A stretch of DNA of 64,000 nucleotides from a virus: positions 39,841-103,840 of the IMG/VR virus record IMGVR_UViG_3300005253_000017. The stretch is one strand, 5' to 3'. Under the pieces are notes generated by a model. That model saw nothing but the letters and a program-made list of their open reading frames with translations, had not been told where the DNA came from and did not search any database. A program made the translations under genes and the position numbers. Position 1 is the first letter of the stretch, and the number at the start of each line of letters is the position of its first letter. Positions 1-64,000 of the stretch are shown in pieces.

Positions 1-144
1 TGCGATAGTCCCTGTGAGACTTGTATCGCCGGATATGAAGGCCCAGACCCAGAGGGAGACTATGACTGGATGATCTATCTTTCCAAGAAAGCTGCCCATG
101 AGGCAAGGAAGCAACTCTCTGCAAAAGAAAATGAGCAAGATTAG
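1..144 (+). CDS. Unknown protein, C-terminal fragment
   Basis: The window opens inside this gene, so only the last 47 codons are visible. The fragment starts with a CxxxCxxC cluster that could bind zinc and ends in a charged helix rich in Lys, Glu and Ala. Its last 14 bases overlap the next gene, the compact packing seen throughout this strand. The family is not recognised. Confidence 0.55.
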   Translation, partial: CDSPCETCIAGYEGPDPEGDYDWMIYLSKKAAHEARKQLSAKENEQD

Positions 145-268
145 ATACCATTTCGTAACTTTCCTGGTCATCGTCGGGTCGCTGCTGCTTGCTCCCCTGT
201 ACTTTCTTTGGTTCTGTGACAAGATAACCGGGGACTTGATTCGTGACCTATGGAAGGGGAAAAGATGA
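131..268 (+). CDS. Small single-pass membrane protein (45 aa)
   Basis: A basic N-terminus (MSKIRYHF) is followed by one hydrophobic segment at about residues 9-28 and a short charged tail, which suggests a single transmembrane helix with a cytoplasmic tail. It overlaps the preceding gene by 14 bases, and its TGA overlaps the ATG of the nuclease gene at 265. The function is unknown; a small membrane toxin or accessory lysis factor is possible but unsupported. Confidence 0.5.
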   Translation: MSKIRYHFVTFLVIVGSLLLAPLYFLWFCDKITGDLIRDLWKGKR

Positions 269-1203
269 AAATTCTATTATGGGGCGATGGGCATTTACGG
301 GTTCGGACACCGCAGGGCCGGACCGATGAGAATTTCATGGAAACTTGTCTTGGCAAAGTTCAGCAGATATTGGAAATCTGCATTGTAGAAAAATGCGATG
401 CTATGATACAGACTGGGGACTTCTTTGACTCACCAAACCCTAATGGTGAATTGGTTAGCGAAGTCATCGCACGTCTTCGATGGCAAAAAGAGGAACTTGA
501 AAAATGCCGCTTCTTTGTAATACATGGACAGCATGATTTGTCATATCATACTGAAGCCTCTATGAGACGGTCGATGTTAGCAATTTTGGCTGCTGCTGGA
601 GTAGTTATCCCCCTTCGAGTTGGAAATGGATGGTGGGATAGAGGCGATAAGGAACATTTCTCAGGTTCTTGTTTCGGTCAGGAAATCCTCCCCGTGACAT
701 TGACATCAGGTAATACGTTTGAAGTCCTCGTCGCCCACGTGATGGTCGGCGACCGCCCGTTGTGGCCTGGGCATGACTTGACCGGACCAAAGCAGTTCAT
801 GCGGAAGCATCCTGGATATGACCTCTACGTGCTGGGTGACTATCACTATCCGTTTTCCGTTCAAGTAGGAAATATCTGGGCCATCAACCCCGGAGCCATG
901 CTAAGATTGACTAGAAGCAAGAGGGACCGGGAACACCGGCCGAAGGTTGTCATCTTCGACACCGAGACACGAGAGCCAAGGGATATCTACCTAAATGTAG
1001 AACCGGCAGAAAGTGTGTTTATTGAGAAGGATGAACCAATGGAGCAGGACGAACATAGGTTTGACGAGTTAGTGAGCAAACTCAAGGAAACCGGCGAAAT
1101 CGGCGTATCGTTTGCTGACAACCTCGCCGCCCATTTTGAGGCCGATGACACGCCGAAAGAAATTCGAGAGAAAATCCTGGAACACCTGACGAGCGGGGTA
1201 TAA
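265..1203 (+). CDS. Mre11/SbcD-like metallophosphoesterase (DNA exonuclease subunit)
   Basis: The 312-residue protein carries the ordered calcineurin-like metal motifs of SbcD/Mre11 nucleases: GDGH (7-10, in place of DxH), GDFFD (51-55), GQHD (88-91, in place of GNHD), a His in VAHVMVG near 160 and LGDYHYP near 195. SbcD-family proteins bind two Mn ions and degrade or process DNA ends with a Rad50/SbcC ATPase, as T4 gp47 does with gp46. The start at 265 is preferred over the in-frame ATG at 250 because GGAAGGGGA lies just upstream and ATGA couples it to the previous gene. Rad50-like pieces follow at 1210 and 1867, supporting a role in recombination or end processing. Confidence 0.8.
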   Translation: MKILLWGDGHLRVRTPQGRTDENFMETCLGKVQQILEICIVEKCDAMIQTGDFFDSPNPNGELVSEVIARLRWQKEELEKCRFFVIHGQHDLSYHTEASMRRSMLAILAAAGVVIPLRVGNGWWDRGDKEHFSGSCFGQEILPVTLTSGNTFEVLVAHVMVGDRPLWPGHDLTGPKQFMRKHPGYDLYVLGDYHYPFSVQVGNIWAINPGAMLRLTRSKRDREHRPKVVIFDTETREPRDIYLNVEPAESVFIEKDEPMEQDEHRFDELVSKLKETGEIGVSFADNLAAHFEADDTPKEIREKILEHLTSGV

Positions 1204-1209
1204 TAGGGT

Positions 1210-1482
1210 ATGAGCGACATAACCAAGAAGACCAAGGAAGCAAAGATAGCCCTCGACAAGGCCAGGACGAAAAGGGCCGAGTTGATAGGCCGTCGAAAGC
1301 AACTGCTGGAGACATTGGGCACCAAGTGGGGCATCGGCACGGTTGAGGAAGCCGAGAAACGGATAGAGACCTTAGAGGTTGATACCGAGGAAAAGGAAGA
1401 GCAACTTCGGGAACGGGTATCTGACCTTGACGATATGATGGCAGAGATGAAAGGAAACGGCAATGGATGCGAATCAAGTTAA
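1210..1482 (+). CDS. Coiled-coil protein, possible detached coil of the Rad50/SbcC-like partner
   Basis: The 90 residues are almost entirely charged heptad-like helix. One break, at GTKWGIGTVEEAEKR, resembles the hairpin start of SbcC-like coiled coils. There is no ATPase motif. It lies 6 bases after the nuclease gene and overlaps the next gene by 20 bases in another frame. From position I infer that it supplies part of the coil missing from the short ATPase gene at 1867; it could also be an unrelated structural helix. Confidence 0.55.
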   Translation: MSDITKKTKEAKIALDKARTKRAELIGRRKQLLETLGTKWGIGTVEEAEKRIETLEVDTEEKEEQLRERVSDLDDMMAEMKGNGNGCESS

Positions 1483-1870
1483 CGATGTCATTGACAAGCT
1501 CGCAGACAAGATGGGTATGGCGGCAGATAAGGTGCAACCATTGGCCGAACGGGTTGTTTCTGAATTTCAATCTCAGGCAACCGTAACGGCAATATGCTGT
1601 GGAATATTGGTAGTTATTGGTATTGTCTTGCTGCCATTCTTGCTTCGCATGGGAATTCGAGCGACAAAAGAAGAGAGGATTATTAAAAATCCTGGCGGAT
1701 ATTATGAGGGGCGTGGATATCCAGGACGGGCAAGTGCCCGAATGGCTGTAGGATTCGCTTCCAGTATTATAACTACAATTCTTACATTCGTTTGTGCTGT
1801 GGAAACGATTATTCATGTTCGCCATGCTGTTGCCCCCACCTATTATCTCTTACAAGGATTGCTGGGTTGA
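1463..1870 (+). CDS. Two-helix membrane protein (135 aa)
   Basis: An amphipathic N-terminal helix (residues 5-38) is followed by two clear transmembrane segments at about 41-63 and 94-117, joined by a charged loop with a glycine/tyrosine-rich stretch (GGYYEGRGYPG). AAAGGA precedes the ATG by 6 bases. It lies between the coil gene and the ATPase gene, an odd place for a membrane protein. A holin-like function is possible but not shown. Confidence 0.6.
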   Translation: MDANQVNDVIDKLADKMGMAADKVQPLAERVVSEFQSQATVTAICCGILVVIGIVLLPFLLRMGIRATKEERIIKNPGGYYEGRGYPGRASARMAVGFASSIITTILTFVCAVETIIHVRHAVAPTYYLLQGLLG

Positions 1871-2490
1871 CTAACCTACAACAACATTCAGAGTTTCTGA
1901 TAAAGACTTTGGCGGAGAGGGACCGGCTCCAACAGGAGCTTGACAAGACCTCCCGTGGGAAGGAGAATGCGCTGTCAGGTGTGCTGTTGAGTGGGAGGGC
2001 CAGGGATATTGTCAATTCTGTTTTAGTTCTGACACAGGAGAAAGTTTGCACTTTTGTAGAGGACGTGGTCTCCCTGGCCCTCTCCGTAGTTTATGGTGAT
2101 GAGTACAAGTTTGAGCTGGAATTCGATGTCAAGCGAAATCAGTCCGAGGCCACGCCGTGGATTCTCAAGGACGGCGATAGATTCTCGCCGAGGGAAGAGG
2201 TGGGCGGCGGAGTGCTGGATGTTACATCGTTATCTCTGAGGTTCGCTTTCTGGTCCCTAATGGTCCCCAAGCCTGCCCCGGTGTTTATACTGGACGAACC
2301 GGGGAGATTTCTGTCGAGGGACAAGCAGGGGCAGTTCGGGAGGATGCTGAAGGAGCTTTCCGAGATGCTGGGCGTCCAGATAATCATGGTAAGTCACAGT
2401 ACGGATATAATAGAACAGGCAGATAAGGCATACGAGGTCGTTCAGGAGAACGGCGTGAGCAAATGCCTACCGATAGGAGAAATGGCATGA
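1867..2490 (+). CDS. Short SbcC/Rad50-like ABC ATPase C-terminal region
   Basis: This 207-residue protein has an N-terminal coil, then a glycine-led signature region (GGGVLDVTSLSLRFAFW), a Walker B (VFILDEP, near residue 140) and a switch histidine context (IIMVSHS), as in phage Rad50-like ATPases. No P-loop (GxxxxGKS/T) is present in it or in the two preceding genes. The TTG start at 1867 overlaps the TGA of the membrane gene and has AAGGA about 9 bases upstream; the in-frame ATG at 1792 lies deep inside that gene. It probably pairs with the SbcD-like nuclease. Without a Walker A it may need another subunit or be a degenerate ATPase. Confidence 0.7.
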   Translation: MTNLQQHSEFLIKTLAERDRLQQELDKTSRGKENALSGVLLSGRARDIVNSVLVLTQEKVCTFVEDVVSLALSVVYGDEYKFELEFDVKRNQSEATPWILKDGDRFSPREEVGGGVLDVTSLSLRFAFWSLMVPKPAPVFILDEPGRFLSRDKQGQFGRMLKELSEMLGVQIIMVSHSTDIIEQADKAYEVVQENGVSKCLPIGEMA

Positions 2491-2810
2491 AGGTAAGAAA
2501 GAAAATCAGTAAGAAGGCTTTTATGAAACTGGGGCTTTCATCGGGAGTTAAGGAACTCTTTGAAGAGACATTCAAGGGACAATGGCCAATATCTATCCAA
2601 AGGGCCGTGAAATTTGCCTATGGAACCCTTGGTGATGCTTTCATGGGACTCGAAATAATGAGGTGGGCATTGACGGGGACGCCAGAAGAGGTTCGTTGGC
2701 AATATAGGAATATGGCTATTAAGAATAAACAGAATAATGGTCCCTGTTACTCACGAAACAGAGACATTAGGCGAGCATATAAAAGAAACGATCTAAGGTT
2801 TGCAGGATGA
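2487..2810 (+). CDS. Hypothetical protein (107 aa)
   Basis: A basic N-terminus (MKVRKKISKKAF) leads into a mostly helical protein with no recognised motif. The start at 2487 is chosen because it overlaps the ATPase stop (ATGA) and has GATAGGAGA 7 bases upstream. The last four bases overlap the deaminase gene. The family is unknown. Confidence 0.6.
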   Translation: MKVRKKISKKAFMKLGLSSGVKELFEETFKGQWPISIQRAVKFAYGTLGDAFMGLEIMRWALTGTPEEVRWQYRNMAIKNKQNNGPCYSRNRDIRRAYKRNDLRFAG

Positions 2811-3349
2811 GACTCAGACTCAGTATGGACAACTATCTCTGGAAGCTAGCCTTTCAAGTGGCCGAGCGTTCCACATGCGATAGGTTCAAGGCCGGGTGCG
2901 TGGTGGCCAAGGATGGAGTTATCGTAGCGACCGGCTACAATGGGTCGGTGGACGGGGAGCCTCATTGCGATGAGGCGGGACATGAATTGATTCACGTGAT
3001 GAATTTTTCAGCTAATTCAGAAGACAATATCATCACACATGGAGATACTATTGTCGCTCACTGTATTCGCACCATCCATGCCGAAATCAACTGCATCATC
3101 AACGCGGCAAAGGTTGGGCAGTCCCTGGAAGGATGCGATTGGTATCTCAATGGTGTGCCGTGTAAGCCCTGCTCTATGGCGATTGCCAGGCTATATCCAC
3201 ACAGAATCTTTTTTCCCTCTGACATATATCCCGCCGAGGGTATAATAGAGTGGTGGCAGAATCGATTAGGCAGAGGTCCGTTTGTTACACCACGCGAAAT
3301 CATTACAAAACCGTCAAATAGTCTCAAAGAAATAGGAGTCATGGAATGA
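2807..3349 (+). CDS. dCMP deaminase-like zinc enzyme
   Basis: The 180-residue protein has the cytidine/deoxycytidylate deaminase signature: HAE at 91-93 (zinc ligand plus catalytic Glu) and PCKPC at 118-122 (two Cys zinc ligands). The N-terminal FKAGCVVAKDG and ATGYNG strands are typical of dCMP deaminases such as T4 gpCd and ComEB. It would convert dCMP to dUMP, feeding dTTP synthesis. Its length and the Cys/His-rich loop at 53-63 fit the phage enzyme, which has an extra structural zinc. The start overlaps the previous stop (ATGA); Met7 is an alternative. Confidence 0.88.
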   Translation: MRLRLSMDNYLWKLAFQVAERSTCDRFKAGCVVAKDGVIVATGYNGSVDGEPHCDEAGHELIHVMNFSANSEDNIITHGDTIVAHCIRTIHAEINCIINAAKVGQSLEGCDWYLNGVPCKPCSMAIARLYPHRIFFPSDIYPAEGIIEWWQNRLGRGPFVTPREIITKPSNSLKEIGVME

Positions 3350-3552
3350 AACACTGGGATAGGTTAGAATTGGCGACGCAGAACAAGGTGTGGGATATTC
3401 TTCGACAAAGCCCAGATGCAAGCGTAGATCGTTTTTCTACTCATAGCTTAGAACATCTTATAGACGACCTGATTGACGTGCTATTTGACGACGACCGTCT
3501 TGTAGAGGAAATGAAACAGTTGTATGAAACCAGGAAAGGAATTCAGATATGA
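3346..3552 (+). CDS. Hypothetical acidic helical protein (68 aa)
   Basis: A short protein with an acidic central stretch (IDDLIDVLFDDD), probably all helix. ATGA overlaps tie it to the deaminase gene before it and the lipoprotein gene after it. No family is recognised. Confidence 0.55.
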   Translation: MKHWDRLELATQNKVWDILRQSPDASVDRFSTHSLEHLIDDLIDVLFDDDRLVEEMKQLYETRKGIQI

Positions 3553-3857
3553 AGAAGGTAACGATGTGCGTAGTATTGATGGCAGTCCTCGTGGGGCTGA
3601 TGGGTTGTGCCAATATCCCGACCGGTGTGAAGTCTGCCCTCTACACGGCGGAAATCACCCTATCGGAGACGGTGAAGGACGCCGAGGCCGGGACGAGGGA
3701 GCCGTGGGCTATCCCCCCAGATTCTACCCCCGAGGAAGTCTTAGGTTCCCGCCTGGAGCAAGTGGAACTGCTGCTTAAGACAATGGAACAGGCGGCCAAG
3801 AACCTCCAGGCGGTCTCGAACTTTTTCCGCACAGGCAAGGAAGCACCAGGAGAATAA
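3549..3857 (+). CDS. Small lipoprotein (102 aa), possible spanin-type component
   Basis: A lipoprotein signal peptide (MKK, then a hydrophobic core) ends in a lipobox LMGC with the lipidated Cys at residue 20. The mature part is helical, with a coiled-coil-like stretch near 65-95. Phages of diderm hosts often carry lipidated outer-membrane spanin subunits (Rz1/o-spanin). That is a reasonable guess here because muramidase-like and membrane genes follow within 1.5 kb, but no spanin family is recognised. Confidence 0.65.
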   Translation: MKKVTMCVVLMAVLVGLMGCANIPTGVKSALYTAEITLSETVKDAEAGTREPWAIPPDSTPEEVLGSRLEQVELLLKTMEQAAKNLQAVSNFFRTGKEAPGE

Positions 3858-3858
3858 C

Positions 3859-4176
3859 ATGATCGAGCAAGGAGACTATTTCGTGGTGCAACGCGGATAT
3901 CGGAGTTATATCGATATCGGTGGGTGTTTCGTTTACGACCGTTCTTACATGGGGTGGGTGTTCAAGGTAGTCGTAATCAGCGGAGAGATGGTCGTCTGCG
4001 ATTGCGTCCATGTTTCCAACCCCGAGAGAGACTACCAGCGCAAGCAGATCGGTGAACGGTTCAACCTCAACAAGCGTGAACTTGACCTGCACCGTGTAGG
4101 CCAAGGCTACCTCGACGCGCTGGAGATCAAGCCCACACCGCAGAGGAAGGGCATCAGCGCGTGTAATTATGAATAA
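3859..4176 (+). CDS. Hypothetical protein (105 aa)
   Basis: A beta-rich N-terminal half (YFVVQRGYRSYIDIGGCFVY; WVFKVVVI) is followed by a basic, helical C-terminal half, and the fold could be an SH3-like barrel. It lies between the lipoprotein and the muramidase-like gene, overlapping the latter by 8 bases. The function is unknown. Confidence 0.55.
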   Translation: MIEQGDYFVVQRGYRSYIDIGGCFVYDRSYMGWVFKVVVISGEMVVCDCVHVSNPERDYQRKQIGERFNLNKRELDLHRVGQGYLDALEIKPTPQRKGISACNYE

Positions 4177-4624
4177 CATCTTGCTAACCATGATGGTCTC
4201 CTTTTCGGTCGGTGGATGCGGTACGGCGGGCGGTGTTGTATTGAGGAATGTCGGTGACCCCGGCATAACCCTTAATGCCCCTGCTGCCCGTCGTGCCCTA
4301 GACTTACTTCGCCAGCACGAGTCGGTGAATGGAACCCAGATGGTGGGCGATGGCGGACTCGCCCAGGGATGGCTGGGTCAGCATGAGGCCAACTGGAACG
4401 AGGGCTGCGAGTACATTGGCCAAGACTGGCAGTGGCCGGAGGATACGCGAGACCTCTGGAAATGCGAGATGGTGGCAATGGCTTATTGGTGTAAGTATTC
4501 GCTGGAGTACCTCGATAGAACCGAGGAGCTGATACGACGACACAGACTTCCGTTCGCACCCTACCGAATTGACAATGACACCTATTTGAGGAGAGTATTA
4601 TCGTGGCAGAAAATGAAGGACTGA
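4169..4624 (+). CDS. Lipoprotein or secreted muramidase-like protein (lytic transglycosylase type)
   Basis: A short hydrophobic leader ends at SVGGC (Cys17), fitting a lipobox. The mature part begins with a helix and then RQHESVNG ... GDGGLAQGWLGQ (about 49-71), which matches the ES-x-GDGG-x-A-x-G core of SLT/lysozyme-fold proteins, with Glu51 as candidate catalytic acid. Aromatic-rich helices follow, as in transglycosylases. The likely role is cleavage of peptidoglycan glycan strands at lysis or entry. It overlaps its downstream neighbour by 22 bases. The family match is by motif only. Confidence 0.55.
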   Translation: MNNILLTMMVSFSVGGCGTAGGVVLRNVGDPGITLNAPAARRALDLLRQHESVNGTQMVGDGGLAQGWLGQHEANWNEGCEYIGQDWQWPEDTRDLWKCEMVAMAYWCKYSLEYLDRTEELIRRHRLPFAPYRIDNDTYLRRVLSWQKMKD

Positions 4625-4992
4625 CAAGCGACCTGTCGCAAGCAATCGCCACCAAGCTTATCGAGCTGATGCAAGAGATGTTCGATGATGAACAGGAAAT
4701 CTTTGACATCGTGAAACCCATCATTCCCGCCCTTGTGGGATTGGGCATTCAGGAAGGGATTGAGGCTGCGGAAACAGCCCTAGCCGGTCTTGGCGAGGAT
4801 GATACATATCTAGCCTGGAAGACAATCATTCAGGCCAGTAGTCCGGAAGGCCGCATCGACATCATGGAGCGAACCCGGCAGATGGCGATTGAGGATAAGA
4901 TTAAGAAGCTAAAACAGGAGAAGGCAAGATGGGACGTACTCAAACTTTCATTGCGAATAGCTGTCTCTATGTTGGGCTTGCTGTTGCTCTAG
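4603..4992 (+). CDS. Helical protein with C-terminal membrane anchor (129 aa)
   Basis: It starts at a GTG 8 bases after GAGGAGAG. The body is helical (acidic residues 20-45, then a basic coil near 95-112), and the last 17 residues form a hydrophobic tail (about 113-129), so it is probably a tail-anchored inner-membrane protein. Overlap with the muramidase-like gene before and the lipoprotein gene after (64 bases) suggests a shared lysis or envelope role; a holin or inner spanin subunit is possible. Confidence 0.55.
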   Translation: MAENEGLTSDLSQAIATKLIELMQEMFDDEQEIFDIVKPIIPALVGLGIQEGIEAAETALAGLGEDDTYLAWKTIIQASSPEGRIDIMERTRQMAIEDKIKKLKQEKARWDVLKLSLRIAVSMLGLLLL

Positions 4993-5441
4993 TCGCTCTG
5001 TCCGGCTGTGACGGTGTAGAGAAGGATGCCTTTAAGGCCGATGTCAACGCCGAGATAAAGGCCAAGATTGCCTCACCTGAGTTCCAGGCGGCGTTGGCCA
5101 GGGATATCAAGGGCAAGATTGAGTTTCGGCTTGAGCAGGAACTGAAGCAATCCGTGGGACAGCAGACGGGCGGACTGAACATAGGGATGATAACTTTGGA
5201 CACATCCTGGCTGACTTGGCTGTCGCCGATTCTGTTCGGTCTGTTGGTATTCATCTGGTTGAGGAAGCGGAAGGCTATCAAGACGGTGGATATGCTAGTG
5301 AAGGGCATTGACGACGAAGCAATTGAAAGATTGGAAAGCCCTGCTCCTGCTAGAGAACGATTCCGTTCAATGGCCCTATCGAGAGGACTGGAAAAATTCC
5401 TGAGAAAGAGAATCAAGAAAGTACGAAAGTCCCGTCGTTGA
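4929..5441 (+). CDS. Lipoprotein with second transmembrane segment (170 aa)
   Basis: The N-terminal signal peptide ends in a lipobox ALSGC (Cys27). A charged helical stretch (33-78) follows, then a transmembrane segment at about 94-110 and a very basic C-terminus. AGGAGAAGG precedes the ATG. It is nested by 64 bases into the previous gene, like spanin gene pairs. A lipidated N-terminus plus an internal helix is unusual; a unimolecular spanin-like bridge is one reading. Confidence 0.55.
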   Translation: MGRTQTFIANSCLYVGLAVALVALSGCDGVEKDAFKADVNAEIKAKIASPEFQAALARDIKGKIEFRLEQELKQSVGQQTGGLNIGMITLDTSWLTWLSPILFGLLVFIWLRKRKAIKTVDMLVKGIDDEAIERLESPAPARERFRSMALSRGLEKFLRKRIKKVRKSRR

Positions 5442-5995
5442 TTACCTCATCGGGTATCCTATTTCCCTTAGAAGGATTCACCGAAGACGACGTGACGCTA
5501 GAGGACATCGCCTACCATCTATCTATGATAAGCAGATGGAACGGGGTAATACAAAAGCCGTTTTCCGTTCTGGAGCATTGTCTATACTGCGAGGAACTGG
5601 TGCGACATAGCTTTTATGGTGCATCCGTTACAACACGACTTTATGCTCTATTACACGATGCACACGAAGCATATACCGGAGATATCCATACCGCCCTCAA
5701 AAAGAAGTGCCCCTATATCGAGGAGTTTCAGCAACGGCTGGATATTGTCATTTACAAGAAATTCGGTATCGAACCCCCCGATAAGCTGATTCTGCCTACA
5801 ATTGAATGGGCGGACCGGAAGGCCAAGCTTGGAGAGGCATATCAATTCTTACCTCGTGGGGCGTACAAGGCAATTTTAGGCGATAAGAAACCCCCGGAAC
5901 TGTTGCCTATCGGGTGCTCATATGGTGACAAACGAGAGAAGGCCCGACAGAGGTATACTAACACATTGAAGGGGTTGCTTGGTGAGATTAAGTGA
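5438..5995 (+). CDS. HD-domain phosphohydrolase (YfbR-like)
   Basis: The 185-residue protein shows the HD-superfamily order of metal ligands: a His in SVLEHCLYCE near residue 48, then LLHDAHEAYTGDI (HD pair near 73-74) and a distal Asp in EWADRKAK. The N-terminal TLEDIAYHLSMISRWNG is typical of phage YfbR-like HD proteins, which dephosphorylate deoxynucleotides. With the nearby dCMP deaminase it probably tunes dNTP pools. The TTG start at 5438 overlaps the previous TGA. Confidence 0.78.
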   Translation: MITSSGILFPLEGFTEDDVTLEDIAYHLSMISRWNGVIQKPFSVLEHCLYCEELVRHSFYGASVTTRLYALLHDAHEAYTGDIHTALKKKCPYIEEFQQRLDIVIYKKFGIEPPDKLILPTIEWADRKAKLGEAYQFLPRGAYKAILGDKKPPELLPIGCSYGDKREKARQRYTNTLKGLLGEIK

Positions 5996-7293
5996 ACAAG
6001 AGTCTTCTTCTTCTCTGTCAAGAGGCTAAGGTTGAACCCCTTGGCTTGATGCATCTTGCGGCGGTATCGGAGGACGAGGGCTGGGATACGACAATTAAGC
6101 CAGTAGATTTCAATGAAGGATTTTATAGTGAGGATGTAGCATCTGATATTATAGGATTTTCTCTCTATACTGGAATTCACAAACGGGCATATCAATGGAT
6201 GGGTCGTCTTCGTGAGATTGGCCGAAGAGTTATCGTTGGCGGTCCTCATGCATCCTACTTTCCTAAGGAATGTGCTGAGCACGCCGACGTGGTAGTGGTC
6301 GGAAGGGGACAGGAACCCCTGAGACAAATCCTTAGCGGGAATATGAAGTCAAAGATTATCTGTGGTAACAATACAGAGCCCCTATCAATACCGTCAAGGA
6401 AGGGATTCTACGCCAACTATCCAGATTATAAGGCAAGCCCCATCAAGTCGATGATGGCAAGTCTGGGGTGTCCCTATAAATGTAGCTATTGTTACAATAG
6501 CATGAAGCGGATATTTCCTCACCGGTCCCGCGACGTTGGCGACCTCCTAGTAGAACTGGAACAACTGGAAAATCTGTCTCAGGAAACACAGCTTATCTAC
6601 TTCCAGGATGATGTATTTGGCATGGACCTGACTTGGCTTCAGGAATTTGCCGAGCGATGGTCATTCCCCTATCATGCCCAGACACGTATCGAATTCCTAG
6701 ACCCGCAGAAAGAATCCGCCCGCAAGAGGATAGCGTTATTGAAAAAGTCAGGATGTACCGGATTGACTGTGGCTATAGAGACGGCCAATGAGACAGTGCG
6801 CAAGGATGTTCTCGGTAGGACAATGACTAACGAAGCTTTCTTTCGGGCATTCGATTGGCTATCTATGCGGAACTTCAAGGTAAGAACGGAACAGATGCTG
6901 GGATTGCCGACGCCCGATCCACTGGAGACGGACCTAGATACTCTAAAAATGAACGTGGAACTAAGGAGAGAGACGGGTTTGCCGACAATGGCCTGGGCGT
7001 CGGTTTTCGTTCCCTACAAGGGCACAGAGATATGGCGATACTGTAAGGAGCACGGATACTATAATGGGGAGAACGATGACGCTCCGGCGAGCTTCTTTGA
7101 GAAATCAGTATTGAATTTCTCCGATGACTGCAAGGACCGCATGAAGTGGTTAGCCGATAATTTTCATCTTTTGGCATTGATTCCGAATGGCCACAAGGTA
7201 GCGAGACAAGCGGTGTATAATGATATGAAGGACTTGGCGAGTTTGACCAAGTATCACCTGTATGACTCGGAACTGTATGGAGTGAAGAAATGA
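5992..7293 (+). CDS. B12-binding-type radical SAM protein
   Basis: The 433-residue protein has an N-terminal cobalamin-binding-like Rossmann domain (about 1-115; VIVGGPHASYFP, VVVGRGQEP) and a radical SAM barrel with the CxxxCxxC iron-sulfur motif at Cys160, Cys164 and Cys167. This matches the class B methyltransferase/anaerobic-monooxygenase-like radical SAM group (MiaB/BchE-like domain order). No DxHxxG B12 loop is evident, so cobalamin binding may be lost. The GTG start overlaps the previous TGA. The substrate is unknown; it directly precedes the glycan operon and may modify a sugar or lipid. Confidence 0.82.
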   Translation: MNKSLLLLCQEAKVEPLGLMHLAAVSEDEGWDTTIKPVDFNEGFYSEDVASDIIGFSLYTGIHKRAYQWMGRLREIGRRVIVGGPHASYFPKECAEHADVVVVGRGQEPLRQILSGNMKSKIICGNNTEPLSIPSRKGFYANYPDYKASPIKSMMASLGCPYKCSYCYNSMKRIFPHRSRDVGDLLVELEQLENLSQETQLIYFQDDVFGMDLTWLQEFAERWSFPYHAQTRIEFLDPQKESARKRIALLKKSGCTGLTVAIETANETVRKDVLGRTMTNEAFFRAFDWLSMRNFKVRTEQMLGLPTPDPLETDLDTLKMNVELRRETGLPTMAWASVFVPYKGTEIWRYCKEHGYYNGENDDAPASFFEKSVLNFSDDCKDRMKWLADNFHLLALIPNGHKVARQAVYNDMKDLASLTKYHLYDSELYGVKK

Positions 7294-7574
7294 GCCATGA
7301 TAACCGATTGTGCCCGCGGTGCGAAGCCCTGGCCGTAATGTTCTCGGACCATGAGGTAAATAATACCACTGGTATGGGCCTGAGATGCGCGAACCGATGC
7401 GGTTGGATTTTGACTATGAAGGATGTTCAGAAACGATTAGACGACGCGATAGAATCTCTACGTTGGTTGGTACACTTGCATTCAGGAGTAAGTAAATCCG
7501 GAGGGAAGCCAAACAGCGATGAATGGGCAGAAGCCATTAGTGTAGCGTGTTCGGAATTAAACAGAGCGGAGTGA
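7290..7574 (+). CDS. Zinc-ribbon protein (94 aa)
   Basis: The N-terminus has two Cys pairs, CPRC (8-11) and a CANRCGW knuckle near 33-39, forming a probable zinc ribbon. The C-terminal half is helical (RLDDAIESLRWLV). It is coupled to the radical SAM gene by an ATGA overlap. The partner or substrate is unknown. Confidence 0.6.
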   Translation: MSHDNRLCPRCEALAVMFSDHEVNNTTGMGLRCANRCGWILTMKDVQKRLDDAIESLRWLVHLHSGVSKSGGKPNSDEWAEAISVACSELNRAE

Positions 7575-7578
7575 AAGA

Positions 7579-8463
7579 ATGACGGAAGACAAAAAGAAAA
7601 CAATGGTAGCCTCGCCGTTCGTCGGCGAACTTGGCTGGGAATTGTTCACGTGGCAGCCGGTGATGAGGAACCATTTCCTCCAGAGTGGCTGTGACCGAAT
7701 GGTAGTCTACACGGACCAGCCGGGTAAGGAGAGCATCTACCAGTTCGCGGATGAGGTTCGGGTGATGGATAACGTGCCCTCCCATGAATCCGAATGCATG
7801 TTATGGCACAACTTCAACGAGGGTTTCAAGCTGGAACTGGATGCCCTGATAAAGGAAACACTAAAGCTGGGCAAGGAGGAATTCGGCGAGGACACGCAGT
7901 TCTTCACCTACGCGATGTTCCAGCCGAAGTTCAACTACGAATTCTATGAAAGAGGAGCCCCAGATTTGCTGAGGGCGGACCCGAATTTTGCCTTCGAGGC
8001 CGTTCGCATAAAGGATGCCCCAGTAATTGCTCTCTGCATCCGAGACCGGCCGATGAGTGACTATCGAAATTGGGAATTCGAGAACTGGTACGAGCTGGCC
8101 GACCTGCTGTTGGCGGACGGATACAATGTTATGGCATTGGGCCGTATACGAGACTTGGCCGAGTGGAATATGCCAGGGGGCGTCATGGACCTTGTAAACA
8201 AGACGAGTATCAACGACGCCATTAACTATATGTCAGGATATTGCGACTTGGCCGTGGGCGGTGGAACCGGTCTCCACCATATCGCCTCCCGCTGCGGCAA
8301 GGACCACATGGCCTGGGGAACCGAAAGGACCCAGCTGAGGCTCTGCGAGACTAACTGGTTTGGGGCCAAACAGCACTGCTATGTCTGGGGATGGGACCCT
8401 GATGTGGACCAGGTGTACGAATACGTTTCCCACTTCCTGACCCAAGGAGAATTCAAGCCATGA
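7579..8463 (+). CDS. Glycosyltransferase family 9-like protein
   Basis: The N-terminal segment SPFVGELGWELFTWQP fits the GT-B acceptor-side motif of heptosyltransferase-like proteins. The C-terminal half contains a Rossmann-like nucleotide-sugar pocket, with VIALCIRDR, the ELADLLLADGYNVMALG pattern and GGGTGLHHIASRCG (near 225-240). GT9 enzymes add ADP-heptose or related sugars to surface glycans. This is the first gene of the coupled glycan operon; its ATGA junction leads into the deacetylase. The sugar is unknown. Confidence 0.6.
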   Translation: MTEDKKKTMVASPFVGELGWELFTWQPVMRNHFLQSGCDRMVVYTDQPGKESIYQFADEVRVMDNVPSHESECMLWHNFNEGFKLELDALIKETLKLGKEEFGEDTQFFTYAMFQPKFNYEFYERGAPDLLRADPNFAFEAVRIKDAPVIALCIRDRPMSDYRNWEFENWYELADLLLADGYNVMALGRIRDLAEWNMPGGVMDLVNKTSINDAINYMSGYCDLAVGGGTGLHHIASRCGKDHMAWGTERTQLRLCETNWFGAKQHCYVWGWDPDVDQVYEYVSHFLTQGEFKP

Positions 8464-9203
8464 CAGACAGACCGCAGGTAATGCTGACATTTGACGACGG
8501 AACGGCGGACCATTTCGACGTTGCTCACCTCCTAAACGACTATGGATTAAAGGGTACATTCGGAATTGTTACGGATAAGATAGGCGCTGTTGGGTTCCTA
8601 CTGAGAGAGACCGTATCCCAAGACATGAAGGATATGGGTCACTGCATTTGTAACCATTCTAACACACACTCATGGTCTGGTAACGGTCAACCAAAGCCCG
8701 GCGTGCCCGTCCTTGACAAAGACGGACTGACTGCCGACTACCTGGAGGCCAAGAAGATGCTCAATGATGTGGGTCTCCACGGCGACATCCTGATGCTGCC
8801 TTTCGGTTCTACCAATGTAACCGGACCCGATCACCTCCAGGAACTGAAAGAGGAATTCCGCTGGATACGGATGACGATAGGGACGCCGGTGCCGGAGAAC
8901 CTTGGATGGTGGGCAATGACAGGCGGCAAGAGACTGTATCCAAGTGGATATAATGATCCAGTGATAGGTATTACAGCTGCAGCTGATGTCCGGCATCCCA
9001 ACGCCGTCAGGGAGGCCGTGGACAACGCCATAGCCTGCGGGTCGCTGGCCGTGCTGGTCTACCATAGGGTATGCCACGTGGTGGGCGATACGATGGACGT
9101 GACCTGGAAACGCTTCCAGCAAGACATAGACTACATCGCGGATAGGGCAGGGGCTGGCGAGATTGATTGCGTAACGCCATTGGATTTGGTGGGAGAAAAG
9201 TAA
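8460..9203 (+). CDS. Polysaccharide deacetylase (NodB/CE4 family)
   Basis: The 247-residue protein starts with the CE4 motif TFDDG (10-14, catalytic base and metal Asp) and continues with a metal-binding HSNTH (His66, His70). A later LPFGSTN region corresponds to motif 3 (usually RxPxG), and YHRV near the C-terminus is a candidate catalytic His region. These metal-dependent enzymes remove N- or O-acetyl groups from glycans such as chitin, peptidoglycan or GlcNAc polymers. No signal peptide is seen, so it should act in the cytoplasm on a precursor or be delivered otherwise. Confidence 0.85.
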   Translation: MTDRPQVMLTFDDGTADHFDVAHLLNDYGLKGTFGIVTDKIGAVGFLLRETVSQDMKDMGHCICNHSNTHSWSGNGQPKPGVPVLDKDGLTADYLEAKKMLNDVGLHGDILMLPFGSTNVTGPDHLQELKEEFRWIRMTIGTPVPENLGWWAMTGGKRLYPSGYNDPVIGITAAADVRHPNAVREAVDNAIACGSLAVLVYHRVCHVVGDTMDVTWKRFQQDIDYIADRAGAGEIDCVTPLDLVGEK

Positions 9204-9400
9204 TGGACTTATGCTCAAAATACATGAGAGACCCATCTGAAAAACCGGAATGGGAATACAGTGTACCTTGCTCAATATGTGGGGTTGATATCATAACGGG
9301 CTGTAATATAATCGACCCATCCCCAGATGCATGTCCCAACTGTTTCTATGAGGGAAAGCTTTGGGCTGCCCAGCAAGCATTCAAGAGCAAACAAAAATGA
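9203..9400 (+). CDS. Zinc-finger protein (65 aa)
   Basis: Two CxxC pairs (CSIC and CPNC) separated by about 20 residues indicate a small zinc-binding fold. The start at 9203 overlaps the deacetylase TAA (TAATG) and has GGGAGAA upstream; an in-frame ATG further upstream lies inside the deacetylase gene. The function is unknown. Confidence 0.6.
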   Translation: MDLCSKYMRDPSEKPEWEYSVPCSICGVDIITGCNIIDPSPDACPNCFYEGKLWAAQQAFKSKQK

Positions 9401-9416
9401 ATCCGGGAGAGAAGTG

Positions 9417-9782
9417 ATGAGAACGTACAACGCAATGAAAGCGGCTAAAAATTTGCTGTCACGAGCAACTTGGCGACGCGCTTATGTTTATGAGGAAGAT
9501 ACAGCCAAAGCGGAAGAGAGCATTGCCAAGGTGCTAAGGAAGGCTTACAAGGCCGGGCGAAGGGATGAACAGGCAGATAACATGTTTCAATTTTCCCCAC
9601 TCTTACAAGTTACTGATGAAGACGGAAGGCATTGGTTCGACGGTCCCGAACTGGGTAATTGTGAACTCTGTGGTTTATCCGGGCATGGAGGCGAGCATTT
9701 TATCAACGGTGGAGTAGTTTGCGACAACCCAGATGGTCCGTGTGCATGTGGTGCTTGGCATCATAATGGAAAACCTCATTAA
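9417..9782 (+). CDS. Cys/His-rich hypothetical protein (121 aa)
   Basis: A helical basic N-terminal half (KAAKNLLSRATWRR) precedes a C-terminal Cys/His cluster (CELCG, GHGGEHF, CACGAWHH), a probable zinc site. The start at 9417 is chosen because GGGAGAGAAG lies just upstream; the longer frame overlaps the previous gene. No family is recognised. Confidence 0.55.
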   Translation: MRTYNAMKAAKNLLSRATWRRAYVYEEDTAKAEESIAKVLRKAYKAGRRDEQADNMFQFSPLLQVTDEDGRHWFDGPELGNCELCGLSGHGGEHFINGGVVCDNPDGPCACGAWHHNGKPH

Positions 9783-9800
9783 CAAAAGAGACAAAGATCA

Positions 9801-9896
9801 ATGAGCCATAGAAATAAACACAGCAAGGGCAGGCGACGGCGAAAAGTAGGCTCCACAAAGCGCCGGAACCGCCGAAAGCAGAGGAAGGACAAGTAA
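9801..9896 (+). CDS. Tiny Arg/Lys-rich peptide (31 aa)
   Basis: ATG at 9801 opens a 31-codon frame in which about half the residues are Arg or Lys (GRRRRKVG, KRRNRRKQRKDK). It exactly fills the space between two other genes, ending 1 base before the next ATG. The composition suggests nucleic-acid binding. The ribosome-binding site is weak (AAGAGACAAAGATCA), so coding is likely but not certain. Confidence 0.45.
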   Translation: MSHRNKHSKGRRRRKVGSTKRRNRRKQRKDK

Positions 9897-9897
9897 C

Positions 9898-10128
9898 ATG
9901 GCTAATAGTGAAATCCCTGCCAATAATCCGATACAAGGAAAGGGTTGGAAAAAGATATTCGATGAGGACACAGTAAAAAGAGTATGCGAACAGATAGCTG
10001 ATTGGGATAACTGGGAACATGAAGAGTTCTTCGATTTAGCATGGGCAGGTGAAAAGCTAGATGAGAAACCTAAGGCTGTTCATCGCATGGTACAGTTTAT
10101 CATGACGCGTGCAAACGATGAGATATAG
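9898..10128 (+). CDS. Hypothetical protein (76 aa)
   Basis: A small, acidic, tryptophan-rich helical protein (IADWDNWEHEEFFDLAW). GAGGAAGGA precedes its ATG. It separates the zinc-protein genes from the GT2 gene. The function is unknown. Confidence 0.55.
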   Translation: MANSEIPANNPIQGKGWKKIFDEDTVKRVCEQIADWDNWEHEEFFDLAWAGEKLDEKPKAVHRMVQFIMTRANDEI

Positions 10129-10131
10129 ATT

Positions 10132-10995
10132 ATGAGATACGCTGTAGGCATACCGACGTGCGGGCGAGAAGAACTACTGTGGACTACGCTGCGGGCGTTT
10201 GTCAATCAGGACCATCCACCGGAGCGGATATTCGTGGTAGACAATAATGATGACCACTATGCCGAGTATTCGGAGTATTGTGTTGCCGATCCTGGGAAGC
10301 CCGTTTATTGTAACACCAAGATGTGGAAACCACCAGAAGACCTACAGGATAAAGTCACTATTGTTGGAAATGACTACTTCGTATTCGGTGATTCAGCAGG
10401 AGGCCAAACAGCCCTGCGGCATATGACGGAGGCCAAGTTCGATGTGGGCATACGATGGGACGACGACCTTGTGCCGGAGCCCGACTGCATCGGCAAGTTG
10501 GTCAAGCTCGTTATGTATACGAACACACCCGTGGCTGGGGGCATGTATCCGTCAAACAACCCAGACTATCCGAATCCTGATATTAAGTTGCCGCACTCCA
10601 CCGGCATGTCTTTCCGTGACGAGGGCGGGGGTATTCATTCAGGCGACGGACACCGAAAGCATCTGCAGTTTTTCCGCTGGGAGGGCCGCAATCGATTACT
10701 GCCAGCGAACTACTTGTATTCATCCTTTGCGTATGACATCAAGACGGCCAATCTTGTCGGTGGATTCTGTATAGAATACTCTCGTCACTCATTCCGAGCC
10801 GATACCGACTTCGCGATGAGAATGAACAAGGTGAAGCCTCCCCTGATGATCGATACGTCCGCCGTCGCCATCCATCATTGGGGCGAGGGTGGGACGAGGA
10901 CGATCAAGGACGAGGAGAAAACGGAAATGATGAATCACGACTTAGAGTTGTTCGCTCGCCGGATGAGGAGTATGGGAATCAACCCGGACTACTGA
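10132..10995 (+). CDS. Glycosyltransferase family 2
   Basis: The 287-residue protein opens with the GT-A strand and loop of GT2 enzymes (YAVGIPTCGREELL; FVVDNND at 35-41) and has an acidic metal-binding motif WDDD at 109-112 in place of DxD. A later GGMYPSNNPDYPNP region would contact the donor. GT2 enzymes transfer sugars from nucleotide donors with inversion. There is no membrane segment, so it acts in the cytoplasm. It is coupled to the methyltransferase gene by a TGATG overlap. Confidence 0.82.
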   Translation: MRYAVGIPTCGREELLWTTLRAFVNQDHPPERIFVVDNNDDHYAEYSEYCVADPGKPVYCNTKMWKPPEDLQDKVTIVGNDYFVFGDSAGGQTALRHMTEAKFDVGIRWDDDLVPEPDCIGKLVKLVMYTNTPVAGGMYPSNNPDYPNPDIKLPHSTGMSFRDEGGGIHSGDGHRKHLQFFRWEGRNRLLPANYLYSSFAYDIKTANLVGGFCIEYSRHSFRADTDFAMRMNKVKPPLMIDTSAVAIHHWGEGGTRTIKDEEKTEMMNHDLELFARRMRSMGINPDY

Positions 10996-11567
10996 TGGAA
11001 TTCGAATACACACAAGATTGGTATGAGACTGAATACCACAGAGGACTGACCGATAAGGCTGAGATAGACCCAGCAACTTTCCATCCTGAACGAGACACGG
11101 AGTGCCTGACGGACCTCGACCTCAGCAGGGAACACGATATTCTCGTGTGCGGTTGTGGGGGAGGCGATGACACATGGCTGATGGTAAACAAATTCGGCCT
11201 GAAGCAACTAATTCATGGAATAGATTGGAGCCAACCTGCGGTAGATTTTTGCAACCAATACTTTGATGGACAGATGAAAGCCATCCAAGGCTGCGTATCA
11301 AATATGCCATACGCGGAGGGGACGTTTGACCGTATACTGGCAATGGATATCACCGAGCACTTGCCAGGATTCATCTACCTTGTATTCCTGACAGAAGTCC
11401 GCCGAGTATTGAAGGTGGGTGGCAAGGTAGCGATATTGCCGGGGATGACATTGTTGCCTGAGCACGTCAATTTGATGCCTCTAGAAATTACTCTCAAACA
11501 CGTTAAGAGACTCGGATTCAAGACACTCATAGTAAGGGACGAGTGGATAATAGCGGAGAAGGTATGA
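10995..11567 (+). CDS. SAM-dependent methyltransferase (class I)
   Basis: A Rossmann methyltransferase of 190 residues: motif I ILVCGCGGGDD (49-59), an acidic motif II (IDWSQPAVDF), a motif near AMDITEHLPG and the post-motif VLKVGGKVAILP. This is the Methyltransf_11/25 type that often methylates sugars in O-antigen clusters. The start at 10995 overlaps the GT2 stop. It probably caps or decorates the glycan; the substrate cannot be deduced. Confidence 0.8.
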   Translation: MEFEYTQDWYETEYHRGLTDKAEIDPATFHPERDTECLTDLDLSREHDILVCGCGGGDDTWLMVNKFGLKQLIHGIDWSQPAVDFCNQYFDGQMKAIQGCVSNMPYAEGTFDRILAMDITEHLPGFIYLVFLTEVRRVLKVGGKVAILPGMTLLPEHVNLMPLEITLKHVKRLGFKTLIVRDEWIIAEKV

Positions 11568-11845
11568 AGAGATACGGAAATGTAGAACAGACGATTGTCA
11601 CAAAACGGGAATGTATTGAATTACGATGCGACCTGTGTGGGCGAATAGCGGAGAATCCCAATTGGGAATCCGGTCCTTTTGAATACTGTACTGTTGGAAC
11701 GGGTAAAGGCTCTTTAAAATCGACATCTTCAGTAGATGGTGACTTTGATTGGCAGGAATTGGATTTATGCCACGAATGCGCCGACTGGCTGATAGATGAG
11801 ATACGACACCATCGCATTACACGGGAACAAGAAGACAGATTATGA
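11564..11845 (+). CDS. Zinc-binding hypothetical protein (93 aa)
   Basis: Two Cys pairs, CDLCG and CHEC, bracket a beta-rich middle, a zinc-ribbon arrangement. ATGA overlaps join it to the methyltransferase before it and the GT4 gene after it. It is one of several small zinc proteins scattered through the operon. The function is unknown. Confidence 0.55.
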   Translation: MKRYGNVEQTIVTKRECIELRCDLCGRIAENPNWESGPFEYCTVGTGKGSLKSTSSVDGDFDWQELDLCHECADWLIDEIRHHRITREQEDRL

Positions 11846-12804
11846 ACCTCGCATGGCTAGTAACTCCCGAGCAGTCAGTTCCCCCGCCCATGTACGGGGG
11901 CGCGGAATGCGTAACCGATATCCATATTCGCCACCTAATCAGAATGGGACATACGGTTGACCTCTATTGTGGACCTAACAGCTCCTGTCCAGCGACGAAC
12001 GTAATAGAGGCCCACAAGCCGTCCATGACCGAGGAAGACTATCTTGTAAAACGCATCGAGGAAAACTGGAAAGACTACGACTGCATCATCGACTATTCGG
12101 CCTACCACATAGCCGGACAGAAATTTCCCAATGCTTTGTCCCTGATGGGTGGCGACCCGTTCAAGAAGTATCCCCACGATAAGGTCAGGAATCGAGTCTA
12201 CAAAAGCAAGGAATTCGGCCGTCACTATGACTGTGGAAACCATCCTGTACTCCATAACGTTATCGAGTACGACCCCAGTTCCGTTCCGCTTGGAGCAGGC
12301 GGCGAATACGTTCTCTTTGTGGGAATTATCCACCGCTGCAAGGGCATTCACCTTGCCGGGAAAGCCTGTAAAAAGCTCGGGCTAGACTTCATAGTCGCGG
12401 GACCAATCCGCGACGAGGAATACTGGGAGGACATCAAGGACTATGCCACGGAATACGTCGGCGAGATAGGGTATGACAAGAAGCATGAGCTTATGTCTAA
12501 CGCCTATGCTTTTGCCCACCCAGTCCAGTGCTGTGACTGCGACCCCCTCGGACCAAAGGAAGCGATGTTAAGGGGAACCCCGGTTATCGCCTGTCCCAGC
12601 GGCGGTGTATCGGAGTCCGTTACGCCGGGAGTTAGCGGATACTTCGCAGTCAACGCAAAGCAATTCGAGAATGGATTCGAGTCCGTGTTCGCCCTCAACC
12701 GGGAGCTAGTCCGACAGGATATCCTAGCGAAGATTGACCCCATTCTGATAACCGATACATTGATAGACCTGTGCCGACGGGTGAAGGAGGGAATCTCTTG
12801 GTAG
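11842..12804 (+). CDS. Glycosyltransferase family 4
   Basis: The 320-residue GT-B protein carries the GT4 hallmark PPPMYGGAE near the N-terminus (15-22). In the C-terminal domain it has YVLFVGIIHRCKG, the AYAFAHP strand and GPKEAMLRGTPVIA, matching the EX7E donor-binding region. GT4 enzymes are retaining sugar transferases. It is a core member of the glycan operon, with a 6-base overlap into the next gene. Confidence 0.85.
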   Translation: MNLAWLVTPEQSVPPPMYGGAECVTDIHIRHLIRMGHTVDLYCGPNSSCPATNVIEAHKPSMTEEDYLVKRIEENWKDYDCIIDYSAYHIAGQKFPNALSLMGGDPFKKYPHDKVRNRVYKSKEFGRHYDCGNHPVLHNVIEYDPSSVPLGAGGEYVLFVGIIHRCKGIHLAGKACKKLGLDFIVAGPIRDEEYWEDIKDYATEYVGEIGYDKKHELMSNAYAFAHPVQCCDCDPLGPKEAMLRGTPVIACPSGGVSESVTPGVSGYFAVNAKQFENGFESVFALNRELVRQDILAKIDPILITDTLIDLCRRVKEGISW

Positions 12805-13754
12805 AAAAGGTTCTAGTGCATGAGGCAAATGCCTTTTCCTACAACGACCCGAGCGGGATCAGTGTCAGGACGATCCTAGACAGCATTGCAGAGGCGTTCC
12901 AGGGGATGGGATATCAGATTACGCGATGGCAAAGCCAGACATCGAACTATCCCCTCTCCATAAAGTTCAAGTATGCTATCTTTTGGGGAGGAACCCAATC
13001 GTGGTTTCCCCCGGTGAAGATGAATTGCATAGACCATGGAACCGAGATACTCTATGCAGAGGTGGACGACTTCGGGCGATACTGGGAAGAAGGTAAGGGT
13101 GACGACATGCCATTCATCCTCTGTCGAAGTCTAAGCCCCTTTGCCCCGAACATCGGGGGTGTCGGCGGATCGAGAGTAATGGGAACTGAATTTCCATCCA
13201 ACGGAGAAGATGTCTCCGTCCGAGATGGTGACTTGCTAGTAATTCTCCAGCACGAAAAAAATCTTAAACTGCACCGCGATGTCTGTCCCATCTACCGGGA
13301 CAGTACGGAATGGCTAAAGGACTTGGTAAACTGCTCTGTCCTTCCCATTAGGGTCCGAAAGCATCCTTCCTACAAGATACTTCAAAGCACATGGGATATT
13401 ATCAATCAATATCCCAATGCCCGGTGGGACGATATTGATGACTTGGACGAGTCAATGGGACAGGCCACCGCCCTGGCGTGTATAGACTCCCACTGCGGTG
13501 TCAGGGCGATCAAGGAGGGCATTCCCGTCCTGACCTATGGAATGGCCGTCTACAGGCATCCTGGCGTATCCTGGCGGTGCGTGGGATGGGAGGATACGGT
13601 GAAATACACAAACCGACTGAGACGAAAGAAGTGCGACTTAGACCGAGGAGCTATGAGGGAATTCATCGGATATCTGGAGCGGAATACGTGGAAGCTCTCG
13701 GACCTACCGGAGAGACTGGAACGGTTTCTAGGAGGTGAGACCTTTGTTCCTTGA
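12798..13754 (+). CDS. Capsule-synthesis-type glycosyltransferase-like protein
   Basis: The 318-residue protein ends with features of the Capsule_synth/KpsC-S family: RVRKHPSYK followed by a dimer-like pocket with DSHCGVRAIKEGIPVLTYG and a nearby YRHPG. In that family these segments bind the CMP-sugar donor. The N-terminal half is less clear. The TTG start at 12798 is chosen for a strong AAGGAGG 8 bases upstream. The family match is by motif only; a GT-B enzyme of another family is possible. Confidence 0.55.
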   Translation: MVEKVLVHEANAFSYNDPSGISVRTILDSIAEAFQGMGYQITRWQSQTSNYPLSIKFKYAIFWGGTQSWFPPVKMNCIDHGTEILYAEVDDFGRYWEEGKGDDMPFILCRSLSPFAPNIGGVGGSRVMGTEFPSNGEDVSVRDGDLLVILQHEKNLKLHRDVCPIYRDSTEWLKDLVNCSVLPIRVRKHPSYKILQSTWDIINQYPNARWDDIDDLDESMGQATALACIDSHCGVRAIKEGIPVLTYGMAVYRHPGVSWRCVGWEDTVKYTNRLRRKKCDLDRGAMREFIGYLERNTWKLSDLPERLERFLGGETFVP

Positions 13755-15186
13755 TGCGAAAGAGTTTGGCAATGTCTCCCATCCCCAAGAGGACTACCAG
13801 AACTGGGCTGAGATGGGATATGGAACCAGGTTGTCAAGGAAACTAGAGATTGATATTACTTCTCATTGTGATTTGAAATGTCATAACTGCGACAGGTCTT
13901 GTCGTCAAGCTCCTACTGAAAACTATATGACGGTTCAGCAGATATCGGCCTTCGTCCGGGACTCTCTGTCTTACACCAAAACCAAACCCTGGGACCTCAT
14001 CAAGCTAACCGGTGGAGAACCCAGCTGTCACCCGGAACTAAGGAAAGTCATCGAACCCTTTTTACGGTATAAACAAGCCTATCCGACCCTGAAAATGTGG
14101 TATAACACTCACGGATGTGGACAACGTGCTCAAGAGAGTATGGGGCTTGCCCGTTCTTGTCCCTGGATTAACCACGTGAATAGCAGTAGCAAGACAGGCC
14201 CTATCGTCCCAACACATGATAGTTACAACAAGGCCCCGGTTGACTATGGGCTACCCGGTGCTGTCTGTCCCCGACCATGGGACTGTGGGATGAGCCTGAC
14301 ATACTATGGCATTTATCCCTGCGGGCCAGGCGCGGCAATTGCCCGCGTGTTCGGCCTTGATATCGCCATTCAGTCTATGTCAGCCTTGACGCATGAAGCG
14401 ATACTAGAACAGTTGGAAGTCCTTTGCCCCCTGTGTGGACACTCTCCCACCGATATCAAGGAGTACAACATTGGGGCAAAAGAAGTCGTCTCGTCCTCGT
14501 GGGAAAAGGCGTATAATGATTATAGAGAGAAGCCCCCAAAGATGAGACGAATCTACGACAGATTGCCACAGTTCAAAGGTGTATGGAGTAGTAAGAAAAG
14601 GCAAGCGGCGATAGACATGCTGGCGGCGATTGACGAAGTTTTCTCGCTTCATGGAGTTGGGTGGATGCTGATTTATGGAACGTTGTTGGGATGCATACGC
14701 CACGGGGGACAGATTCCGTGGGACGATGACATGGACATCACGATTAACAAAAATGCTGCGGGAGGATTTGCGGACGCCCTGGATGACCTCCACGAAAGGG
14801 GATACAGTTGGGCGGAGGAAGATTCTCCCCAAAACGGACACTACCTGAAGATGTTTCCTAAAACCGGCGAGCAGGAGCGATACTACCGCAAGCCGTTCGT
14901 GGATATCTTCTCATATGTGGAGACGGAGGATAAGATTGACTTCTGCTCGAATGGACAGACGCCCCCACCTCTAAAGCCATTTTCAAAGACAGATATTTTG
15001 CCACTGGTACGACGGGACTTCTGGGGCCTATCACTTCCGACGCCGAATAAATCGTCGGTGTTTCTGGACCGACACTACCCCGGTTGGGACAAGCAGTGTG
15101 TAAACTTTAAGCGAAACAGATATAGCTTATCGAACCTGAGTATGAGCATTGACGAATTGCGGCCCTTTCACGAGTTCAAGATATGA
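13744..15186 (+). CDS. Radical SAM-LicD fusion protein
   Basis: This is a 480-residue, two-domain protein. Residues about 25-270 are a radical SAM domain with the CxxxCxxC cluster (Cys42, Cys46, Cys49) and a KLTGGEPSCHPEL segment typical of MoaA/PqqE-like enzymes. CPRPWDCG and CPLCG further on may hold auxiliary clusters. Residues about 295-480 are a LicD-family phosphotransferase with GTLLGCIRHGGQIPWDDDMD, the metal and nucleotide site. LicD enzymes transfer phosphocholine, phosphoglycerol or phosphoribitol from CDP donors to glycans. The TTG at 13744 follows AGGAGGTGA; GTG at 13735 is an alternative. A CDP-polyol-type synthase gene lies 0.6 kb downstream. Confidence 0.82.
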   Translation: MFLDAKEFGNVSHPQEDYQNWAEMGYGTRLSRKLEIDITSHCDLKCHNCDRSCRQAPTENYMTVQQISAFVRDSLSYTKTKPWDLIKLTGGEPSCHPELRKVIEPFLRYKQAYPTLKMWYNTHGCGQRAQESMGLARSCPWINHVNSSSKTGPIVPTHDSYNKAPVDYGLPGAVCPRPWDCGMSLTYYGIYPCGPGAAIARVFGLDIAIQSMSALTHEAILEQLEVLCPLCGHSPTDIKEYNIGAKEVVSSSWEKAYNDYREKPPKMRRIYDRLPQFKGVWSSKKRQAAIDMLAAIDEVFSLHGVGWMLIYGTLLGCIRHGGQIPWDDDMDITINKNAAGGFADALDDLHERGYSWAEEDSPQNGHYLKMFPKTGEQERYYRKPFVDIFSYVETEDKIDFCSNGQTPPPLKPFSKTDILPLVRRDFWGLSLPTPNKSSVFLDRHYPGWDKQCVNFKRNRYSLSNLSMSIDELRPFHEFKI

Positions 15187-15776
15187 AACAACGAGAATAC
15201 AAAGACTATGAGGCGTATGTTCAACACCAAAAAGAGGCCCGCTGGTCGGGTAAGGAGGAGGAATACTTCAAGCTTCATCATAAGAAGCACTTAATAGAAT
15301 TTAGATTGTGGTTTGCGACAGCCGTTCCCCATATTACCTTCAAAGACTCTAGGTCGATATGCCTTGGTCCATCGTTCTGTGCAGAGGTGGTAATACTCAG
15401 GGAGTTAGGAAGCAACTGCATTGGATTGGACCTGATTGCGACACCGCCCTGGAGCATTGCAGGTGACTTCCACAATGTGCCATTCGGAGATAAAGAATTC
15501 GACTTTGTTTATAGCAACGCCCTCGATCATGCAAATGACTTGAACAAGTTTGTATCCGAAGCAAAAAGGATAGTAAAACCAGATGGGTTGATAATGTTTC
15601 ATCTACATTTAGGCCAGGGATGTGACAGGGGATACGAGTCTATGTCTATTCAGATTCCAGAGGATATCTTACACAGATTGCCGGAATTTGAGGTATTGCT
15701 AAACCAACCCATCGATCCCTATCCATCAGGCAGCAGAAACATGAACTGGACATTATTATTGAGGAAACCGAAATGA
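15183..15776 (+). CDS. SAM-dependent methyltransferase-like protein
   Basis: A 197-residue class I Rossmann methyltransferase. Motif I is weak (SICLGPSFCAE), but GLDL, the VPFGDKEFDFVYSNALDH segment and RIVKPDGLIMFHLH are characteristic of Methyltransf_11. The N-terminal 40 residues are helical and charged. ATGA overlaps couple it to the LicD fusion and to the cytidylyltransferase gene. It is likely to methylate a sugar or its phosphate substituent. Confidence 0.7.
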   Translation: MKQREYKDYEAYVQHQKEARWSGKEEEYFKLHHKKHLIEFRLWFATAVPHITFKDSRSICLGPSFCAEVVILRELGSNCIGLDLIATPPWSIAGDFHNVPFGDKEFDFVYSNALDHANDLNKFVSEAKRIVKPDGLIMFHLHLGQGCDRGYESMSIQIPEDILHRLPEFEVLLNQPIDPYPSGSRNMNWTLLLRKPK

Positions 15777-16186
15777 TAGTAGGATACACAGTAGGCACAT
15801 TCGACCTATTCCATGTCGGGCATTTGCGATTGCTTGAAAAGGCGGACGCAATGTGTGATAGGCTCATCGTAGGAGTAAACCGGGATGAGTATATTATGGA
15901 TAGAAAACCCAAGCCAATTATCCCGTTGGAACAGCGAATCGAAATTCTCAGGAGCTGTTGGTTTGTTGACGAGGTTGTCGTGCCTCCCCTTGACAAAATA
16001 GAGACATGGCAAATTCTACGATTCAATGTGTTTTTCATGGGCGATGACTGGCAGGGAACGTTAGAATGGATTGACCGAGAAGAAGAGTTTATCGAAGCAA
16101 ATATCCCTGTCGAGTTCATCTATCTTCCAGTTACTGAGGGTATAAGATCAAACAACATACGGAGGCGATGCTGTGATTCGGGATAG
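15773..16186 (+). CDS. Glycerol-3-phosphate cytidylyltransferase-like enzyme
   Basis: At 137 residues this is the size of TagD/GCT. It carries the HxGH nucleotidyltransferase motif in GTFDLFHVGHL (14-17), an RIEILRSCWFVDEV strand resembling the RxxxVxxxRYVD region, and IRSNNIRR at the place of the GISTTxI/R motif. The known reaction is CTP plus glycerol-3-phosphate to CDP-glycerol; some relatives activate other alcohols or sugars. With a LicD domain encoded one gene upstream, CDP-activated polyol transfer to a glycan is a coherent pathway. Confidence 0.82.
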   Translation: MIVGYTVGTFDLFHVGHLRLLEKADAMCDRLIVGVNRDEYIMDRKPKPIIPLEQRIEILRSCWFVDEVVVPPLDKIETWQILRFNVFFMGDDWQGTLEWIDREEEFIEANIPVEFIYLPVTEGIRSNNIRRRCCDSG

Positions 16187-16598
16187 TGACCTAGTACGAG
16201 TGTTACAAGAGGATGGAATAAATGATGTTGATATCCACACATTCGTAGACTGCGATATAACCAATCTTGCGAAAATTCGATGTTTCATGGGCAAGGAGGG
16301 GAATTGGGCAGTGCGAGTGACCTACAATAAGCACTTCGGAGGTGTAGTCATCCAACAGATGCCGGGAGAAGGGAATCGGTTTCATTTTCATCCCAATGCC
16401 GCTGAGTGTTGGGTAATATTAGAGGGAACGTTCATCTGGTGGATACATGGGGCTCCTCAGCACGTCACCGCCGGGGATATTGTAAATGTACCTGCCGGGG
16501 CTCACCATAGAATACGAGTGATAGGCGACAAACCTGCCGTTCGGTTCGCCGTTACGGTGCCTGACGTAGTACACCAATTCGAGGATGATAATGCCTAG
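16173..16598 (+). CDS. Cupin-fold protein
   Basis: The 141-residue protein has a single conserved cupin barrel: HFHPNAAECWVILEG (motif 1, His and Glu metal ligands) and PAGAHHRI (motif 2). The start is a GTG with GGAGGCG 6 bases upstream. Small cupins in surface-glycan clusters are often sugar isomerases or epimerases, but similar ones are dioxygenases, so the reaction is open. Confidence 0.75.
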   Translation: MIRDSDLVRVLQEDGINDVDIHTFVDCDITNLAKIRCFMGKEGNWAVRVTYNKHFGGVVIQQMPGEGNRFHFHPNAAECWVILEGTFIWWIHGAPQHVTAGDIVNVPAGAHHRIRVIGDKPAVRFAVTVPDVVHQFEDDNA

Positions 16599-17325
16599 AC
16601 ATGTGTTCATCACTGGCGGTTCACGGGGCATAGGCAGAGCGACGGCGGAAGCGTTCCTAGAAGAGGGCGACTACGTTACGATCATAAGTCCCAATACAGT
16701 CATGACAGCTGTGAGGGAATTAAGGAAGAAATTCCCCGAAAGAATCAGATGTGTTGAAGGGGATATATCTGATTCAGATGCCGTGCCCCAACATATGAAT
16801 AAAGCAAGGGCAATGTTGGGTCCGATAGAAGTGCTGGTAAATTGTGCGGGTATTTTTACTCCTAATACTGAACTGACTACTATATCTTCTTGGAATAAGG
16901 TGATCGCTACTAACCTTACTGCCTGTTTTCTAACAAGTCAAGAAGTAATAGGCCACATGATGCACGCGAGGCGGGGAAAGATTATCAATGTCTCATCTAT
17001 CGCAGGTTTATCATACTCCAAATTGGGATCGGAGGCCTACACGGTAAGTAAGGCCGGAGTAATCGCGCTTACAAAACACCAAGCGGCAACTTATGGACCG
17101 TGGAATATCAATGTCAACTGTATTTGTCCCGGTCAGACACAAACCGATATGCTCAAATCTTGTTATTCACCCAAAAGTGATGATGAAGAGATGTTAATGA
17201 AAAACATACCAATGTTAAGGTTCGCCCGCGCCTATGAACAAGCAAGTGTAATAGTCTTTCTGGCGTCAGAAGCCGCCAGCTACATCAACGGAGCAATAAT
17301 CAACGTGAGCGGAGGCCAACAATGA
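16591..17325 (+). CDS. Short-chain dehydrogenase/reductase
   Basis: A classical SDR of 244 residues: the NAD(P) motif GGSRGIGR (9-16), NCAG near 88, a Ser in INVSSIAG and the catalytic YxxxK (Tyr150, Lys154), with a C-terminal INVSGGQQ. FabG-like enzymes of this type reduce or oxidise sugar carbonyls. The start at 16591 rather than 16585 is chosen for its spacing from GAGG. The gene is coupled on both sides by short overlaps. Confidence 0.85.
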   Translation: MPRHVFITGGSRGIGRATAEAFLEEGDYVTIISPNTVMTAVRELRKKFPERIRCVEGDISDSDAVPQHMNKARAMLGPIEVLVNCAGIFTPNTELTTISSWNKVIATNLTACFLTSQEVIGHMMHARRGKIINVSSIAGLSYSKLGSEAYTVSKAGVIALTKHQAATYGPWNINVNCICPGQTQTDMLKSCYSPKSDDEEMLMKNIPMLRFARAYEQASVIVFLASEAASYINGAIINVSGGQQ

Positions 17326-18059
17326 AAACGATAGCGCTAGTGGCGGCAAAGGGAACAAGCAAACGGGTAGAAAGTAAGAGCATTCGGCCATTCGCGGGCA
17401 TGAACCTCACGACCCTGAAACTTCAGACACTACTGAAGGTCAAACATCTTGATGGAATCGTGCTGTCATCGGAAGACCCGGCCGTCCTGAACAAGGCCGC
17501 CCAATTCCGAATCCTTCAACACAAGAGAGATGTTTATTTCTCCTTGGACACAACACCAATGAGCGAGGTTTACCAGCATCTGGCTAACGCAGTAATGAAG
17601 AACTTCGGGAACGATACCGTGATAGTCTGGACGCCTATAACAAATCCGCTGATTCTGCCAAAATCATTTGATGAGGTAATCGAAACGTATTACGATAGAG
17701 TCGCTAACAGCCAACACAAGACGTTCAATTACGATTGCCTTCACACAGTTACGAGGATTCATGACTATATATTTGATGGGTGGAACAGAAAGCCAACAAC
17801 TTTTACTTCATTCGCCGGGACGCGCTCGAACCAAATCCATGCCTTCAAGCTCAACCTCGGAGCCTGTATCCTTCCGGCCAGTAAAATGCGAAAATGGAAA
17901 AGCATTCTAGGCGAGACGCCATATTTCGAGTTTGTAGACCGAAACGAGTTCATGGACATCGACTACCCGGAGGAATTCGCGTTTGCTGAAATGCTCTATC
18001 GGTCGCGGGAAAAATCCAAGCCTATGCCGAAGCCAACAGCAAAGAAAGAAACCAAATGA
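17322..18059 (+). CDS. CMP-sugar synthetase-like cytidylyltransferase (NeuA type)
   Basis: The N-terminus has the pyrophosphorylase-like loop LVAAKGTSKRVESKSIRPF, matching the A(A)RGGSKR/PxKN region of CMP-Neu5Ac and CMP-Kdo synthetases. WTPITNPL aligns with the Q/TSP-substrate segment, and MDIDYPEEF near the C-terminus matches the metal-binding DIDxxxD region. The family joins CMP to nonulosonic or other acidic sugars. The basic tail after residue 230 is extra. The donor it makes could serve the capsule-type transferase encoded at 12798. Confidence 0.75.
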   Translation: MKTIALVAAKGTSKRVESKSIRPFAGMNLTTLKLQTLLKVKHLDGIVLSSEDPAVLNKAAQFRILQHKRDVYFSLDTTPMSEVYQHLANAVMKNFGNDTVIVWTPITNPLILPKSFDEVIETYYDRVANSQHKTFNYDCLHTVTRIHDYIFDGWNRKPTTFTSFAGTRSNQIHAFKLNLGACILPASKMRKWKSILGETPYFEFVDRNEFMDIDYPEEFAFAEMLYRSREKSKPMPKPTAKKETK

Positions 18060-18997
18060 AGATACTCGTAACAACCCACCCATTCGGTGATCCCAATCCG
18101 ACACCAAGAAGGCAGCTCGACGGGCGGGATGTCATCTATAACCCCGAGGGCCGGAAGTTGAAGAAGGGCGAGCTGAAGAGAATTCTGATTCAATGCCAGC
18201 CTGACATCATCATAGCCGGGACGGAAGAATACGCGGAATGGACACTCGACCTCGTGTCCAACCTTGCCATGATAAGCCGAGTTGGAATCGGCATCGATGG
18301 CATTGACCTGAAGGTTTGTGAAGAACGGGGGATAGTAGTCACCAACACGCCAGATGCCCCCAGCAATGCGGTGGCTGAACTCACCATCTGTCAGATGCTC
18401 AATATGCTCAGACGGGTCCAGGAGGCCGACAGGGCCATGAGGGAAGGTAATTGGTATCGCCATATCGGCCGGGACATCCGAAGCTGTGACATCGGGGTGA
18501 TCGGCTGTGGGCGGATAGGCAGATTGGTCTTGGAGAAGGTGGCGGGCCTCAAGCCCCGAAGGATATTTGCCAACGATATTATCCCAGAACGTTGTCGGGG
18601 AATAGAAAGAACGGAGCCGGAGAGCAAGCTACAGATATTCGCTTCCTGCGACATCATCACCATTCACATTCCCTTCGAGGAAAGGAACCTCCACTATGTC
18701 GGGCCGAGGGAATTCAATTTGATGAAACCGGACGCCTGTCTAATAAATATGTCACGGGGAGCTATCGTAGATGAAGGCGCTCTATATGACTGGCTGGAGG
18801 TGGGAGACGGTTCTGCGGCAATAGACGTGTTTACCAAGGAGCCATACTCGGGGCCACTGGTGAAGCTAGATAACGCCTATCTCACGCCCCACCTTGGCAG
18901 CTGTACGCGAAAGAGTAGATTCGACATGGAGGTGGGAGCGGTTGAAGAGGTGCTAAATCTTCTGGAGCACAAGGAATTCAACAATAGGGTGGTATAA
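18056..18997 (+). CDS. D-isomer-specific 2-hydroxyacid dehydrogenase (SerA-like)
   Basis: The 313-residue protein has the two-domain layout of D-2-hydroxyacid dehydrogenases: a catalytic-domain segment ISRVGIGIDGIDL, the NAD motif VIGCGRIGR near 148-156, LINMSRGAIVDE (substrate-anchoring Arg) and TPHLGS with the catalytic His near 281. In glycan clusters such enzymes make a 2-keto or 2-hydroxy acid precursor. It is the last enzyme of the operon; its TAA overlaps the next ATG (TAATG). Confidence 0.85.
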   Translation: MKILVTTHPFGDPNPTPRRQLDGRDVIYNPEGRKLKKGELKRILIQCQPDIIIAGTEEYAEWTLDLVSNLAMISRVGIGIDGIDLKVCEERGIVVTNTPDAPSNAVAELTICQMLNMLRRVQEADRAMREGNWYRHIGRDIRSCDIGVIGCGRIGRLVLEKVAGLKPRRIFANDIIPERCRGIERTEPESKLQIFASCDIITIHIPFEERNLHYVGPREFNLMKPDACLINMSRGAIVDEGALYDWLEVGDGSAAIDVFTKEPYSGPLVKLDNAYLTPHLGSCTRKSRFDMEVGAVEEVLNLLEHKEFNNRVV

Positions 18998-19206
18998 TGA
19001 AAACTAGGAGTGTCGAAGATATTGAAAAGCCTTTACGATACGGATTCGATAAGAGGGGGGCGGCAGACGGTTTTGAAAGTGCCGTAAATTGGCTAATTAA
19101 GGCAGCCGCTAGTTGGGCAGTTACTGCACAAACGGAAGCGGCAAATGGGGAGTGGTGGCGACAACAATATTGGAGTCAACATGATAAGAGTAGAAAGACT
19201 GATTAG
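18997..19206 (+). CDS. Hypothetical protein (69 aa)
   Basis: A small helical protein with a tryptophan-rich C-terminal half (NGEWWRQQYW). TAATG couples it to the dehydrogenase gene. The family is not recognised. Confidence 0.55.
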   Translation: MKTRSVEDIEKPLRYGFDKRGAADGFESAVNWLIKAAASWAVTAQTEAANGEWWRQQYWSQHDKSRKTD

Positions 19207-19456
19207 AGCCGGGTGTCCGCTGTGTGATATGCAACGACTGACCAAGTGGTACGAGGTTACGGAAACATATATCATCTGTAACTGCAAGAGCTGCGGGACG
19301 CCCATGCTTGTCTGGCGGGACCACGACCCGCCGAGCGAGGGACAGCGGGAGCAATTGTTGCGGATAGCAAGGATGAAATATCCGGGCATGGAGATTGACG
19401 AGGAGCAGAGGACGATAAAGGACCACTATCACTTTCATATCGGGAGGAAGAAGTGA
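19181..19456 (+). CDS. Zinc-ribbon protein (91 aa)
   Basis: Cys pairs CPLC and CKSC, with an extra Cys in CNC, form a rubredoxin-like zinc ribbon over the first 50 residues. The C-terminal part is helical and ends in HYHFHIGRKK. The start at 19181 follows GGAG; the in-frame ATG at 19145 would run further into the previous gene. The function is unknown. Confidence 0.6.
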   Translation: MIRVERLIRAGCPLCDMQRLTKWYEVTETYIICNCKSCGTPMLVWRDHDPPSEGQREQLLRIARMKYPGMEIDEEQRTIKDHYHFHIGRKK

Positions 19457-19635
19457 GGGATAAGAAGGGTACGTCAAGTCCAGGGGCAACTACAAAGCCC
19501 AGTGCTATTGAAGAATACAGAACCATAATTGAGAGAAGAAAAATGGAGCGGGAAAAGCGGGCGAAGCGACTGAAGCAATTCCAAGAGCAGGCCGAGAACG
19601 GGGAACCGTTGGAGTATAATGAGACCTCGCGGTGA
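19453..19635 (+). CDS. Small charged coiled-coil protein (60 aa)
   Basis: The GTG start overlaps the previous TGA. The protein is a Lys/Arg/Glu-rich helix (RRKMEREKRAKRLKQF), likely a coiled coil. It overlaps the HNH gene by 17 bases. The function is unknown. Confidence 0.5.
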   Translation: MRDKKGTSSPGATTKPSAIEEYRTIIERRKMEREKRAKRLKQFQEQAENGEPLEYNETSR

Positions 19636-20080
19636 AAGAATCAGCCAGAAATATCCTTGGCGTCGAGATAGTTATGGTAATTATATCTGTGCCCTGTGTG
19701 GCAAATGCTGCAATGGACGGCGAAAGTACTGTTCTACTGAATGTCAAGACGTAGTTTATATTGAATGTGATCCTGGTTTCGCACGAATGAAAGTTCGACA
19801 ACGTGACCACGGAGTGTGTGCAATATGTGGACGGGATTATGGAATGTTAAAAAGAACACTTCGTCGAGTTCGAGAAATTGATTGGGTAGCTTGGGATTGG
19901 ATTAGAGAGGCACTTGGACTCGGTAATCGAACACATTTCTGGGAGGCGCACCACAAGATAGCTGTTGCCAATGGGGGTGGTGGTTGCGGGCTCAATGGGT
20001 ACGAAACAATCTGCTTTAGGTGTCACCCAAAATTGACCGGTGTGCAACGAAAGGCAAGAAATCAAGACAAGGGTGAATAG
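19619..20080 (+). CDS. HNH endonuclease-like protein (153 aa)
   Basis: An N-terminal zinc finger (CALCG ... CSTEC) precedes an HNH nuclease core: CAICG, then a helix-rich insert, EAHHKIAVANGGGG and a second zinc pair at CFRC. The HH in EAHHKI and the Asn in GLNGYETICFRC fit H-N-H catalysis. It lies at the junction between the glycan operon and the replication genes, as homing HNH genes often do. It could instead be a phage-encoded structural or packaging HNH. Confidence 0.75.
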   Translation: MRPRGERISQKYPWRRDSYGNYICALCGKCCNGRRKYCSTECQDVVYIECDPGFARMKVRQRDHGVCAICGRDYGMLKRTLRRVREIDWVAWDWIREALGLGNRTHFWEAHHKIAVANGGGGCGLNGYETICFRCHPKLTGVQRKARNQDKGE

Positions 20081-20088
20081 AGCGTATA

Positions 20089-20268
20089 ATGAAATATAGG
20101 TTCGGTTACGGTCGATGCCGTACCTGCCGACGGTTGCTCGCCTCGACTAAACAGGGATTGGCGTACCGGCATGGGCATACGAAACGCAGACCGACGCCGT
20201 GCAAGGGTTCAAAAGAACCATTAACCAATAGGCGAATCAGGCCCAAGCATGCTGGATATCTTTGGTGA
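20089..20268 (+). CDS. Small basic protein with Cys motif (59 aa)
   Basis: ATG at 20089 opens a 59-codon frame rich in Arg, Lys and His. It has a CRTC pair, a later Cys and several His (YRHGHTK) that could make a zinc site. It fills the space between the HNH and primase genes. The ATG sits within CGTATAATG, with only a weak ribosome-binding site. Confidence 0.5.
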   Translation: MKYRFGYGRCRTCRRLLASTKQGLAYRHGHTKRRPTPCKGSKEPLTNRRIRPKHAGYLW

Positions 20269-20278
20269 ACGGTGAATA

Positions 20279-21214
20279 ATGACAACGAACAAGCTCCAGC
20301 AAACCCTCAAGGCTCTCAGGATACCATTTCAGGAATCTACAAAGTGCCTGAACATCAACTGTCCATTCTGCGTGGGCAAGTCAAGCGGGCGTAGGGATGA
20401 CAAGTTTCGCTGCGGGATATTCCCGAACGTCTTACGATACTATTGCTTTAGGTGTCACCGCAAGGGGAGCTTCTACGATATCCTCAGTACCCTGCTGGGA
20501 TATACCCGAAGTGAATACGCTCGGACCGTAGACAAAGCCCCGGACCTACAGGACAAGGACGTGCTGGATATCATACGGGAAAATCTACATGGTGTTCCTA
20601 CGGTCAAGGCCAAGAAGGCGGACAAGATAGAGTTGCCCCCAAGTAGGGGGGTCACCCCCGAACTGGTGGGGGATCAGCCCCTACTCAGGCAATTCCTAGT
20701 CGATAGGGGAATCAGCCTACGGACCTGCAGTGACTACATGGTACGATATACTGGTGTAGCCGGACAGCATGCACAGAGACTCATCATCCCGATATATGAC
20801 GACAACCAGAATCTCGTGGCCTGGCAGGGAAGGGACGTTTCCAGCAAGGCGAAGCTGAAATACTTTACCAACGGTCCCATCATGGACTACCTGTACTGGA
20901 CAGTATCAGTAGAACCGCCGTACAGAATCTATCTGGTAGAGGGAGCGATAGACTGCTGGCGTATGGGGCACAATGCTGTGACATGCTTTAGCAAACAGCT
21001 CACGCGGGGACAGAGGGCAAAGCTGGTGACAGACGACTACATAAAGGAACTAGTGCTGTGCTGGGATTCGGATGCGTATAATGAGGCGAGGGGAACTGCA
21101 TTAGATTTGGCACCGATAATGAGAACCGGGGTGGTCCGCCTGCCGGAGGGCGAGGACCCCGACAGTTTGGGGGCGAAGGCAGTAAGGGAGCTTGATATTG
21201 AATGGCTAAACTGA
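20279..21214 (+). CDS. DNA primase (zinc finger plus TOPRIM)
   Basis: The 311-residue protein begins with a CHC2-like zinc-binding domain (Cys28, Cys31, Cys56, Cys59). A TOPRIM domain follows: YLVEGAIDCW (catalytic Glu near 220) and LCWDSDAYNEA (metal-binding DxD). This is the primase half of T7 gp4-type proteins, here without a fused helicase; the helicase is the next, overlapping gene. It would lay RNA primers at the replication fork. Confidence 0.85.
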   Translation: MTTNKLQQTLKALRIPFQESTKCLNINCPFCVGKSSGRRDDKFRCGIFPNVLRYYCFRCHRKGSFYDILSTLLGYTRSEYARTVDKAPDLQDKDVLDIIRENLHGVPTVKAKKADKIELPPSRGVTPELVGDQPLLRQFLVDRGISLRTCSDYMVRYTGVAGQHAQRLIIPIYDDNQNLVAWQGRDVSSKAKLKYFTNGPIMDYLYWTVSVEPPYRIYLVEGAIDCWRMGHNAVTCFSKQLTRGQRAKLVTDDYIKELVLCWDSDAYNEARGTALDLAPIMRTGVVRLPEGEDPDSLGAKAVRELDIEWLN

Positions 21215-22605
21215 ACCAGCACCTCCAGGACTCATTTCTGAGATTAGCACTCACTGACACCGAGTTTCTGAAGCTCACCATAGGACGAATGAAGCCGAAG
21301 TTCTTCACCTCCTACCTAACAGAGAACATCGCCCAACTCTGTTACGACTATTACGCCCAGTTCCAAGAGGCACCGAACCAGCACTTCAAGGACCAGCTCT
21401 CTAGGTTTTTGGAAGACAAGCCCGACGACGAGATAGAAGAATACCGCAGATATCTCAAAAAGCTGGAGGAGCTTCACGAGCCAAACAAGGCTTTCATCCT
21501 TTCCCGCGTACACGAGTTCGTGCGCGTGCGAGAGCGCGAGATAGCGTTGGTCAGGGCATCCGAACTACTGGTTAGGGAGAACGACCTAGAGGGTGCCGAC
21601 AACGTCCTATACGCGGCCCTACAGTCCGGCATACCGGAGGAGGACGCGGGGCTGGACTACCTTCGGGACTATTCTAATATCACCAATAGGGAACGGGAGA
21701 CATATTTGGTTCCTACGGGGATTCAAGCATTGGATAGACTGATAGGGGGATACAACAGGGGACAGCTTTTGGTCTGTTTAGGGGGATACAAGGCAGGCAA
21801 GACGTTCTTTCTCTCCCACCTTGCCAAGACTGGCCTTCACCATGGCCTGAACATACTCCATATCTCAAACGAGGTCTCGCAGTGGGTACAGGAACTTCGG
21901 TACGATATGATGTTCACCGCTAGGGGAAGCAAGCGGATCGGTCAGGAGGTAGGCTATTGGAAATGGACCCCAGCTAAGGGACATCAATATCATACATCCA
22001 AGATTCGGTCCGTATACCAAACTGACGTGGCAATAAAGGCTCGCAAACGGATGCAGCGGTTCGGGGGCAGACTCAGGATCAAGAAATATCCCATGGGCCA
22101 ATGTAGTCCGCCTGAAGTGGAACGTTTCCTCAATTACCTGGAGGCGTTTGAAGACTTTACCCCCGATATTCTGCTCATTGACTACTTGGATATTATGGAC
22201 CTGTCGGGGTTTGGCAAGGAACTTAGGCATCAGTTGAACGGGGTCTACATCTGGGCGAAGGGACTGGCAGACCGTAGAAATATCCTCGTGGCAACGGTGT
22301 CCCAGGTAACTAGGAGCGCTTTGAAGAAACGGTATGTATCGCAGAGGGACGTGGCGGAGGACGCCAGGAAATGCGGGAATGCCGATATCATGTTGGCAAT
22401 AGGTAGGGGAGACAATGAAGTGCGAAACAACCTGGCTGGTATTTCAGTAATAGCCAACCGCGAGGGACAACAGGACGTAAGCTGCACGATAAGTTTATGC
22501 TATGATTTGGGACAGTTCTGCATCTCGTCCTGGATAGGCGTGGACGTGGACAACGAGATATTTGAGATAGGGAAAGAGGATGAAAAATCCCAAGGACCTA
22601 ACTGA
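21202..22605 (+). CDS. DnaB-family replicative helicase
   Basis: A 467-residue RecA-fold helicase. It has a helical N-terminal domain (1-165), Walker A GGYKAGKTFF near 194-203, a Walker B in ILLIDYLDIMD near 322, and ATVSQVTRSA, the motif-3 Gln region of DnaB/gp4 helicases. An Arg-finger candidate is in ANREGQQD. It unwinds DNA at the fork with the primase encoded just upstream (13-base overlap). Length and domain order match phage DnaB proteins. Confidence 0.88.
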   Translation: MAKLNQHLQDSFLRLALTDTEFLKLTIGRMKPKFFTSYLTENIAQLCYDYYAQFQEAPNQHFKDQLSRFLEDKPDDEIEEYRRYLKKLEELHEPNKAFILSRVHEFVRVREREIALVRASELLVRENDLEGADNVLYAALQSGIPEEDAGLDYLRDYSNITNRERETYLVPTGIQALDRLIGGYNRGQLLVCLGGYKAGKTFFLSHLAKTGLHHGLNILHISNEVSQWVQELRYDMMFTARGSKRIGQEVGYWKWTPAKGHQYHTSKIRSVYQTDVAIKARKRMQRFGGRLRIKKYPMGQCSPPEVERFLNYLEAFEDFTPDILLIDYLDIMDLSGFGKELRHQLNGVYIWAKGLADRRNILVATVSQVTRSALKKRYVSQRDVAEDARKCGNADIMLAIGRGDNEVRNNLAGISVIANREGQQDVSCTISLCYDLGQFCISSWIGVDVDNEIFEIGKEDEKSQGPN

Positions 22606-23989
22606 AAAAGAGGTAAAGTCAATCCTTTGGGGTGTCGATTTTAAGACGAAGCCTCTCCATCACCAGGCAGTCTCCCTCATCTGGGCAGCGGACGCCGGGA
22701 AACGGATAGCCTACTGGCATGACATAGGAACGGGCAAGACCCTGACGAGCCTGTACACACATCAACTCTGGGGGACTAGAAGGCTCTTGGTAGTATGTCC
22801 CAACTCAGTGGTCGAGGGGTGGGAGCAGCAGATAGCTGAGCACACCGATCAGAGTTATCATCTATTGAGGGGAAGCAAGACCGAGAGACGGGCGATGATT
22901 CAGAATAACGGCGATATCTGGATTGTCAATTATGAGGGACTAAGGGTGTTGTTCGGTGATTACCACGGAGAGGGCAAAGAGAAACGATGGCTCCTGAATC
23001 GGCATCTAATCAAGGAGGCTGAATTCGACGGTATTGTATTCGATGAGATGCACCACCTGGCTCATTCTAAGACCATTCAATCCAAGGCAGCTGTTGCCCT
23101 GAGCAGCAGCGCGGTTCATGTCATAGGAATGACAGGCACGCCCATCTCAACAGGGGAGGCCGATCTATGGGCGGAATATTATGCCCTGGATGGGGGCGAG
23201 ACGTTGGGGACGGGCATAATGGCATTCCTACGAAAGTACTTTGAACAGGACTACTGGGGGAAATGGAGGATCAAGAAGGATGAGCTAGAGAATATCCTAG
23301 AGAGAATATCACCGACCACGTTAAGGTATTCTAGGGACGAATGCTTCGATTTGCCCGAGCGTATGTACGAAGAGCGGTATTGCGACATGACAGCCGAGCA
23401 GAAAAAACTGACACAGGAGATCATCGGGGATAAGACAATCGACAGCAGAAACAAGGGCAACAAGTTCTCGCAGGTCGCGGGCGGCTTTTTGATTAAGCGA
23501 ACGGGCACAACAAGGCTGAAGAAGAATCCCAAGCTTGACGAACTGAAGGAGGTCATCCGGGGGATGGTAGGCAAGGGCATCGTATTCCACGCCTACATTG
23601 AGGAGGGAAGGATGATAGAGGAACGACTGACCAAGATGGGCATAGGTCACGCGGGCATCCGGGGTGAAGTCAAGGACCAGGCGGCGGAGCTGCGGCGATT
23701 CAAGAGCGACCCGAAGTGCCGCGTGTTGGTCGCCCATCCCCGGAGCGGGGGCGAGGGACTAAATCTCCAGCACGCTTCAACCGCTATCTTCTACGGCAAC
23801 GGGACGTTCGGAGCGGGGGTGCGGAGCCAGGCGGAGGGGCGCATCTGGCGGCTGGGGCAGGAGCAGGAGTGCCTCTACATCGACCTGCTCTGCCGGGATT
23901 CAGTGGACGAGCTGCGGCTGGACAGGGTGGAATCCCAGGCCGAAATCGCGGAAAAGGTGACCTCCTGGGTGGAAAAGCATGGGGGCTAA
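22580..23989 (+). CDS. SNF2-like superfamily 2 helicase/ATPase
   Basis: The 469-residue protein has the SF2 core. Motif I is DIGTGKTL (near 49-54), motif II is DEMH (near 155, a variant of DEAH), and motif III is GMTGTP. In the second domain are GIVFHAY, HPRSGGEGLNLQ and RIWRLGQ (motif VI). The motif spacing and the LNLQ/RxxRxGQ pattern are those of SNF2 family proteins. It is likely to remodel or translocate on DNA at recombination or replication forks. It overlaps the helicase gene by 26 bases. Confidence 0.85.
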   Translation: MKNPKDLTEKEVKSILWGVDFKTKPLHHQAVSLIWAADAGKRIAYWHDIGTGKTLTSLYTHQLWGTRRLLVVCPNSVVEGWEQQIAEHTDQSYHLLRGSKTERRAMIQNNGDIWIVNYEGLRVLFGDYHGEGKEKRWLLNRHLIKEAEFDGIVFDEMHHLAHSKTIQSKAAVALSSSAVHVIGMTGTPISTGEADLWAEYYALDGGETLGTGIMAFLRKYFEQDYWGKWRIKKDELENILERISPTTLRYSRDECFDLPERMYEERYCDMTAEQKKLTQEIIGDKTIDSRNKGNKFSQVAGGFLIKRTGTTRLKKNPKLDELKEVIRGMVGKGIVFHAYIEEGRMIEERLTKMGIGHAGIRGEVKDQAAELRRFKSDPKCRVLVAHPRSGGEGLNLQHASTAIFYGNGTFGAGVRSQAEGRIWRLGQEQECLYIDLLCRDSVDELRLDRVESQAEIAEKVTSWVEKHGG

Positions 23990-24020
23990 GTCTTTGTTTT
24001 ATAAGGGCTTACAAAGAAGG

Positions 24021-24124
24021 TGAAAAAAGACTTGGTTTTTTTCTATTTTGGGGTTTACTTTTGGCCGATGTAACGTATAATGATAGTAGAGTGAAAATCG
24101 AATAACCTTGAACTAGGAGACAAG
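24021..24124 (+). repeat. Promoter-bearing direct repeat, copy 1
   Basis: This leader segment is a near copy of 52278-52383. Shared parts are an A-tract/T-tract hairpin-like start (AAAAAAGACTTGGTTTTTTT here), GGTTTACTTTTGG, and a 30-base stretch from CGTATAATGATAGTAGAG through GTGAAAATCGAATA, then a ribosome-binding site of the AGGAGACAA type. The two copies are 28 kb apart in the same orientation and each precedes an operon of very small genes. Confidence 0.8.
24054..24081 (+). promoter_or_regulatory. Sigma70-type promoter for the small-gene operon
   Basis: TTTACT (24054-24059) and TATAAT (24076-24081) are 16 bases apart, close to the sigma70 consensus, with an A/T-rich tract upstream. Transcription would start near 24089 and give a leader of about 40 bases before the gene at 24128. 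The near-identical copy at 52312-52339 supports function. Confidence 0.75.
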
Positions 24125-24127
24125 GAC

Positions 24128-24586
24128 ATGAATCAAGAACGACAATACCAGGCTACTGAAAGTTGCCATCCTGACTGGTCTCTTGCTGCACCAGAACCAA
24201 CGAAACCACGACCGGGCGAAATTGTTCGCCTCTCAAGGCCCAGCATAGGACGTCCTGATTTACCTGAGCACACCTATATCCGTATTGTGAAGTTCCAGAA
24301 AGACCCGATTAGGGAACCCGGCAGACCATCACTGCTGATTACAGAAGCCGAGAACAATATCGGTAGTTGGGTTGCCTATTCTCGCGGACAAGCGGAAGCG
24401 ATTTTCAAGGCCTCGCCGCCAGCCCCGCCATCCGATGAATATCAACGAGGGAGCGGGGCTTGGGATGCATGGCGTCTTGGATATGCCGACGCATTAGATG
24501 GTGTTGCCTCAAGCCATCGTGTACTGCCTGGGGGCTTAACGACAAGCTATAATCAGGGATGGAAAGCCGCCAACGCCGTATCGTAA
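24128..24586 (+). CDS. Hypothetical protein (152 aa), first gene of small-gene operon
   Basis: The protein has a beta-rich middle (EIVRLSRP; YIRIVKFQKD) and a helical C-terminal half, with GAWDAWRLGYADALDG a likely small helical motif. It follows the promoter at 24054 with TAGGAGACAAGGAC before its ATG. No family is recognised; an early host-takeover role is inferred only from position. Confidence 0.6.
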   Translation: MNQERQYQATESCHPDWSLAAPEPTKPRPGEIVRLSRPSIGRPDLPEHTYIRIVKFQKDPIREPGRPSLLITEAENNIGSWVAYSRGQAEAIFKASPPAPPSDEYQRGSGAWDAWRLGYADALDGVASSHRVLPGGLTTSYNQGWKAANAVS

Positions 24587-24598
24587 GGAGATAAGGAC

Positions 24599-24799
24599 AT
24601 GACGAAACGGCTACAACACGGCGAGATGTGGGAACCCTGCCCTGAATGCGAGCAAGAACCAGTATGCACGCTTTGCGGCTTTTGTGTAAACTGCTGTATC
24701 TGCCCCGATAAGACAAACGGGCAGCCAACAGCAGGGTCACCCATAGCCAAACGGATGAACTTAGCCCTTGGCACGCTTGGGTTTGATAAACCTAAATAA
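24599..24799 (+). CDS. Cys-rich small protein (66 aa)
   Basis: Nine cysteines are clustered in residues 14-37 (CPEC, CTLCGFC, CCICP), enough for two zinc sites. A strong AAGGAGATAAGGAC lies before the ATG. The small size, high Cys content and early operon position suggest a host-protein-binding zinc knuckle, but no target is known. Confidence 0.6.
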   Translation: MTKRLQHGEMWEPCPECEQEPVCTLCGFCVNCCICPDKTNGQPTAGSPIAKRMNLALGTLGFDKPK

Positions 24800-24811
24800 G
24801 GAGACAAGGAC

Positions 24812-25009
24812 ATGACTAAGCATTACATCGATGCCGAAACGGTTCACAACTGGATACAGCGATACCGAGACCTTCCCTACTTCAACGACTTGTCAGTAGG
24901 GGCCAGCATCGCAATAGCCAAGTTTAACCGTCGCAAAACCGATATGACGGCAGGCGACTATGCTCGCTATCTCTGTGAGACATTCCCCGTAGAATTCCTG
25001 TACGGCTAG
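24812..25009 (+). CDS. Hypothetical protein (65 aa)
   Basis: A small, mostly helical protein with several aromatic residues (WIQRYRDLPYFND). The ribosome-binding site AAGGAGACAAGGAC matches those of its neighbours. The function is unknown. Confidence 0.55.
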   Translation: MTKHYIDAETVHNWIQRYRDLPYFNDLSVGASIAIAKFNRRKTDMTAGDYARYLCETFPVEFLYG

Positions 25010-25019
25010 GAGACAAAAA

Positions 25020-25406
25020 GTGACAAAACATTATGGTAAAGAGCCGTGGGAGATGACGCGGGAACAGTTCAAGGCGTTTCAGCCCACCGTTCCTGAGTGG
25101 TTTGAAGAGGGACTTGAGGCAAGGGGACGGGCTAGATCATTCATCAGTCAGCGAACACTTCATACTGAAAGTACACTGGATTACGAATTACCAGATGTGG
25201 AGCAAGCAAAGTGGGGGATGCGGACATATCGTGATGCAGCGGATGCTGCCAAGAATTGGCTTGCTGAGCATCCTGAATATGTCTCAGACCACGAAGACGC
25301 TGTATATGAAGCTGTGGCTGAAGGCAAGCCCGTCCCCCTCTCCGTCCTTCAAGAATACAGAGGGCAGGGGTGGGCTGATGATGCAATGATAAAGGAGACA
25401 CTATGA
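25020..25406 (+). CDS. Hypothetical protein (128 aa)
   Basis: It starts at GTG after TAGGAGACAAAAA. It shares the first residues MTKHY with the preceding gene, which may reflect an old duplication of the leader. The rest is acidic and helical. The last four bases overlap the next gene (ATGA). The family is unknown. Confidence 0.55.
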   Translation: MTKHYGKEPWEMTREQFKAFQPTVPEWFEEGLEARGRARSFISQRTLHTESTLDYELPDVEQAKWGMRTYRDAADAAKNWLAEHPEYVSDHEDAVYEAVAEGKPVPLSVLQEYRGQGWADDAMIKETL

Positions 25407-25771
25407 GCGAACAAGCCAAAGTTGTCGTAGAACCCATCGAGATACCTTTACATTCCGAGCAAGAACTACGGGAGATTGCCCAAGGCATACAGACTGGGGC
25501 AATCTGGACGCATTTGGACTGCCCGGAACCGACAGACTTGGTAATGATGTTCATGCCATTCGCACTAATGGAGCCGAAACTAAAGCACAAGCTTCGCACT
25601 TCCGACATTGGGCTAATCTACGAACACATCAATAGGGCAGGACCGCGAAGTATTAACGGACGGCCATGTTTCGTCTCTTTCAAGCTGTTGAACGAAGCCG
25701 ACGCCGACAAGGTTCAGGGATACTGTCGGGAGCTTCAGAAATCAGTGGAAGTCGCGGGAGAAACCCCATGA
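25403..25771 (+). CDS. Hypothetical protein (122 aa)
   Basis: A mixed alpha/beta protein of unknown family (RPCFVSFKLLNEAD near the C-terminus). It is coupled by ATGA overlaps to the genes on both sides. The function is unknown. Confidence 0.55.
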   Translation: MSEQAKVVVEPIEIPLHSEQELREIAQGIQTGAIWTHLDCPEPTDLVMMFMPFALMEPKLKHKLRTSDIGLIYEHINRAGPRSINGRPCFVSFKLLNEADADKVQGYCRELQKSVEVAGETP

Positions 25772-26001
25772 CGACAAGCAAAAGATTCTGGATCGGAAGC
25801 CTGTACCAGTCGGCAGCGATAATGTATGTTGATAAAGATGGTCGCTATGACTACTGCCACCCTGATCAACCTGCACGTAGGTTGTGGAAAACTCGCGGTG
25901 GCGCGGAGCGAGCATTGGCTAAGATCGAAGTCGGTCCGGCAAAATCTTGGGGTCGCTGGTTCGTTTATGAAAAACAGGAGACAACCGATGTACGCCTGTA
26001 A
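25768..26001 (+). CDS. Hypothetical protein (77 aa)
   Basis: The start at 25768 overlaps the previous stop. It is a small basic protein with alternating aromatic residues (KRFWIGSLYQ; SWGRWFVYEK) suggesting a small beta sheet plus helix. It overlaps the next gene by 14 bases. The function is unknown. Confidence 0.55.
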   Translation: MTTSKRFWIGSLYQSAAIMYVDKDGRYDYCHPDQPARRLWKTRGGAERALAKIEVGPAKSWGRWFVYEKQETTDVRL

Positions 26002-26281
26002 CGAATCTCTCTGTGACATAGACTGCGAGGGCAGCACAAACTGTGAATGTTTCCGCTGTGGCTTGCCTGTGTGCAAAACTTGTAGCCATCATATGCCCTA
26101 TCTTCACTTCGGCACAAGGCGCATCTGTCGTTCATGCCGCCTGGAAATGAAAGGGGAAACCAAACGCCTGCAGAAGCGAGTCAGGCAGCTAGAACGAGAA
26201 GTCGTCGAGTTGACCAAGATCAGAGACCTTGCCCGCAAGACCCTTATCAAGTTCGCGGGCATGAAGGAGACAAGGAAATGA
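25988..26281 (+). CDS. Zinc-finger plus coiled-coil protein (97 aa)
   Basis: Residues 4-50 carry about ten Cys/His residues (CNESLCDIDC, CECFRCG, CKTCSHH, CRSC) in a B-box/RING-like layout that could hold two zinc ions. Residues 55-85 form a basic coiled coil (RLQKRVRQLEREVVEL). CAGGAGACAACCG precedes the ATG. The arrangement suggests a protein- or nucleic-acid-binding adaptor; the target is unknown. Confidence 0.6.
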   Translation: MYACNESLCDIDCEGSTNCECFRCGLPVCKTCSHHMPYLHFGTRRICRSCRLEMKGETKRLQKRVRQLEREVVELTKIRDLARKTLIKFAGMKETRK

Positions 26282-26571
26282 TAGAGCATTCTATCAGCAG
26301 CGAGACTTACTGTTCTGCGGGAGACCTGTATGACGCATGGGCTGACTTCACTCCAGAGCGTTGGCGATATCCCCAGCTCGACACGTTGAAAGACCTGATC
26401 GGTGCGCTTGGATACGGGAGCGTAACGGATTTTCTCAGCAGCAACCCAGACGCGATCAGCGCTGTGGTACGTTCAATTATCAGCCAGATGGCGAGTAGGC
26501 CAGAGTGGAAACAGAGGCTCACCGATGCCATGGAAGTAGATGATGATGCAACAGCAAAGGAGACCTCATGA
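26278..26571 (+). CDS. Hypothetical protein (97 aa)
   Basis: An acidic, helical protein with no recognised motif, coupled by ATGA to the preceding zinc-finger gene and to the following gene. AAGGAGACAAGGAA precedes the ATG. Confidence 0.55.
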   Translation: MIEHSISSETYCSAGDLYDAWADFTPERWRYPQLDTLKDLIGALGYGSVTDFLSSNPDAISAVVRSIISQMASRPEWKQRLTDAMEVDDDATAKETS

Positions 26572-26777
26572 CCCACGAACAGACCCTCAAGGAAGTCGAG
26601 TACCTCAAGGAATGTCTCGACAGGTTCGCCGGGCTATTGCCCCAAGGCAGGACCTCCTCATTCTACGCGGCCTGGCAGAGGTGCCTCCTCAGGTGGCAGC
26701 GGGAGGTCGGGCACGCGGTAGAATATTTCGATTCCAAGGCGGATTCTGATTGCCTTCCATTGAGTCACAAGGTATAA
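26568..26777 (+). CDS. Hypothetical helical protein (69 aa)
   Basis: A small protein that is probably all helix (TLKEVEYLKECLDRFAG). ATGA overlap with the preceding gene indicates translational coupling. The function is unknown. Confidence 0.5.
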   Translation: MTHEQTLKEVEYLKECLDRFAGLLPQGRTSSFYAAWQRCLLRWQREVGHAVEYFDSKADSDCLPLSHKV

Positions 26778-26829
26778 GGAGATGGACATGAAATTCCATG
26801 CATCCAATAAAACGTATAAGGAGACGATC

Positions 26830-27006
26830 ATGCGATTCGGCGCCCTCAACAAGATGAACAAACAGTATCACGCACTAGTCGAAATAAGTAACGCAGTGGA
26901 ACGACTGATCTCTTTAATCGACAATGAGCATCTCCGATCAGATTTGCCCACGGCGGTTCGGTCACATTTGGCCGAAATTGAAATCCGTCTGAAGGATGTG
27001 GAATGA
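26830..27006 (+). CDS. Small helical protein (58 aa; longer form possible from 26788)
   Basis: Two in-frame ATGs, at 26788 and 26830, each have a good ribosome-binding site: ATAAGGAGATGGAC before the first and ATAAGGAGACGATC before the second. The second leader matches that of the gene at 52756, so it is preferred. The protein is a single long amphipathic helix pair. A dual start may give two isoforms differing by 14 residues. Confidence 0.5.
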   Translation: MRFGALNKMNKQYHALVEISNAVERLISLIDNEHLRSDLPTAVRSHLAEIEIRLKDVE

Positions 27007-27010
27007 AACA

Positions 27011-27074
27011 GCGGGACCGGGTTTCTCTTGGCGCTTCGTGGCGTCACTTGTCTCCTTCCCGGTCCCGCACCATT
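27011..27074 (+). terminator. Long GC hairpin with T-rich tail, probable intrinsic terminator or attenuator
   Basis: GCGGGACCGGG (27011-27021) pairs perfectly with CCCGGTCCCGC (27058-27068) across a 36-base loop, followed by ACCATTTTTC. The 11-bp GC stem and T-run fit a rho-independent terminator, although the loop is long. It lies 20 bases before the ribosome-binding site of the next gene, so it could set the level of the sigma-like gene. Confidence 0.6.
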
Positions 27075-27093
27075 TTTCTGAAAGGAGCATATC

Positions 27094-27297
27094 ATGGTAT
27101 TACATATGACAGATGCCGAGTATATCGAAAAACTAGAAGGTACGGAACGTAGACTAAACCGGGACAAGAAGGCATTACTGGAAGCATGCGAGGCTTTTGT
27201 TAAAGCATGGGAGAAATCGCACCAATTGGAAAAGACGGACGTAGCAATGAGAAAAGCCCGTATAGCCATCGCACTGGCTAAGGAGACCACGCCATGA
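27094..27297 (+). CDS. Small coiled-coil protein (67 aa)
   Basis: A Lys/Glu-rich helical protein (YIEKLEGTERRLNRDKKALL) with GAAAGGAGC before the ATG. It is coupled by ATGA to the sigma-like gene, so the two probably share regulation. The function is unknown. Confidence 0.55.
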   Translation: MVLHMTDAEYIEKLEGTERRLNRDKKALLEACEAFVKAWEKSHQLEKTDVAMRKARIAIALAKETTP

Positions 27298-27875
27298 TAG
27301 CAACAGCAACCCCACAGCCCCCGTCCCTTGAGAGCTTCGAGAAGCTCATTCACCAGCAGGCGTTCTACTGCTGGCAACGATTACTGGCCCCCAAAGCGCT
27401 GGAGATGGATGACCTCCACCAAGAGGGGGCCTTGGTCTACCTCCAGGCAACCGGGAAGTGGAGGCCGGATAGGGGTAAGTTCATCACGTTGTTTCACCTC
27501 ATGCTCCAGCACCATTTCGCCAGGATTCTCAGCAGGGCTCACAGGACACATCTGCCGACCTACGAGATGGGGATATCGGATGAGACGGCGGTTCCCTGGT
27601 TCATTGCCGATCCCCCGGATACGCGGGAGGCAACCCGGCGGATTATCGACCACTTCTACGAGATCGTCTCCCGACTGTCCTGGCGGTTCGTGCGGGAACT
27701 TCTCGACCCCTCAGAGGCGTTCCAGGACTGGGAACGAGGGCGATACAAGAACCCCGCCAAATCGCCAAGAACGCGGAAATGCCGGGTAGTCAGGTTCATG
27801 GGCCTGGACCGTTCGGAAGTATCCGCAATACGGCGAGAATTGGCGGTCAAGTTATCGCGGGGATTGGTCGCCTAG
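27294..27875 (+). CDS. RNA polymerase sigma-like factor
   Basis: Residues 38-80 match the conserved region 2 helix pair of sigma70/ECF factors: an acidic EMDDLHQEGALVYLQA, then KWRPDRGKFITL, which aligns with the FDP-x-G-x-F-x-TY turn, then a helix ending in FARIL. The C-terminal LDRSEVSAIRRELAVKL fits a region-4-like helix-turn-helix. At 193 residues it has ECF size. It is the last gene of the early operon and converges on the virion operon, so a role in switching to late transcription is inferred. Confidence 0.65.
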   Translation: MIATATPQPPSLESFEKLIHQQAFYCWQRLLAPKALEMDDLHQEGALVYLQATGKWRPDRGKFITLFHLMLQHHFARILSRAHRTHLPTYEMGISDETAVPWFIADPPDTREATRRIIDHFYEIVSRLSWRFVRELLDPSEAFQDWERGRYKNPAKSPRTRKCRVVRFMGLDRSEVSAIRRELAVKLSRGLVA

Positions 27876-27947
27876 GGGCTGAGGAACGCTGAGGATCGTT
27901 TGTAAGCGACGCTAGGGGGAGGATGGGGGTTTTATTCCTAGGCCTTC
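27876..27947. other. Convergent intergenic spacer
   Basis: The 72 bases separate the + strand sigma-like gene from the last - strand gene. They are G-rich on the + strand, with a GGGGGTTTTATTCC run and a weak CCTA...TAGG hairpin but no strong intrinsic terminator. Confidence 0.4.
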
Positions 27948-28142
27948 TTAGGGTGGGGCGGTAGGGGCAGATTTAGCGGCCTCATCGAGTTTCGCGCATT
28001 GCTGGCGAGCGACCATCCATCCCTGGCTATTTTTAGCAATAATCTTTTTCTTGTGGGCTTTACACGTATGGCCGAACCCACACTGCCGTTTGTCATCGCA
28101 TAAACGGCAGAGAACAAGAATTCGTTGAATTATCTCATTCAC
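27948..28142 (-). CDS. Cys/His small protein (64 aa), last gene of virion operon
   Basis: The GTG start overlaps the TGA of the upstream gene (GTGA). The N-terminal part has CRLC, then CGFGHTCKAH, a likely zinc site, and the tail is Ala/Pro-rich. The overlap and the Cys pattern argue that it is real. The function is unknown. Confidence 0.5.
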   Translation of the reverse strand: MNEIIQRILVLCRLCDDKRQCGFGHTCKAHKKKIIAKNSQGWMVARQQCAKLDEAAKSAPTAPP

Positions 28143-29203
28143 CGTCTGTGTCCTACAGGAACAAGCTGTTGACCCCCATAATTATTGCTGATAGAATTAT
28201 CACTATCGATTAAAGTCCCGTCTGTGTCATCCAAGACAACAAAGCTTTTCTCGCTAAAGTAATAACTTGCCCTCGTCTGACCATTGGCAGTGCATATCCC
28301 TACACCGCCTTGATGATCCCCTGTATCGGAAGCATCATAGGACCAAATTACATTTCCACCGTGATCTAATTTCCAAACACTTGCGTATTCTCCTGCGGCA
28401 CCGGGCCAATCATTTGTACGCCTGGTGAAAACACGAACTCCGTCCGAGTCCGCCCACAAACTATCGACGCTGTTCCCAAACTTCTTGGACCAGTTAACTG
28501 AACCAGTGAGAGAAAACTGCCAAAGTGTGACATTATCGGGAGTACCACCGCCTTCACTGGCCACGTAGTAATAATCACTATAATGCATGCAATCTGTACC
28601 TCTATCGCTCATATCATAAGCCCAGGTCATATCCGAAGTCGCGTCGTCGATTTCCCATACTGTTGCCCAATCAGAATTAGGCAAACTCCAAGCTCTGGCC
28701 CTATATCCAGTCACCAGAATCTTGTCCCCCGCAGGTCTACAAGTTACCCCATTTAACCATACGGCCCCACTTCCCCAATTCCACTTTTCACTAATTGAAC
28801 CACCAGAATATTCTAACTTTCTGAGATCAGAAAGGTGAGAACCAGCCTGACCGGCAACGAAACAATAATCATGAGAATCATCGCTAGGACAAGAACAATG
28901 CAAGCCAACAAATATATTTCCAGAATAATTTGCTAATAGAGTCCCATCGTCTACATCTATTATCCAAGTCCTCCCGCCCGCCTCTATAACATTTGACCAT
29001 ACTTTATCACCATAATGACCAATACTAAGCCAGTAATCATTAGGAAACGGGGGTGGACGGGTCCAACATACAGGGGTAATTGATGGGGGGAGACGGGAAA
29101 GACCTCCATTTATTAATATCTGATTACAGCATCGCCGGTGGACAGCAAACCCTGTCGGAGTGACAAGGAACCTACCCGTAATTGGGGAAAGCATAAATGA
29201 CAT
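28139..29203 (-). CDS. Beta-propeller-like virion protein (354 aa)
   Basis: The sequence repeats a blade-like pattern with W-x-D or V-x-x-DD segments (TWIIDVDDGTLLANY, ATVWEIDD, ASVWKLDHGGNVIWSYD, SFVVLDDTDGTLI), as in PQQ/quinoprotein-type propellers. It is the penultimate gene of the tail module, where receptor-binding and distal tail proteins usually lie. A host-binding role is inferred from position; no enzymatic motif is seen. Confidence 0.55.
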   Translation of the reverse strand: MSFMLSPITGRFLVTPTGFAVHRRCCNQILINGGLSRLPPSITPVCWTRPPPFPNDYWLSIGHYGDKVWSNVIEAGGRTWIIDVDDGTLLANYSGNIFVGLHCSCPSDDSHDYCFVAGQAGSHLSDLRKLEYSGGSISEKWNWGSGAVWLNGVTCRPAGDKILVTGYRARAWSLPNSDWATVWEIDDATSDMTWAYDMSDRGTDCMHYSDYYYVASEGGGTPDNVTLWQFSLTGSVNWSKKFGNSVDSLWADSDGVRVFTRRTNDWPGAAGEYASVWKLDHGGNVIWSYDASDTGDHQGGVGICTANGQTRASYYFSEKSFVVLDDTDGTLIDSDNSISNNYGGQQLVPVGHRR

Positions 29204-29667
29204 TAGCAGGCATCCACGTCAAGTGTCTCGTTAGCGTCGTAGAGAAAAAAGACATCGTCTTCATCGTAAAATCCTGTTCCTATTTCCCCATCCGATAGGT
29301 CAGAGGGGACATCAAGAGGACCAAAAGCTGGACGCCTCTTAAGAGGGGTCATAGCAGAGCCTAGTTCCTCTCCCCCGGTGCTAATTGCCGTAGCAGGGAG
29401 GGTCCTTACTTGATAGGTCCGGTTACATTTAGTATCCTCGTCACCATCCGTTGATCCCCCATCTTGCCATACTCGTACAGCGAACATACCGTCAGTTGTT
29501 ACAGAGCTAAAGTCCGCCTTAATAAGAATCTCGCTGCCCGTGTAGTCAACCCTAATGCCGGGCGCGACGCCCTTAATCTGCTGGCGAACTGCCCTGACTA
29601 TGCGGTTGAGTTCGGCGGCCGAAAGTCTCTGCCCCCTCTGGAAGTCTGGTATTATCTCTTTGCCCAT
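29203..29667 (-). CDS. Hypothetical distal tail protein (154 aa)
   Basis: A helical N-terminus (LSAAELNRIVRAVRQQI) is followed by a beta-rich region. The same layout is seen in phage tail proteins that start with a short trimerising helix. The stop of this gene overlaps the ATG of the propeller gene. A tail role is inferred from position only. Confidence 0.5.
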   Translation of the reverse strand: MGKEIIPDFQRGQRLSAAELNRIVRAVRQQIKGVAPGIRVDYTGSEILIKADFSSVTTDGMFAVRVWQDGGSTDGDEDTKCNRTYQVRTLPATAISTGGEELGSAMTPLKRRPAFGPLDVPSDLSDGEIGTGFYDEDDVFFLYDANETLDVDAC

Positions 29668-29671
29668 ATCA

Positions 29672-30496
29672 TTACCAATTGTCGGGGTTTAGATTGGTTG
29701 CGAAGTCATTCGTTCCATAAACCCTATTGCCGTCCTTGTTAATAATAAATTCCCATACTGACTCCCCCTTAAAGTGACTTACATCGCTAGTCTTATAGAC
29801 ATAGAAGAACTCATTCCATGTATGTAGTTGTTTGAATGCAAACTTATAGGTCAATTGGTGTATTTGGTTTCCCTCGGCATCAGCTCCCTCCTGAAGATCA
29901 GCCCCAAGAAAGAGTAATTTCTCTTTTCCATATACAAATCCCTTAATAGTTACATTGCCGGCATTCACCTTGCCCATAGAATCTAAGATGAGAGCTTTTC
30001 CGTTATTAGCTATAAGGCTATTTATCGTACCCATTACGGTGACGGTAGCTGTCGGAAATATCATCACTGCGGAAATATCAGTGTTACTGGTGATCTCCTT
30101 ACAGTCAGCAAATGCTGCGGCGTCAGAGAGCCTTAGCCCCTCGCCGATGGTAATGCCCTCGCCACCACCCTCCCAGTGCTCGTTCCAATTGTCCCAATTC
30201 TCATCCGGCTGCTTGGAACTACTGCCGAAGCCGCCATTGGGATCGGTATATATTACCGTAACCAGGGCGGTCTCAGGACCTCCGTCCGTGGTATCGGGAT
30301 CACCTAAGGGAGCAAATTCTACTCTCGTACATTCAAGATATGTATAGTCGGAATGGGTAAACCCAATAAGCGTCCGGCAGTCGGACCTTGTCTCCCAGTC
30401 GTGTGTATATACCTCCGTGACGCCAGAATTTTCGTTGCCGAACCGTTCCCTATACGATTGCCACTGCTTCGTCAGATTTGCTACATCAAAGGCCAT
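29672..30496 (-). CDS. Hypothetical tail protein (274 aa)
   Basis: A long, acidic, beta-rich protein encoded immediately after the tape measure, the usual place of a distal tail (Dit-like) or tail-tip protein. The region NTDISAVMIFPTATVTVMG through GNVTIKGFVYG looks like stacked strands. No family is recognised with confidence. Confidence 0.55.
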   Translation of the reverse strand: MAFDVANLTKQWQSYRERFGNENSGVTEVYTHDWETRSDCRTLIGFTHSDYTYLECTRVEFAPLGDPDTTDGGPETALVTVIYTDPNGGFGSSSKQPDENWDNWNEHWEGGGEGITIGEGLRLSDAAAFADCKEITSNTDISAVMIFPTATVTVMGTINSLIANNGKALILDSMGKVNAGNVTIKGFVYGKEKLLFLGADLQEGADAEGNQIHQLTYKFAFKQLHTWNEFFYVYKTSDVSHFKGESVWEFIINKDGNRVYGTNDFATNLNPDNW

Positions 30497-30505
30497 GTTT
30501 TCACC

Positions 30506-33139
30506 CTAAATAAGTACCATTCCTATTGCCACGTTTTCCGCTATTTTCTTTAACTCTTCTCGCATTTCTTTTTGAACTTCTAGTTGCTTCATTTGCGTAT
30601 TGTCCTTCAACAGAGCGGACTGGAGATTCTTATAGATATCTGTCAGACCAGTCCAACGACCGGCGGATGGCCCCTTTGACTCCTTTTCCTGTGCTCTCTC
30701 TCGTTCCTTTTGCAAATTAGCTGCCCAATTTAGCATCCCCTGTGCTTGAAGTTTCTGTCCCATGCCTATACCAAGAGACTCCCAAAACTTCTTCATCAAC
30801 TCTTTCCCAACCCTCGTTACCGCAGCTTTCTCCTCTGGCGTCTCAGCTAATTTCATAGCCCCGGCGACTCTTGATTGAATTTCCCACTTTTGTAAACCAA
30901 CCCCGGAAAGAACAAATCGATTCAATTGGTCTTTTCTATCCCTCTCTATCTCCTGTAGTTTTGCCCAACGAATTTCACCCAGCATCTTTGATTCATCATC
31001 CCATACCTGACGAGATACTTTCAGTTCCCCTGCCGTCTGAAGCTTTCTTACCCGTTTAAGCAACTCTTCTTGCGCTTTGAAATAATCTCTGTCCGCTCCA
31101 AGCCTAGCCGCCCCCCTTGTATCTCCTCTTGCTCCAGCCAACTGAATGCCGAGACCTCCCATCTTTTTATGGGAAACGAGAAGGGCCGTTCTCGCTATCG
31201 ATGCAAGTCTTACGGCCTCCTCCTGTTTCTTGAGCAACTCCAGGCGCTTCTTTTCCTGCTCAATCAGCTTATGGTTTTGATTAAGTTCCTCCCGTTTCTT
31301 ATTTATTATCTGCGCCAACACCACATTATTATCTACCAAGGCCCCCAGTGCTGCCCGATATCCGAGTAAGTCTGTTGTTCCTCCCCCACGGATTCCTCCA
31401 AAGTCCGCCCATTTTTGTATTTCAGCACGGATGGCCTCACCCCTCTTTTGAAGGGCTTCTACAATCATCTCAGACCCACCAGCTCCACCTGCTTCCCGAC
31501 CAGTGCCGAACAATGTACTAAATTCCTCTTTCAAAGACCTAATTTTTTCGTTGGTTGCAGCTGCAGCCTGGCCCATCTTTTGGAGTTCCGCAATTCGTTC
31601 TGCAGACCACTTGGCGGATTGACTTTCCGCGAATTTGGCAACTATCACAGCAATAATCGCTGCAATCCCAACCGGACCGGCAACGGTGCTCATTATCCCC
31701 GCTCCGCCAGCACCGGCTGCCAGACCACCGGCACTCGCGGCACCATAAGTTGCCATTCCAGGGACCGCACCACCAGTAACTGCCGCCGCTCCCCCGGCAA
31801 CAAACCCCTTGCCCGCCATCGCGGCTGCCCCAGGTCCCACACCAAGCATCATGTTTCTCTGCGCGATAGACGCGGCAATCGCCGACGTGGTATAGGCTAC
31901 ATTCGCAGTTGTTGCAGTTACAGTTGCTGCAGTCGCTTTAACCATAACCGCTGCAACCAACTTGAGCCCCAGAACCATCTTGTGAAGTCCTAATACTAAC
32001 AGAGATACTGCAGGAACAATAAGCACAAGCTGCTTCGCCCACTTAGGCAAAACACTCAACAGATCAAGTAATTTCTCCAGAAACTTGATAACAACCTTAA
32101 TGGCCGGAACGAATGCCTCTCCGAATTCTACGGCAACCAAACCCAATTGACTTTTCAACTGTTTCAAGTGGTGGGATAATGTATTTGTCGCTTTACCGAA
32201 CGCCTCTGAGGTCATCCCAGCCGCATTCTGCATTATCGACAGATCATAGGCATGTCCCTCTGCATCCTGCATCGCAGCCGCCACAGCCTTAATGCCTCGA
32301 ATGTTCGGGAACAACTTTGCTACCTGCTCGGCAGACAGTCCGTTCAATTCCTGGAATATCTTGACCAATCCCTTAGCTCGAAGTGCTGCCGTACTTAACT
32401 CAAAACCGAGCTGCTTCGCCAGCTTCGCTCCGTCTTCTGTCGGTTTTAAGAAGGCTCTAAGGACGCCGACTACGGCCGTCATGGCTTGGTGGGCGTTAAC
32501 ACCAGCACGGGTCACAGTTGCTATCGTGGCCAGCAATTCATCAAGGGACAGCCCCGTTGTCGCAGCAGTTGCAGCAACCATACCCAACGAAGATGCCAAT
32601 TCCTCAAACGTCAACTTGCCTCGCTTGACCGTGGCAAACAATTTATCAGAAACTATCGCCGCGTCATCGGCAGAAATCTGATAGGCATTCAAAACAGTCG
32701 TAATAACATCAGCGGAATTAGCAGTAGATGTAAAACCTGCCGCCGCCGCTCTTGATGCTACTCGCAAAACATCCAACGCTTTCTCAGGAGCAACCGACGC
32801 GGACAAAATATCATAGAGTCCCTTGGCCAACGTAGCTGTCGATTCCCCAAACTCTACCGACATATTCTTCAAGGCTTTTTGATATTGAGGCAGATGTTTC
32901 ATACTGCCTTCATCCAGCATCGTAGAAACCATGGCTACCTGTCGCTCAAACTTCGCATAGGCATAAACGGCTCCGGCAATGGCAGCGCCGGAAATCAAAA
33001 ACGCCCGGCGAGCTGTCGCTGCCATTTTGCCCATAACCATACTGGTTTTCTGGAGACGACTATGGAAAGAGGTCAGCTGGGCATTGATCTTGCCCAGACC
33101 AGTCTGTCTTACCTCAACATATAGGTCCGCAAGTTTCAT
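30506..33139 (-). CDS. Tail tape measure protein (TP901-1 type)
   Basis: At 877 residues this is the longest gene. Residues about 80-330 match the TP901 tape-measure core: EFGESTATLAKGLYDIL, GLSLDELLATIATVTRAGV and the QLKSQLGLVAVEFGEAF end segment. Hydrophobic Ala/Gly-rich stretches (about 355-500) are candidate membrane-insertion helices, and the C-terminal third is coiled coil. Using the usual 0.15 nm per residue, a tail of about 130 nm is expected. Tape measures set tail length and help deliver DNA. Confidence 0.9.
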   Translation of the reverse strand: MKLADLYVEVRQTGLGKINAQLTSFHSRLQKTSMVMGKMAATARRAFLISGAAIAGAVYAYAKFERQVAMVSTMLDEGSMKHLPQYQKALKNMSVEFGESTATLAKGLYDILSASVAPEKALDVLRVASRAAAAGFTSTANSADVITTVLNAYQISADDAAIVSDKLFATVKRGKLTFEELASSLGMVAATAATTGLSLDELLATIATVTRAGVNAHQAMTAVVGVLRAFLKPTEDGAKLAKQLGFELSTAALRAKGLVKIFQELNGLSAEQVAKLFPNIRGIKAVAAAMQDAEGHAYDLSIMQNAAGMTSEAFGKATNTLSHHLKQLKSQLGLVAVEFGEAFVPAIKVVIKFLEKLLDLLSVLPKWAKQLVLIVPAVSLLVLGLHKMVLGLKLVAAVMVKATAATVTATTANVAYTTSAIAASIAQRNMMLGVGPGAAAMAGKGFVAGGAAAVTGGAVPGMATYGAASAGGLAAGAGGAGIMSTVAGPVGIAAIIAVIVAKFAESQSAKWSAERIAELQKMGQAAAATNEKIRSLKEEFSTLFGTGREAGGAGGSEMIVEALQKRGEAIRAEIQKWADFGGIRGGGTTDLLGYRAALGALVDNNVVLAQIINKKREELNQNHKLIEQEKKRLELLKKQEEAVRLASIARTALLVSHKKMGGLGIQLAGARGDTRGAARLGADRDYFKAQEELLKRVRKLQTAGELKVSRQVWDDESKMLGEIRWAKLQEIERDRKDQLNRFVLSGVGLQKWEIQSRVAGAMKLAETPEEKAAVTRVGKELMKKFWESLGIGMGQKLQAQGMLNWAANLQKERERAQEKESKGPSAGRWTGLTDIYKNLQSALLKDNTQMKQLEVQKEMREELKKIAENVAIGMVLI

Positions 33140-33788
33140 TCAGGTATCTTCGGTCCCTTCATTCCAGTCTTTCTATTGATATACTGACGTATCATTTCGG
33201 GGTTTCGTTTGATGCGTCCTTTACCCTCGCCCTTCATCATACTCTCTATTTCAAACACATCGCCTAGCCTGTCAGCAAACTGAGAGGGAGTCAACCCCAG
33301 AATGTGTTCCTCCGTATATCCTGGATAATAGTGGATCAACAGCGAGAACACATAATCCCATCTTAAGGACTCACCTCTTCGTCCGGAGGGTTTACAGCAT
33401 CACCGGCCCCGATGCTTTGAACTACAGCAGAAACTTCCTCCAAGTTCTGCATGTCTACGAGTTCACTTACACCGTCTAGTGTAAGGTCGGGATGTTTTTT
33501 GCTGAGCGATTTCCACAGTAGAAACCTTACCCCATCCAGGGAGTTCATGTGTTGCTCTACCGCAAGGGGGTCCAACCCCTGTCTACAAAGTTCGATGATG
33601 ATTTCCTTGCGTTCTGCTACAGGCAAATCCTTTGCCTCCAACATAAATATATTGAGTTTTTCACTACGAATGTGTTTCTCAAAATCTGCAAGGTCGCCCA
33701 ACGTGATTGGACTAAATTCGTACTCCTTGCCCTTAATGGTAAGGGTTACACCCTTCCCGGCAGCATTTGCCAAACTATCCTCGGCCAT
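33136..33788 (-). CDS. Tail assembly chaperone, -1 frameshift fusion (G-T type)
   Basis: The downstream frame (33136-33399) has no stop between codon TGC near 33399 and its end and overlaps the end of the upstream chaperone gene. A canonical X XXY YYZ slippery heptamer, A AAC CCT, lies at 33393-33387 in the zero frame of that gene. Slipping there gives a 217-residue fusion (134 zero-frame residues plus 83). This is the conserved arrangement upstream of tape measures in siphoviruses, as in lambda gpG/gpGT. A GTG at 33351 could also start the second frame alone. Confidence 0.75.
33363..33788 (-). CDS. Tail assembly chaperone (gpG-like)
   Basis: The 141-residue protein is encoded between the tail tube genes and the tape measure, the position of gpG-type chaperones. 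The N-terminal KGVTLTIKGKEYEFSPITLG strands and the helical body fit that family. It binds the tape measure before tube assembly. The frameshift site near its end links it to the fusion product. Confidence 0.7.
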   Translation of the reverse strand: MAEDSLANAAGKGVTLTIKGKEYEFSPITLGDLADFEKHIRSEKLNIFMLEAKDLPVAERKEIIIELCRQGLDPLAVEQHMNSLDGVRFLLWKSLSKKHPDLTLDGVSELVDMQNLEEVSAVVQSIGAGDAVNPPDEEVSP

Positions 33789-33829
33789 TACTACACCTCA
33801 TATATTCGCTCTCCTAAGAGCAGCATTTA

Positions 33830-34480
33830 TTATGCACCAGCGCCAGTAGTCGTCTCAAACGACACAAGATCATCGCCCTGGAATGTCAACGTCTTTGTCA
33901 CTAATTCGCCCACAGGAACACTAGCACTAAGTCCGCTAATGTATCCCCAGCCCGTCAGGTAATCGGAGGTAGTGTCATTGAAGTAAAATTGAAGCACTAC
34001 CTTCTCATCAGTATCCATATAGAGACTGATAAGGTCCTCTTCGCCTTCCAACCAGTACCCTTCTGCTGTGCCTGTCCATCCCTTCAAGCCCGCCTTAAAC
34101 GTCCGCCAGCCCGAGCTGTCAAACTCGGTCGAGTCAAGTACATCGCACGTCAGGTCAACCGTCCAATTCGTGAACCCGCCTAGCGTAGTATGCGCGGCGA
34201 AATACGAATAGTCTCCCTGCACACGCCTACTGTCCGATACCGCGACTGTAAACGTTACCACGCCTCGCGGACTGATCTCATAATCCACATTGCGCACCAT
34301 GGTCGTATTGAGCACAGTATCACTCTGCCGGATAATTACGTTATCCCAATCGGGCATCGTGTTGTCCAAGTAAAACACCGTAGCCGAATCGTTACCCGTA
34401 CCAAGATTCTCATTGGATATAGGGGTCGTCACGTCCGATGCGATCTTAAACGCTCCCAAATAGCCTGTTACTGCGGCCAT
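33830..34480 (-). CDS. Major tail tube protein candidate (216 aa)
   Basis: The segment WTVDLTCDVLDSTEFDSSGW followed by FKAGLKGWTGTAEGYW matches phage tail tube proteins (TP901-1/lambda V-like fold). It is shared with the neighbouring 127-residue paralogue. The N-terminal 60 residues are an extra strand-rich region. Tube subunits polymerise around the tape measure. It lies directly upstream of the chaperone genes, as expected. Confidence 0.72.
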   Translation of the reverse strand: MAAVTGYLGAFKIASDVTTPISNENLGTGNDSATVFYLDNTMPDWDNVIIRQSDTVLNTTMVRNVDYEISPRGVVTFTVAVSDSRRVQGDYSYFAAHTTLGGFTNWTVDLTCDVLDSTEFDSSGWRTFKAGLKGWTGTAEGYWLEGEEDLISLYMDTDEKVVLQFYFNDTTSDYLTGWGYISGLSASVPVGELVTKTLTFQGDDLVSFETTTGAGA

Positions 34481-34511
34481 CTTTCCACCTCCTCCCGAGG
34501 TTTAGTTGTCA

Positions 34512-34895
34512 TTAGAACCTAGACAGGTCGCTAGTACCCTGGAACGTCACCGTCTGGGTCTGCACGCCATCCACGGCGACCGCCGGACTCCAGCCATTGC
34601 ATATGGCGTTCCCGGTTAAGCCCTCAGTCGTGTCACTGAAGTACAACCTCAGGACAGCCGTGCTGCCGACATCCGAGGGCTGAATCTTCTGGGTCGAGTC
34701 CACGTATAGCTCTATCGTCCCGGTCCACCCCTTCAAGCCAGCGGTAAAGTTCCTCCATCCTGTCGATGAAAAATTCGTGGTGTCCACCATGTCACCAGTC
34801 AGGTCCAAACTCCACGAATAACAATTGTAGGTCAGGTCGCTGTCGATGATAACACCGAAGTCAACCGTTCCCTTGTAGCCTGTTATTGCAGCCAT
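34512..34895 (-). CDS. Tail tube paralogue (127 aa)
   Basis: It is shorter than the neighbouring tube gene but shares the same core (WSLDLTGDMVDTTNFSSTGW, FTAGLKGWTGTIELYV) and N-terminal MAA-TGY-G start. It could be the true major tube subunit and the 216-residue protein a decorated variant, or the reverse. Tandem copies imply duplication. Confidence 0.7.
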   Translation of the reverse strand: MAAITGYKGTVDFGVIIDSDLTYNCYSWSLDLTGDMVDTTNFSSTGWRNFTAGLKGWTGTIELYVDSTQKIQPSDVGSTAVLRLYFSDTTEGLTGNAICNGWSPAVAVDGVQTQTVTFQGTSDLSRF

Positions 34896-34922
34896 CTTAC
34901 TCCCTCCTACTAATTAAACGAG

Positions 34923-35291
34923 TTAAACGTAACTCATCATGTAATCCGCTGTCATCATCCAGCAGTCCTCAAGCCTCACCGGGCCTGTGCTGCCCTCACG
35001 CGAGCACCCTATTGCGGTGTCGCTCTCATATACAATCACGGCCCTATCGAAGACAGAGACCAACTTGTCAAAAATACTTGTTATATAACTCGGCGATTGA
35101 TTCTTGTCGAAGATTGAAAACTGTACTATTGACTCGTCCCAGGAACTAGACAAGGCAAACGTGTTCATCTGCTCAGTGCTGATTACAGAGTAGACGACAT
35201 ATGGCATCGTCTTATCCTGGTTAGGAACGTATCCATAATAAACATCGCTGATGGCCGCATACAGGGCGGCGTCGCTTCGTACTTCCCTCAA
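34923..35291 (-). CDS. Tail completion/terminator protein (DUF3168-like)
   Basis: The 122-residue protein has the layout of tail-completion proteins: a helical N-terminus (DAALYAAISDVYYG), a YVVYSVI strand near 30 and IVQFSIFDKNQSPSYI with a following helix. Such proteins cap the tube at the head-proximal end. It lies between the gp10-like and tube genes, as is usual. Confidence 0.65.
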   Translation of the reverse strand: MREVRSDAALYAAISDVYYGYVPNQDKTMPYVVYSVISTEQMNTFALSSSWDESIVQFSIFDKNQSPSYITSIFDKLVSVFDRAVIVYESDTAIGCSREGSTGPVRLEDCWMMTADYMMSYV

Positions 35292-35310
35292 AATTGCCCG
35301 TGTCAGATTC

Positions 35311-35781
35311 CTAATCCTTCATTCTCCTAGAAAATATCGCCATAATTGCTTTCTTGCTTTTGTGTAACGCCGGACGCATGAAAGGTCTCGCTGATTCTCT
35401 CTTTGATACCCCGGCCGCCTTTGCCATCTTCGGTGTTCCCAATTCCAAATGCTTGCCATAAAAAACATTTGTCCCCACCCTGGCTATCGGCAACGTGGGA
35501 TGCATCTCGTGAGTTATGCTTCGTCTCAATGTTCCTGTCTGCACTCGCGGGGGCTCGCCGGGCTTGGATGAATGACTGCCAATCTTACCCGGCCTCTTTC
35601 CCGTTCCCGGCTCCCTTCGCCTGCCTTCAATGGACTCCAGGAAACCGGAAGCAGTTCGGCCGCCCCGAACCATAAGGCCCTTGGCATTTTTCTCTACGAC
35701 CAGGGCGGCCTCGCGCACGCGTCTGCGAGCCTCATTTTGTATCTTAGAACTCACCTTGTTCCCATGCCATATCAGGGCCAT
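35311..35781 (-). CDS. HK97 gp10-family tail component
   Basis: The 156-residue protein has the gp10/minor tail signature: a basic helical start, SKPGEPPRVQTGTLRRSI in the middle, VGTNVFYGKHLELGT and ARPFMRPAL at the end. This family joins the head-tail interface. TGATG couples it to the adaptor gene upstream. Confidence 0.82.
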   Translation of the reverse strand: MALIWHGNKVSSKIQNEARRRVREAALVVEKNAKGLMVRGGRTASGFLESIEGRRREPGTGKRPGKIGSHSSKPGEPPRVQTGTLRRSITHEMHPTLPIARVGTNVFYGKHLELGTPKMAKAAGVSKRESARPFMRPALHKSKKAIMAIFSRRMKD

Positions 35782-36113
35782 TAGAGAGCCCCCTTCAGCT
35801 CTCGGGCTTCGATTTCTAAGTGGTGTCCCATCTTGTCAATGTTCCTCACTAGCGTTACATCGTATGTCTTGCCACCATAGACCAGCTGATTCTCTTCAAC
35901 GATGCTGTACGTTGCCGGGCAAAATACCTTTAGATTGACCTCCGTCCGCTCGCTGCCATACCGGATTGCCTCCGCTCCGCTCATCGGCTGGATGCGGCAG
36001 GGAACGTCGGTGTACTTCGTAGTCGTGGTGGTCGTCTGACCACCAAAGTCATCTGGAGTGAAAGTTATCGTCTGTACGTTCATCTTACTATTCATCAGGC
36101 TACGAAAGCTCAT
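35781..36113 (-). CDS. Head-tail joining protein (head closure)
   Basis: The 110-residue all-beta protein (FTPDDFGGQTTTTTTKYTD; IQPMSGAEAIRYGSERTEV) matches the head-tail joining family (SPP1 gp16/lambda FII-like). The motif PxxGxExxxxG at the barrel is typical. It seals the connector and docks the tail. Confidence 0.72.
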   Translation of the reverse strand: MSFRSLMNSKMNVQTITFTPDDFGGQTTTTTTKYTDVPCRIQPMSGAEAIRYGSERTEVNLKVFCPATYSIVEENQLVYGGKTYDVTLVRNIDKMGHHLEIEARELKGAL

Positions 36114-36115
36114 GC

Positions 36116-37003
36116 TTAAAATCCCATAATGTACGATCTTTGGTACGGAGCCAATTTCATAGCTATCATATTACTCACTGAATCCTTACCAGAAGAGCTA
36201 AATATAGTATCTACACGGTCAGCAATTGTGTACGCATAGTCGCCCAGTTTTTCGCTGCGAAGCGATGCATCTTTCTGCGATAGGTCAAACAGGAACTTGA
36301 CCAATTCCAAAGCCGCGCTCTGTATCGGTTCCGGTATTTCGGCTCTCGCGTATCCGGCCCTATAGTCTACGAAGATATTCCTCCGCCCAGCTGTCCATAT
36401 ATACGGGTTATACAGTAGGGCCTGGTCGGCGTCATAAATCTCGTAGTCATCCTCACACTCCTGCGGTATCTCTAGGTCCACATATACGTTTCTGGCATCC
36501 CACGCGGGCCTGACAATCAGGTCGGCGCTGGAGAAGGCCCCATATGTGGAGAATACTGTACCCTCCCAGTCGGTCACCGCAGACACCGTTAAGGCCATGA
36601 GGTCCATCGTAACACTGTCGCTCATTACCAATGTATCAGTTGTCCATACCCCGCTCGTCACCGACCGAAGCCTGATGGAGTTTGAGGTCACACTTGCGGT
36701 CGCCCGCGAGCCTGTGCCCGTGTATCGCAACCTAAGAGCGTAGTTTGTATCCACGGATATCCGGTTGATCCACTGCAGCGGATAGTTCTTCAGGGCCAGC
36801 ATCTTATGTCCCCTACCAGAGTGGACCTCCTTGGTGTAGTCTTGTTCAGTAATGTCACAGCCGAGTTCCTTCTGAATCATCACGCACGCCTGCGTCACTA
36901 GGGCATCCAGTAACCTATCATTATCGGTCTCAGCCGCCGCAATATTCATATATCTCTTCGCATCGGCTAGGGAGACTAGGGCTTTTGTGCTGGGCACCGC
37001 CAT
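36116..37003 (-). CDS. Head-tail connector (adaptor) protein
   Basis: The N-terminus (LVSLADAKRYMNI, DNDRLLDALVTQACVMIQKEL) is the standard helical start of HK97 gp6/SPP1 gp15-like adaptors. IPEPIQSAALELVKFLF near residue 230 fits their C-terminal helix. At 295 residues it is longer than most, with a beta-rich insertion (about 75-190). It binds the portal ring and the closure protein. Confidence 0.75.
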   Translation of the reverse strand: MAVPSTKALVSLADAKRYMNIAAAETDNDRLLDALVTQACVMIQKELGCDITEQDYTKEVHSGRGHKMLALKNYPLQWINRISVDTNYALRLRYTGTGSRATASVTSNSIRLRSVTSGVWTTDTLVMSDSVTMDLMALTVSAVTDWEGTVFSTYGAFSSADLIVRPAWDARNVYVDLEIPQECEDDYEIYDADQALLYNPYIWTAGRRNIFVDYRAGYARAEIPEPIQSAALELVKFLFDLSQKDASLRSEKLGDYAYTIADRVDTIFSSSGKDSVSNMIAMKLAPYQRSYIMGF

Positions 37004-37356
37004 CAGACAATCGCCTCCTGTACATGAACCGTAATATCCTTCGTGTAATTCACCTTGTCATTCGCATCTGACACCCAGAACTCACCCACGAATATCCCGT
37101 AGTTATCGCTGAATGGAACCCAGTCGGCAGTCGTTATGGTAATCGTGACTATGCCCGAAGTGTCGCTGGCGGATATATTGTCCGAGCCAACCCCACTAGT
37201 ATCCCGTATCATATATCGCTGCGAGGCTCCCTCGTCTGTCCGCAGCCAGAATTTGGTGCGGGAGTCCACGAGATTCAATGCGGTATTATCGGTATCAGAT
37301 AGCGTTATCTGCCAACTCCTCGTATCGCCCTTCTTCAATATCAAATCAACGGCCAT
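37003..37356 (-). CDS. Ig-like virion protein (117 aa)
   Basis: It opens with LILKKGDTRSWQITLSD and continues with alternating strands (TKFWLRTDE; GIVTITITTADW; DITVHVQEA), an immunoglobulin/BppU-N-like beta sandwich. It lies between the repeat protein and the connector. Such domains often link fibres to the virion. The role is inferred. Confidence 0.55.
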   Translation of the reverse strand: MAVDLILKKGDTRSWQITLSDTDNTALNLVDSRTKFWLRTDEGASQRYMIRDTSGVGSDNISASDTSGIVTITITTADWVPFSDNYGIFVGEFWVSDANDKVNYTKDITVHVQEAIV

Positions 37357-38861
37357 TAACTGGTCACCGCCTTTGTCTTCGTAGTAGTCAAAATCCCACT
37401 GGTTATCCCGGTCGTACTCCTAGTCCCACTACTCATGCTCAGAACCGACGAAGTTATCCACTGGCTCATGGTCTCCGCAGCTATCGCAACCACAGCGGTC
37501 GCCAGTAAACTCCTAATTTCTTCGTCGTTGGCCATCGTATCGCCGACATTTGTTGCAATCGCGGCGGCAACAACATTGCGGATACTCTCCACAAACGCGG
37601 CGGTCTCGGCGGAAATCCTGACAGTCCCGGTTGCTTGAGAGGCTAGCACACCCTCTATCCAACCGTATGTCTCGCCAGTTGTGGATATTTTAGCAGCCGC
37701 CTTGAGGGAATAAATAATCTGGGCGACTGACAGGTTATCAACCGATATCCTAGCAATCGCGGATGCGACTGACTGAATTACCTGTTCATCTGCGGAAAGA
37801 ATACCGATGGGAGCACTGGCAATCGCAGAGGCTTGTGCAGCCCGTATGCCTTCGACAAAGACCAGTAATTCTGCGATAATGGTATTGATTTTTGCTGTGG
37901 CCGGGACGGACGAAACACCCTCTACCATCACTTGGAGTTCTTCGATGCTGTATATTTTTCCGACGGTGGTAATTGTGTTGATTGTCTCAACCGCAGCATG
38001 AATGTCACTGGACAACCGAACTATTGAAGAAGCTATCGCAGACCGAACAGCTTCAGCCATGGCCTGAATGTCCGTCGTTAATCGCACAACACCGGAAACC
38101 TGGGCTGACCGAACAGCTTCAAGGAATACGCTCTGCTCCTCGGCCATTGAGACAATAGCGGTCGCCTTGGAAGACAATATCTCCACGGCAGCAGAAAGAA
38201 TTTGAGTAACCAAGCTGACTATCGCTGTAGCTTTGGCATTCTCTACACCCTCAGCCATCGCTTGGGTCTCGGCAGTGGGAAGTCTGACCGGAGAATCCGT
38301 AAGTTCTGCTATCAGAGTTTGCACATAAGTAATAGCAACTTCTATGATGCTTGCTATCGCCGAGGCATTGGTGGTCTTAACACCTTCCGTAGCAGCGAGA
38401 ATCTCAGCCAGCTTAGAAGCAATCGCGAATGCCTTAATAGATTCGACGCCTTCTACATTGATCAGGGCTTCCGATAACTTAATGACTGTTGCCGTCGCTT
38501 TGGCAGATTCAACGTCTTCAATGAAGGCCCAAACCTCGGAAATCAGCGAAGCAATGGCAGTCGCCTTGGCATTTTTGATGCCCTCTACATTGATTAGGGC
38601 CTCTGCCAATTTGCTGGCGATGGCGGTTGCTTTGTCCGACAACACTCCCTCAATATTTGCTAAAGCCTCGGCCAGCTTGGCTATAATCGATGTAGCCTTG
38701 CTAGAAAGAACGCCCTCAATGTACTCCGTCCCCCCGGCAACCACCACGGCAGGAAAACCCGCCGTTATATAAAACGTATTGTCAGCAGCGCCGGGAGACT
38801 GCCCAGAGTCCTTAGCAACCGCTAATCCAGCCGTGATGTAATATTTATTCACCGCCGCCAT
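37356..38861 (-). CDS. Virion protein built of about 18 helical 22-residue repeats
   Basis: After a 50-residue start with a doubled YITAG unit, almost the whole 501-residue protein is a tandem repeat of about 22 residues. The consensus resembles EGV-x-S-x-KATAIASKLAEALI-x-V. The repeats are helix-like and rich in Ala, Ile and Val; the first five and the sixteenth are the clearest. ATG at 38861 overlaps the stop of the upstream gene, so it is preferred over an in-frame start 4 codons earlier. The periodicity suggests a coiled or solenoid fibre shaft; no known family is recognised. Confidence 0.65.
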   Translation of the reverse strand: MAAVNKYYITAGLAVAKDSGQSPGAADNTFYITAGFPAVVVAGGTEYIEGVLSSKATSIIAKLAEALANIEGVLSDKATAIASKLAEALINVEGIKNAKATAIASLISEVWAFIEDVESAKATATVIKLSEALINVEGVESIKAFAIASKLAEILAATEGVKTTNASAIASIIEVAITYVQTLIAELTDSPVRLPTAETQAMAEGVENAKATAIVSLVTQILSAAVEILSSKATAIVSMAEEQSVFLEAVRSAQVSGVVRLTTDIQAMAEAVRSAIASSIVRLSSDIHAAVETINTITTVGKIYSIEELQVMVEGVSSVPATAKINTIIAELLVFVEGIRAAQASAIASAPIGILSADEQVIQSVASAIARISVDNLSVAQIIYSLKAAAKISTTGETYGWIEGVLASQATGTVRISAETAAFVESIRNVVAAAIATNVGDTMANDEEIRSLLATAVVAIAAETMSQWITSSVLSMSSGTRSTTGITSGILTTTKTKAVTS

Positions 38862-40180
38862 CAGACATCCCAATCCAAATCTATCGCGACACTCCTAATA
38901 TCCGCACCAGAGTTCACATTGTAATCGTCGGTATCCGAATCTATGTAATTCTGAGAGGTAGTCTCGGCAATATGGTTAGTATCATCACCGTAAGAATGCA
39001 TACCTCCCGCGATGTTCTGTAGGTCGCCGTTGGTATTGTCATACATCACGTTGTAATCTTCATAATTCGATGCCTCCCCGGAACCTTCCACCTGCTCAAT
39101 TCCATGGTCCGGATTGCCCGTAAATCGACATCCGACAATGGTTACATTTTCCATTCCAGAAAGTGTTGTTACTCCACTTCCACCAGTGGCGTCAGCTCCG
39201 ACACAGTTGGCCATCAACTGGCAAATACGAAGCTGGGCATATTGATCGTTCCCGTTCTCATACGCAAGACAGCCGACAAAGACGGTGAAGTTTCCGGTAT
39301 TCAATGCACCATTCGCGGTATTCCCCTCAAAAAGGCTGAACAAAATGTGGCAACGGGAATTTAGATAATACAAGCCACTCGAAGTATTGTCTCGAAAGAT
39401 ACAGTGAACAAAGCGGCAATCCAGAAAGTCATTGTTGCTATCAAGACCATCCGCGCCATTATTGGACCAGATGCACCATTCGTATGTATGGAAATAGACG
39501 TACTGATCATCAGTAGTAACCCCATCGGCATTGGCATTTGTAAACTTGAAGTTCCTGAACTTATAACGATGGGGATTATTTGAAAGCAGTATACAATTAT
39601 CGGGGTTGTCACCGACCCCACAGTCTGCGTCTACAGTTACGAGATAGCTACTCCCATCCCCCACTGCCCAACTACCATCCACTCCCTCGAATGTAATGTT
39701 CCCGTTAGTGTTGTCACCGGCCTGGGTGTCCAAATCAAGGCCCGTTGCGGCGGCCACCGTCATGTGCGCTCCCGCGCAAGCGTCGGCCTGGGTGGTGTTA
39801 TATACACCATCGGCGGTACTCACATCACTCACACGATCTCCGGAGTCTAACTCAACTATCATTTCAGTGGCCGTTATCTCGCAAAGGATTCCGTTCCAAT
39901 CGTCGCCATTAGCCCCTCCACCGTCATTGTGATTTTGAACATCGTCACTAACGGCCCAACCATCACCTGTCTTATCTGAATCCACGGTAATCTTCGCAAG
40001 ACGATTTAATTCGCAGGTCCCGGTCTTGACCTTGCATGTATCACCCACGAGCGTAGCAGCAGTTACGGTATCGAACGCCTTCTGAAGTCCGTACGGACCC
40101 TGCCACTGGGAACCGTCGCTATCAGTTCCGTCCTGAGCAACGGCCCACGTTCCGGCAGGATTGCAGTATCGGGTAGCCAT
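38861..40180 (-). CDS. Parallel beta-helix fibre/appendage protein (439 aa)
   Basis: The central region (about 190-370) is a right-handed beta-helix of the pectate-lyase-like type: short strands and Asn/Gly turns recur (RFVHCIFRDNTSSGLYYLNS, CHILFSLFEGNTANGAL, MENVTIVGCRFTGNPDHGI). The N-terminus YCNPAGTWAVAQDGTD is a common opening of beta-helix fibre proteins. Its role is probably host-surface glycan binding or cleavage; no catalytic residues could be assigned. Confidence 0.7.
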   Translation of the reverse strand: MATRYCNPAGTWAVAQDGTDSDGSQWQGPYGLQKAFDTVTAATLVGDTCKVKTGTCELNRLAKITVDSDKTGDGWAVSDDVQNHNDGGGANGDDWNGILCEITATEMIVELDSGDRVSDVSTADGVYNTTQADACAGAHMTVAAATGLDLDTQAGDNTNGNITFEGVDGSWAVGDGSSYLVTVDADCGVGDNPDNCILLSNNPHRYKFRNFKFTNANADGVTTDDQYVYFHTYEWCIWSNNGADGLDSNNDFLDCRFVHCIFRDNTSSGLYYLNSRCHILFSLFEGNTANGALNTGNFTVFVGCLAYENGNDQYAQLRICQLMANCVGADATGGSGVTTLSGMENVTIVGCRFTGNPDHGIEQVEGSGEASNYEDYNVMYDNTNGDLQNIAGGMHSYGDDTNHIAETTSQNYIDSDTDDYNVNSGADIRSVAIDLDWDV

Positions 40181-40641
40181 TACTTGGCCCTCCCGTCTTC
40201 ATATATATAAACTTCCTTCTGAAACTCCTGTGTCGTCACGCCATCAGCGTCCACGACCTTGACGACCCGTACCGAGGGTGACGTCGGCTCAAGGGAGTTC
40301 TTTTCCTCTCGATATTCCTTCTCATCAACATCAACCCATTGTTTCTTGGTCCCAATTCGGTGCTTGCAGTCCTCGGCACAGGCGGGAACAATGCTCTGTT
40401 TAACCCACGACGGATGTTCATGCCCGCAAAAGGATTTCTGCGACCAGTTTCCACCGTTCACGGTCCACGACAGCGGTGCTACACAGTTGACAAAGTTGCC
40501 TGCATCGACGGTTACATACTTCACGTCCTTGCAGATTTCCGTTCCAGATCGAGCCTGAGTATAGTTCCCGCCCGTTACCCTATCGCCCTCCTTGAAGGGC
40601 GGCTCCTTGAAGCTCAAATTGCCGCGTTTAATAGTCGCCAT
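40180..40641 (-). CDS. Hypothetical Cys/His-containing virion-operon protein (153 aa)
   Basis: It has three or four Cys near residues 37-93 (EICKD, NCVAP, FCGHEHP, CAEDC) that could make a zinc or disulfide site. Its stop overlaps the beta-helix gene, and fibre genes surround it. It may be a fibre-assembly factor; this is positional inference only. Confidence 0.5.
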   Translation of the reverse strand: MATIKRGNLSFKEPPFKEGDRVTGGNYTQARSGTEICKDVKYVTVDAGNFVNCVAPLSWTVNGGNWSQKSFCGHEHPSWVKQSIVPACAEDCKHRIGTKKQWVDVDEKEYREEKNSLEPTSPSVRVVKVVDADGVTTQEFQKEVYIYEDGRAK

Positions 40642-40661
40642 TGTTCAACCTCATCCAATAA

Positions 40662-42653
40662 TCAGAGTTTCATTCCCATACTTACGGTCAAGACTTCCCC
40701 ATCCCCAACAGTTATAGCAGTACTCAGAGGCATAGAAGCGATCAATAACCCAGCGACATCGCTAGTAGAAAGAAAAGCCAACTTCGCTGCATCAAATTCA
40801 CCCGCACCACCAGTAAATGTTACCGTATCCAATCTCACACCATAAGTAGTCGTAAAATCAGAGATAGTAAACCCCACATCTGAACTCGCCACACTCTGTC
40901 TTGCATATCCAGTCCCTGTTACCTCTGTTAAATTAGCAATGGTATCGCTTTCCAACAATGAGTTATCCGTTGCCAATCCCACATAAAAATTCGTCGGGAC
41001 TATGTCTTCTTCGGAAAATGCAATTTCCATCACATACCGAAGACCTTCGGCATGAATTTCAGCAGTCCCCGCAAATTCATACGCCCCAATATCCCAGGCA
41101 CTACCTTGCGGGCGACTGATACCGTTAAGGTCTTCGGCAATGTCCACCCCGAAGGCAGCAAAGTAAGTATCGATGATATTTGAGATCAGCGTGCCATCAC
41201 CAGCGTCCTTGCATGGCGATCCAGTTGGGATAGTGAAGTCGCTATTGTCCGGGTCAGTAAAGTCCGGATCGCTCTCGATGCAGTCCTGTCCCTTAGATGT
41301 TGCGGCCTGAAACGCCGCAAGATTGTAGCTTGTGCCTCCCCACCGGATTACCGTGGCAGAGCCGCCATCATAGAACGAATTGTTCTTCACCGTCGAGTCA
41401 TTATCTGGCGAGTTTACGAAAATATGATACCCAGTCGCTTCGTTGATTGTGTCGAATATATTATTCTGAATATGCTCGACGGCCTGTATTACTGAAGAAT
41501 ACCCTGTCGGAACGTCGTGGCAGGTATTATTGACGACGTAGCGCACCGCCGAACCCCACAAGTTGATTGCGGCATGACAGTACCCGGTTGCGCCATTAAA
41601 TGAATCGGTGGTGATGTCGTGAATGTCGTTTCCAATCACATACACGGTCCCTGATGCGCCCTCACCCGCCCGGATTCCGAACTGCTCGTCATGTATGTGG
41701 TTGAAGATAATCCACACATTGTCCGGTGAATACTGGTATCCAATCCCAGCACCGTCGCCGTCAGCTAGGGCGTTCGAGTAACACTCGTTTTCGCTGAATA
41801 CGACATAGCTCGACTGCTTAGTCCAGAACGCAGTCTGCTTGTTACTGTACCCCTTGTTCCCTGCGATATAAATGTGATGAACGTAAGAATTGTCAGTTTC
41901 GGGCCAAGGGTTAGCCTGAACGCCACTGCCGCTGTTCTGGTAATATAGGCTCTCCAGAACCCATATATTGTTAGAGTATATTGCTATGTATGTCCCCATT
42001 ATGTCTTGGTCTTCTTCGGGCGGAAGCTCCCAGTTACCATTATCATGTACGTCATTGTCATAGAACACGATGTTCGTAACGGGAGACTCCGCGGTCCCCA
42101 ACGTGGTCAAGGCGCTGCCGCTAGGATTGAGATTCCCATGCACATTGCAGGTGCGTGTTGCGGCGTAACTACACGGCGAGTAGAAGCGCATCTGACCCGT
42201 CGCACCACCAGATAGGTCATCATCCGCATCCTTAAACTCGATATTCTCGACGATGAAGTATGTTCCATAGACATAGACGCGGCCAAGCAGTTTCGCGCTT
42301 CCGCCAACTGTTCCCCGGATAAATACTGGGAGTCCCGACGTGCCGGATGAGGTTATGCCGATAGTGCTGACTGGGTAGGCGGGCGCGTTGTGTATCTCGC
42401 AGACGCTACCAGCCGAGAATGTCGTGGGAACGGTCAATCGCGGCGTAGACGGGGAGCCGAGTGGGTTCGCCGTGTCGGTGGCGCTGCCGTGGTCGGGGTC
42501 GATGTAATGGGTGTACGGGCCGTCGCTGTTCGTCCTATATGACTCAGCCCCGCCGCCGTAATCATAGGTATACGAAACATCGGAATACTCCCAATGGGTC
42601 TCGTCAATCCCGAAGGTTGGTGTCGGTATTCCTTTTCGTCCAGCCCAAGCCAT
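40662..42653 (-). CDS. Beta-helix tail fibre with C-terminal knob domain (663 aa)
   Basis: Residues about 30-520 form a right-handed beta-helix of the NosD/pectin-lyase type (TYIAIYSNNIWVLESLYYQN, VWIIFNHIHDEQFGI, NGATGYCHAAINLWGSAV). The C-terminal 130 residues (from EIHAEGLRYVMEIAF on) are a separate beta domain. That domain is paralogous to the stand-alone 144-residue protein encoded just upstream in the operon. It is likely a receptor-binding or depolymerase fibre. Confidence 0.75.
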   Translation of the reverse strand: MAWAGRKGIPTPTFGIDETHWEYSDVSYTYDYGGGAESYRTNSDGPYTHYIDPDHGSATDTANPLGSPSTPRLTVPTTFSAGSVCEIHNAPAYPVSTIGITSSGTSGLPVFIRGTVGGSAKLLGRVYVYGTYFIVENIEFKDADDDLSGGATGQMRFYSPCSYAATRTCNVHGNLNPSGSALTTLGTAESPVTNIVFYDNDVHDNGNWELPPEEDQDIMGTYIAIYSNNIWVLESLYYQNSGSGVQANPWPETDNSYVHHIYIAGNKGYSNKQTAFWTKQSSYVVFSENECYSNALADGDGAGIGYQYSPDNVWIIFNHIHDEQFGIRAGEGASGTVYVIGNDIHDITTDSFNGATGYCHAAINLWGSAVRYVVNNTCHDVPTGYSSVIQAVEHIQNNIFDTINEATGYHIFVNSPDNDSTVKNNSFYDGGSATVIRWGGTSYNLAAFQAATSKGQDCIESDPDFTDPDNSDFTIPTGSPCKDAGDGTLISNIIDTYFAAFGVDIAEDLNGISRPQGSAWDIGAYEFAGTAEIHAEGLRYVMEIAFSEEDIVPTNFYVGLATDNSLLESDTIANLTEVTGTGYARQSVASSDVGFTISDFTTTYGVRLDTVTFTGGAGEFDAAKLAFLSTSDVAGLLIASMPLSTAITVGDGEVLTVSMGMKL

Positions 42654-42684
42654 AGCCTACACACCTACCACCCTACTTACTGTT

Positions 42685-43119
42685 TTAACCTTCCAATTCA
42701 AGCTGCATTGCTACCTGGAGCGAGTCACCTGTGGTCAATGACCGCGCCGTACCTAAGTCGGCGGCCGCCATCGTAATGCCACCGTCTCCACCCACATCAG
42801 ACATAATCATTGCTACGGCTCCAGCCGTTTTCCAACCAACACCGCTACAGGTAAATGTCTGGGTGAGCGTCGTGGCAATTACGTCAGCCCCGGTGATATC
42901 CGACACGGTGAACCCAACGTCAGACGTCGCCACGGTCTGCCTGTTGTATCCATTTGATCCGGGCGTTTCTATCTCAGTCCAGTCAGACCAAGCGTCGGTC
43001 TCCGCAACTCCGGTATCCGAGATAAGTGCCAGGTAAAAATTCGCGGGCACAGTATCTTCCTCACTGAATGAAACCTGAAGCACGTACTTCAGTCCTTCTC
43101 TTACCCATTCTGATGCCAT
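42685..43119 (-). CDS. Stand-alone fibre knob-like protein (144 aa)
   Basis: The whole protein matches the C-terminal domain of the 663-residue fibre (EGLKYVLQVSFSEEDTVP and NFYLALISDTG against EGLRYVMEIAF and NFYVGLATD). The shared sequence indicates a domain that was duplicated or detached. It may trimerise on or exchange with the fibre. Confidence 0.65.
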   Translation of the reverse strand: MASEWVREGLKYVLQVSFSEEDTVPANFYLALISDTGVAETDAWSDWTEIETPGSNGYNRQTVATSDVGFTVSDITGADVIATTLTQTFTCSGVGWKTAGAVAMIMSDVGGDGGITMAAADLGTARSLTTGDSLQVAMQLELEG

Positions 43120-43131
43120 CTTACATCCCTC

Positions 43132-43374
43132 CTACTTCAGCATTGCCCAAGCATTCAGTATGCCAAGGCCACCTAAAAACGCTATCAATAACCAAAGGCG
43201 CAGTCGCACCTTGTCCAATCTCTTTGTCAAAGGACACGTCTCTTCCCTAGTAGCCATATGCTCTGACATAATCTCTCTAGCACCCTCGCGTCCGGCCTCC
43301 AATGCGATATCCCTGGCCCACTCATCGAGAGGCACGCGAATCTTAATCTTGCTGCCGTTCACGTCATCCGACAT
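43132..43374 (-). CDS. Small membrane-anchored protein (80 aa)
   Basis: A helical N-terminal half (EWARDIALEAGREGAREIM) and a single C-terminal transmembrane segment (about 58-78) that ends at the protein's C-terminus. Proteins with this layout in phage operons include hemolysin-XhlA-like holins, but the family is not established here. It overlaps the glycosyltransferase gene by 11 bases. Confidence 0.5.
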   Translation of the reverse strand: MSDDVNGSKIKIRVPLDEWARDIALEAGREGAREIMSEHMATREETCPLTKRLDKVRLRLWLLIAFLGGLGILNAWAMLK

Positions 43375-44548
43375 TCTTTAGACCCACCCTCTTTCCCAGT
43401 AATTCCTCAAACAGGGTGATGAACTGTTGCGCTGTATTCGCCGAATCGAATTCCCGTTCAGCTGTTTCCCTGTTGCGCTTCATCTCTCGGTCTCGATTAT
43501 CTCTCCACGCCTTCCATGCGGATTCTATCGCTTCAGCAAATTCGGGGAGGTCCTCAGGCTCCGCCGTAAATGGCGTGTACTGATTGCCGGTACCGGCGAC
43601 TACCTGAAGCCCACAGGCTAGGGCCTCCCTAACTGTCCGCGTCGCCATCCTGTGGGGCGTTATCAGTATGTCAGCCGCCGAGTATACGTCCCGTAGGTGA
43701 TGAACCATTGGCAGCAGTTCGCCCAATATCTTTCGTTCCTTGAGACAATCGAATAATACGTTCTTGCCCCGCCCATTCTTATCCACCCCGTAAAAGTGTA
43801 TCCTCGCTTCCGGGCACTTCTGGGCGAACAGGACAAAGGCGTTCAATACATGGAAGGGGTCCTTATCCATTCGCCAGATGTCGGCCACGACCACGTTTGG
43901 CTTTCCGGCCCGTCCACCAAAGTCATAATCGGTATCCTGCCTGGTCCAGTATTCCAAGTTAACAAAGGGAGAGAACGCACGCACATCCGGGAACACGAGC
44001 CTCCAGTAATGCTCAAATCCCGGCCACAGCGTTACCATCGTCTTCCATCGGGGTTCGTCATTCATCTTCTTGTAGATACTGTATATCGGGGTGGCTCCGC
44101 TCTGCTCAATCCTATATGAGCTATTCGGCCTCCCATGGGCAACGTGAATCCAAGGGCCTTTGTGATCAAAGAACTGCTTATCAACCCCACTGTGACTCAC
44201 GATAATATCTGACTCGATGGCGAAGCTTGGGGGAGCAATGCACACACCCCTGTCCGCGTGCCAGTCAGGCGGTCGGAAGGGAATCTGCTGTTCGTCAAGA
44301 ACGATGTCAAACTCCTCATCGCATTTGGGACACTTGCCCTTCTTCATCTTCCGCTGGACCTTACCGTCAACTTCTTTCCGGGAAGGTCGGGGGTCCACTA
44401 TATGAGCGTTGATGCCCAGCTTCCGCTCGGCCAGCACCAGGTCGCGGGCGGTCTCGTACATCCCACAGGCGTGCGGAGTCGCGGGAACCACGTGCGCCAC
44501 CTTTAACTTCTTAGGTCGTCTCTTAATTTTTGTCTTCTTCTTTATCAT
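43364..44548 (-). CDS. Glycosyltransferase (GT4-like, GT-B) inside the virion operon
   Basis: The 394-residue protein has a GT-B fold. A basic N-terminus precedes KVAHVVPATPHACGMYETARDL (acceptor-side start), and the C-terminal domain shows KPNVVVADIWRMDKDP, IHFYGVDK and TVRAREA-like donor-loop segments near TRTVREALACG. A CPKCDEEF insert near 80 looks like a zinc knuckle. It is encoded among fibre genes, so virion glycosylation or assembly-linked sugar transfer is a possible role. Confidence 0.75.
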   Translation of the reverse strand: MIKKKTKIKRRPKKLKVAHVVPATPHACGMYETARDLVLAERKLGINAHIVDPRPSRKEVDGKVQRKMKKGKCPKCDEEFDIVLDEQQIPFRPPDWHADRGVCIAPPSFAIESDIIVSHSGVDKQFFDHKGPWIHVAHGRPNSSYRIEQSGATPIYSIYKKMNDEPRWKTMVTLWPGFEHYWRLVFPDVRAFSPFVNLEYWTRQDTDYDFGGRAGKPNVVVADIWRMDKDPFHVLNAFVLFAQKCPEARIHFYGVDKNGRGKNVLFDCLKERKILGELLPMVHHLRDVYSAADILITPHRMATRTVREALACGLQVVAGTGNQYTPFTAEPEDLPEFAEAIESAWKAWRDNRDREMKRNRETAEREFDSANTAQQFITLFEELLGKRVGLKNVG

Positions 44549-44551
44549 TAC

Positions 44552-45163
44552 CTACTCATCATATTCATGCAACCCCACAAGAAACTTGGCGGTCGCGTTG
44601 TTTGTTGCATTCCAGCAACGAGCATAGATTTTTAAACCCACATCTAGTCGAGGCATCTGAAGTTCGACAGGAGCACCATTTGATTTAGTGCCCGTGGTTA
44701 AATTTTCAGCTAAAAATTCCGAGAAATCGCTATCAGCTATCGCGTCCGACAGCACGTCGCTCGTGCCCGCTCCCACATAATAGATTCGGAATTTATAGAG
44801 GGTATCCGCCGACAAATCGTCGATGAGAATATGGTGCATATCAAACTTCGTCTTGCCAACCCCTACCGGCGTGTCCGTTGTCCCAATCACAAGGGCCTCA
44901 TCATTGGCATCTGTACCATAGGTATTGGCCCCAGAAATACATGTAAAGTCAGAAAGAGAATCCGTCGTACCCCAAGCACTAACACCGACCTGCGTGGCCC
45001 GCTTGCCAAACCAACACTCACGGGAATGATGGTGGGTTTCAAGTGTCCCGGATTCAATGTTTGTATCAGATACGATTTGGGCAACATCAGACAACTGAGA
45101 ACCCAAGACGGCAACTTCCGCTGTTACATATGTCGATGATACTCCAGCCGCATTCCAAGTCAT
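44552..45163 (-). CDS. Hypothetical virion protein (203 aa)
   Basis: A beta-rich protein (YVTAEVAVLGSQLSDVAQI; LYKFRIYYVGAGTSD) with a His triplet (THHHSRECW) and few charged residues, as is common in phage appendage proteins. It is encoded between the glycosyltransferase and the long adhesin-like gene. The function is unknown. Confidence 0.5.
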   Translation of the reverse strand: MTWNAAGVSSTYVTAEVAVLGSQLSDVAQIVSDTNIESGTLETHHHSRECWFGKRATQVGVSAWGTTDSLSDFTCISGANTYGTDANDEALVIGTTDTPVGVGKTKFDMHHILIDDLSADTLYKFRIYYVGAGTSDVLSDAIADSDFSEFLAENLTTGTKSNGAPVELQMPRLDVGLKIYARCWNATNNATAKFLVGLHEYDE

Positions 45164-45167
45164 TTAT

Positions 45168-46496
45168 TCACACTCCCACCCCGCACATTGCTAGGCTACC
45201 GACTGCAGGGGCGAACTCGACATCCGAGTTGCCGGTTCCATCGACAGACCCGTATCCCTGTATCGTGCCTCCGACACTCATATCGAGAGCCGTAATCGTT
45301 CCAAGCCGTATCGTCCCGTTGGTGTTAGCGATGTCTGCAGCGGCGATGCCGGTGGCGTTGAGGTTGCCGGAACACTCAACATCCGCTGTGCCAAAGTCGA
45401 TCCCGTTACCAGCGTTGTTAGCCGCGTTTCCGTAACGGAGACTTGCAATCTGATGATAACCTGAACCAAAATCAATCTTCCCCCAGCGACCCGCACTGGC
45501 AGCAGGCGTCCCTAAGACAACCTCGCTCTCGCCTCCTTTGATGTCGAATGTTACCATATCAAGCGTGACAGTTCTGTCGCCGCTGCTGCCGTATATGCGA
45601 ATTACTCCAGTACCTGTGTTGAGATCTCCATCCATTGTAAGCACGTTGCCATCATAACCTTGAAGATTAAATAGCGCATTATTGAGGGTGATGCCTGCTC
45701 CGCTGGACCGGCTTCCGCTAAGATTGATTGTCGTATTAGAACTTGCGGTACCTGCGAAAGACCAAAAATTGTCGGGAGGAAAACGCACATAGAATAGGTT
45801 AGCACCTTGATAAGTACCTGACCCAGCGAGTTTCCTACAGTAGAACGTGCCGATGAGCGTGCCAACGACACCTGCTGCGATGTTTAGTCCAGCAAGCGCA
45901 TTACTGGGGCCAGCGTTGATGAGACTCCCCGTACCTGACATCGTCCAATCGCCAGTCGTGGTGATTGTTCCTGCACAAATGATGCTACCTGCAATATCGA
46001 AGTCATTCCCGCCGTCTGCGAAGGTCCCGGTTACCACTTGGAAGTTATCCACCAGCGAATCCGCTTGGAGCGTGACTGTAGAACCTGCATTGAGGATAAG
46101 TCCAAAGATGCGTACACCAGCGGTTAGTTGATATGCTCCTCCACCGTCAAAGTTCAACCGCCCGGTCATGCCGGTCATGATGAGGTTAGCACCTACCGTG
46201 ACATGCCCGGCTACGAGGATGTCCCCGCCTCCGGTGAACGTCCCGCTGAGATTGGTAATCACCCCGTCGCAGTCGATGTCGTTGTTCATGCTGACTGAGC
46301 CGGTGAACCCGGTCATGGTCAACCCGCCGATATTGACATTATTATCCATCGTCGCGGCACCGGAGTTGACCGTAAAGATTGCAACGTCTCCCGCTCCGGG
46401 CGGAGCGACATCCTGAACACCGTCGTCCGCGTCACACCAGTTGTCCGGCGCGCCGGGCCAGTTGAAGGCGGCTTGTGGAGCGTACTTATTTGCCAT
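45168..46496 (-). CDS. Adhesin-like beta-helical virion protein (442 aa)
   Basis: Asn/Gly/Thr-rich repeated strands (NVNIGGLTMTGFTGSVSM, LNFDGGGAYQLTAGVRI, TTTGDWTMSGTGSLINAG) give an autotransporter-adhesin-like beta-solenoid over almost the whole length. The low charge, repeated turns and lack of a signal peptide fit a phage fibre. No enzymatic motif is seen. Confidence 0.65.
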   Translation of the reverse strand: MANKYAPQAAFNWPGAPDNWCDADDGVQDVAPPGAGDVAIFTVNSGAATMDNNVNIGGLTMTGFTGSVSMNNDIDCDGVITNLSGTFTGGGDILVAGHVTVGANLIMTGMTGRLNFDGGGAYQLTAGVRIFGLILNAGSTVTLQADSLVDNFQVVTGTFADGGNDFDIAGSIICAGTITTTGDWTMSGTGSLINAGPSNALAGLNIAAGVVGTLIGTFYCRKLAGSGTYQGANLFYVRFPPDNFWSFAGTASSNTTINLSGSRSSGAGITLNNALFNLQGYDGNVLTMDGDLNTGTGVIRIYGSSGDRTVTLDMVTFDIKGGESEVVLGTPAASAGRWGKIDFGSGYHQIASLRYGNAANNAGNGIDFGTADVECSGNLNATGIAAADIANTNGTIRLGTITALDMSVGGTIQGYGSVDGTGNSDVEFAPAVGSLAMCGVGV

Positions 46497-46573
46497 CAGA
46501 TCGGCTCCAGGGCCGGTTCCTCACTGGCGAGGTCGATCTTCGTAACTCGGAAAGCTGTTACTGTTTTAGACAT
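46496..46573 (-). CDS. Tiny peptide gene (25 aa)
   Basis: ATG at 46573 opens a 25-codon frame whose TGA overlaps the next ATG. AAGGAG lies about 10 bases before the start. The peptide is MSKTVTAFRVTKIDL... with an acidic end. It fits the gene-packing pattern, but coding is not proven. Confidence 0.4.
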   Translation of the reverse strand: MSKTVTAFRVTKIDLASEEPALEPI

Positions 46574-46586
46574 CCTACTGTACTCC

Positions 46587-46976
46587 TTACGATGTGGCCT
46601 TACTGACCTTTACCCCACCGTGAACACCCGAAGTGCTCGCAACCAGTGTAAGGTACTTGCTAGAAGCGCTTGTCGGGATACCGTCAGCGGCGAGACCAAA
46701 TTCGATCATAACCCCCCCCTTAGTCGCAAACTCAGCCGGACCCCAAACGCTTACCTCGCTAGTTCCCGCTCCGTCGTCATCATAGTAGATACCGACCGAC
46801 CCGGCCGCGTCCATCGTAAAGTGCATCGCGTGAAGCCGCTGAACCGATGTGCCCGTAGGTGCCAGGAGGGTTTGCCGTCCGGCGGCAGGCAATGAGACTA
46901 CGACGGACGTAAAGGTAAGCCCCGCTCCGACAGCAGATTCCATTGCCACCAATCCTGAAGCTGTATTCCAAGCCAT
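46587..46976 (-). CDS. Small virion protein (129 aa)
   Basis: A low-complexity beta-rich protein (MAWNTASGLVAMESAVGAGL; LTLVASTSGVHGGV). MAWNT... and MTWNA... starts recur in other small proteins of this operon (44552 gene), suggesting shared fold pieces. The function is unknown. Confidence 0.5.
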   Translation of the reverse strand: MAWNTASGLVAMESAVGAGLTFTSVVVSLPAAGRQTLLAPTGTSVQRLHAMHFTMDAAGSVGIYYDDDGAGTSEVSVWGPAEFATKGGVMIEFGLAADGIPTSASSKYLTLVASTSGVHGGVKVSKATS

Positions 46977-47363
46977 TTATCTCACCATCCATCTCACGGC
47001 CGTCATCGCGTCACTCGCCGTATTGCATGCCGCCCTAAATCTAGTAGCATAGGCTCCCTTGAGTCTCATCCACAACATCCCGGTTGATCCTACTCCTAAC
47101 GCAGTCATATCCGTATCACAACCCAACAGAGGTTCTTGTATACCTGTAGTAAAATCTGACGCTGTACTTGCTACCGTATGAAAGCTCGCGGACGAATGGG
47201 GTTGAACCTGAATGTCGAAGGAGACAAAGACATTTCCCACGTCTGAATTTCCGACTTCAGCCCACAGGTATTCCGCCCCCTCTCGAACTACTATTGTTTC
47301 CAGAACCGTAGTGTCCGAATCTACAGCTACGTCGGAAATTGTTCCCTTCCAGCCTGTAACCAT
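46977..47363 (-). CDS. Small virion protein (128 aa)
   Basis: Beta-rich (VFVSFDIQVQPHSSAS; GMLWMRLKGAYATRFRA). It opens with MVTGWKGTI, superficially like the tube proteins, but the shared tube core motif is absent. The role is unknown. Confidence 0.5.
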   Translation of the reverse strand: MVTGWKGTISDVAVDSDTTVLETIVVREGAEYLWAEVGNSDVGNVFVSFDIQVQPHSSASFHTVASTASDFTTGIQEPLLGCDTDMTALGVGSTGMLWMRLKGAYATRFRAACNTASDAMTAVRWMVR

Positions 47364-47442
47364 CTTTCCCTCCTGCTAATGGTGGTGGGGAAGGGCGCAT
47401 TGAAGTGTCGCTATTCCCGGCCATCACATTTGGTGCTCCGCC

Positions 47443-47487
47443 CCACGGGACTGCTCAGGAGCACGATGTCTATTGTGCGTCCCGTGG
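47443..47487. other. Nested inverted repeat, probable RNA hairpin
   Basis: CCACGGGAC (47443-47451) and GTCCCGTGG (47479-47487) form a perfect 9-bp outer stem. Inside lie TGCTC-AG-GAGCA and GCAC...GTGC. It sits in the 138-base gap after the gene at 47502-47861. It could end or attenuate the transcript; on the virion-operon strand it is not followed by a T-run. Confidence 0.5.
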
Positions 47488-47501
47488 TAAATCTTTGGTT
47501 G

Positions 47502-47861
47502 TTACTCTGCGTCTTCGTCCTTCACAGAACGACGTTTTCTCTCTGTAGTCTTTGTCTCAAGGATAATCGCCATGGATTTAAGCCCCTTCATCTCATCATC
47601 CTTCTTAATCGCAATCAGTTCCTCAGCCACACGCCCCGGAACCCACATCTGGGCGGTCTCGTGATTCCACTTCACGGTCTTCTTTCCGTTAGGGTCAATT
47701 TCCTCTTCCTTTGTCATGTGCAACATCTTACTATTGATTCGCACATAGTTAGGAGACTGAACCTCAATCAATACATTTGCATCTTCCGTATCCGGATCGA
47801 AATTGTGCCCCTTCTTGGGGTTCCATTCCATCGTCTGTCCTACTGTCGCTTCTGCCATCAT
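47502..47861 (-). CDS. Hypothetical virion-operon protein (119 aa)
   Basis: It begins MMAEATVGQTMEWNPKKGH and ends in a basic acidic-mixed tail (KRRSVKDEDAE). Beta-rich in the middle. Family unknown. Confidence 0.5.
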   Translation of the reverse strand: MMAEATVGQTMEWNPKKGHNFDPDTEDANVLIEVQSPNYVRINSKMLHMTKEEEIDPNGKKTVKWNHETAQMWVPGRVAEELIAIKKDDEMKGLKSMAIILETKTTERKRRSVKDEDAE

Positions 47862-47966
47862 TTACTTACTCCAAGCTCCGTTCATTTCGCAACGGGCCTT
47901 AATCCTAACCGAAGGCGGTAGCCCCCGGATAGGAGACAATATACTCAAGCCAATGGGGAAGCTCTA

Positions 47967-48434
47967 TCATACCACCATGCGCACGTGACCCACATTCGAT
48001 CCAGCGTCACTCACCCAAAGTGTTCCCACAGGGCCAGTTGGGGCCACATCGGACAGCCCAGAGAGCACCAAGACATCCGAGTCGGCCTTATAATACATCC
48101 GATAATCAATATCATCACCAAACTGAAGCTGCTGCGTATCGGAGAACTTTACGTCCGCCCCAGAAATCGCCCAAGTTCCACCCAAAACCACTAAAGACCC
48201 ATTCCAAGTCATCGTGGCGTCGCCGCCGTCACCTAACTGAAGTTCTTGGGTATCCGAAAAACGAATATCGCCACCCTTAAACTCAAATGCCGTATATGTG
48301 GTGTTGTACCGCATTCCCACATCGCCGTCATTGCCGAAGTAAAAATATGCATTGTCCCGCATAAATACAGCGTCGGGATACTTCTCCATCGCGGAATTTG
48401 TTTGGCGGGTTGAATCAATTGCAATCGTAGCCAT
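47967..48434 (-). CDS. Virion protein with internal repeat (155 aa)
   Basis: Residues near 57-87 and 95-125 repeat a unit: FSDTQELQLGDGGDATMTWN, then FSDTQQLQFGDDIDYRMYY. Each is followed by a short VLVLSG/VLGG strand. Such repeats are common in phage decoration or fibre proteins. It is encoded in the 5' part of the operon near the capsid genes. The role is unknown. Confidence 0.55.
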   Translation of the reverse strand: MATIAIDSTRQTNSAMEKYPDAVFMRDNAYFYFGNDGDVGMRYNTTYTAFEFKGGDIRFSDTQELQLGDGGDATMTWNGSLVVLGGTWAISGADVKFSDTQQLQFGDDIDYRMYYKADSDVLVLSGLSDVAPTGPVGTLWVSDAGSNVGHVRMVV

Positions 48435-48651
48435 TTGCTACTCCTATCGTCCCAATCCCAACCCAGGCTTCATACGTGCTAGCCACTCGGGCGGGTAGGA
48501 CGGCCAGAATCCCGAGTCTTTTACACACTTGCCCATATACAAAATATCAGGGTCGAGGGAAAGGAGACAAAACCTCGACCCTGACTCCCTCCAAAATCAT
48601 GCATGCCTTCTTCGCACGCATGCCCTCTACTTCTTACTTAACTAACTGCGG
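48435..48651. other. Structured intergenic spacer after the decoration-like gene
   Basis: The 217 bases contain no gene of convincing length. They hold the terminator-like hairpin at 48547-48584 and, closer to the upstream gene, GCATGC (48601-48606) and GCATGC (48618-48623) that can form a small hairpin. The spacer separates the capsid genes from the rest of the virion operon. Confidence 0.5.
48547..48584 (-). terminator. Probable transcription terminator/attenuator after capsid genes
   Basis: TCAGGGTCGAGG (48547-48558) pairs perfectly with CCTCGACCCTGA (48573-48584) across a 14-base loop. On the - strand the stem is followed by TATTTTG, a weak T-run. It lies downstream of the 170-residue decoration-like gene and before the next gene, so it would let capsid genes be expressed at higher level than the fibre genes. 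Confidence 0.55.
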
Positions 48652-49164
48652 CTAGAACGCGGCTCTAGCGCCACGCCACCTCGCCTCAGCCAGGTTATGG
48701 CCAATGAACACCTGCGAACACTTACCGCCTGTCCCATCTGAATCGTACTGAACTTTCACATATCTGCCAACATTAGGACAAGTGATGACATAAATCGCGG
48801 CCTCGTTGATTGTCGAAATCTTGTTGGAACTGACGGTGATATCGCTAACGGTATCCTCAAACGCCAGAATTGCGTACAATTCGGTGTCTCGGGTATCCGA
48901 AACGATCTCAACCAGTCGCGTCCCATCGGAGACTACGGCAGTAATCTGTGTGCCGGAACCAGCCCCGAAGTCGCTCACATTCGAAGTCCAAACCTGAATG
49001 TTTGCCATATCGGACTGGGAGGGCACAGTATCAACATAAAGAACCAGCGTGCCATTATTTGCATTGCCAGTGTCCAGCTCCTGCAAGAACAGGTCGCTAC
49101 CAGTGGCACCCGTAGATTCACGCGCGCCGAGTGAAAACTTACTTACTGAAAGTATGCCCTTCAT
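48652..49164 (-). CDS. Capsid decoration-like protein (170 aa)
   Basis: It is encoded 14 bases after the major capsid gene, the usual place of a decoration or cement protein. It is beta-rich (NGTLVLYVDTVPSQSDMANIQ; RDTELYAILAFED) and ends in a short helix (HNLAEARWRGARAAF). No family is recognised. The role is inferred from position. Confidence 0.55.
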   Translation of the reverse strand: MKGILSVSKFSLGARESTGATGSDLFLQELDTGNANNGTLVLYVDTVPSQSDMANIQVWTSNVSDFGAGSGTQITAVVSDGTRLVEIVSDTRDTELYAILAFEDTVSDITVSSNKISTINEAAIYVITCPNVGRYVKVQYDSDGTGGKCSQVFIGHNLAEARWRGARAAF

Positions 49165-49178
49165 TCTCTACGCACCTC

Positions 49179-50285
49179 CTACGTGCTAATACCCTTGATA
49201 ACAACAAAGCCCTCGCCATGCTTGATCATTGATCCAACATGTTTTGTAAGTCGGAGCCCAATCTGATCAGTCGTGAAGTACACGTGTTCTGATGTCTTAA
49301 TACTGAAACCCTGTCCATCGCCGATTAAGAGTTCGCTCCAAATACCGCCCACAATATAGCTCTCCCCTGAGGAGGGGCGGTTGGTAACAGAAATCTTGGT
49401 GGTAGTCTTAAGGGGAGCGCCAAAGATGTTATCCAACTTGGCGACCCCGATGCCTGCAGACCCTGTAAGCAGATAGCGACCATTAGCATCTTTCAGCTGG
49501 TCAAGGTCGTTCTGGGTACGGGGGTGCATGACCCACCCGGTGATCTCATTAAACGCATTGAGGCGAACATTGTACATGGCATCCTTGATATTGTCTACGC
49601 CAACAGCGGCCGACAAATCAGTGGACAGCACTCTGGGCTGGTAATAAATGCCCAGCGGACGCTGCCCGCCAGGGCCTTCCAAGAACGCAAGGTCCTCTTC
49701 AAGCGCAAGCTCGCGGGCGAGTTCGTTACGAACTACGTCCTCCATGTTCACTCGTGCGTTTCGCAGAATCTCTGACGACATCTTATACAGACACACCATC
49801 TTTTTGAGTTCCAGGGTATCTCGCCCGAATCCCAATCCGGTATCTTCATTAATTGTTGAGGCTTCGCTTCCCCAACTAATCGCGGGACCTTCGGTGATCG
49901 AATTGAACTCGATCTTGTCAGTTCCCGTGACAGGCATAATTCCAACACCAGGCATGTTCCGTACGACCGCCTTATCCTTGAGCAATCCAATTACACTGGT
50001 GCTCAGAATGGGCGGAACGAACACGCCGCCGAGGTTACCAGCGTCCTGACCCAGGGCCTTGAAGAGCTTTTCCTCTTCAGGGGCCTGCTTCCAAACAAGG
50101 TCACCATAGATAACCCCGCCGATATACTTAATCAGCGAGAGGTTTTCCGCAGTTACTTGAATGTCCGCAGGATCAGTCGTGTCGCCACCGGACTTGCGCG
50201 TTTGTGTTTCCGTCTTCACAGTTGTTGCTTTGGCCAATCCCGACTTCGCAGCTTTGATAAGCTTATCTAGTTCGCTCTTCTTCAC
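49179..50285 (-). CDS. Major capsid protein (HK97 fold)
   Basis: The 368-residue protein has the HK97 capsid pattern. A charged N-terminal helical segment (about 1-45) would be removed by the prohead protease. GGVFVPPILSTSVIGLLKDKAVVRNMP follows, then the E-loop region FNSITEGPAISWGSEAS, LEEDLAFLEGPGG with the helix of the spine, and P-domain strands ending SELLIGDGQGF. It forms the shell. It is encoded just after the scaffold-like gene. Confidence 0.9.
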   Translation of the reverse strand: MKKSELDKLIKAAKSGLAKATTVKTETQTRKSGGDTTDPADIQVTAENLSLIKYIGGVIYGDLVWKQAPEEEKLFKALGQDAGNLGGVFVPPILSTSVIGLLKDKAVVRNMPGVGIMPVTGTDKIEFNSITEGPAISWGSEASTINEDTGLGFGRDTLELKKMVCLYKMSSEILRNARVNMEDVVRNELARELALEEDLAFLEGPGGQRPLGIYYQPRVLSTDLSAAVGVDNIKDAMYNVRLNAFNEITGWVMHPRTQNDLDQLKDANGRYLLTGSAGIGVAKLDNIFGAPLKTTTKISVTNRPSSGESYIVGGIWSELLIGDGQGFSIKTSEHVYFTTDQIGLRLTKHVGSMIKHGEGFVVIKGIST

Positions 50286-50302
50286 TGTTACGTCCTTCCT
50301 GA

Positions 50303-51457
50303 CTAACCTTCATTTACTTGCTCTTCCATTGCCTCTGCAACTAAACGTTCGGCTTCGTCATCGGGGATTTCTGGGTCATCCTCGGCAGCCTGTCGTGCAT
50401 CCAGTGCAGCAAGTACACCTTCGGTGACCTTCGGGATCAGGCTCTCAGTGATTTCACTGACGAGCTTGGCCGTGTCTACCGAGGGGGCAGTTGCCGGACT
50501 CTTGGCAGGCTCCTCCGTCGTTTGCGTCTGGTTCCCCTCCGAAGTATTTTCTACGGCAGGTTCAGTTTCGTCAGACATTTTATCAACCTCTATCTCTATA
50601 GGTTCTACTTCCTCGGTTTCCGAGGCAAGTTTGATAACTGCTACCATGGCATCCTTCGCATCCTGCGGCAGGTCGTCCATGTACAAATTGATAGTCTCGG
50701 CGTGCTCGGCCAGTCCCTTGGCGAGATCGCCGTCCATCTCAGGGTCAGCCTCAATACCAAGCAGGGTGCTCAGTATCTCCAGGTCATGTTGTTCCGCCTT
50801 TGTCACTCGTTGTGCTCCCTCCAACATCTTCCGGGCCTGTGCCTGCAAACTCTTTTTCTTAGTGGCCGGGATATTCTCCTGAGATATCTTGGCAATCGCG
50901 TCCCTCAAATGGGGTAGGTCAATATTGCCTTCTGCATTCCTCACAGGGAAGTGTCTTAAAGACCGAGGCAAAGTCTTGCCCTCGCCGTCAACCTTGCCGC
51001 CCTTCTCGACATACAGGAACGAGCCATCCGGCAGGTCGTTGACAAACTTGGCAGTCCATTCGGTCTTACCCAGCTTCTTGGGGTCGTTCTTGGCTAGCCT
51101 ATGGACTGTGGAATTCTTAAATCCCCCGTTAGAGGTCCCCTTGTTCTCCGTCACGTACTCACAAACAACTGATACATGCTCGGTCCCAATCGGCCAGTAG
51201 CTCACGTGGAACGATTGAGGGTCGGTCACCTTCTTGCCGTTGACCTTCAGCATGGTGGTCTCCGGCGTGCCCTTGCTCTGGAAGTCAATCGTTAGCTCAA
51301 AGTCCGCCTTGTCTAGTTCCACCGGCATCCCGTCGGCATTTTTGTAGAATAGGAAGGGAGTCAGGTTGGCGGGACGGTCTACAAATGAAACCTCATCAAT
51401 CACAAGGTCTCGAAGTCGCCGCCTTCGTTTTCGTCTCTCGTTTGTCATGCGTGCCAT
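50303..51457 (-). CDS. Scaffold-like protein with XkdF C-terminal segment (384 aa)
   Basis: It opens with a very basic leader (RRKRRRRLRDL) and then IDEVSFVDRPANLTPFLFYK, the segment that in XkdF-type phage proteases follows the catalytic domain. The next part contains LPDGSFLYVE, GEGKTLPRSLRHFPVRNAEG and DLPHLRDAIAKI, a small domain known from phage head proteins (DUF6582-like). The last 150 residues are acidic and helical, as in scaffolds. It probably fills the procapsid during assembly. The matching protease half is encoded at 63527-64000, 12 kb away. Confidence 0.68.
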   Translation of the reverse strand: MARMTNERRKRRRRLRDLVIDEVSFVDRPANLTPFLFYKNADGMPVELDKADFELTIDFQSKGTPETTMLKVNGKKVTDPQSFHVSYWPIGTEHVSVVCEYVTENKGTSNGGFKNSTVHRLAKNDPKKLGKTEWTAKFVNDLPDGSFLYVEKGGKVDGEGKTLPRSLRHFPVRNAEGNIDLPHLRDAIAKISQENIPATKKKSLQAQARKMLEGAQRVTKAEQHDLEILSTLLGIEADPEMDGDLAKGLAEHAETINLYMDDLPQDAKDAMVAVIKLASETEEVEPIEIEVDKMSDETEPAVENTSEGNQTQTTEEPAKSPATAPSVDTAKLVSEITESLIPKVTEGVLAALDARQAAEDDPEIPDDEAERLVAEAMEEQVNEG

Positions 51458-51498
51458 AGTCTTGTCCAGATATTGTTCCCCTCACGCCTATGGCACGC
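51449..51498. promoter_or_regulatory. Perfect 11-bp inverted repeat covering the scaffold start codon
   Basis: GCGTGCCATAG (51449-51459) and CTATGGCACGC (51488-51498) are perfect inverted repeats with a 28-base spacer. The left arm contains the ATG of the - strand scaffold-like gene (51455-51457). In that mRNA the start codon would be paired in a hairpin. A second GC-rich hairpin (near 51497-51520) overlaps it. It could be a translational control element or a protein-binding operator. Confidence 0.6.
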
Positions 51499-51593
51499 GC
51501 CCGGTGGGGAACCGGGGCGTCCGCCAAAAAGGGAACTAACTTCTATCCGAACATTCAAAAACAAAGTCGAACTGGGGTAAATATTTAGGGTAA

Positions 51594-51622
51594 TCTTTAC
51601 AGGGTATGGCTATTAAGGACAA
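51594..51622 (-). promoter_or_regulatory. Possible promoter for the capsid/virion operon
   Basis: On the - strand TTGTCC (51622-51617) and TAAAGA (51599-51594) are 17 bases apart, a weak sigma70-like match. It would give a leader of about 130 bases holding the inverted repeats at 51449-51520. Phage-sigma promoters of other sequence are equally possible. Confidence 0.3.
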
Positions 51623-51640
51623 AAATATTTCATTTTTCTC

Positions 51641-51669
51641 TTGCTCTTTGTATCCAAAAAGGGTATAAT
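51641..51669 (+). promoter_or_regulatory. Promoter for the HNH endonuclease gene
   Basis: TTGCTC (51641-51646) and TATAAT (51664-51669) are 17 bases apart, a good sigma70-type match. The -10 box is part of a GGTAT-AATG-ATACC palindrome (51662-51675) that could be an operator or a small leader hairpin. CCGGAGG follows immediately as the ribosome-binding site. Confidence 0.6.
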
Positions 51670-51687
51670 GATACCGGAGGCTTAAAA

Positions 51688-52281
51688 ATGGCGATATTTT
51701 GCATATCATGTGGGGCTGCTCTCAAAACGAAGAAAGCCAATCAGGTTTACTGCTCTTGTCGATGTCGGCCAAAAGGCTACCGTCTCGACGGACAGAGGAT
51801 AGAGCGAGTATGGACACAATCCGCTGAAACCAAGCGAAAGATTAGCATTTCCCTAAAGCGACGTTTCGCAACAACATGGCGAAAGGAAAATCCAAGGCCC
51901 TGGAATATCGAGGGAGAATATCCGGAAAACTGGAGTCTAATAGCCAGAGTCATCCGCAAACGGGACAAATACAAATGTCAGCTTTGCGGAAGGGCAAATA
52001 GCCACCATGTTCATCACATCAATGAGATCAAAACCGACAACTACCCAGAAAACCTTATCACCCTCTGTAAGATTTGCCATCTTACTAGATGTCATCGACA
52101 CGCCCACACAAAATGGACCATAGAAAAGACGACAAAAGAATGGGTCCGCCTCTGGAGTCGAAACCGGAACCGCTGGATAAGCCATTTCAGGATACTCATG
52201 TGGCAGCCAGAGATGAGGATTCTCAACGAGGCAGCAGACGAGGAGCTTACCTCTTTACAAACAAAGGACTTACAGGGATAA
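51688..52281 (+). CDS. HNH homing-type endonuclease (197 aa)
   Basis: An N-terminal zinc finger (CISCG ... CSCRC, residues 5-26) is followed by a NUMOD3-like basic segment (SAETKRKISISLKRR). The HNH core is CQLCG, HHVHHINEIKTD, then NLITLCKICH with a second zinc pair. A helical C-terminus follows. The protein would nick or cut DNA; its domains are typical of phage homing endonucleases. It has its own promoter and lies beside the apparent break in the protease/scaffold locus. Confidence 0.82.
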   Translation: MAIFCISCGAALKTKKANQVYCSCRCRPKGYRLDGQRIERVWTQSAETKRKISISLKRRFATTWRKENPRPWNIEGEYPENWSLIARVIRKRDKYKCQLCGRANSHHVHHINEIKTDNYPENLITLCKICHLTRCHRHAHTKWTIEKTTKEWVRLWSRNRNRWISHFRILMWQPEMRILNEAADEELTSLQTKDLQG

Positions 52282-52383
52282 AAAAATACTTCGTTTTTTC
52301 TTATTTTAGGGTTTACTTTTGGGATGGGGAACGTATAATGATAGTAGAGTGAAAATCGAATAGCCTACTTTTGAAGGAGACAA
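52278..52383 (+). repeat. Promoter-bearing direct repeat, copy 2
   Basis: Near copy of 24021-24124: an A-tract/T-tract start, GGTTTACTTTTGG, an identical stretch CGTATAATGATAGTAGAG through GTGAAAATCGAATA, and an AAGGAGACAA ribosome-binding site. It lies between the HNH gene and the second small-gene operon. Only the ~15 bases between the -35 and -10 and a few leader bases differ. Confidence 0.8.
52312..52339 (+). promoter_or_regulatory. Sigma70-type promoter for the second small-gene operon
   Basis: TTTACT (52312-52317) and TATAAT (52334-52339), 16 bases apart, match the promoter at 24054 almost exactly. It drives the + strand genes from 52387 on. Its conservation implies that both operons are switched on together. 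Confidence 0.75.
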
Positions 52384-52386
52384 GAA

Positions 52387-52641
52387 ATGGCAGACCTCAT
52401 CGACGGACAGTATTGCTTTTACGTTGACGAGACGATGTTCGTAGAAGGTAAGGGCTTTCGCCCAAGCATCATCGTTAAAGGTCAGCAGGGACACTTCCCC
52501 AACGTCGGCGCCGGTGTCAAGCCTTGGTATTGGGGAGAGGATATCAAGACTGCGAGAGCAATCACTGCTGGACGCAACAAACGATTAGGCCTCTCTCAAG
52601 CTGACGTTAACAAGCTCGTAGCAGAGTCCATGAGAACGTAA
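52387..52641 (+). CDS. Hypothetical protein (84 aa)
   Basis: A small mixed alpha/beta protein (GQYCFYVDETMFVEGKGF; a helical end NKLVAESMRT). GAAGGAGACAAGAA precedes the ATG. Its stop codon falls in the first stem of the structured RNA at 52639. The function is unknown. Confidence 0.6.
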   Translation: MADLIDGQYCFYVDETMFVEGKGFRPSIIVKGQQGHFPNVGAGVKPWYWGEDIKTARAITAGRNKRLGLSQADVNKLVAESMRT

Positions 52642-52721
52642 GCCGAAACCGGCCCACTCAGTAGTGGCGGTAGGAGTGTAAGTTGCGGGCCGGTCGTCGG
52701 AGGTTCGGTTCCTCCGGCTTG
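52639..52721 (+). ncRNA. Structured RNA with a T-arm-like hairpin (tRNA-like)
   Basis: Four nested pairings can be drawn. TAAGCC (52639-52644) pairs with GGCTTG (52716-52721). ACCGGCCC (52648-52655) pairs with GGGCCGGT (52687-52694). An inner ACTC pairs with GAGT. GGAGG and CCTCC (52699-52715) flank a TTCGGTT loop, stacked directly on the first stem as a T-arm stacks on an acceptor stem. The AGTAGTGGCGGTAG loop resembles a D-loop. No anticodon arm is recognised, so it is tRNA-like but not a normal tRNA. It fills the gap between two genes. Confidence 0.5.
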
Positions 52722-52755
52722 ACGAGGCAGCCGAAAACAGAAGAAGGAGACGATC

Positions 52756-53283
52756 ATGGGCGTCAGTACTCATATAACATTGCCAGCACAGGTGAGGGTA
52801 GGCGATGTCGCCAAGGTCATTGGCGCGTGCGTCGGGCTGAAGAAAAAGTGGCACGACCTTGGTAGAGGGCATAAATCGGTGGATGTCGTAGGCATCAAGG
52901 TCCTAAATACCTCTGTGCACAGCATGGTCAGAATCGTCTGGCAGAATGGGAAGGGCAATTCCCATCTAAAGTCCGGCGACTTGTATTATCATTTTGAGAC
53001 CGGCGACGAACGAAGCGGAAGGCTGCTCAGTTGTTCCTCCTGGGCACCATGGATCGCCCTAGGACGCAGGCTAGTAGACTTCTTCGGCGGGTCCATCGAC
53101 TACAACGACTGCGACTCAACCGATATTGACTATCAACAGAGGTGGAAAATCTGCCTCTGTCTTGCCGACGATGATGAAGAGTGGGATGACCTCCAAGAAC
53201 GTATCATGAAAGTCAAGCCCATCACTGAGGCTGAAATCCTTGCAGCTGACAGGGACGCTTCATATCCCTTAGAATCCAGATAG
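52756..53283 (+). CDS. Hypothetical protein (175 aa)
   Basis: A mixed alpha/beta protein with an N-terminal MGVSTHITLPAQVRVGDVAK region and an acidic C-terminal half (DDDEEWDDLQERIM). The leader AAGGAGACGATC is identical to that of the gene at 26830. The family is unknown. It is the largest gene of the second small-gene operon. Confidence 0.6.
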   Translation: MGVSTHITLPAQVRVGDVAKVIGACVGLKKKWHDLGRGHKSVDVVGIKVLNTSVHSMVRIVWQNGKGNSHLKSGDLYYHFETGDERSGRLLSCSSWAPWIALGRRLVDFFGGSIDYNDCDSTDIDYQQRWKICLCLADDDEEWDDLQERIMKVKPITEAEILAADRDASYPLESR

Positions 53284-53292
53284 GAGACAACC

Positions 53293-53466
53293 ATGGAAAT
53301 GTCACGAGCAGAACTATTCCGTACTGTACTCAAAGGCCGAAAGGCCCAAGAAATCGTAATGATGCTGATGTTCGGCAGGGTGGATTATGGTTCCGCCTTA
53401 TCCCTCTTGACCGACCATGAACTTTTCAAGGCAGTCAAGGCGTGTCAGAAGAATGGGTTGATATGA
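53293..53466 (+). CDS. Small helical protein (57 aa)
   Basis: ATG at 53293 follows TAGGAGACAACC and opens a 57-codon frame. The protein is helical (EMSRAELFRTVLKGRKAQEI). Its TGA overlaps the ATG of the next gene (ATGA). The function is unknown. Confidence 0.6.
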   Translation: MEMSRAELFRTVLKGRKAQEIVMMLMFGRVDYGSALSLLTDHELFKAVKACQKNGLI

Positions 53467-53705
53467 AACGCCTCAAGCCAGAACCCCGCAACAGGCGGCT
53501 CCCCGGCACCTCACTGGTAGTCCGCGTGTTGAATACCGAGGAAGTCAACCGAATCATCAGGGAGCTGAAAAAGGCAAAGAAACTGACCCTCCATAGGGGA
53601 GGCAACTCCCACGTCACGATACACGACGCCAAGGACCCCGAGGTCAAGTGTATAATAATGGTGGACCTGACCCAAGAGGCACTGGGCAGGCATGTGAAGG
53701 ACTAG
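53463..53705 (+). CDS. Hypothetical protein (80 aa)
   Basis: A basic protein (MKRLKPEPRNRRLPG) with alternating strands (SLVVRVLNTEEV; HVTIHDAKDPEV) that look like a small alpha/beta fold. The start at 53463 overlaps the previous TGA. The family is unknown. Confidence 0.55.
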   Translation: MKRLKPEPRNRRLPGTSLVVRVLNTEEVNRIIRELKKAKKLTLHRGGNSHVTIHDAKDPEVKCIIMVDLTQEALGRHVKD

Positions 53706-53719
53706 GAAAGGAACAAATC

Positions 53720-53986
53720 ATGATAGCACTAGACATCTCTACCGCCGTAGAAATTCTTTCAGCAGTTTACTGCTCTGGCGACCCTATCTGGTGGCGAGGG
53801 AAAGAAACTGATCCGGCCGAGCTAGAACACCAAGTCGAGAATGCGTATAACCTCCTCGACAAACCCGAACCCATGGCACACTCCGTCCGTATCATCTATT
53901 ACGGAGGAACTGCCAACGGGTATGGCATTCGCAAGATTAAGGGTACGCTCGCGGGAATGGTCCGCGACCGACTAATGATTAAATAA
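53720..53986 (+). CDS. Hypothetical protein (88 aa)
   Basis: A small protein with a helical N-terminus and a C-terminal beta hairpin region (HSVRIIYYGGTANGYGI). AAAGGAACAAATC precedes the ATG. The function is unknown. Confidence 0.55.
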   Translation: MIALDISTAVEILSAVYCSGDPIWWRGKETDPAELEHQVENAYNLLDKPEPMAHSVRIIYYGGTANGYGIRKIKGTLAGMVRDRLMIK

Positions 53987-54004
53987 CCCAAAAAGGAGCA
54001 AGAT

Positions 54005-54394
54005 ATGTCATTCATTCGCTGTCTATCAAACCCCGAGTCACTTTACGTGTATCACAACGTATATGGTTTCATCAACTGGATAATGACGCTACCTAACGGG
54101 GAGAGGTTCCAGATGAATATCCCGCCCCGCACTTTCTATGGGCTGGTCCGAAAATATGTTCGAGAATACTTCACGCTTCCAGTGAAGTGGGGCAAGATGT
54201 CAATAGACGAGGTATGGACATCTCAAAAGACCGGGAAGATGCTTGGTGAGCTGAACAGCACTGAGTCACGCCTTCAAGGCGAAGCGGACCTGAAGATTCG
54301 CGTTTGCTACGAGGACCAAGAATGTTTCCTCTGGGATGTAACTTGGGACACAGTCGTATATGGCGTTGCACATACACTGGGACTGTGTGTATGA
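54005..54394 (+). CDS. Hypothetical protein (129 aa)
   Basis: A soluble alpha/beta protein with many aromatic residues (YVYHNVYGFINWIM). AAAAAGGAGCAAGAT lies before its ATG. The last four bases overlap a possible ATG at 54391 in the next frame. Family unknown. Confidence 0.55.
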   Translation: MSFIRCLSNPESLYVYHNVYGFINWIMTLPNGERFQMNIPPRTFYGLVRKYVREYFTLPVKWGKMSIDEVWTSQKTGKMLGELNSTESRLQGEADLKIRVCYEDQECFLWDVTWDTVVYGVAHTLGLCV

Positions 54395-54417
54395 AAAAGA
54401 AGAAAAGGAGAATGACC

Positions 54418-54645
54418 ATGGCAGACTACCAAGCAGAATTGAGAGCACAGCGAAAATTTCGGAACGATGCGATGAAAGAGGCAAAGAGGCTCGACGTCAA
54501 AATTGACAAACTCAAGGCGGACAGAATCGCGTTATTAGCAGTAGCCGTTCGTGCCCGCGAATGTCTTATAAACACTTTCTACAGAGATGCCGGAGTGGTC
54601 CACCAGCTCAATGAAACCATTGCACAGGCAGAAAAAGGAGAATGA
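54418..54645 (+). CDS. Coiled-coil protein (75 aa)
   Basis: A basic, charged helix throughout (LRAQRKFRNDAMKEAKRLD). The start at 54418 is chosen because AAAAGGAGA lies 8 bases upstream; ATG at 54391 and 54412 are in-frame alternatives. The function is unknown. Confidence 0.5.
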   Translation: MADYQAELRAQRKFRNDAMKEAKRLDVKIDKLKADRIALLAVAVRARECLINTFYRDAGVVHQLNETIAQAEKGE

Positions 54646-54646
54646 A

Positions 54647-54826
54647 ATGACCCTCAAAGAAAAACTCCGCAAGCGCCTCCAAAGGCTCCAAAAAAGAAGC
54701 TACGAGGTATTGCATTCGCTCCACGAAGAAGATTGGGCGGGAGTCTCTACCGACCTCTCCAATGCCAAAGAGGAAATAGAAGAAGCCTTTAACTGCCTAA
54801 TGCATCTGTACAACCCGGACGAATAG
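54647..54826 (+). CDS. Small helical protein (59 aa), last of the + strand operon
   Basis: A charged helical protein (TLKEKLRKRLQRLQKRSYEV), coupled to the previous gene (ATGAAATG). It ends 3 bases before the stop of the convergent - strand gene, so no terminator fits between them. The function is unknown. Confidence 0.5.
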   Translation: MTLKEKLRKRLQRLQKRSYEVLHSLHEEDWAGVSTDLSNAKEEIEEAFNCLMHLYNPDE

Positions 54827-54829
54827 CAA

Positions 54830-55912
54830 TCACACAAACTTTATCGGTTTACTTGCCGTCGCCATCAGGTGAGAATCTCGGTCGAGCCTGTCCGCCTCTT
54901 TGGGGACGTCCAGCTCGCGTAGCCGTTCATTCAGCTTCGGGTGGAACCATGCGATTCTGCTGGCCTGGAGAGGCTTAATCCCCGTCGCCAGCCCGCTCCC
55001 GTCCACGTCGTGGGAGAACCGGTCGTCGCCGTTCCCGTCCACGTCGAGGCAGTTGGTGTAGGTCTTCGCCAGGCCCGCCATGATCTCATCGGTCACAAGC
55101 TTGATCCCGGCCCGCCAGCACTCGATGAGGAACTCCATCGTCACGACCATGTGCGTCGTGTCCTCGATGGGCGTGGGAACAGGATTCTTGTCGGCGGTGT
55201 ACTGCTCGTGGTTGACCCGCTCGGACGGGGAGTAGTTCCATTCCAAGTGGTCATCTACCCGCTTCATGCGGCGGATGGTGAAGCGGGCCAGGCGGGTAGC
55301 CCGGTCGCGGTGGGGTATGCTGCCTGTCGCCAGAGAGAGGAACAGGTACGCCCGGGCCAACGCTGCCATGACGTTGATCGGCATGGGGTAGTCGGGTTGA
55401 TGATGAGCGCCGATATGAGCCTCGCCATCCGCAGGCCCGACAATAAAGTGCTCATCCCACAAATCAAGCGCCTCAGCAGATGACTTGATACACCGATTGA
55501 CAATGCTCTTCCGCGTAGCGTAGAGGTCCGAGACCGACTTCACGAGATAGGCGAACTTGAGCAACGCGCCTGTGATGTGCCCGGTGTCGTTGACGTATGT
55601 CTGAGGCGGGACTGTTCTCCCGCCCGACGCCCAGATGGAGTACCAACCGGGGACCACCGCGCCGAAGCCCGCATCGATCATCCCCCACTTGTCCGAGCGG
55701 TTCGCAAGAATCGCCTCGACGTAGCCCTGGGCGCGAATCAGGTACTTGACCTCGCCGGTGGCCTCGTACGCCACCAGGAGCGTCCGCAGGGGCCGTATCT
55801 GCCACGCGAGATCGTGACCATCACGCTGGAATAGCCCCTCGAACAGATACGGGGCGAACATCAGCCTATCGTAACTAGCCTTTGCAATGTCAAATTGCTC
55901 TTGTAACATCAT
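54830..55912 (-). CDS. Alpha/alpha-toroid protein, glycoside-hydrolase or lyase-like (360 aa)
   Basis: Helices alternate with conserved aromatic and charged loops (DLAWQIRPLRTLLVAYEATG; HLEWNYSPSERVNHEQYTA; EFLIECWRAGIKL), as in six-hairpin glycosidases and polysaccharide lyases. No signal peptide is present. The gene is visibly richer in G and C than its neighbours, which suggests recent acquisition. The substrate is unknown; a glucuronyl epimerase/lyase-like fold is another reading. Confidence 0.5.
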   Translation of the reverse strand: MMLQEQFDIAKASYDRLMFAPYLFEGLFQRDGHDLAWQIRPLRTLLVAYEATGEVKYLIRAQGYVEAILANRSDKWGMIDAGFGAVVPGWYSIWASGGRTVPPQTYVNDTGHITGALLKFAYLVKSVSDLYATRKSIVNRCIKSSAEALDLWDEHFIVGPADGEAHIGAHHQPDYPMPINVMAALARAYLFLSLATGSIPHRDRATRLARFTIRRMKRVDDHLEWNYSPSERVNHEQYTADKNPVPTPIEDTTHMVVTMEFLIECWRAGIKLVTDEIMAGLAKTYTNCLDVDGNGDDRFSHDVDGSGLATGIKPLQASRIAWFHPKLNERLRELDVPKEADRLDRDSHLMATASKPIKFV

Positions 55913-55927
55913 TCTATCCTTTCACTA

Positions 55928-56533
55928 TTACAGACCTTCCAAGTATCCATTTAACATGAGCCTACTGACAAACACGAAATGTCCGGCAATAGGCGGGCTC
56001 ATCGCCCGCACCATGCCGATTAATTCATAATTTTCATTGTATACACCGCCGCCTGAGGAGCCGAAATGAACATGATTGGTCAATATCCCCATGCCCCACA
56101 TCTCTCCTCCCATTATCCCGTTCGACAGGAAGAACCTATTGCCAGGATAGCCTGACACCCACAGGGGATTGCCAAGACTGGGGAGACTGTTGCCCACCTT
56201 AACAGAGCGGAACTGACAGTCGTTCATTATCACCCGAACAATGGCAATATCCTCCCCGGAGTCGGTGAGCACGACTTCCCCTAACAGCATTTGGTGATCG
56301 GTTATCGCCCCTATGTGGTGACGATTGTAAAAGGTGATATTAACATACTCATTATCCAGTACCACGTGCTGGGCCGTCAGGATATACACCTCGTCCAGCG
56401 GGCCTTGGTTCACCCTCACAATCGTCCCCGAACCCTTGTCGTCTATCAACACGGTAGACTGGGCTATGTCCACAAAAGAATTCCCACACCCAATTAGTAG
56501 GACTGGGAACAGCAGAAACAAAAACTTTTTCAT
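55928..56533 (-). CDS. Lipoprotein trypsin-like serine protease (201 aa)
   Basis: The N-terminus is a lipoprotein signal peptide ending in LIGC (Cys16). The triad is complete: His56 in TAQHVV, Asp95 in EDIAIVR and Ser160 in FGSSGGGVY. Strands follow the two-barrel trypsin/DegP pattern. It should be a membrane-anchored, periplasm-facing or surface-exposed protease in the infected cell. It is coupled to the next gene by ATGA. Phage lipoprotein proteases of this type are not something I can name. Confidence 0.82.
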   Translation of the reverse strand: MKKFLFLLFPVLLIGCGNSFVDIAQSTVLIDDKGSGTIVRVNQGPLDEVYILTAQHVVLDNEYVNITFYNRHHIGAITDHQMLLGEVVLTDSGEDIAIVRVIMNDCQFRSVKVGNSLPSLGNPLWVSGYPGNRFFLSNGIMGGEMWGMGILTNHVHFGSSGGGVYNENYELIGMVRAMSPPIAGHFVFVSRLMLNGYLEGL

Positions 56534-56739
56534 CCACCATCAACTCCCCCCTCAAATCTAATATTCAACTCCGGCGTACTGGGGAGGTCTGCCATACATA
56601 TTCGTCCCTTGCCAAAACAATCGGGGCAGACGTCACCCAAAATGCAGTCTCTTCTTTCGGTGGATGTTGGATTCTCAATCAATTTCACGCCAAGTCCATC
56701 ACAGATTGGACATTTTTTTGTTTGTTTTTCACTCATCAT
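56530..56739 (-). CDS. DnaJ-like zinc-finger protein (69 aa)
   Basis: It has two CxxCxGxG-like units, CPICDGLG and CPDCFGKG, about 28 residues apart, as in the zinc domain of DnaJ. No J domain is present. The start at 56739 overlaps the TGA of the preceding gene; ATG at 56736 is equally possible. Its role is unknown. Confidence 0.6.
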   Translation of the reverse strand: MMSEKQTKKCPICDGLGVKLIENPTSTERRDCILGDVCPDCFGKGRICMADLPSTPELNIRFEGGVDGG

Positions 56740-56911
56740 ATAAACACACATCCATCTCCAGAGCATTCTTCTCTATCAACTCTCCGATAGCCTTAGCGAT
56801 TTCCTCTGTCTCACAGGTGAACCTGACATACCCATATACGTCATGAATATCTACGTGGCTCCCCTCAATTTCCGCAAATAGCATTTCGCTCATCCATTGG
56901 TTAAATCCCAT
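56729..56911 (-). CDS. Hypothetical protein (60 aa)
   Basis: A small acidic protein with an alpha/beta pattern (HVDIHDVYGYVRFTCETEEI). It overlaps the preceding and following genes by 10-20 bases. The function is unknown. Confidence 0.5.
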   Translation of the reverse strand: MGFNQWMSEMLFAEIEGSHVDIHDVYGYVRFTCETEEIAKAIGELIEKNALEMDVCLYDE

Positions 56912-57072
56912 TTTGCTGCCCTTGCGGCATCAACGGCAGCTTCAAGTTTAAGTAATTCCTCACTGTCTAATTCATCGTCGTCGTAGTTATACCGTTCAAA
57001 TTCGTACTCGTACCACCCAAGTAAAGATTCAAGGGCGGATATAATATTGCGTAATCGTTCAATCTTAGTCAT
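56890..57072 (-). CDS. Small acidic helical protein (60 aa)
   Basis: Starts considered are 57072 (MTKIERLRN, overlapping the upstream TAA) and 57108 (MDTEDQH, with GGGAAGAAGAAG upstream, 72 aa). The protein is a helix pair with an acidic middle (YNYDDDELDSEELL). The function is unknown. Confidence 0.45.
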   Translation of the reverse strand: MTKIERLRNIISALESLLGWYEYEFERYNYDDDELDSEELLKLEAAVDAARAAKWDLTNG

Positions 57073-57382
57073 CTTGATTAACCCAAGATGCTGGTCTTCC
57101 GTATCCATCAACTTCTTCTTCCCAAAAACCTGACTCCATCGTCGGTTCATAAAGATCACAGACGAAACTGGGATTGATCAAAGGAAACACGTCGCACTCT
57201 TTTCCGCTTTCATCATCATACCAAATTCTCCTCCAAGGATGGAGACAGCCTGGAGGATAAGGGTCCTCTTCATGCGGATCATAACAGAAAGATTTGCAGG
57301 AACGACAGTGTGATGAACCTCTTCTGTAATTGGTAGTCCGCCTTATGGATTTCTTTGCAGATTGAAATGTTTTCTTAGGCAT
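57065..57382 (-). CDS. Cys-rich hypothetical protein (105 aa)
   Basis: A basic N-terminus (KKTFQSAKKSIRRTTNYRR) precedes a Cys/His cluster (HCRSCKSFCYDPHEE; GCLHPW) that may bind zinc. It follows the small zinc-finger gene at 57386. The family is unknown. Confidence 0.5.
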   Translation of the reverse strand: MPKKTFQSAKKSIRRTTNYRRGSSHCRSCKSFCYDPHEEDPYPPGCLHPWRRIWYDDESGKECDVFPLINPSFVCDLYEPTMESGFWEEEVDGYGRPASWVNQDD

Positions 57383-57385
57383 TCT

Positions 57386-57556
57386 TCAAACCCATCTTCT
57401 TCTATATATAGTCCCTCGTCCATCACATTTATCACAAGGACCCAATCCAACAGAACGCCCGTTAATTTTGGAAAGTTTCATGACTCCCGAACCTGGGGGG
57501 TCACAATCCAAACACTCCACAATCTCACCCAGTACCTTTTCTCTCTTATCACGCAT
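57386..57556 (-). CDS. Small DnaJ-like zinc-finger protein (56 aa)
   Basis: ATG at 57556 opens a 56-codon frame that overlaps the phosphoesterase stop by 8 bases. It has CLDCDPPGSG and CDKCDGRG, two halves of the CxxCxGxG pattern. It resembles the 56530 protein. The function is unknown. Confidence 0.55.
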   Translation of the reverse strand: MRDKREKVLGEIVECLDCDPPGSGVMKLSKINGRSVGLGPCDKCDGRGTIYRRRWV

Positions 57557-58715
57557 CCTTCAAGTTCCACCTAGTAAAGTTGAACCACCCATATTTCGGA
57601 TGTACCAAGAAGCTCACCTGGAAGGGGTCACTGAACCGCCCACTCTGGGCGTCCAGCTCTGTGCTCCCACAGAGACACCCGCACTGTATTCCCAAGGGAC
57701 CGGCCCCAGCCACATGCCAGTGAGCCCTCAACCTATCATCGAATCTCTTACCGACCCTCATCCTTTTCAAAGCCTCGCGTCCGTCCTCGCGGGCGAACCC
57801 GTAGTAGGGCAGTCCCATGTAAGCCCTAATGCTGTCCCCGTGGTCGGCCAGATATCTCTGACCCGCAATGTCAACCTCGGCCTTCTGAGCATCATGGGAA
57901 ATCCACTTCACGTTCTTGTGGTCCCTCAGCATCTGCCTACACAATTCACCGATGACATGATTCCAAGAATTCGTGCCCCTATGCTTAGAACCCTTCTTCT
58001 TGGTCAACCTAGAGTGGTTGTCAACCTTCAGCTGATGGACAACGACATTGGGGAATATACCAGCCTGAACGGTGAGGAACCTACTGATCAAATGACTCGC
58101 CTTGACTACCGCCTCAGGCAGCGGGAACTCGGCGTAGGCTATCAGCTCGTCGTGGATGTTTCCGGTTATCATATCGCCCATGATCGGCACGTGAAGCTCG
58201 TTTATCTTGTGTCCATGCCTCTCAGTCAATACCCATTTCGCGACCTTGTCGGCTAGGAAATCTACTCGCCGCTCTGCTATCGCATAATTGAAGGCATTGA
58301 ATCCCTCAACCTCGCCCTCGTCTATCTGCTCGCCAATATGCCAGTCAGCTATAGGCGAACAGGCGGGAGTCTCAGTGTCGCTTACGTGGTCCTTCGGCAG
58401 CTTAATTCTCTTGGGAACCGGCAAGATTGGGACAGCTCCCAATATCTCATCGCTAATACGAAGAGAGTCGCCTAGGAGCTTCCTCAAATACGTGTTAGTG
58501 GACTGGAGGGAACGTACACGGGCCTCAGACGCGATTAAGCGAGACTGCACCGACTCCTCCTCCCTCGCGTCTTTGGCGATATTAGAAACAGACCCATAGC
58601 CATACGGGGTACCTGCCGCCTTAAGCTCCCTATGGGTCTGCTTTATCTTACCCTCGTTCTCTCCCAGCGCCTGCAATATAGTCTGTCTGTCGTCTTCTGT
58701 TAGCTTGCTTCTCAT
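57549..58715 (-). CDS. Calcineurin-like metallophosphoesterase with N-terminal HTH-like region (388 aa)
   Basis: Residues 1-60 look like a helix-turn-helix (KIKQTHRELKAAGTPYGYGSVSNI), then a coiled coil. The catalytic part holds the metal motifs: ADWHIGE, GDMITGN, VDNHSRLT, LADHGD and RAHWHV. Similar proteins are common in phages, where substrate is unknown. The role is likely nucleic-acid or nucleotide phosphoester hydrolysis. The stop overlaps the next ATG. Confidence 0.78.
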   Translation of the reverse strand: MRSKLTEDDRQTILQALGENEGKIKQTHRELKAAGTPYGYGSVSNIAKDAREEESVQSRLIASEARVRSLQSTNTYLRKLLGDSLRISDEILGAVPILPVPKRIKLPKDHVSDTETPACSPIADWHIGEQIDEGEVEGFNAFNYAIAERRVDFLADKVAKWVLTERHGHKINELHVPIMGDMITGNIHDELIAYAEFPLPEAVVKASHLISRFLTVQAGIFPNVVVHQLKVDNHSRLTKKKGSKHRGTNSWNHVIGELCRQMLRDHKNVKWISHDAQKAEVDIAGQRYLADHGDSIRAYMGLPYYGFAREDGREALKRMRVGKRFDDRLRAHWHVAGAGPLGIQCGCLCGSTELDAQSGRFSDPFQVSFLVHPKYGWFNFTRWNLKDA

Positions 58716-58912
58716 TTATCCTCCTGAGCTTTCTTCATTACCGTTCCCACCTGTTCTATTATACCCCCAACAATCTCGTCGGTCTCTTGGGAACGTAATA
58801 GGGTTACAAACGGATTGAGCCATTCGGCGTAATATTCAATGTCAGGTTTCCTGAAAAAGAACTCAATAAAATCTCCGTCGGGAAAATACTCAGCTATCGC
58901 ATCCTTATTCAT
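58712..58912 (-). CDS. Hypothetical protein (66 aa)
   Basis: A small acidic protein with an aromatic-rich start (EYFPDGDFIEFFFRKP) and a helical end. ATGA couples it to the phosphoesterase gene. The function is unknown. Confidence 0.5.
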   Translation of the reverse strand: MNKDAIAEYFPDGDFIEFFFRKPDIEYYAEWLNPFVTLLRSQETDEIVGGIIEQVGTVMKKAQEDK

Positions 58913-59139
58913 TTATACTCCTTCGGATAAAATTCCGGGCACTCCCACACCGGCGTCGTAATACCTGTGAGCACGTCGAGCCGATACAGAGCATTAGCAA
59001 TCGGACAATTCAAATTCCTATTACCTTCCGTGTTAAGTTCATCGCATCTATAACACAAGCAATATTTCTGGTGCTTGCCCTTCAAGTCTTCCTCTACTGC
59101 AACCCAGGTTCCATGATGGATATATCTGACAACCGCCAT
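58909..59139 (-). CDS. Cys-rich hypothetical protein (76 aa)
   Basis: Four cysteines at CLCYRC and NCP, plus a late CPEF, could bind zinc. TTAGGAGAATAAC precedes the ATG, and the TAA/ATG overlap links it to the next gene. The function is unknown. Confidence 0.5.
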   Translation of the reverse strand: MAVVRYIHHGTWVAVEEDLKGKHQKYCLCYRCDELNTEGNRNLNCPIANALYRLDVLTGITTPVWECPEFYPKEYK

Positions 59140-59180
59140 GTTATTCTCCTAACAATTCAGTTCCATGCTCACAGGGATGA

Positions 59181-59318
59181 CTATCGTTTCGCCGTTTTTA
59201 CCGGCTTGTGACAATACTTCCCAAACTTTACTTCATACACCAACTCTGCGGGCCGCCAGACGAACATCCCAAGCTCCATATCATGTACCAAGATGTATCC
59301 GTCTCTTCTATCTTTCAT
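59181..59318 (-). CDS. Small protein (45 aa)
   Basis: ATG at 59318 overlaps the previous TGA (ATGA) and opens a 45-codon frame, basic at its end (HKPVKTAKR). The middle is strand-like (MELGMFVWRPAELVYEV). The function is unknown. Confidence 0.5.
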   Translation of the reverse strand: MKDRRDGYILVHDMELGMFVWRPAELVYEVKFGKYCHKPVKTAKR

Positions 59319-59452
59319 TTGAACCACCTTCCCAATCCCCGACCAGTAACCTTGCCAGCCATTCGCCTGGCGATTCTCTTGCCTGTCTTGCCCTTACTCA
59401 CGGCGTTCACATCGCCAATCATTTTTGCCAACCAATATAGAAGTGCTCTCAT
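59315..59452 (-). CDS. Small basic protein (45 aa)
   Basis: ATG at 59452 follows the TGA of the upstream gene and opens a 45-codon frame. The protein is helical and basic with Gly-rich turns (KGKTGKRIARRMAGKVTGRG). Together with 59181 it fills a 310-base stretch otherwise unexplained. The function is unknown. Confidence 0.5.
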   Translation of the reverse strand: MRALLYWLAKMIGDVNAVSKGKTGKRIARRMAGKVTGRGLGRWFK

Positions 59453-59453
59453 A

Positions 59454-59858
59454 TCACCACCATAAGTTCCTCAGATGCTCACCGAACAACTCCAGGCCGT
59501 CGTCAATTTTCATGTCCGTCGACACAGTTTCATCCACGTCACCATCATATGTCTTTATCAGCAGGTCGAACGCCTCTGTCATCTGATCAATCTTCTCGTC
59601 CCATTCTTCCTCAGTCATACCGGAAGGATAGCCGTTGTTAATCTCCTTAAACCGCCTCAGCCTCGGCAGAACGAACTTAGCGATTGGAATATCCAGATTC
59701 CAGGTATTATCATCTGACCACCCACGAGTCAACCTCTGCCAGAGGAACCGGAGCTTTCGCCTAAAAAGATAGAATCGGGTAGGCTCAGGAAAGGCCTCAT
59801 TTACTCTTTCAATCGCTTCGTCCATCTCTTCCTCATTCAATACTCTGAAGTCATTCAT
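59454..59858 (-). CDS. Conserved phage hypothetical protein (134 aa)
   Basis: It contains the segment WSDDNTWNLDIPIAKFVLPRL with RFKEINNGYPSGMTEEEWDE, which I recognise as a recurring phage protein pattern of unknown function. The N-terminus is helical and acidic. No activity can be assigned. Confidence 0.6.
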   Translation of the reverse strand: MNDFRVLNEEEMDEAIERVNEAFPEPTRFYLFRRKLRFLWQRLTRGWSDDNTWNLDIPIAKFVLPRLRRFKEINNGYPSGMTEEEWDEKIDQMTEAFDLLIKTYDGDVDETVSTDMKIDDGLELFGEHLRNLWW

Positions 59859-59864
59859 ACTCTA

Positions 59865-60749
59865 TTATACCCCATCCAGCTTGCTCTCCAGCCTTCGCCT
59901 AAACATATTTGCGGCCAAGCTCCCTATCGCTTTCCTGGCAGGCTTATCGATAACAGCTTCATCCTTAGACTCCTTCAACACATCATCCACCATTGCCCGT
60001 ATGACCTCCCCAGTATGCTCCACACCCTTCTCACCAACCATACTGCCCAATACGTGGGACAGGCGCATCTCAGTCACCCATTCCTCGGCTATCTCGTTGG
60101 CCTCAGTCAATACCTTCAACTTAGCGGAGTCTGTGACCTTCCTGGGGGTAACTGTTTCCTTGAACTCGTCTGACTTGTGCTTGGCGATTATCCTCTTACC
60201 ATTGTTCTTTCTAACCTCTATCAGGGGCCGAAGGACAATGCCTTCTCTTCGCTTATCCATCTTTCCAAGATTACGCCCCGCCTGGACAGAGAAAGCACCC
60301 CTCAGGCTATTTAAGACTTCAATATCGGTAGAAACTCTCGCATAATGAACGAACTCCAGATTCAACTGCAGGGCAACATCGGCAGCCTGTGGAACGGACA
60401 ACCACATATCGCCAATCTTGACCTCGAACACGATGAACTTTATCTGGTCGCCATAGGTCTCTTGCATACCCTGAATCTTGCCGCCGTACGCCTCACCGAA
60501 CACGACAACTTCAGGCAGACCGAGGGCCTCGAACCTCTTTTCCAGATCGTCCTGGTCAAACAGACTTATGAAAGTTTCATGTTTACATCCACCAGCGAAG
60601 AAGGAAAGAGGGGACGGAGAGATAATACCTCTTACTTCCTTCCAACTAATATGAGCCGACGTACCGTGAATCTTCTCTAAAGCGTAGCACTCCCGGAACA
60701 GCAGAATATCTTGATTCTTGTACAGGTTGTCAATATTCATATAGCTCAT
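59865..60749 (-). CDS. RNA ligase (Rnl2-like)
   Basis: The 294-residue protein has the nucleotidyltransferase motifs of the Rnl2 group: motif I KIHG (Lys26 would be adenylylated), VVFGEAYGGKIQG (motif III region), EGIVLRPL (motif IV) and IAKHKSDEF (motif V). The C-terminal part is helical. The start at 60749 is supported by GAAGGAG 7 bases upstream. Phage RNA ligases reseal host tRNAs cut by anticodon nucleases or join nicked RNA; two tRNA genes lie within 1.5 kb. Confidence 0.85.
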   Translation of the reverse strand: MSYMNIDNLYKNQDILLFRECYALEKIHGTSAHISWKEVRGIISPSPLSFFAGGCKHETFISLFDQDDLEKRFEALGLPEVVVFGEAYGGKIQGMQETYGDQIKFIVFEVKIGDMWLSVPQAADVALQLNLEFVHYARVSTDIEVLNSLRGAFSVQAGRNLGKMDKRREGIVLRPLIEVRKNNGKRIIAKHKSDEFKETVTPRKVTDSAKLKVLTEANEIAEEWVTEMRLSHVLGSMVGEKGVEHTGEVIRAMVDDVLKESKDEAVIDKPARKAIGSLAANMFRRRLESKLDGV

Positions 60750-60750
60750 A

Positions 60751-60933
60751 TCAGTCTCCTTCAACCATCCCACCCAGCAAATCCTCTATGTACTGTGGAC
60801 TCATGTGCTCCCTCAACCATATTGTACCCTCTGGCAATCCCTCACCGTATTCGATACGGTACATTTGCCAAGATTCCATGCCCTTCGGGGGATTGTTCAT
60901 CAGCATCTCAATGAGTCGGGGTTTAATGGTCAT
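60751..60933 (-). CDS. Hypothetical protein (60 aa)
   Basis: A small helical protein with a Trp/Tyr segment (ESWQMYRIEYGEGLPEGTI). It ends 2 bases before the RNA ligase start and overlaps the upstream gene. The function is unknown. Confidence 0.5.
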   Translation of the reverse strand: MTIKPRLIEMLMNNPPKGMESWQMYRIEYGEGLPEGTIWLREHMSPQYIEDLLGGMVEGD

Positions 60934-61226
60934 GAGTGAGACTGCCTGTCCATTTCACAACCTTGTATTCGCAAATCATCACAATGTTGACACTGACAAT
61001 TTGGATGATTATGAGATTCCGGGGGCGGTGATACGTTAGTGCCCCCACTAGGTGGATACCGACCTTCCTTAGCCGAGCAAGCCGCTAATTGCTTCATCAA
61101 GGCTTCTGATAGTCGGGGTGGCTGGATATGGCGCGCTTTGCCGCTCACGTTCATTGTGCGGAGATACGCACAATAGGCTGAGAAATACGTCTCGCAGACA
61201 GTTTTTATCGCTTCCTCACCGTTCAT
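60930..61226 (-). CDS. Hypothetical protein with C-terminal Cys/His cluster (98 aa)
   Basis: The C-terminal HNHPNCQCQHCDD could bind zinc; the N-terminal part is helical. Short overlaps join it to both neighbours (GTGA/ATGA type). The function is unknown. Confidence 0.5.
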   Translation of the reverse strand: MNGEEAIKTVCETYFSAYCAYLRTMNVSGKARHIQPPRLSEALMKQLAACSAKEGRYPPSGGTNVSPPPESHNHPNCQCQHCDDLRIQGCEMDRQSHS

Positions 61227-61561
61227 CTTACCTCCTGCATAGCCTTCATCTCTTCCGGGGTCAATTTTAGAAACGCTTGATATCGAAGCAGGTCATTTTC
61301 TTGCAAATCAACTCTTGGGGGGACATAGAAAATTCCCGGTCCAAAAAAATTCCATCCCTTCCTCACGGTAATCCACCATGAATCTCCCACTTGTATGGCA
61401 GTTTCTGAAGAGATTGGCATATCCTTTTCATATGCCCCCTTCTTATGGGCATATGCCCTAGCCTCTGCTTCATTCTCGGCACTTAGCCGGGGGCTCTGAG
61501 ACGACCCATCCATGTCCGTATTCCAGAGAATCCAGACTTCCTTAAATTCCGGTTCACTCAC
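61223..61561 (-). CDS. Hypothetical protein (112 aa)
   Basis: It starts at GTG after ATAGGAG. The central segment (NEAEARAYAHKKGAYEKDM) resembles a phage protein with an alternating strand/helix pattern; Trp-rich strands follow. Just upstream lies tRNA-Phe. The function is unknown. Confidence 0.5.
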   Translation of the reverse strand: MSEPEFKEVWILWNTDMDGSSQSPRLSAENEAEARAYAHKKGAYEKDMPISSETAIQVGDSWWITVRKGWNFFGPGIFYVPPRVDLQENDLLRYQAFLKLTPEEMKAMQEVR

Positions 61562-61585
61562 ATCATTCTCCTATTCCATTATACG

Positions 61586-61659
61586 TGGGCAGAGGCAGAC
61601 TCGAACTGCCGACAACCGGGATTTTCAACCCCGTGCTCTACCAACTGAGCTACCCGCCC
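61586..61659 (-). tRNA. tRNA-Phe (GAA anticodon)
   Basis: A full cloverleaf: acceptor GGGCGGG/TCTGCCC with G-U pairs, TA at 8-9, D-arm GCTC-AGTTGGTA-GAGC, anticodon stem CGGGG/TCCCG with loop TTGAAAA (anticodon GAA), T-arm GGCAG-TTCGAGT-CTGCC and discriminator A. CCA is not encoded. It overlaps the 3' end of the gene at 61625-61894. Confidence 0.92.
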
Positions 61660-61894
61660 TTTCCTCAGCTTCCGCCTGCTTAATAAGAAGATCAGCGACA
61701 ATAGCTGTACAATATCCAGCGATCAATATATTCGTACCGATTTCGACATCCCCCGCCAACACTGCTTCTTCCGACGTGTTAGTCATCACCTCAACGATTT
61801 CCCTTAGTCTGACATCATCGCAATCTTCACGTAGCTTCTCTAACAGGACGTGGGTAAACTGCGGCGCTTGTGTGTTCTCAGAAATCGTTGTCAT
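61625..61894 (-). CDS. Hypothetical protein (89 aa) running into tRNA-Phe
   Basis: The protein is a helical, acidic sequence with an Ala/Ile-rich middle (TNILIAGYCTAIVADLL). Its last 11 codons (AGSSVGRARG) are read from the 5' half of the tRNA-Phe gene, and the TGA lies in the anticodon loop region. Either the tRNA truncated an older gene or the overlap is tolerated. The function is unknown. Confidence 0.5.
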   Translation of the reverse strand: MTTISENTQAPQFTHVLLEKLREDCDDVRLREIVEVMTNTSEEAVLAGDVEIGTNILIAGYCTAIVADLLIKQAEAEERAGSSVGRARG

Positions 61895-61936
61895 AATATC
61901 TCCTCTTCCATTACACCCTATCGGCCAGATCGTCCA

Positions 61937-62227
61937 TTATTTCTTCGTCTTCAACTTATTTGACTCGGGCCAGTACGTTCGATGTCCCTTGCCTCGTCTA
62001 TCGTTTCGATAACATTCATGCCAATGCCAATAAGCCGGACCCCAGTTCTCGTCATGAAGACACCAAGCGAAGAAGAAGGCCGCCGGAATCCAGGCAATTA
62101 CGGCCAGGACAAGGACGATGGCTCCCACCAATACTAGCATGGGAAGGGACGTCACCACTCGGCCAATCTTGCCTATTTTTGACCATCGCCATAGCCAATA
62201 ATTTCGATTTCTCTCTGTCTTTTCCAT
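61937..62227 (-). CDS. Small membrane protein (96 aa)
   Basis: A basic, Trp/Arg-rich N-terminus (NRNYWLWRWSKIGKIGR) is followed by a long hydrophobic segment (about 28-55) and a Trp/His-rich tail (WGPAYWHWHEC). One transmembrane pass, possibly a re-entrant hairpin. The function is unknown. Confidence 0.6.
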   Translation of the reverse strand: MEKTERNRNYWLWRWSKIGKIGRVVTSLPMLVLVGAIVLVLAVIAWIPAAFFFAWCLHDENWGPAYWHWHECYRNDRRGKGHRTYWPESNKLKTKK

Positions 62228-62245
62228 ATTCTATTATACTCCCAC

Positions 62246-62319
62246 TAGTCAAGACGGGAGTCGAACCCGATATTTCAGGCTTATAAGGCCAGCGTGGTTT
62301 TCCGTTCCACTCCTCGGCA
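62246..62319 (-). tRNA. Degenerate tRNA-Ile (UAU anticodon)
   Basis: D-arm GTGG-AACGGAAAA-CCAC, an anticodon stem-loop CTGGC-CTTATAA-GCCTG (anticodon UAU) and a T-arm with loop TTCGACT are all in place with correct spacing. The acceptor (TGCCGAG/CTTGACT) has two mismatches, and one mismatch each is found in the anticodon and T stems. U8 is absent. So it is a tRNA, but possibly decayed or divergent. UAU would read the rare Ile codon AUA. Confidence 0.5.
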
Positions 62320-62333
62320 ATGTCTTCACTTCA

Positions 62334-63530
62334 TTATACACCGACCATCTCGTATTGCCCGCAAATTCCTTCGATCATCGTTGCCAGCACATCGGCGTTC
62401 TTCTGTCCGAGCAGGGGCTTCCACATGCAGCCGGGCTGGTCTCCGGCAGCAATCGCCTGGAGGAGAGGAGTGAAGGCTTGGGGTCTCCCCCTAGTATTAA
62501 AACTAGTATGGCAAGACGAACAAAACGCAATAAGATTGCTTGGATTACTGTTCATTTTGTCCTCATCAATGTGATGAACGTCTAGATTCTTCCCGTTCTT
62601 CTCTGCGGATTTCCCACAAAGTTGACAAACATGGTTATCACGATCACGAATGCTTTGCTTGAGATCAGATGTCCATTTAAGGGAATATGGTTCAAAGGAC
62701 GAACCTCCCTTCCAATTATAATGATTCTGTCCACTTATTTTACGTCTAGCTTCAGCTGATTTTTTAATCCCCTTATGAGATTCACTCATTTTACATTTCG
62801 TTTCCTCTGAATGCTTTTTGCCATAATTAGGATTTCTTTCCCCGGAATTTATCTCACTCAACTTTTGTAGCGTTTCTAGGGAAGGCCTAACGCCCCTATG
62901 CGATTCACTCAATTTTCGCCTTTCTTCGGGGTCTTCATAACGTCCTGTTTGAGATTCACTCTGCTTATTACAAATCTTTCGGCTAAAAAGAGACACATTA
63001 GGATATCGCCTCCTATATTCAGCCATTGTTATGTTATGCGTCTTTAGATGAAAACCAGTAAGCACCTGAAAACGCTTATCACACTCTCGACAAACAACAT
63101 AGTCCTCCCCCTCTATCAATCCGCTAACATACAAATCTTCCTTTGGAGGGCAAAGTTTTAATCCCCTCTCCAAACAAGATTTCCTTTGTGCTTCACACAT
63201 TTTGTGTAAAGTTTCCGGGGAGTGTTTACGCCCCGCAGACTTCCTGCCTATTTTACGTTTAGTTTCTTCAGAATGTTTGTACCCCTTCATCGATGCAAGC
63301 CACTTGCTTATCCATTCGGGAGAACGTTCGCGGCCGCTGTTTGCTTTGCTCCGTTTATCATGACTATTTTGACTGACAATCAATGCGCCAAGATGAAGCT
63401 TCAAATAACTATCCTTTGTCATATGATGTATCTGCGTCAGATGCATGCCAAGTTCTTTCTGCCTTCTCCCACACACCTGACAAACTACATAATCAATGCC
63501 TTCCACCTTTTCAAAAAAGGACCACATCAT
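62334..63530 (-). CDS. HNH homing-type endonuclease with two zinc-finger and NUMOD-like repeats (398 aa)
   Basis: Two MucR/Ros-like zinc fingers (CQVC...HLTQIH at 17-35; CREC...HLKTHN near 147-165) alternate with several NUMOD3-like basic repeats (KHSEETKRKIG, KHSPETLHKMC, KHSEETKCKMS). The C-terminal HNH core is CQLCGKS, DVHHIDEDK and NLIAFCSSCH. It would bind a DNA target and nick or cut it. The gene begins at the stop of the protease half (TGATG), at the edge of the accessory block. Confidence 0.85.
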   Translation of the reverse strand: MMWSFFEKVEGIDYVVCQVCGRRQKELGMHLTQIHHMTKDSYLKLHLGALIVSQNSHDKRSKANSGRERSPEWISKWLASMKGYKHSEETKRKIGRKSAGRKHSPETLHKMCEAQRKSCLERGLKLCPPKEDLYVSGLIEGEDYVVCRECDKRFQVLTGFHLKTHNITMAEYRRRYPNVSLFSRKICNKQSESQTGRYEDPEERRKLSESHRGVRPSLETLQKLSEINSGERNPNYGKKHSEETKCKMSESHKGIKKSAEARRKISGQNHYNWKGGSSFEPYSLKWTSDLKQSIRDRDNHVCQLCGKSAEKNGKNLDVHHIDEDKMNSNPSNLIAFCSSCHTSFNTRGRPQAFTPLLQAIAAGDQPGCMWKPLLGQKNADVLATMIEGICGQYEMVGV

Positions 63531-64000
63531 TCCTCATCCATTTCTTCAGATTCACTTGTGGCCCGACCAGCCATAGAAAATCCGGTGATTTCCTGAGTCT
63601 CAGTTATTGCTTTCCAGAGGCCCGATTCTGACTCTGGTATATAACAGGCAAGATACCAACAATTTTTAGGAATGACGGTATCATCCTTAATCATCTCGCT
63701 AGTCGTAAACACATTTTCCACGACAGGAGTCAGCACAGCATTTCCAGAATGCATGAACTTCATCTGCCCACCCGTTTTTATCATCCACGATTTCATCGCT
63801 TTGTACACAGCTTCCGGGGTCGCCCAGTCACCTTGCGAATCCAGCTCATCATCAGTCGCTTCATCATAACCAAAATAAACCGCGCCAGCCACTATCCTTT
63901 CAGTTTCCGATTTCAAAAACGGAACGCTTCCCTTCTCCACTTTCCCGGAGGCCGCCTCCACGCTCGTCTTGAATCCGTGAACTGCCAACCATTTCTTGGC
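63527..64000 (-). CDS. XkdF-like prohead protease half (N-terminal part, 5' end off the window)
   Basis: The sequence shows the phage serine protease XkdF (Peptidase S78_2) pattern: IVAGAVYFGYDEATDDELDSQGDWAT, then a helix with KFMHSGN (catalytic His), WYLACYIPES and ETQEITGFSMAGRA (catalytic Ser). The frame stays open to position 64000 (AKKWLAVHG), so the true start is outside. In relatives, a VDRPAN segment follows GFSxxG. Here the protein stops after an acidic tail, and that segment opens the gene at 51457. It would process the procapsid. Confidence 0.75.
   Translation of the reverse strand, partial: AKKWLAVHGFKTSVEAASGKVEKGSVPFLKSETERIVAGAVYFGYDEATDDELDSQGDWATPEAVYKAMKSWMIKTGGQMKFMHSGNAVLTPVVENVFTTSEMIKDDTVIPKNCWYLACYIPESESGLWKAITETQEITGFSMAGRATSESEEMDEE

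Follow-up and report, generated by a model that had tools for sequence, protein, structure and literature searches.

A probable pseudoknotted type II hammerhead ribozyme with a variant core between two genes of an uncultured phage

Identification of the element

The 114-base gap between two adjacent genes of an uncultured phage contains a real structured RNA (52641-52736, + strand), a new copy of a published ribozyme class. By identity the element is very likely a type II hammerhead. Its role would probably be to cut the transcript after C52695 and so to separate the mRNA of the two genes, with cleavage by this copy being uncertain. All coordinates refer to the window, i.e., the complete stretch of 64,000 bases that was analyzed; it occupies positions 39,841-103,840 in an uncultured virus record that is 103,840 bases long. 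The site had earlier been described, in a sequence-only reading, as a tRNA-like RNA lacking an anticodon arm, for which a tRNA relic, a decoy for tRNA enzymes and a processing signal were offered as explanations; only the last of these fits the results presented here.

The assignment comes from an Rfam search with all families inside the window and with RF02276 over the entire record. It recovered Hammerhead_II (RF02276) at 52641-52736 (+) with 41 bits, above the gathering score of 37, and with E-values of 6.3e-5 over the window and 6.9e-7 with 701 bases searched. The match covers model positions 1-66 and is the only one to this family in the 103,840-base record, even at E-values up to 10. A covariance-model search had been proposed as a check on the tRNA-like reading; it did return a family, although this was RF02276 and neither ARAGORN nor Rfam called a tRNA at the site. 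No match to the type I hammerhead was seen in the record, a search in which the positive controls were silent as well. A structural scan requiring the GAAA core and at least 5, 4 and 2 bp in stems III, I and II, respectively, gave a single match in the window, as against none in 30 dinucleotide-shuffled windows.

The defining features of the family are present with one exception. Stems I and III are closed by loops and stem II is open, with 8, 8 and 3 bp in stems I, III and II; the GAAA motif (52645-52648), the A15.1-U16.1 pair (U at 52694) and the H17 nucleotide (C52695) are all in place. The core segment corresponding to CUGANGA reads UUGACGA, which agrees at six of the seven positions and differs at base 3. 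Loop I and the 3' tail can form a pseudoknot of seven pairs, one of them G-U, a feature of most but not all members of the family.

The class, its pseudoknot and its arrays in prophages were described for bacteria and phages by Perreault et al. (2011, PMC3088659). The window copy resembles these type II hammerheads in the open and short stem II, the GAAA and UGANGA parts of the core, the A15.1-U16.1 pair, C17, the pairing of loop I with the 3' tail and the position between phage genes. It differs in having U3, a 31-nt insert on stem III and a single copy in place of the arrays of many relatives.

Genomic context

The gap extends from the TAA at 52639-52641 to the ATG at 52756 and occupies 52642-52755, in agreement with the earlier description. 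Both flanking genes lie on the + strand:

52312-52339, +: sigma-70-like promoter, TTTACT, 16 nt, TATAAT (by consensus scan alone, with 10 of 12 positions matching)
52387-52641, +: upstream gene, 84 aa, weak PHROG match without assigned function; its TAA stop (52639-52641) directly adjoins the ribozyme
52744-52749, +: Shine-Dalgarno sequence AAGGAG of the downstream gene
52756-53283, +: downstream gene, 175 aa, no match in Pfam, PHROG or NCBIfam
7215, 14511, 18992, 19614, 20084, 24075, 51663 and 52333, +: near-copies of GTATAATGATA

The promoter-like sequence stands ahead of the unit containing the ribozyme and includes GTATAATGATA at 52333-52343. With at most one mismatch, this sequence occurs eight times in the window, always on the + strand, where shuffled sequences lead one to expect 0.82 copies; it is probably a conserved phage promoter element. 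Given this upstream sequence and the position between the genes, the ribozyme most likely lies within one transcript carrying both of them. No intrinsic terminator is predicted at the gap.

DNA similarity searches of 52200-53000 against phages gave no match, and a search of viral contigs for relatives of the upstream gene, the downstream gene and the capsid gene gave none. By tblastn, the phage matches to the capsid and the exonuclease are all distant (23.8-27.5% identity among the matches listed; below 60% in all places).

Several neighboring genes were recorded in passing. Two genes resembling HNH or group I intron endonucleases, possibly homing endonucleases, lie at 51688-52281 (+) and 62334-63530 (-), the former directly upstream of the transcription unit of the ribozyme. 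A gene at 55928-56533 (-) shows weak matches to HtrA-like serine proteases.

Anatomy and folding

The alignment to the Rfam model, together with the scan, resolves the element into the following parts:

52642-52644, +: stem II 5' strand, GCC (11.3-11.1), Rfam alignment
52645-52647, +: core G12 A13 A14 (of GAAA), Rfam alignment
52648-52655, +: stem III 5' strand, first base A15.1, Rfam alignment
52656-52686, +: 31-nt insert closing stem III, with weak structure of its own (-1.4 kcal/mol)
52687-52694, +: stem III 3' strand, last base U16.1, Rfam alignment
52695-52696, +: predicted cleavage site between C17 (52695) and G1.1 (52696), by hammerhead convention
52696-52703, +: stem I 5' strand, Rfam alignment
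52704-52710, +: loop I, UUCGGUU, 5' partner of the pseudoknot
52711-52718, +: stem I 3' strand, Rfam alignment
52719-52725, +: core positions 3-9, UUGACGA (consensus CUGANGA), Rfam alignment and scan
52726-52728, +: stem II 3' strand, GGC
52729-52735, +: 3' tail, AGCCGAA, partner of loop I in seven pairs including one G-U

This anatomy accounts for much of what had been noticed earlier under other names. The 8-bp stem described in place of an anticodon arm is present as helix III (52648-52655/52687-52694). The supposed T-arm, GGAGG-UUCGGUU-CCUCC, likewise exists, although it constitutes only the upper 5 bp, with the 7-nt loop, of a helix I that is 8 bp long (52696-52703/52711-52718). The element does lie at the proposed 52639-52721, but reaches on to about 52735.

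Without the pseudoknot, the nested hammerhead helices amount to -32.7 kcal/mol as compared with -29.3 kcal/mol for the tRNA-like fold. For the 94-nt prefix, the hammerhead is the structure of minimum free energy (-35.2 kcal/mol, counting pairs inside the stem III insert), whereas the full-length element adopts yet another one at its minimum (-37.7 kcal/mol), with loop I paired to the tail at the expense of stems I and II. Relative to the background, the folding energy is unremarkable (z -0.38), and by itself is insufficient to reveal the element.

In comparative terms, the hammerhead described by Zhan et al. (2024, PMC11300833) is compact and contains a pseudoknot, with G8 and G12 in its active site; it differs in being a designed construct with a G8-C3 pair, whereas the window copy has U3 and a predicted pseudoknot. 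The pistol ribozyme, compared alongside it, has a different core.

Relatives in viral contigs

Two scans of IMG/VR were used to collect relatives. The core-pattern scan, which allowed a gap of up to 50 in stem III and any base at position 3 and fixed the tail as CAGCC for the seed match of each locus, yielded 61 stretches. The U3-directed scan yielded 27 and limited the stem III gap to at most 38, so that the window copy itself lies outside its pattern. Together they led to 82 viral loci, 35 of which contain 134 matches to the structural scan, 94 of them distinct; one of these loci, L046, was counted twice at a single site, the matches at 6910 and 6948 having a common 3' half. The 35 loci fall into 18 homology groups, the largest with 18 loci. 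Two or more distinct copies, up to a maximum of eight and always on a single strand within a locus, are present in 19 of the 35. Independently of the structural scan, Rfam applied to eight of these loci returned 42 Hammerhead_II matches, none of them in L016, one of the eight. A scan of genome contigs gave at least 120 stretches, and among those listed two of 120 hold a structural-scan match, both with C3. The pairs in stems I-III differ widely between relatives with pairing kept, a covariation that is purely descriptive since the stems themselves were selection criteria of the scan.

Multicopy loci stand out in this collection. L050, L017, L005, L046 and L039 each carry up to eight type II hammerheads by the scan, on one strand and between genes (Rfam finds 10 matches in L039), and are good systems for studying the mRNA-cutting role. 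Separately, five hammerhead-like matches of the structural scan on the - strand of L016 (scan indices 5179-7525), with loop CCGGG able to pair with tail CCCGG, were not called by Rfam at the gathering score; perhaps they represent a divergent type II subgroup.

Unlike the stems, the pseudoknot was no criterion in the structural scan. The 7-bp version in the window is longer than most pseudoknots of its relatives, which carry different loop sequences with correspondingly different tails. In the 39 copies whose tail lacks AGCC, the pairing between loop I and tail averages 4.85, as compared with 3.69 when partners are swapped and with a maximum of 4.21 in 500 permutations. When one copy is taken per homology group, the real mean is reached by 88 of 4000 permutations, a moderate group-level signal.

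Placement between genes

The family match, the anatomy and the pseudoknot complementarity are accompanied by a position between genes which the window copy has in common with its relatives. Measured on mechanical open frames rather than curated genes, 32 of the 94 relatives have an upstream stop codon whose end lies 0-10 nt ahead of C11.1 (3.3% of 4700 random positions), and a start codon with a Shine-Dalgarno sequence follows 15-40 nt past A9 in 64 of the 94 (10.8% at random). This start-codon spacing is seen in at least one copy for 13 of the 18 homology groups. In the window copy, the stop lies 3 nt before C11.1 and the ATG 31 nt past A9. Further, the predicted cleavage site falls inside a same-strand open frame of at least 100 codons in 51 of the 94 relatives, as against 88.9% of random positions; hence, open frames do pass through many copies. 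The outcome is a quantified placement rule, whereby phage type II hammerheads come after a stop codon and the next start follows about 28 nt past the core, and this rule supports an mRNA-cutting role.

A uridine at core position 3

The exception noted above is base 3 of the core (52719), which is U and not C. All 94 distinct relatives have C3, the core reading CUGAUGA in 75, CUGACGA in 12, CUGAAGA in six and CUGAGGA in one, and no second credible U3 hammerhead was found among the 27 stretches of the U3-directed scan. A position 3 other than C was seen in four rows across 83 loci and the window: the window, its own copy (L001), L065 and L070. The last two have long loops and stems no longer than the minimum (4, 4 and 2 bp), and were rejected as chance matches.

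The substitution touches the active site. According to PMC11300833, the partner of C3 is G8, and the 2'-OH of G8 is the general acid. Natural U3-A8 covariants are reported in PMC3088659, yet position 8 of the window copy is still G despite U3. A U3 facing G8 would place a wobble in the active site, and the ribozyme may consequently be slow or dead; the cleavage activity of the window copy is therefore uncertain. Since natural hammerheads with variant cores do exist (PMC3088659), U3 counts less against descent from the class than against activity.

One reading of these data, although an unlikely one, is that the window copy is a decayed type II hammerhead, in which U3 disabled a once-active ribozyme and left it as a passive intergenic hairpin. 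The contrast with the C3 of all 94 distinct relatives favors such decay, as does its occurrence as a single copy in the record when 19 of the 35 relative loci have two or more distinct ones. However, the remaining core bases, the three helices and the 7-bp pseudoknot are intact, which argues against a long-dead copy, as this would be expected to show more damage. Additionally, the combination of U3 with U4 G5 A6 C7 G8 A9 is on record in a halophile variant, though there it follows two inserted bases (PMC7151607). By elimination this is HHphage of the haloviruses HF1 and HF2, for which the end or start of a transcript maps at most 3 nt from the cleavage site, according to PMC3088659. HHphage has the same positions 3-9 as the window copy and similarly lies upstream of a phage gene; it differs in the extra bases 2a and 2b before position 3 and in belonging to haloarchaeal viruses, while stem I of the window copy is paired up to position 3.

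A core with U3 may therefore still be functional, at a low rate or under particular conditions, or the copy may be in decay. It is a rather remote prospect, at present, that the element is a natural hammerhead with a U3-G8 wobble and no inserted bases which is active yet slow or conditional, and which would time the separation of the two phage genes. In such a case, the timing would come from the weakened core, with the strong pseudoknot and the 31-nt stem III insert as a possible sensing domain; triggers could include temperature, a metal ion, the binding of a factor, or ribosomes terminating at the stop codon, which touches stem II.

Alternative interpretations of the structure

A regulatory hairpin, stabilizing mRNA or resembling a terminator, without self-cleavage and with an accidental match to the hammerhead model, is very improbable. 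GC-rich hairpins are common between genes and the minimum free energy fold of the full-length element differs from the hammerhead, both of which would agree with such a hairpin. Against it, there is no predicted intrinsic terminator at the site, and the Rfam E-value and the shuffle control make it unlikely that a hammerhead with a matching pseudoknot and the gene-junction position of its class arose by accident.

The tRNA-like RNA, whether relic, decoy or RNase P substrate, is largely refuted and scarcely credible: its appeal lies in a 6-bp stem, UAAGCC/GGCUUG, in which the stop codon can indeed pair as the sequence-only reading had proposed, right after a hairpin of 5 bp whose 7-nt loop reads UUCGGUU, but this supposed acceptor stem joins the stem II 5' strand to the foot of stem I and competes with two hammerhead helices in a weaker fold, no tRNA match occurs at the site (by ARAGORN, or by Rfam at E-values up to 1 on the local stretch), and the hammerhead model matches end to end. 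The likeness to tRNA (RF00005) is superficial and goes no further than a 6-bp stem with a hairpin of 7-nt loop stacked on it. There is no anticodon hairpin and no cloverleaf with anticodon and D arms, the alternative fold is the weaker one, and its helices are incompatible with those of the hammerhead, for which the support is better. That UUCGGUU looks like a T-loop is explained by the complementarity of the loop to the 3' tail AGCCGAA, and its T-loop letters are not common to the relatives.

The two tRNA matches in the window both lie away from the hammerhead site. One of them, at 62246-62319 (-), is an Rfam match of 38.1 bits without an ARAGORN call; its anticodon loop, read by eye, is CTTATAA and the anticodon would be UAU.

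Proposed role in mRNA processing

The type II hammerhead thus remains the preferred reading, and an mRNA-cutting function is likely for the class and uncertain for the window copy. Phage hammerheads have been proposed to process long transcripts into shorter mRNAs, and three tandem arrangements from bacterial genomes were cut during in vitro transcription, that of A. tumefaciens also in E. coli (Perreault et al. 2011, PMC3088659).

In the proposed course of events, stem III would form first behind the RNA polymerase, followed by stem I and then by the 3-bp stem II together with the pseudoknot of loop I and tail. Self-cleavage would then occur after C52695, between 52695 and 52696. The upstream mRNA product would terminate soon past the stop codon, with the stem III hairpin as its last structure and a 2',3'-cyclic phosphate at its end. 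The downstream product would carry a 5'-OH and start with the stem I hairpin, which may retain its pseudoknot, ahead of the Shine-Dalgarno sequence and the ATG. One transcript would be split in this way into two gene messages, both of whose new ends could be protected. Unlike types I and III, type II leaves each product end with a hairpin of its own, which may provide that protection. Self-cleavage, the rate that U3 would allow and possible effects on mRNA stability or translation are all predictions. Further, as the stem II 5' strand directly follows the stop codon, a terminating ribosome would cover it, and cleavage may be coupled to translation.

The possibility that a phage ligase re-ligates or circularizes the cleaved RNA was also considered and rejected. 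The window encodes an Rnl2-like RNA ligase at 59865-60773 (-), matching PF09414 and phrog_548, with TIGR02307 below its cut-off. Ligases of the Rnl2 type join a 5'-phosphate to a 3'-OH, unlike the ends left by a hammerhead. No RtcB was found in the record, and the one weak match to a kinase-containing family falls in an open frame that reads by eye as a clamp-loader-like ATPase. Together, these points give no support to such re-ligation.

With this finding, an enigmatic "tRNA-like" RNA becomes a concrete, testable ribozyme for which cleavage is predicted at a single phosphate. For the family, the placement suggests a reason for the type II permutation, namely that a hairpin is left at both new ends. 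Finally, should the U3 core prove active, the hammerhead active site would be more tolerant than is known so far.
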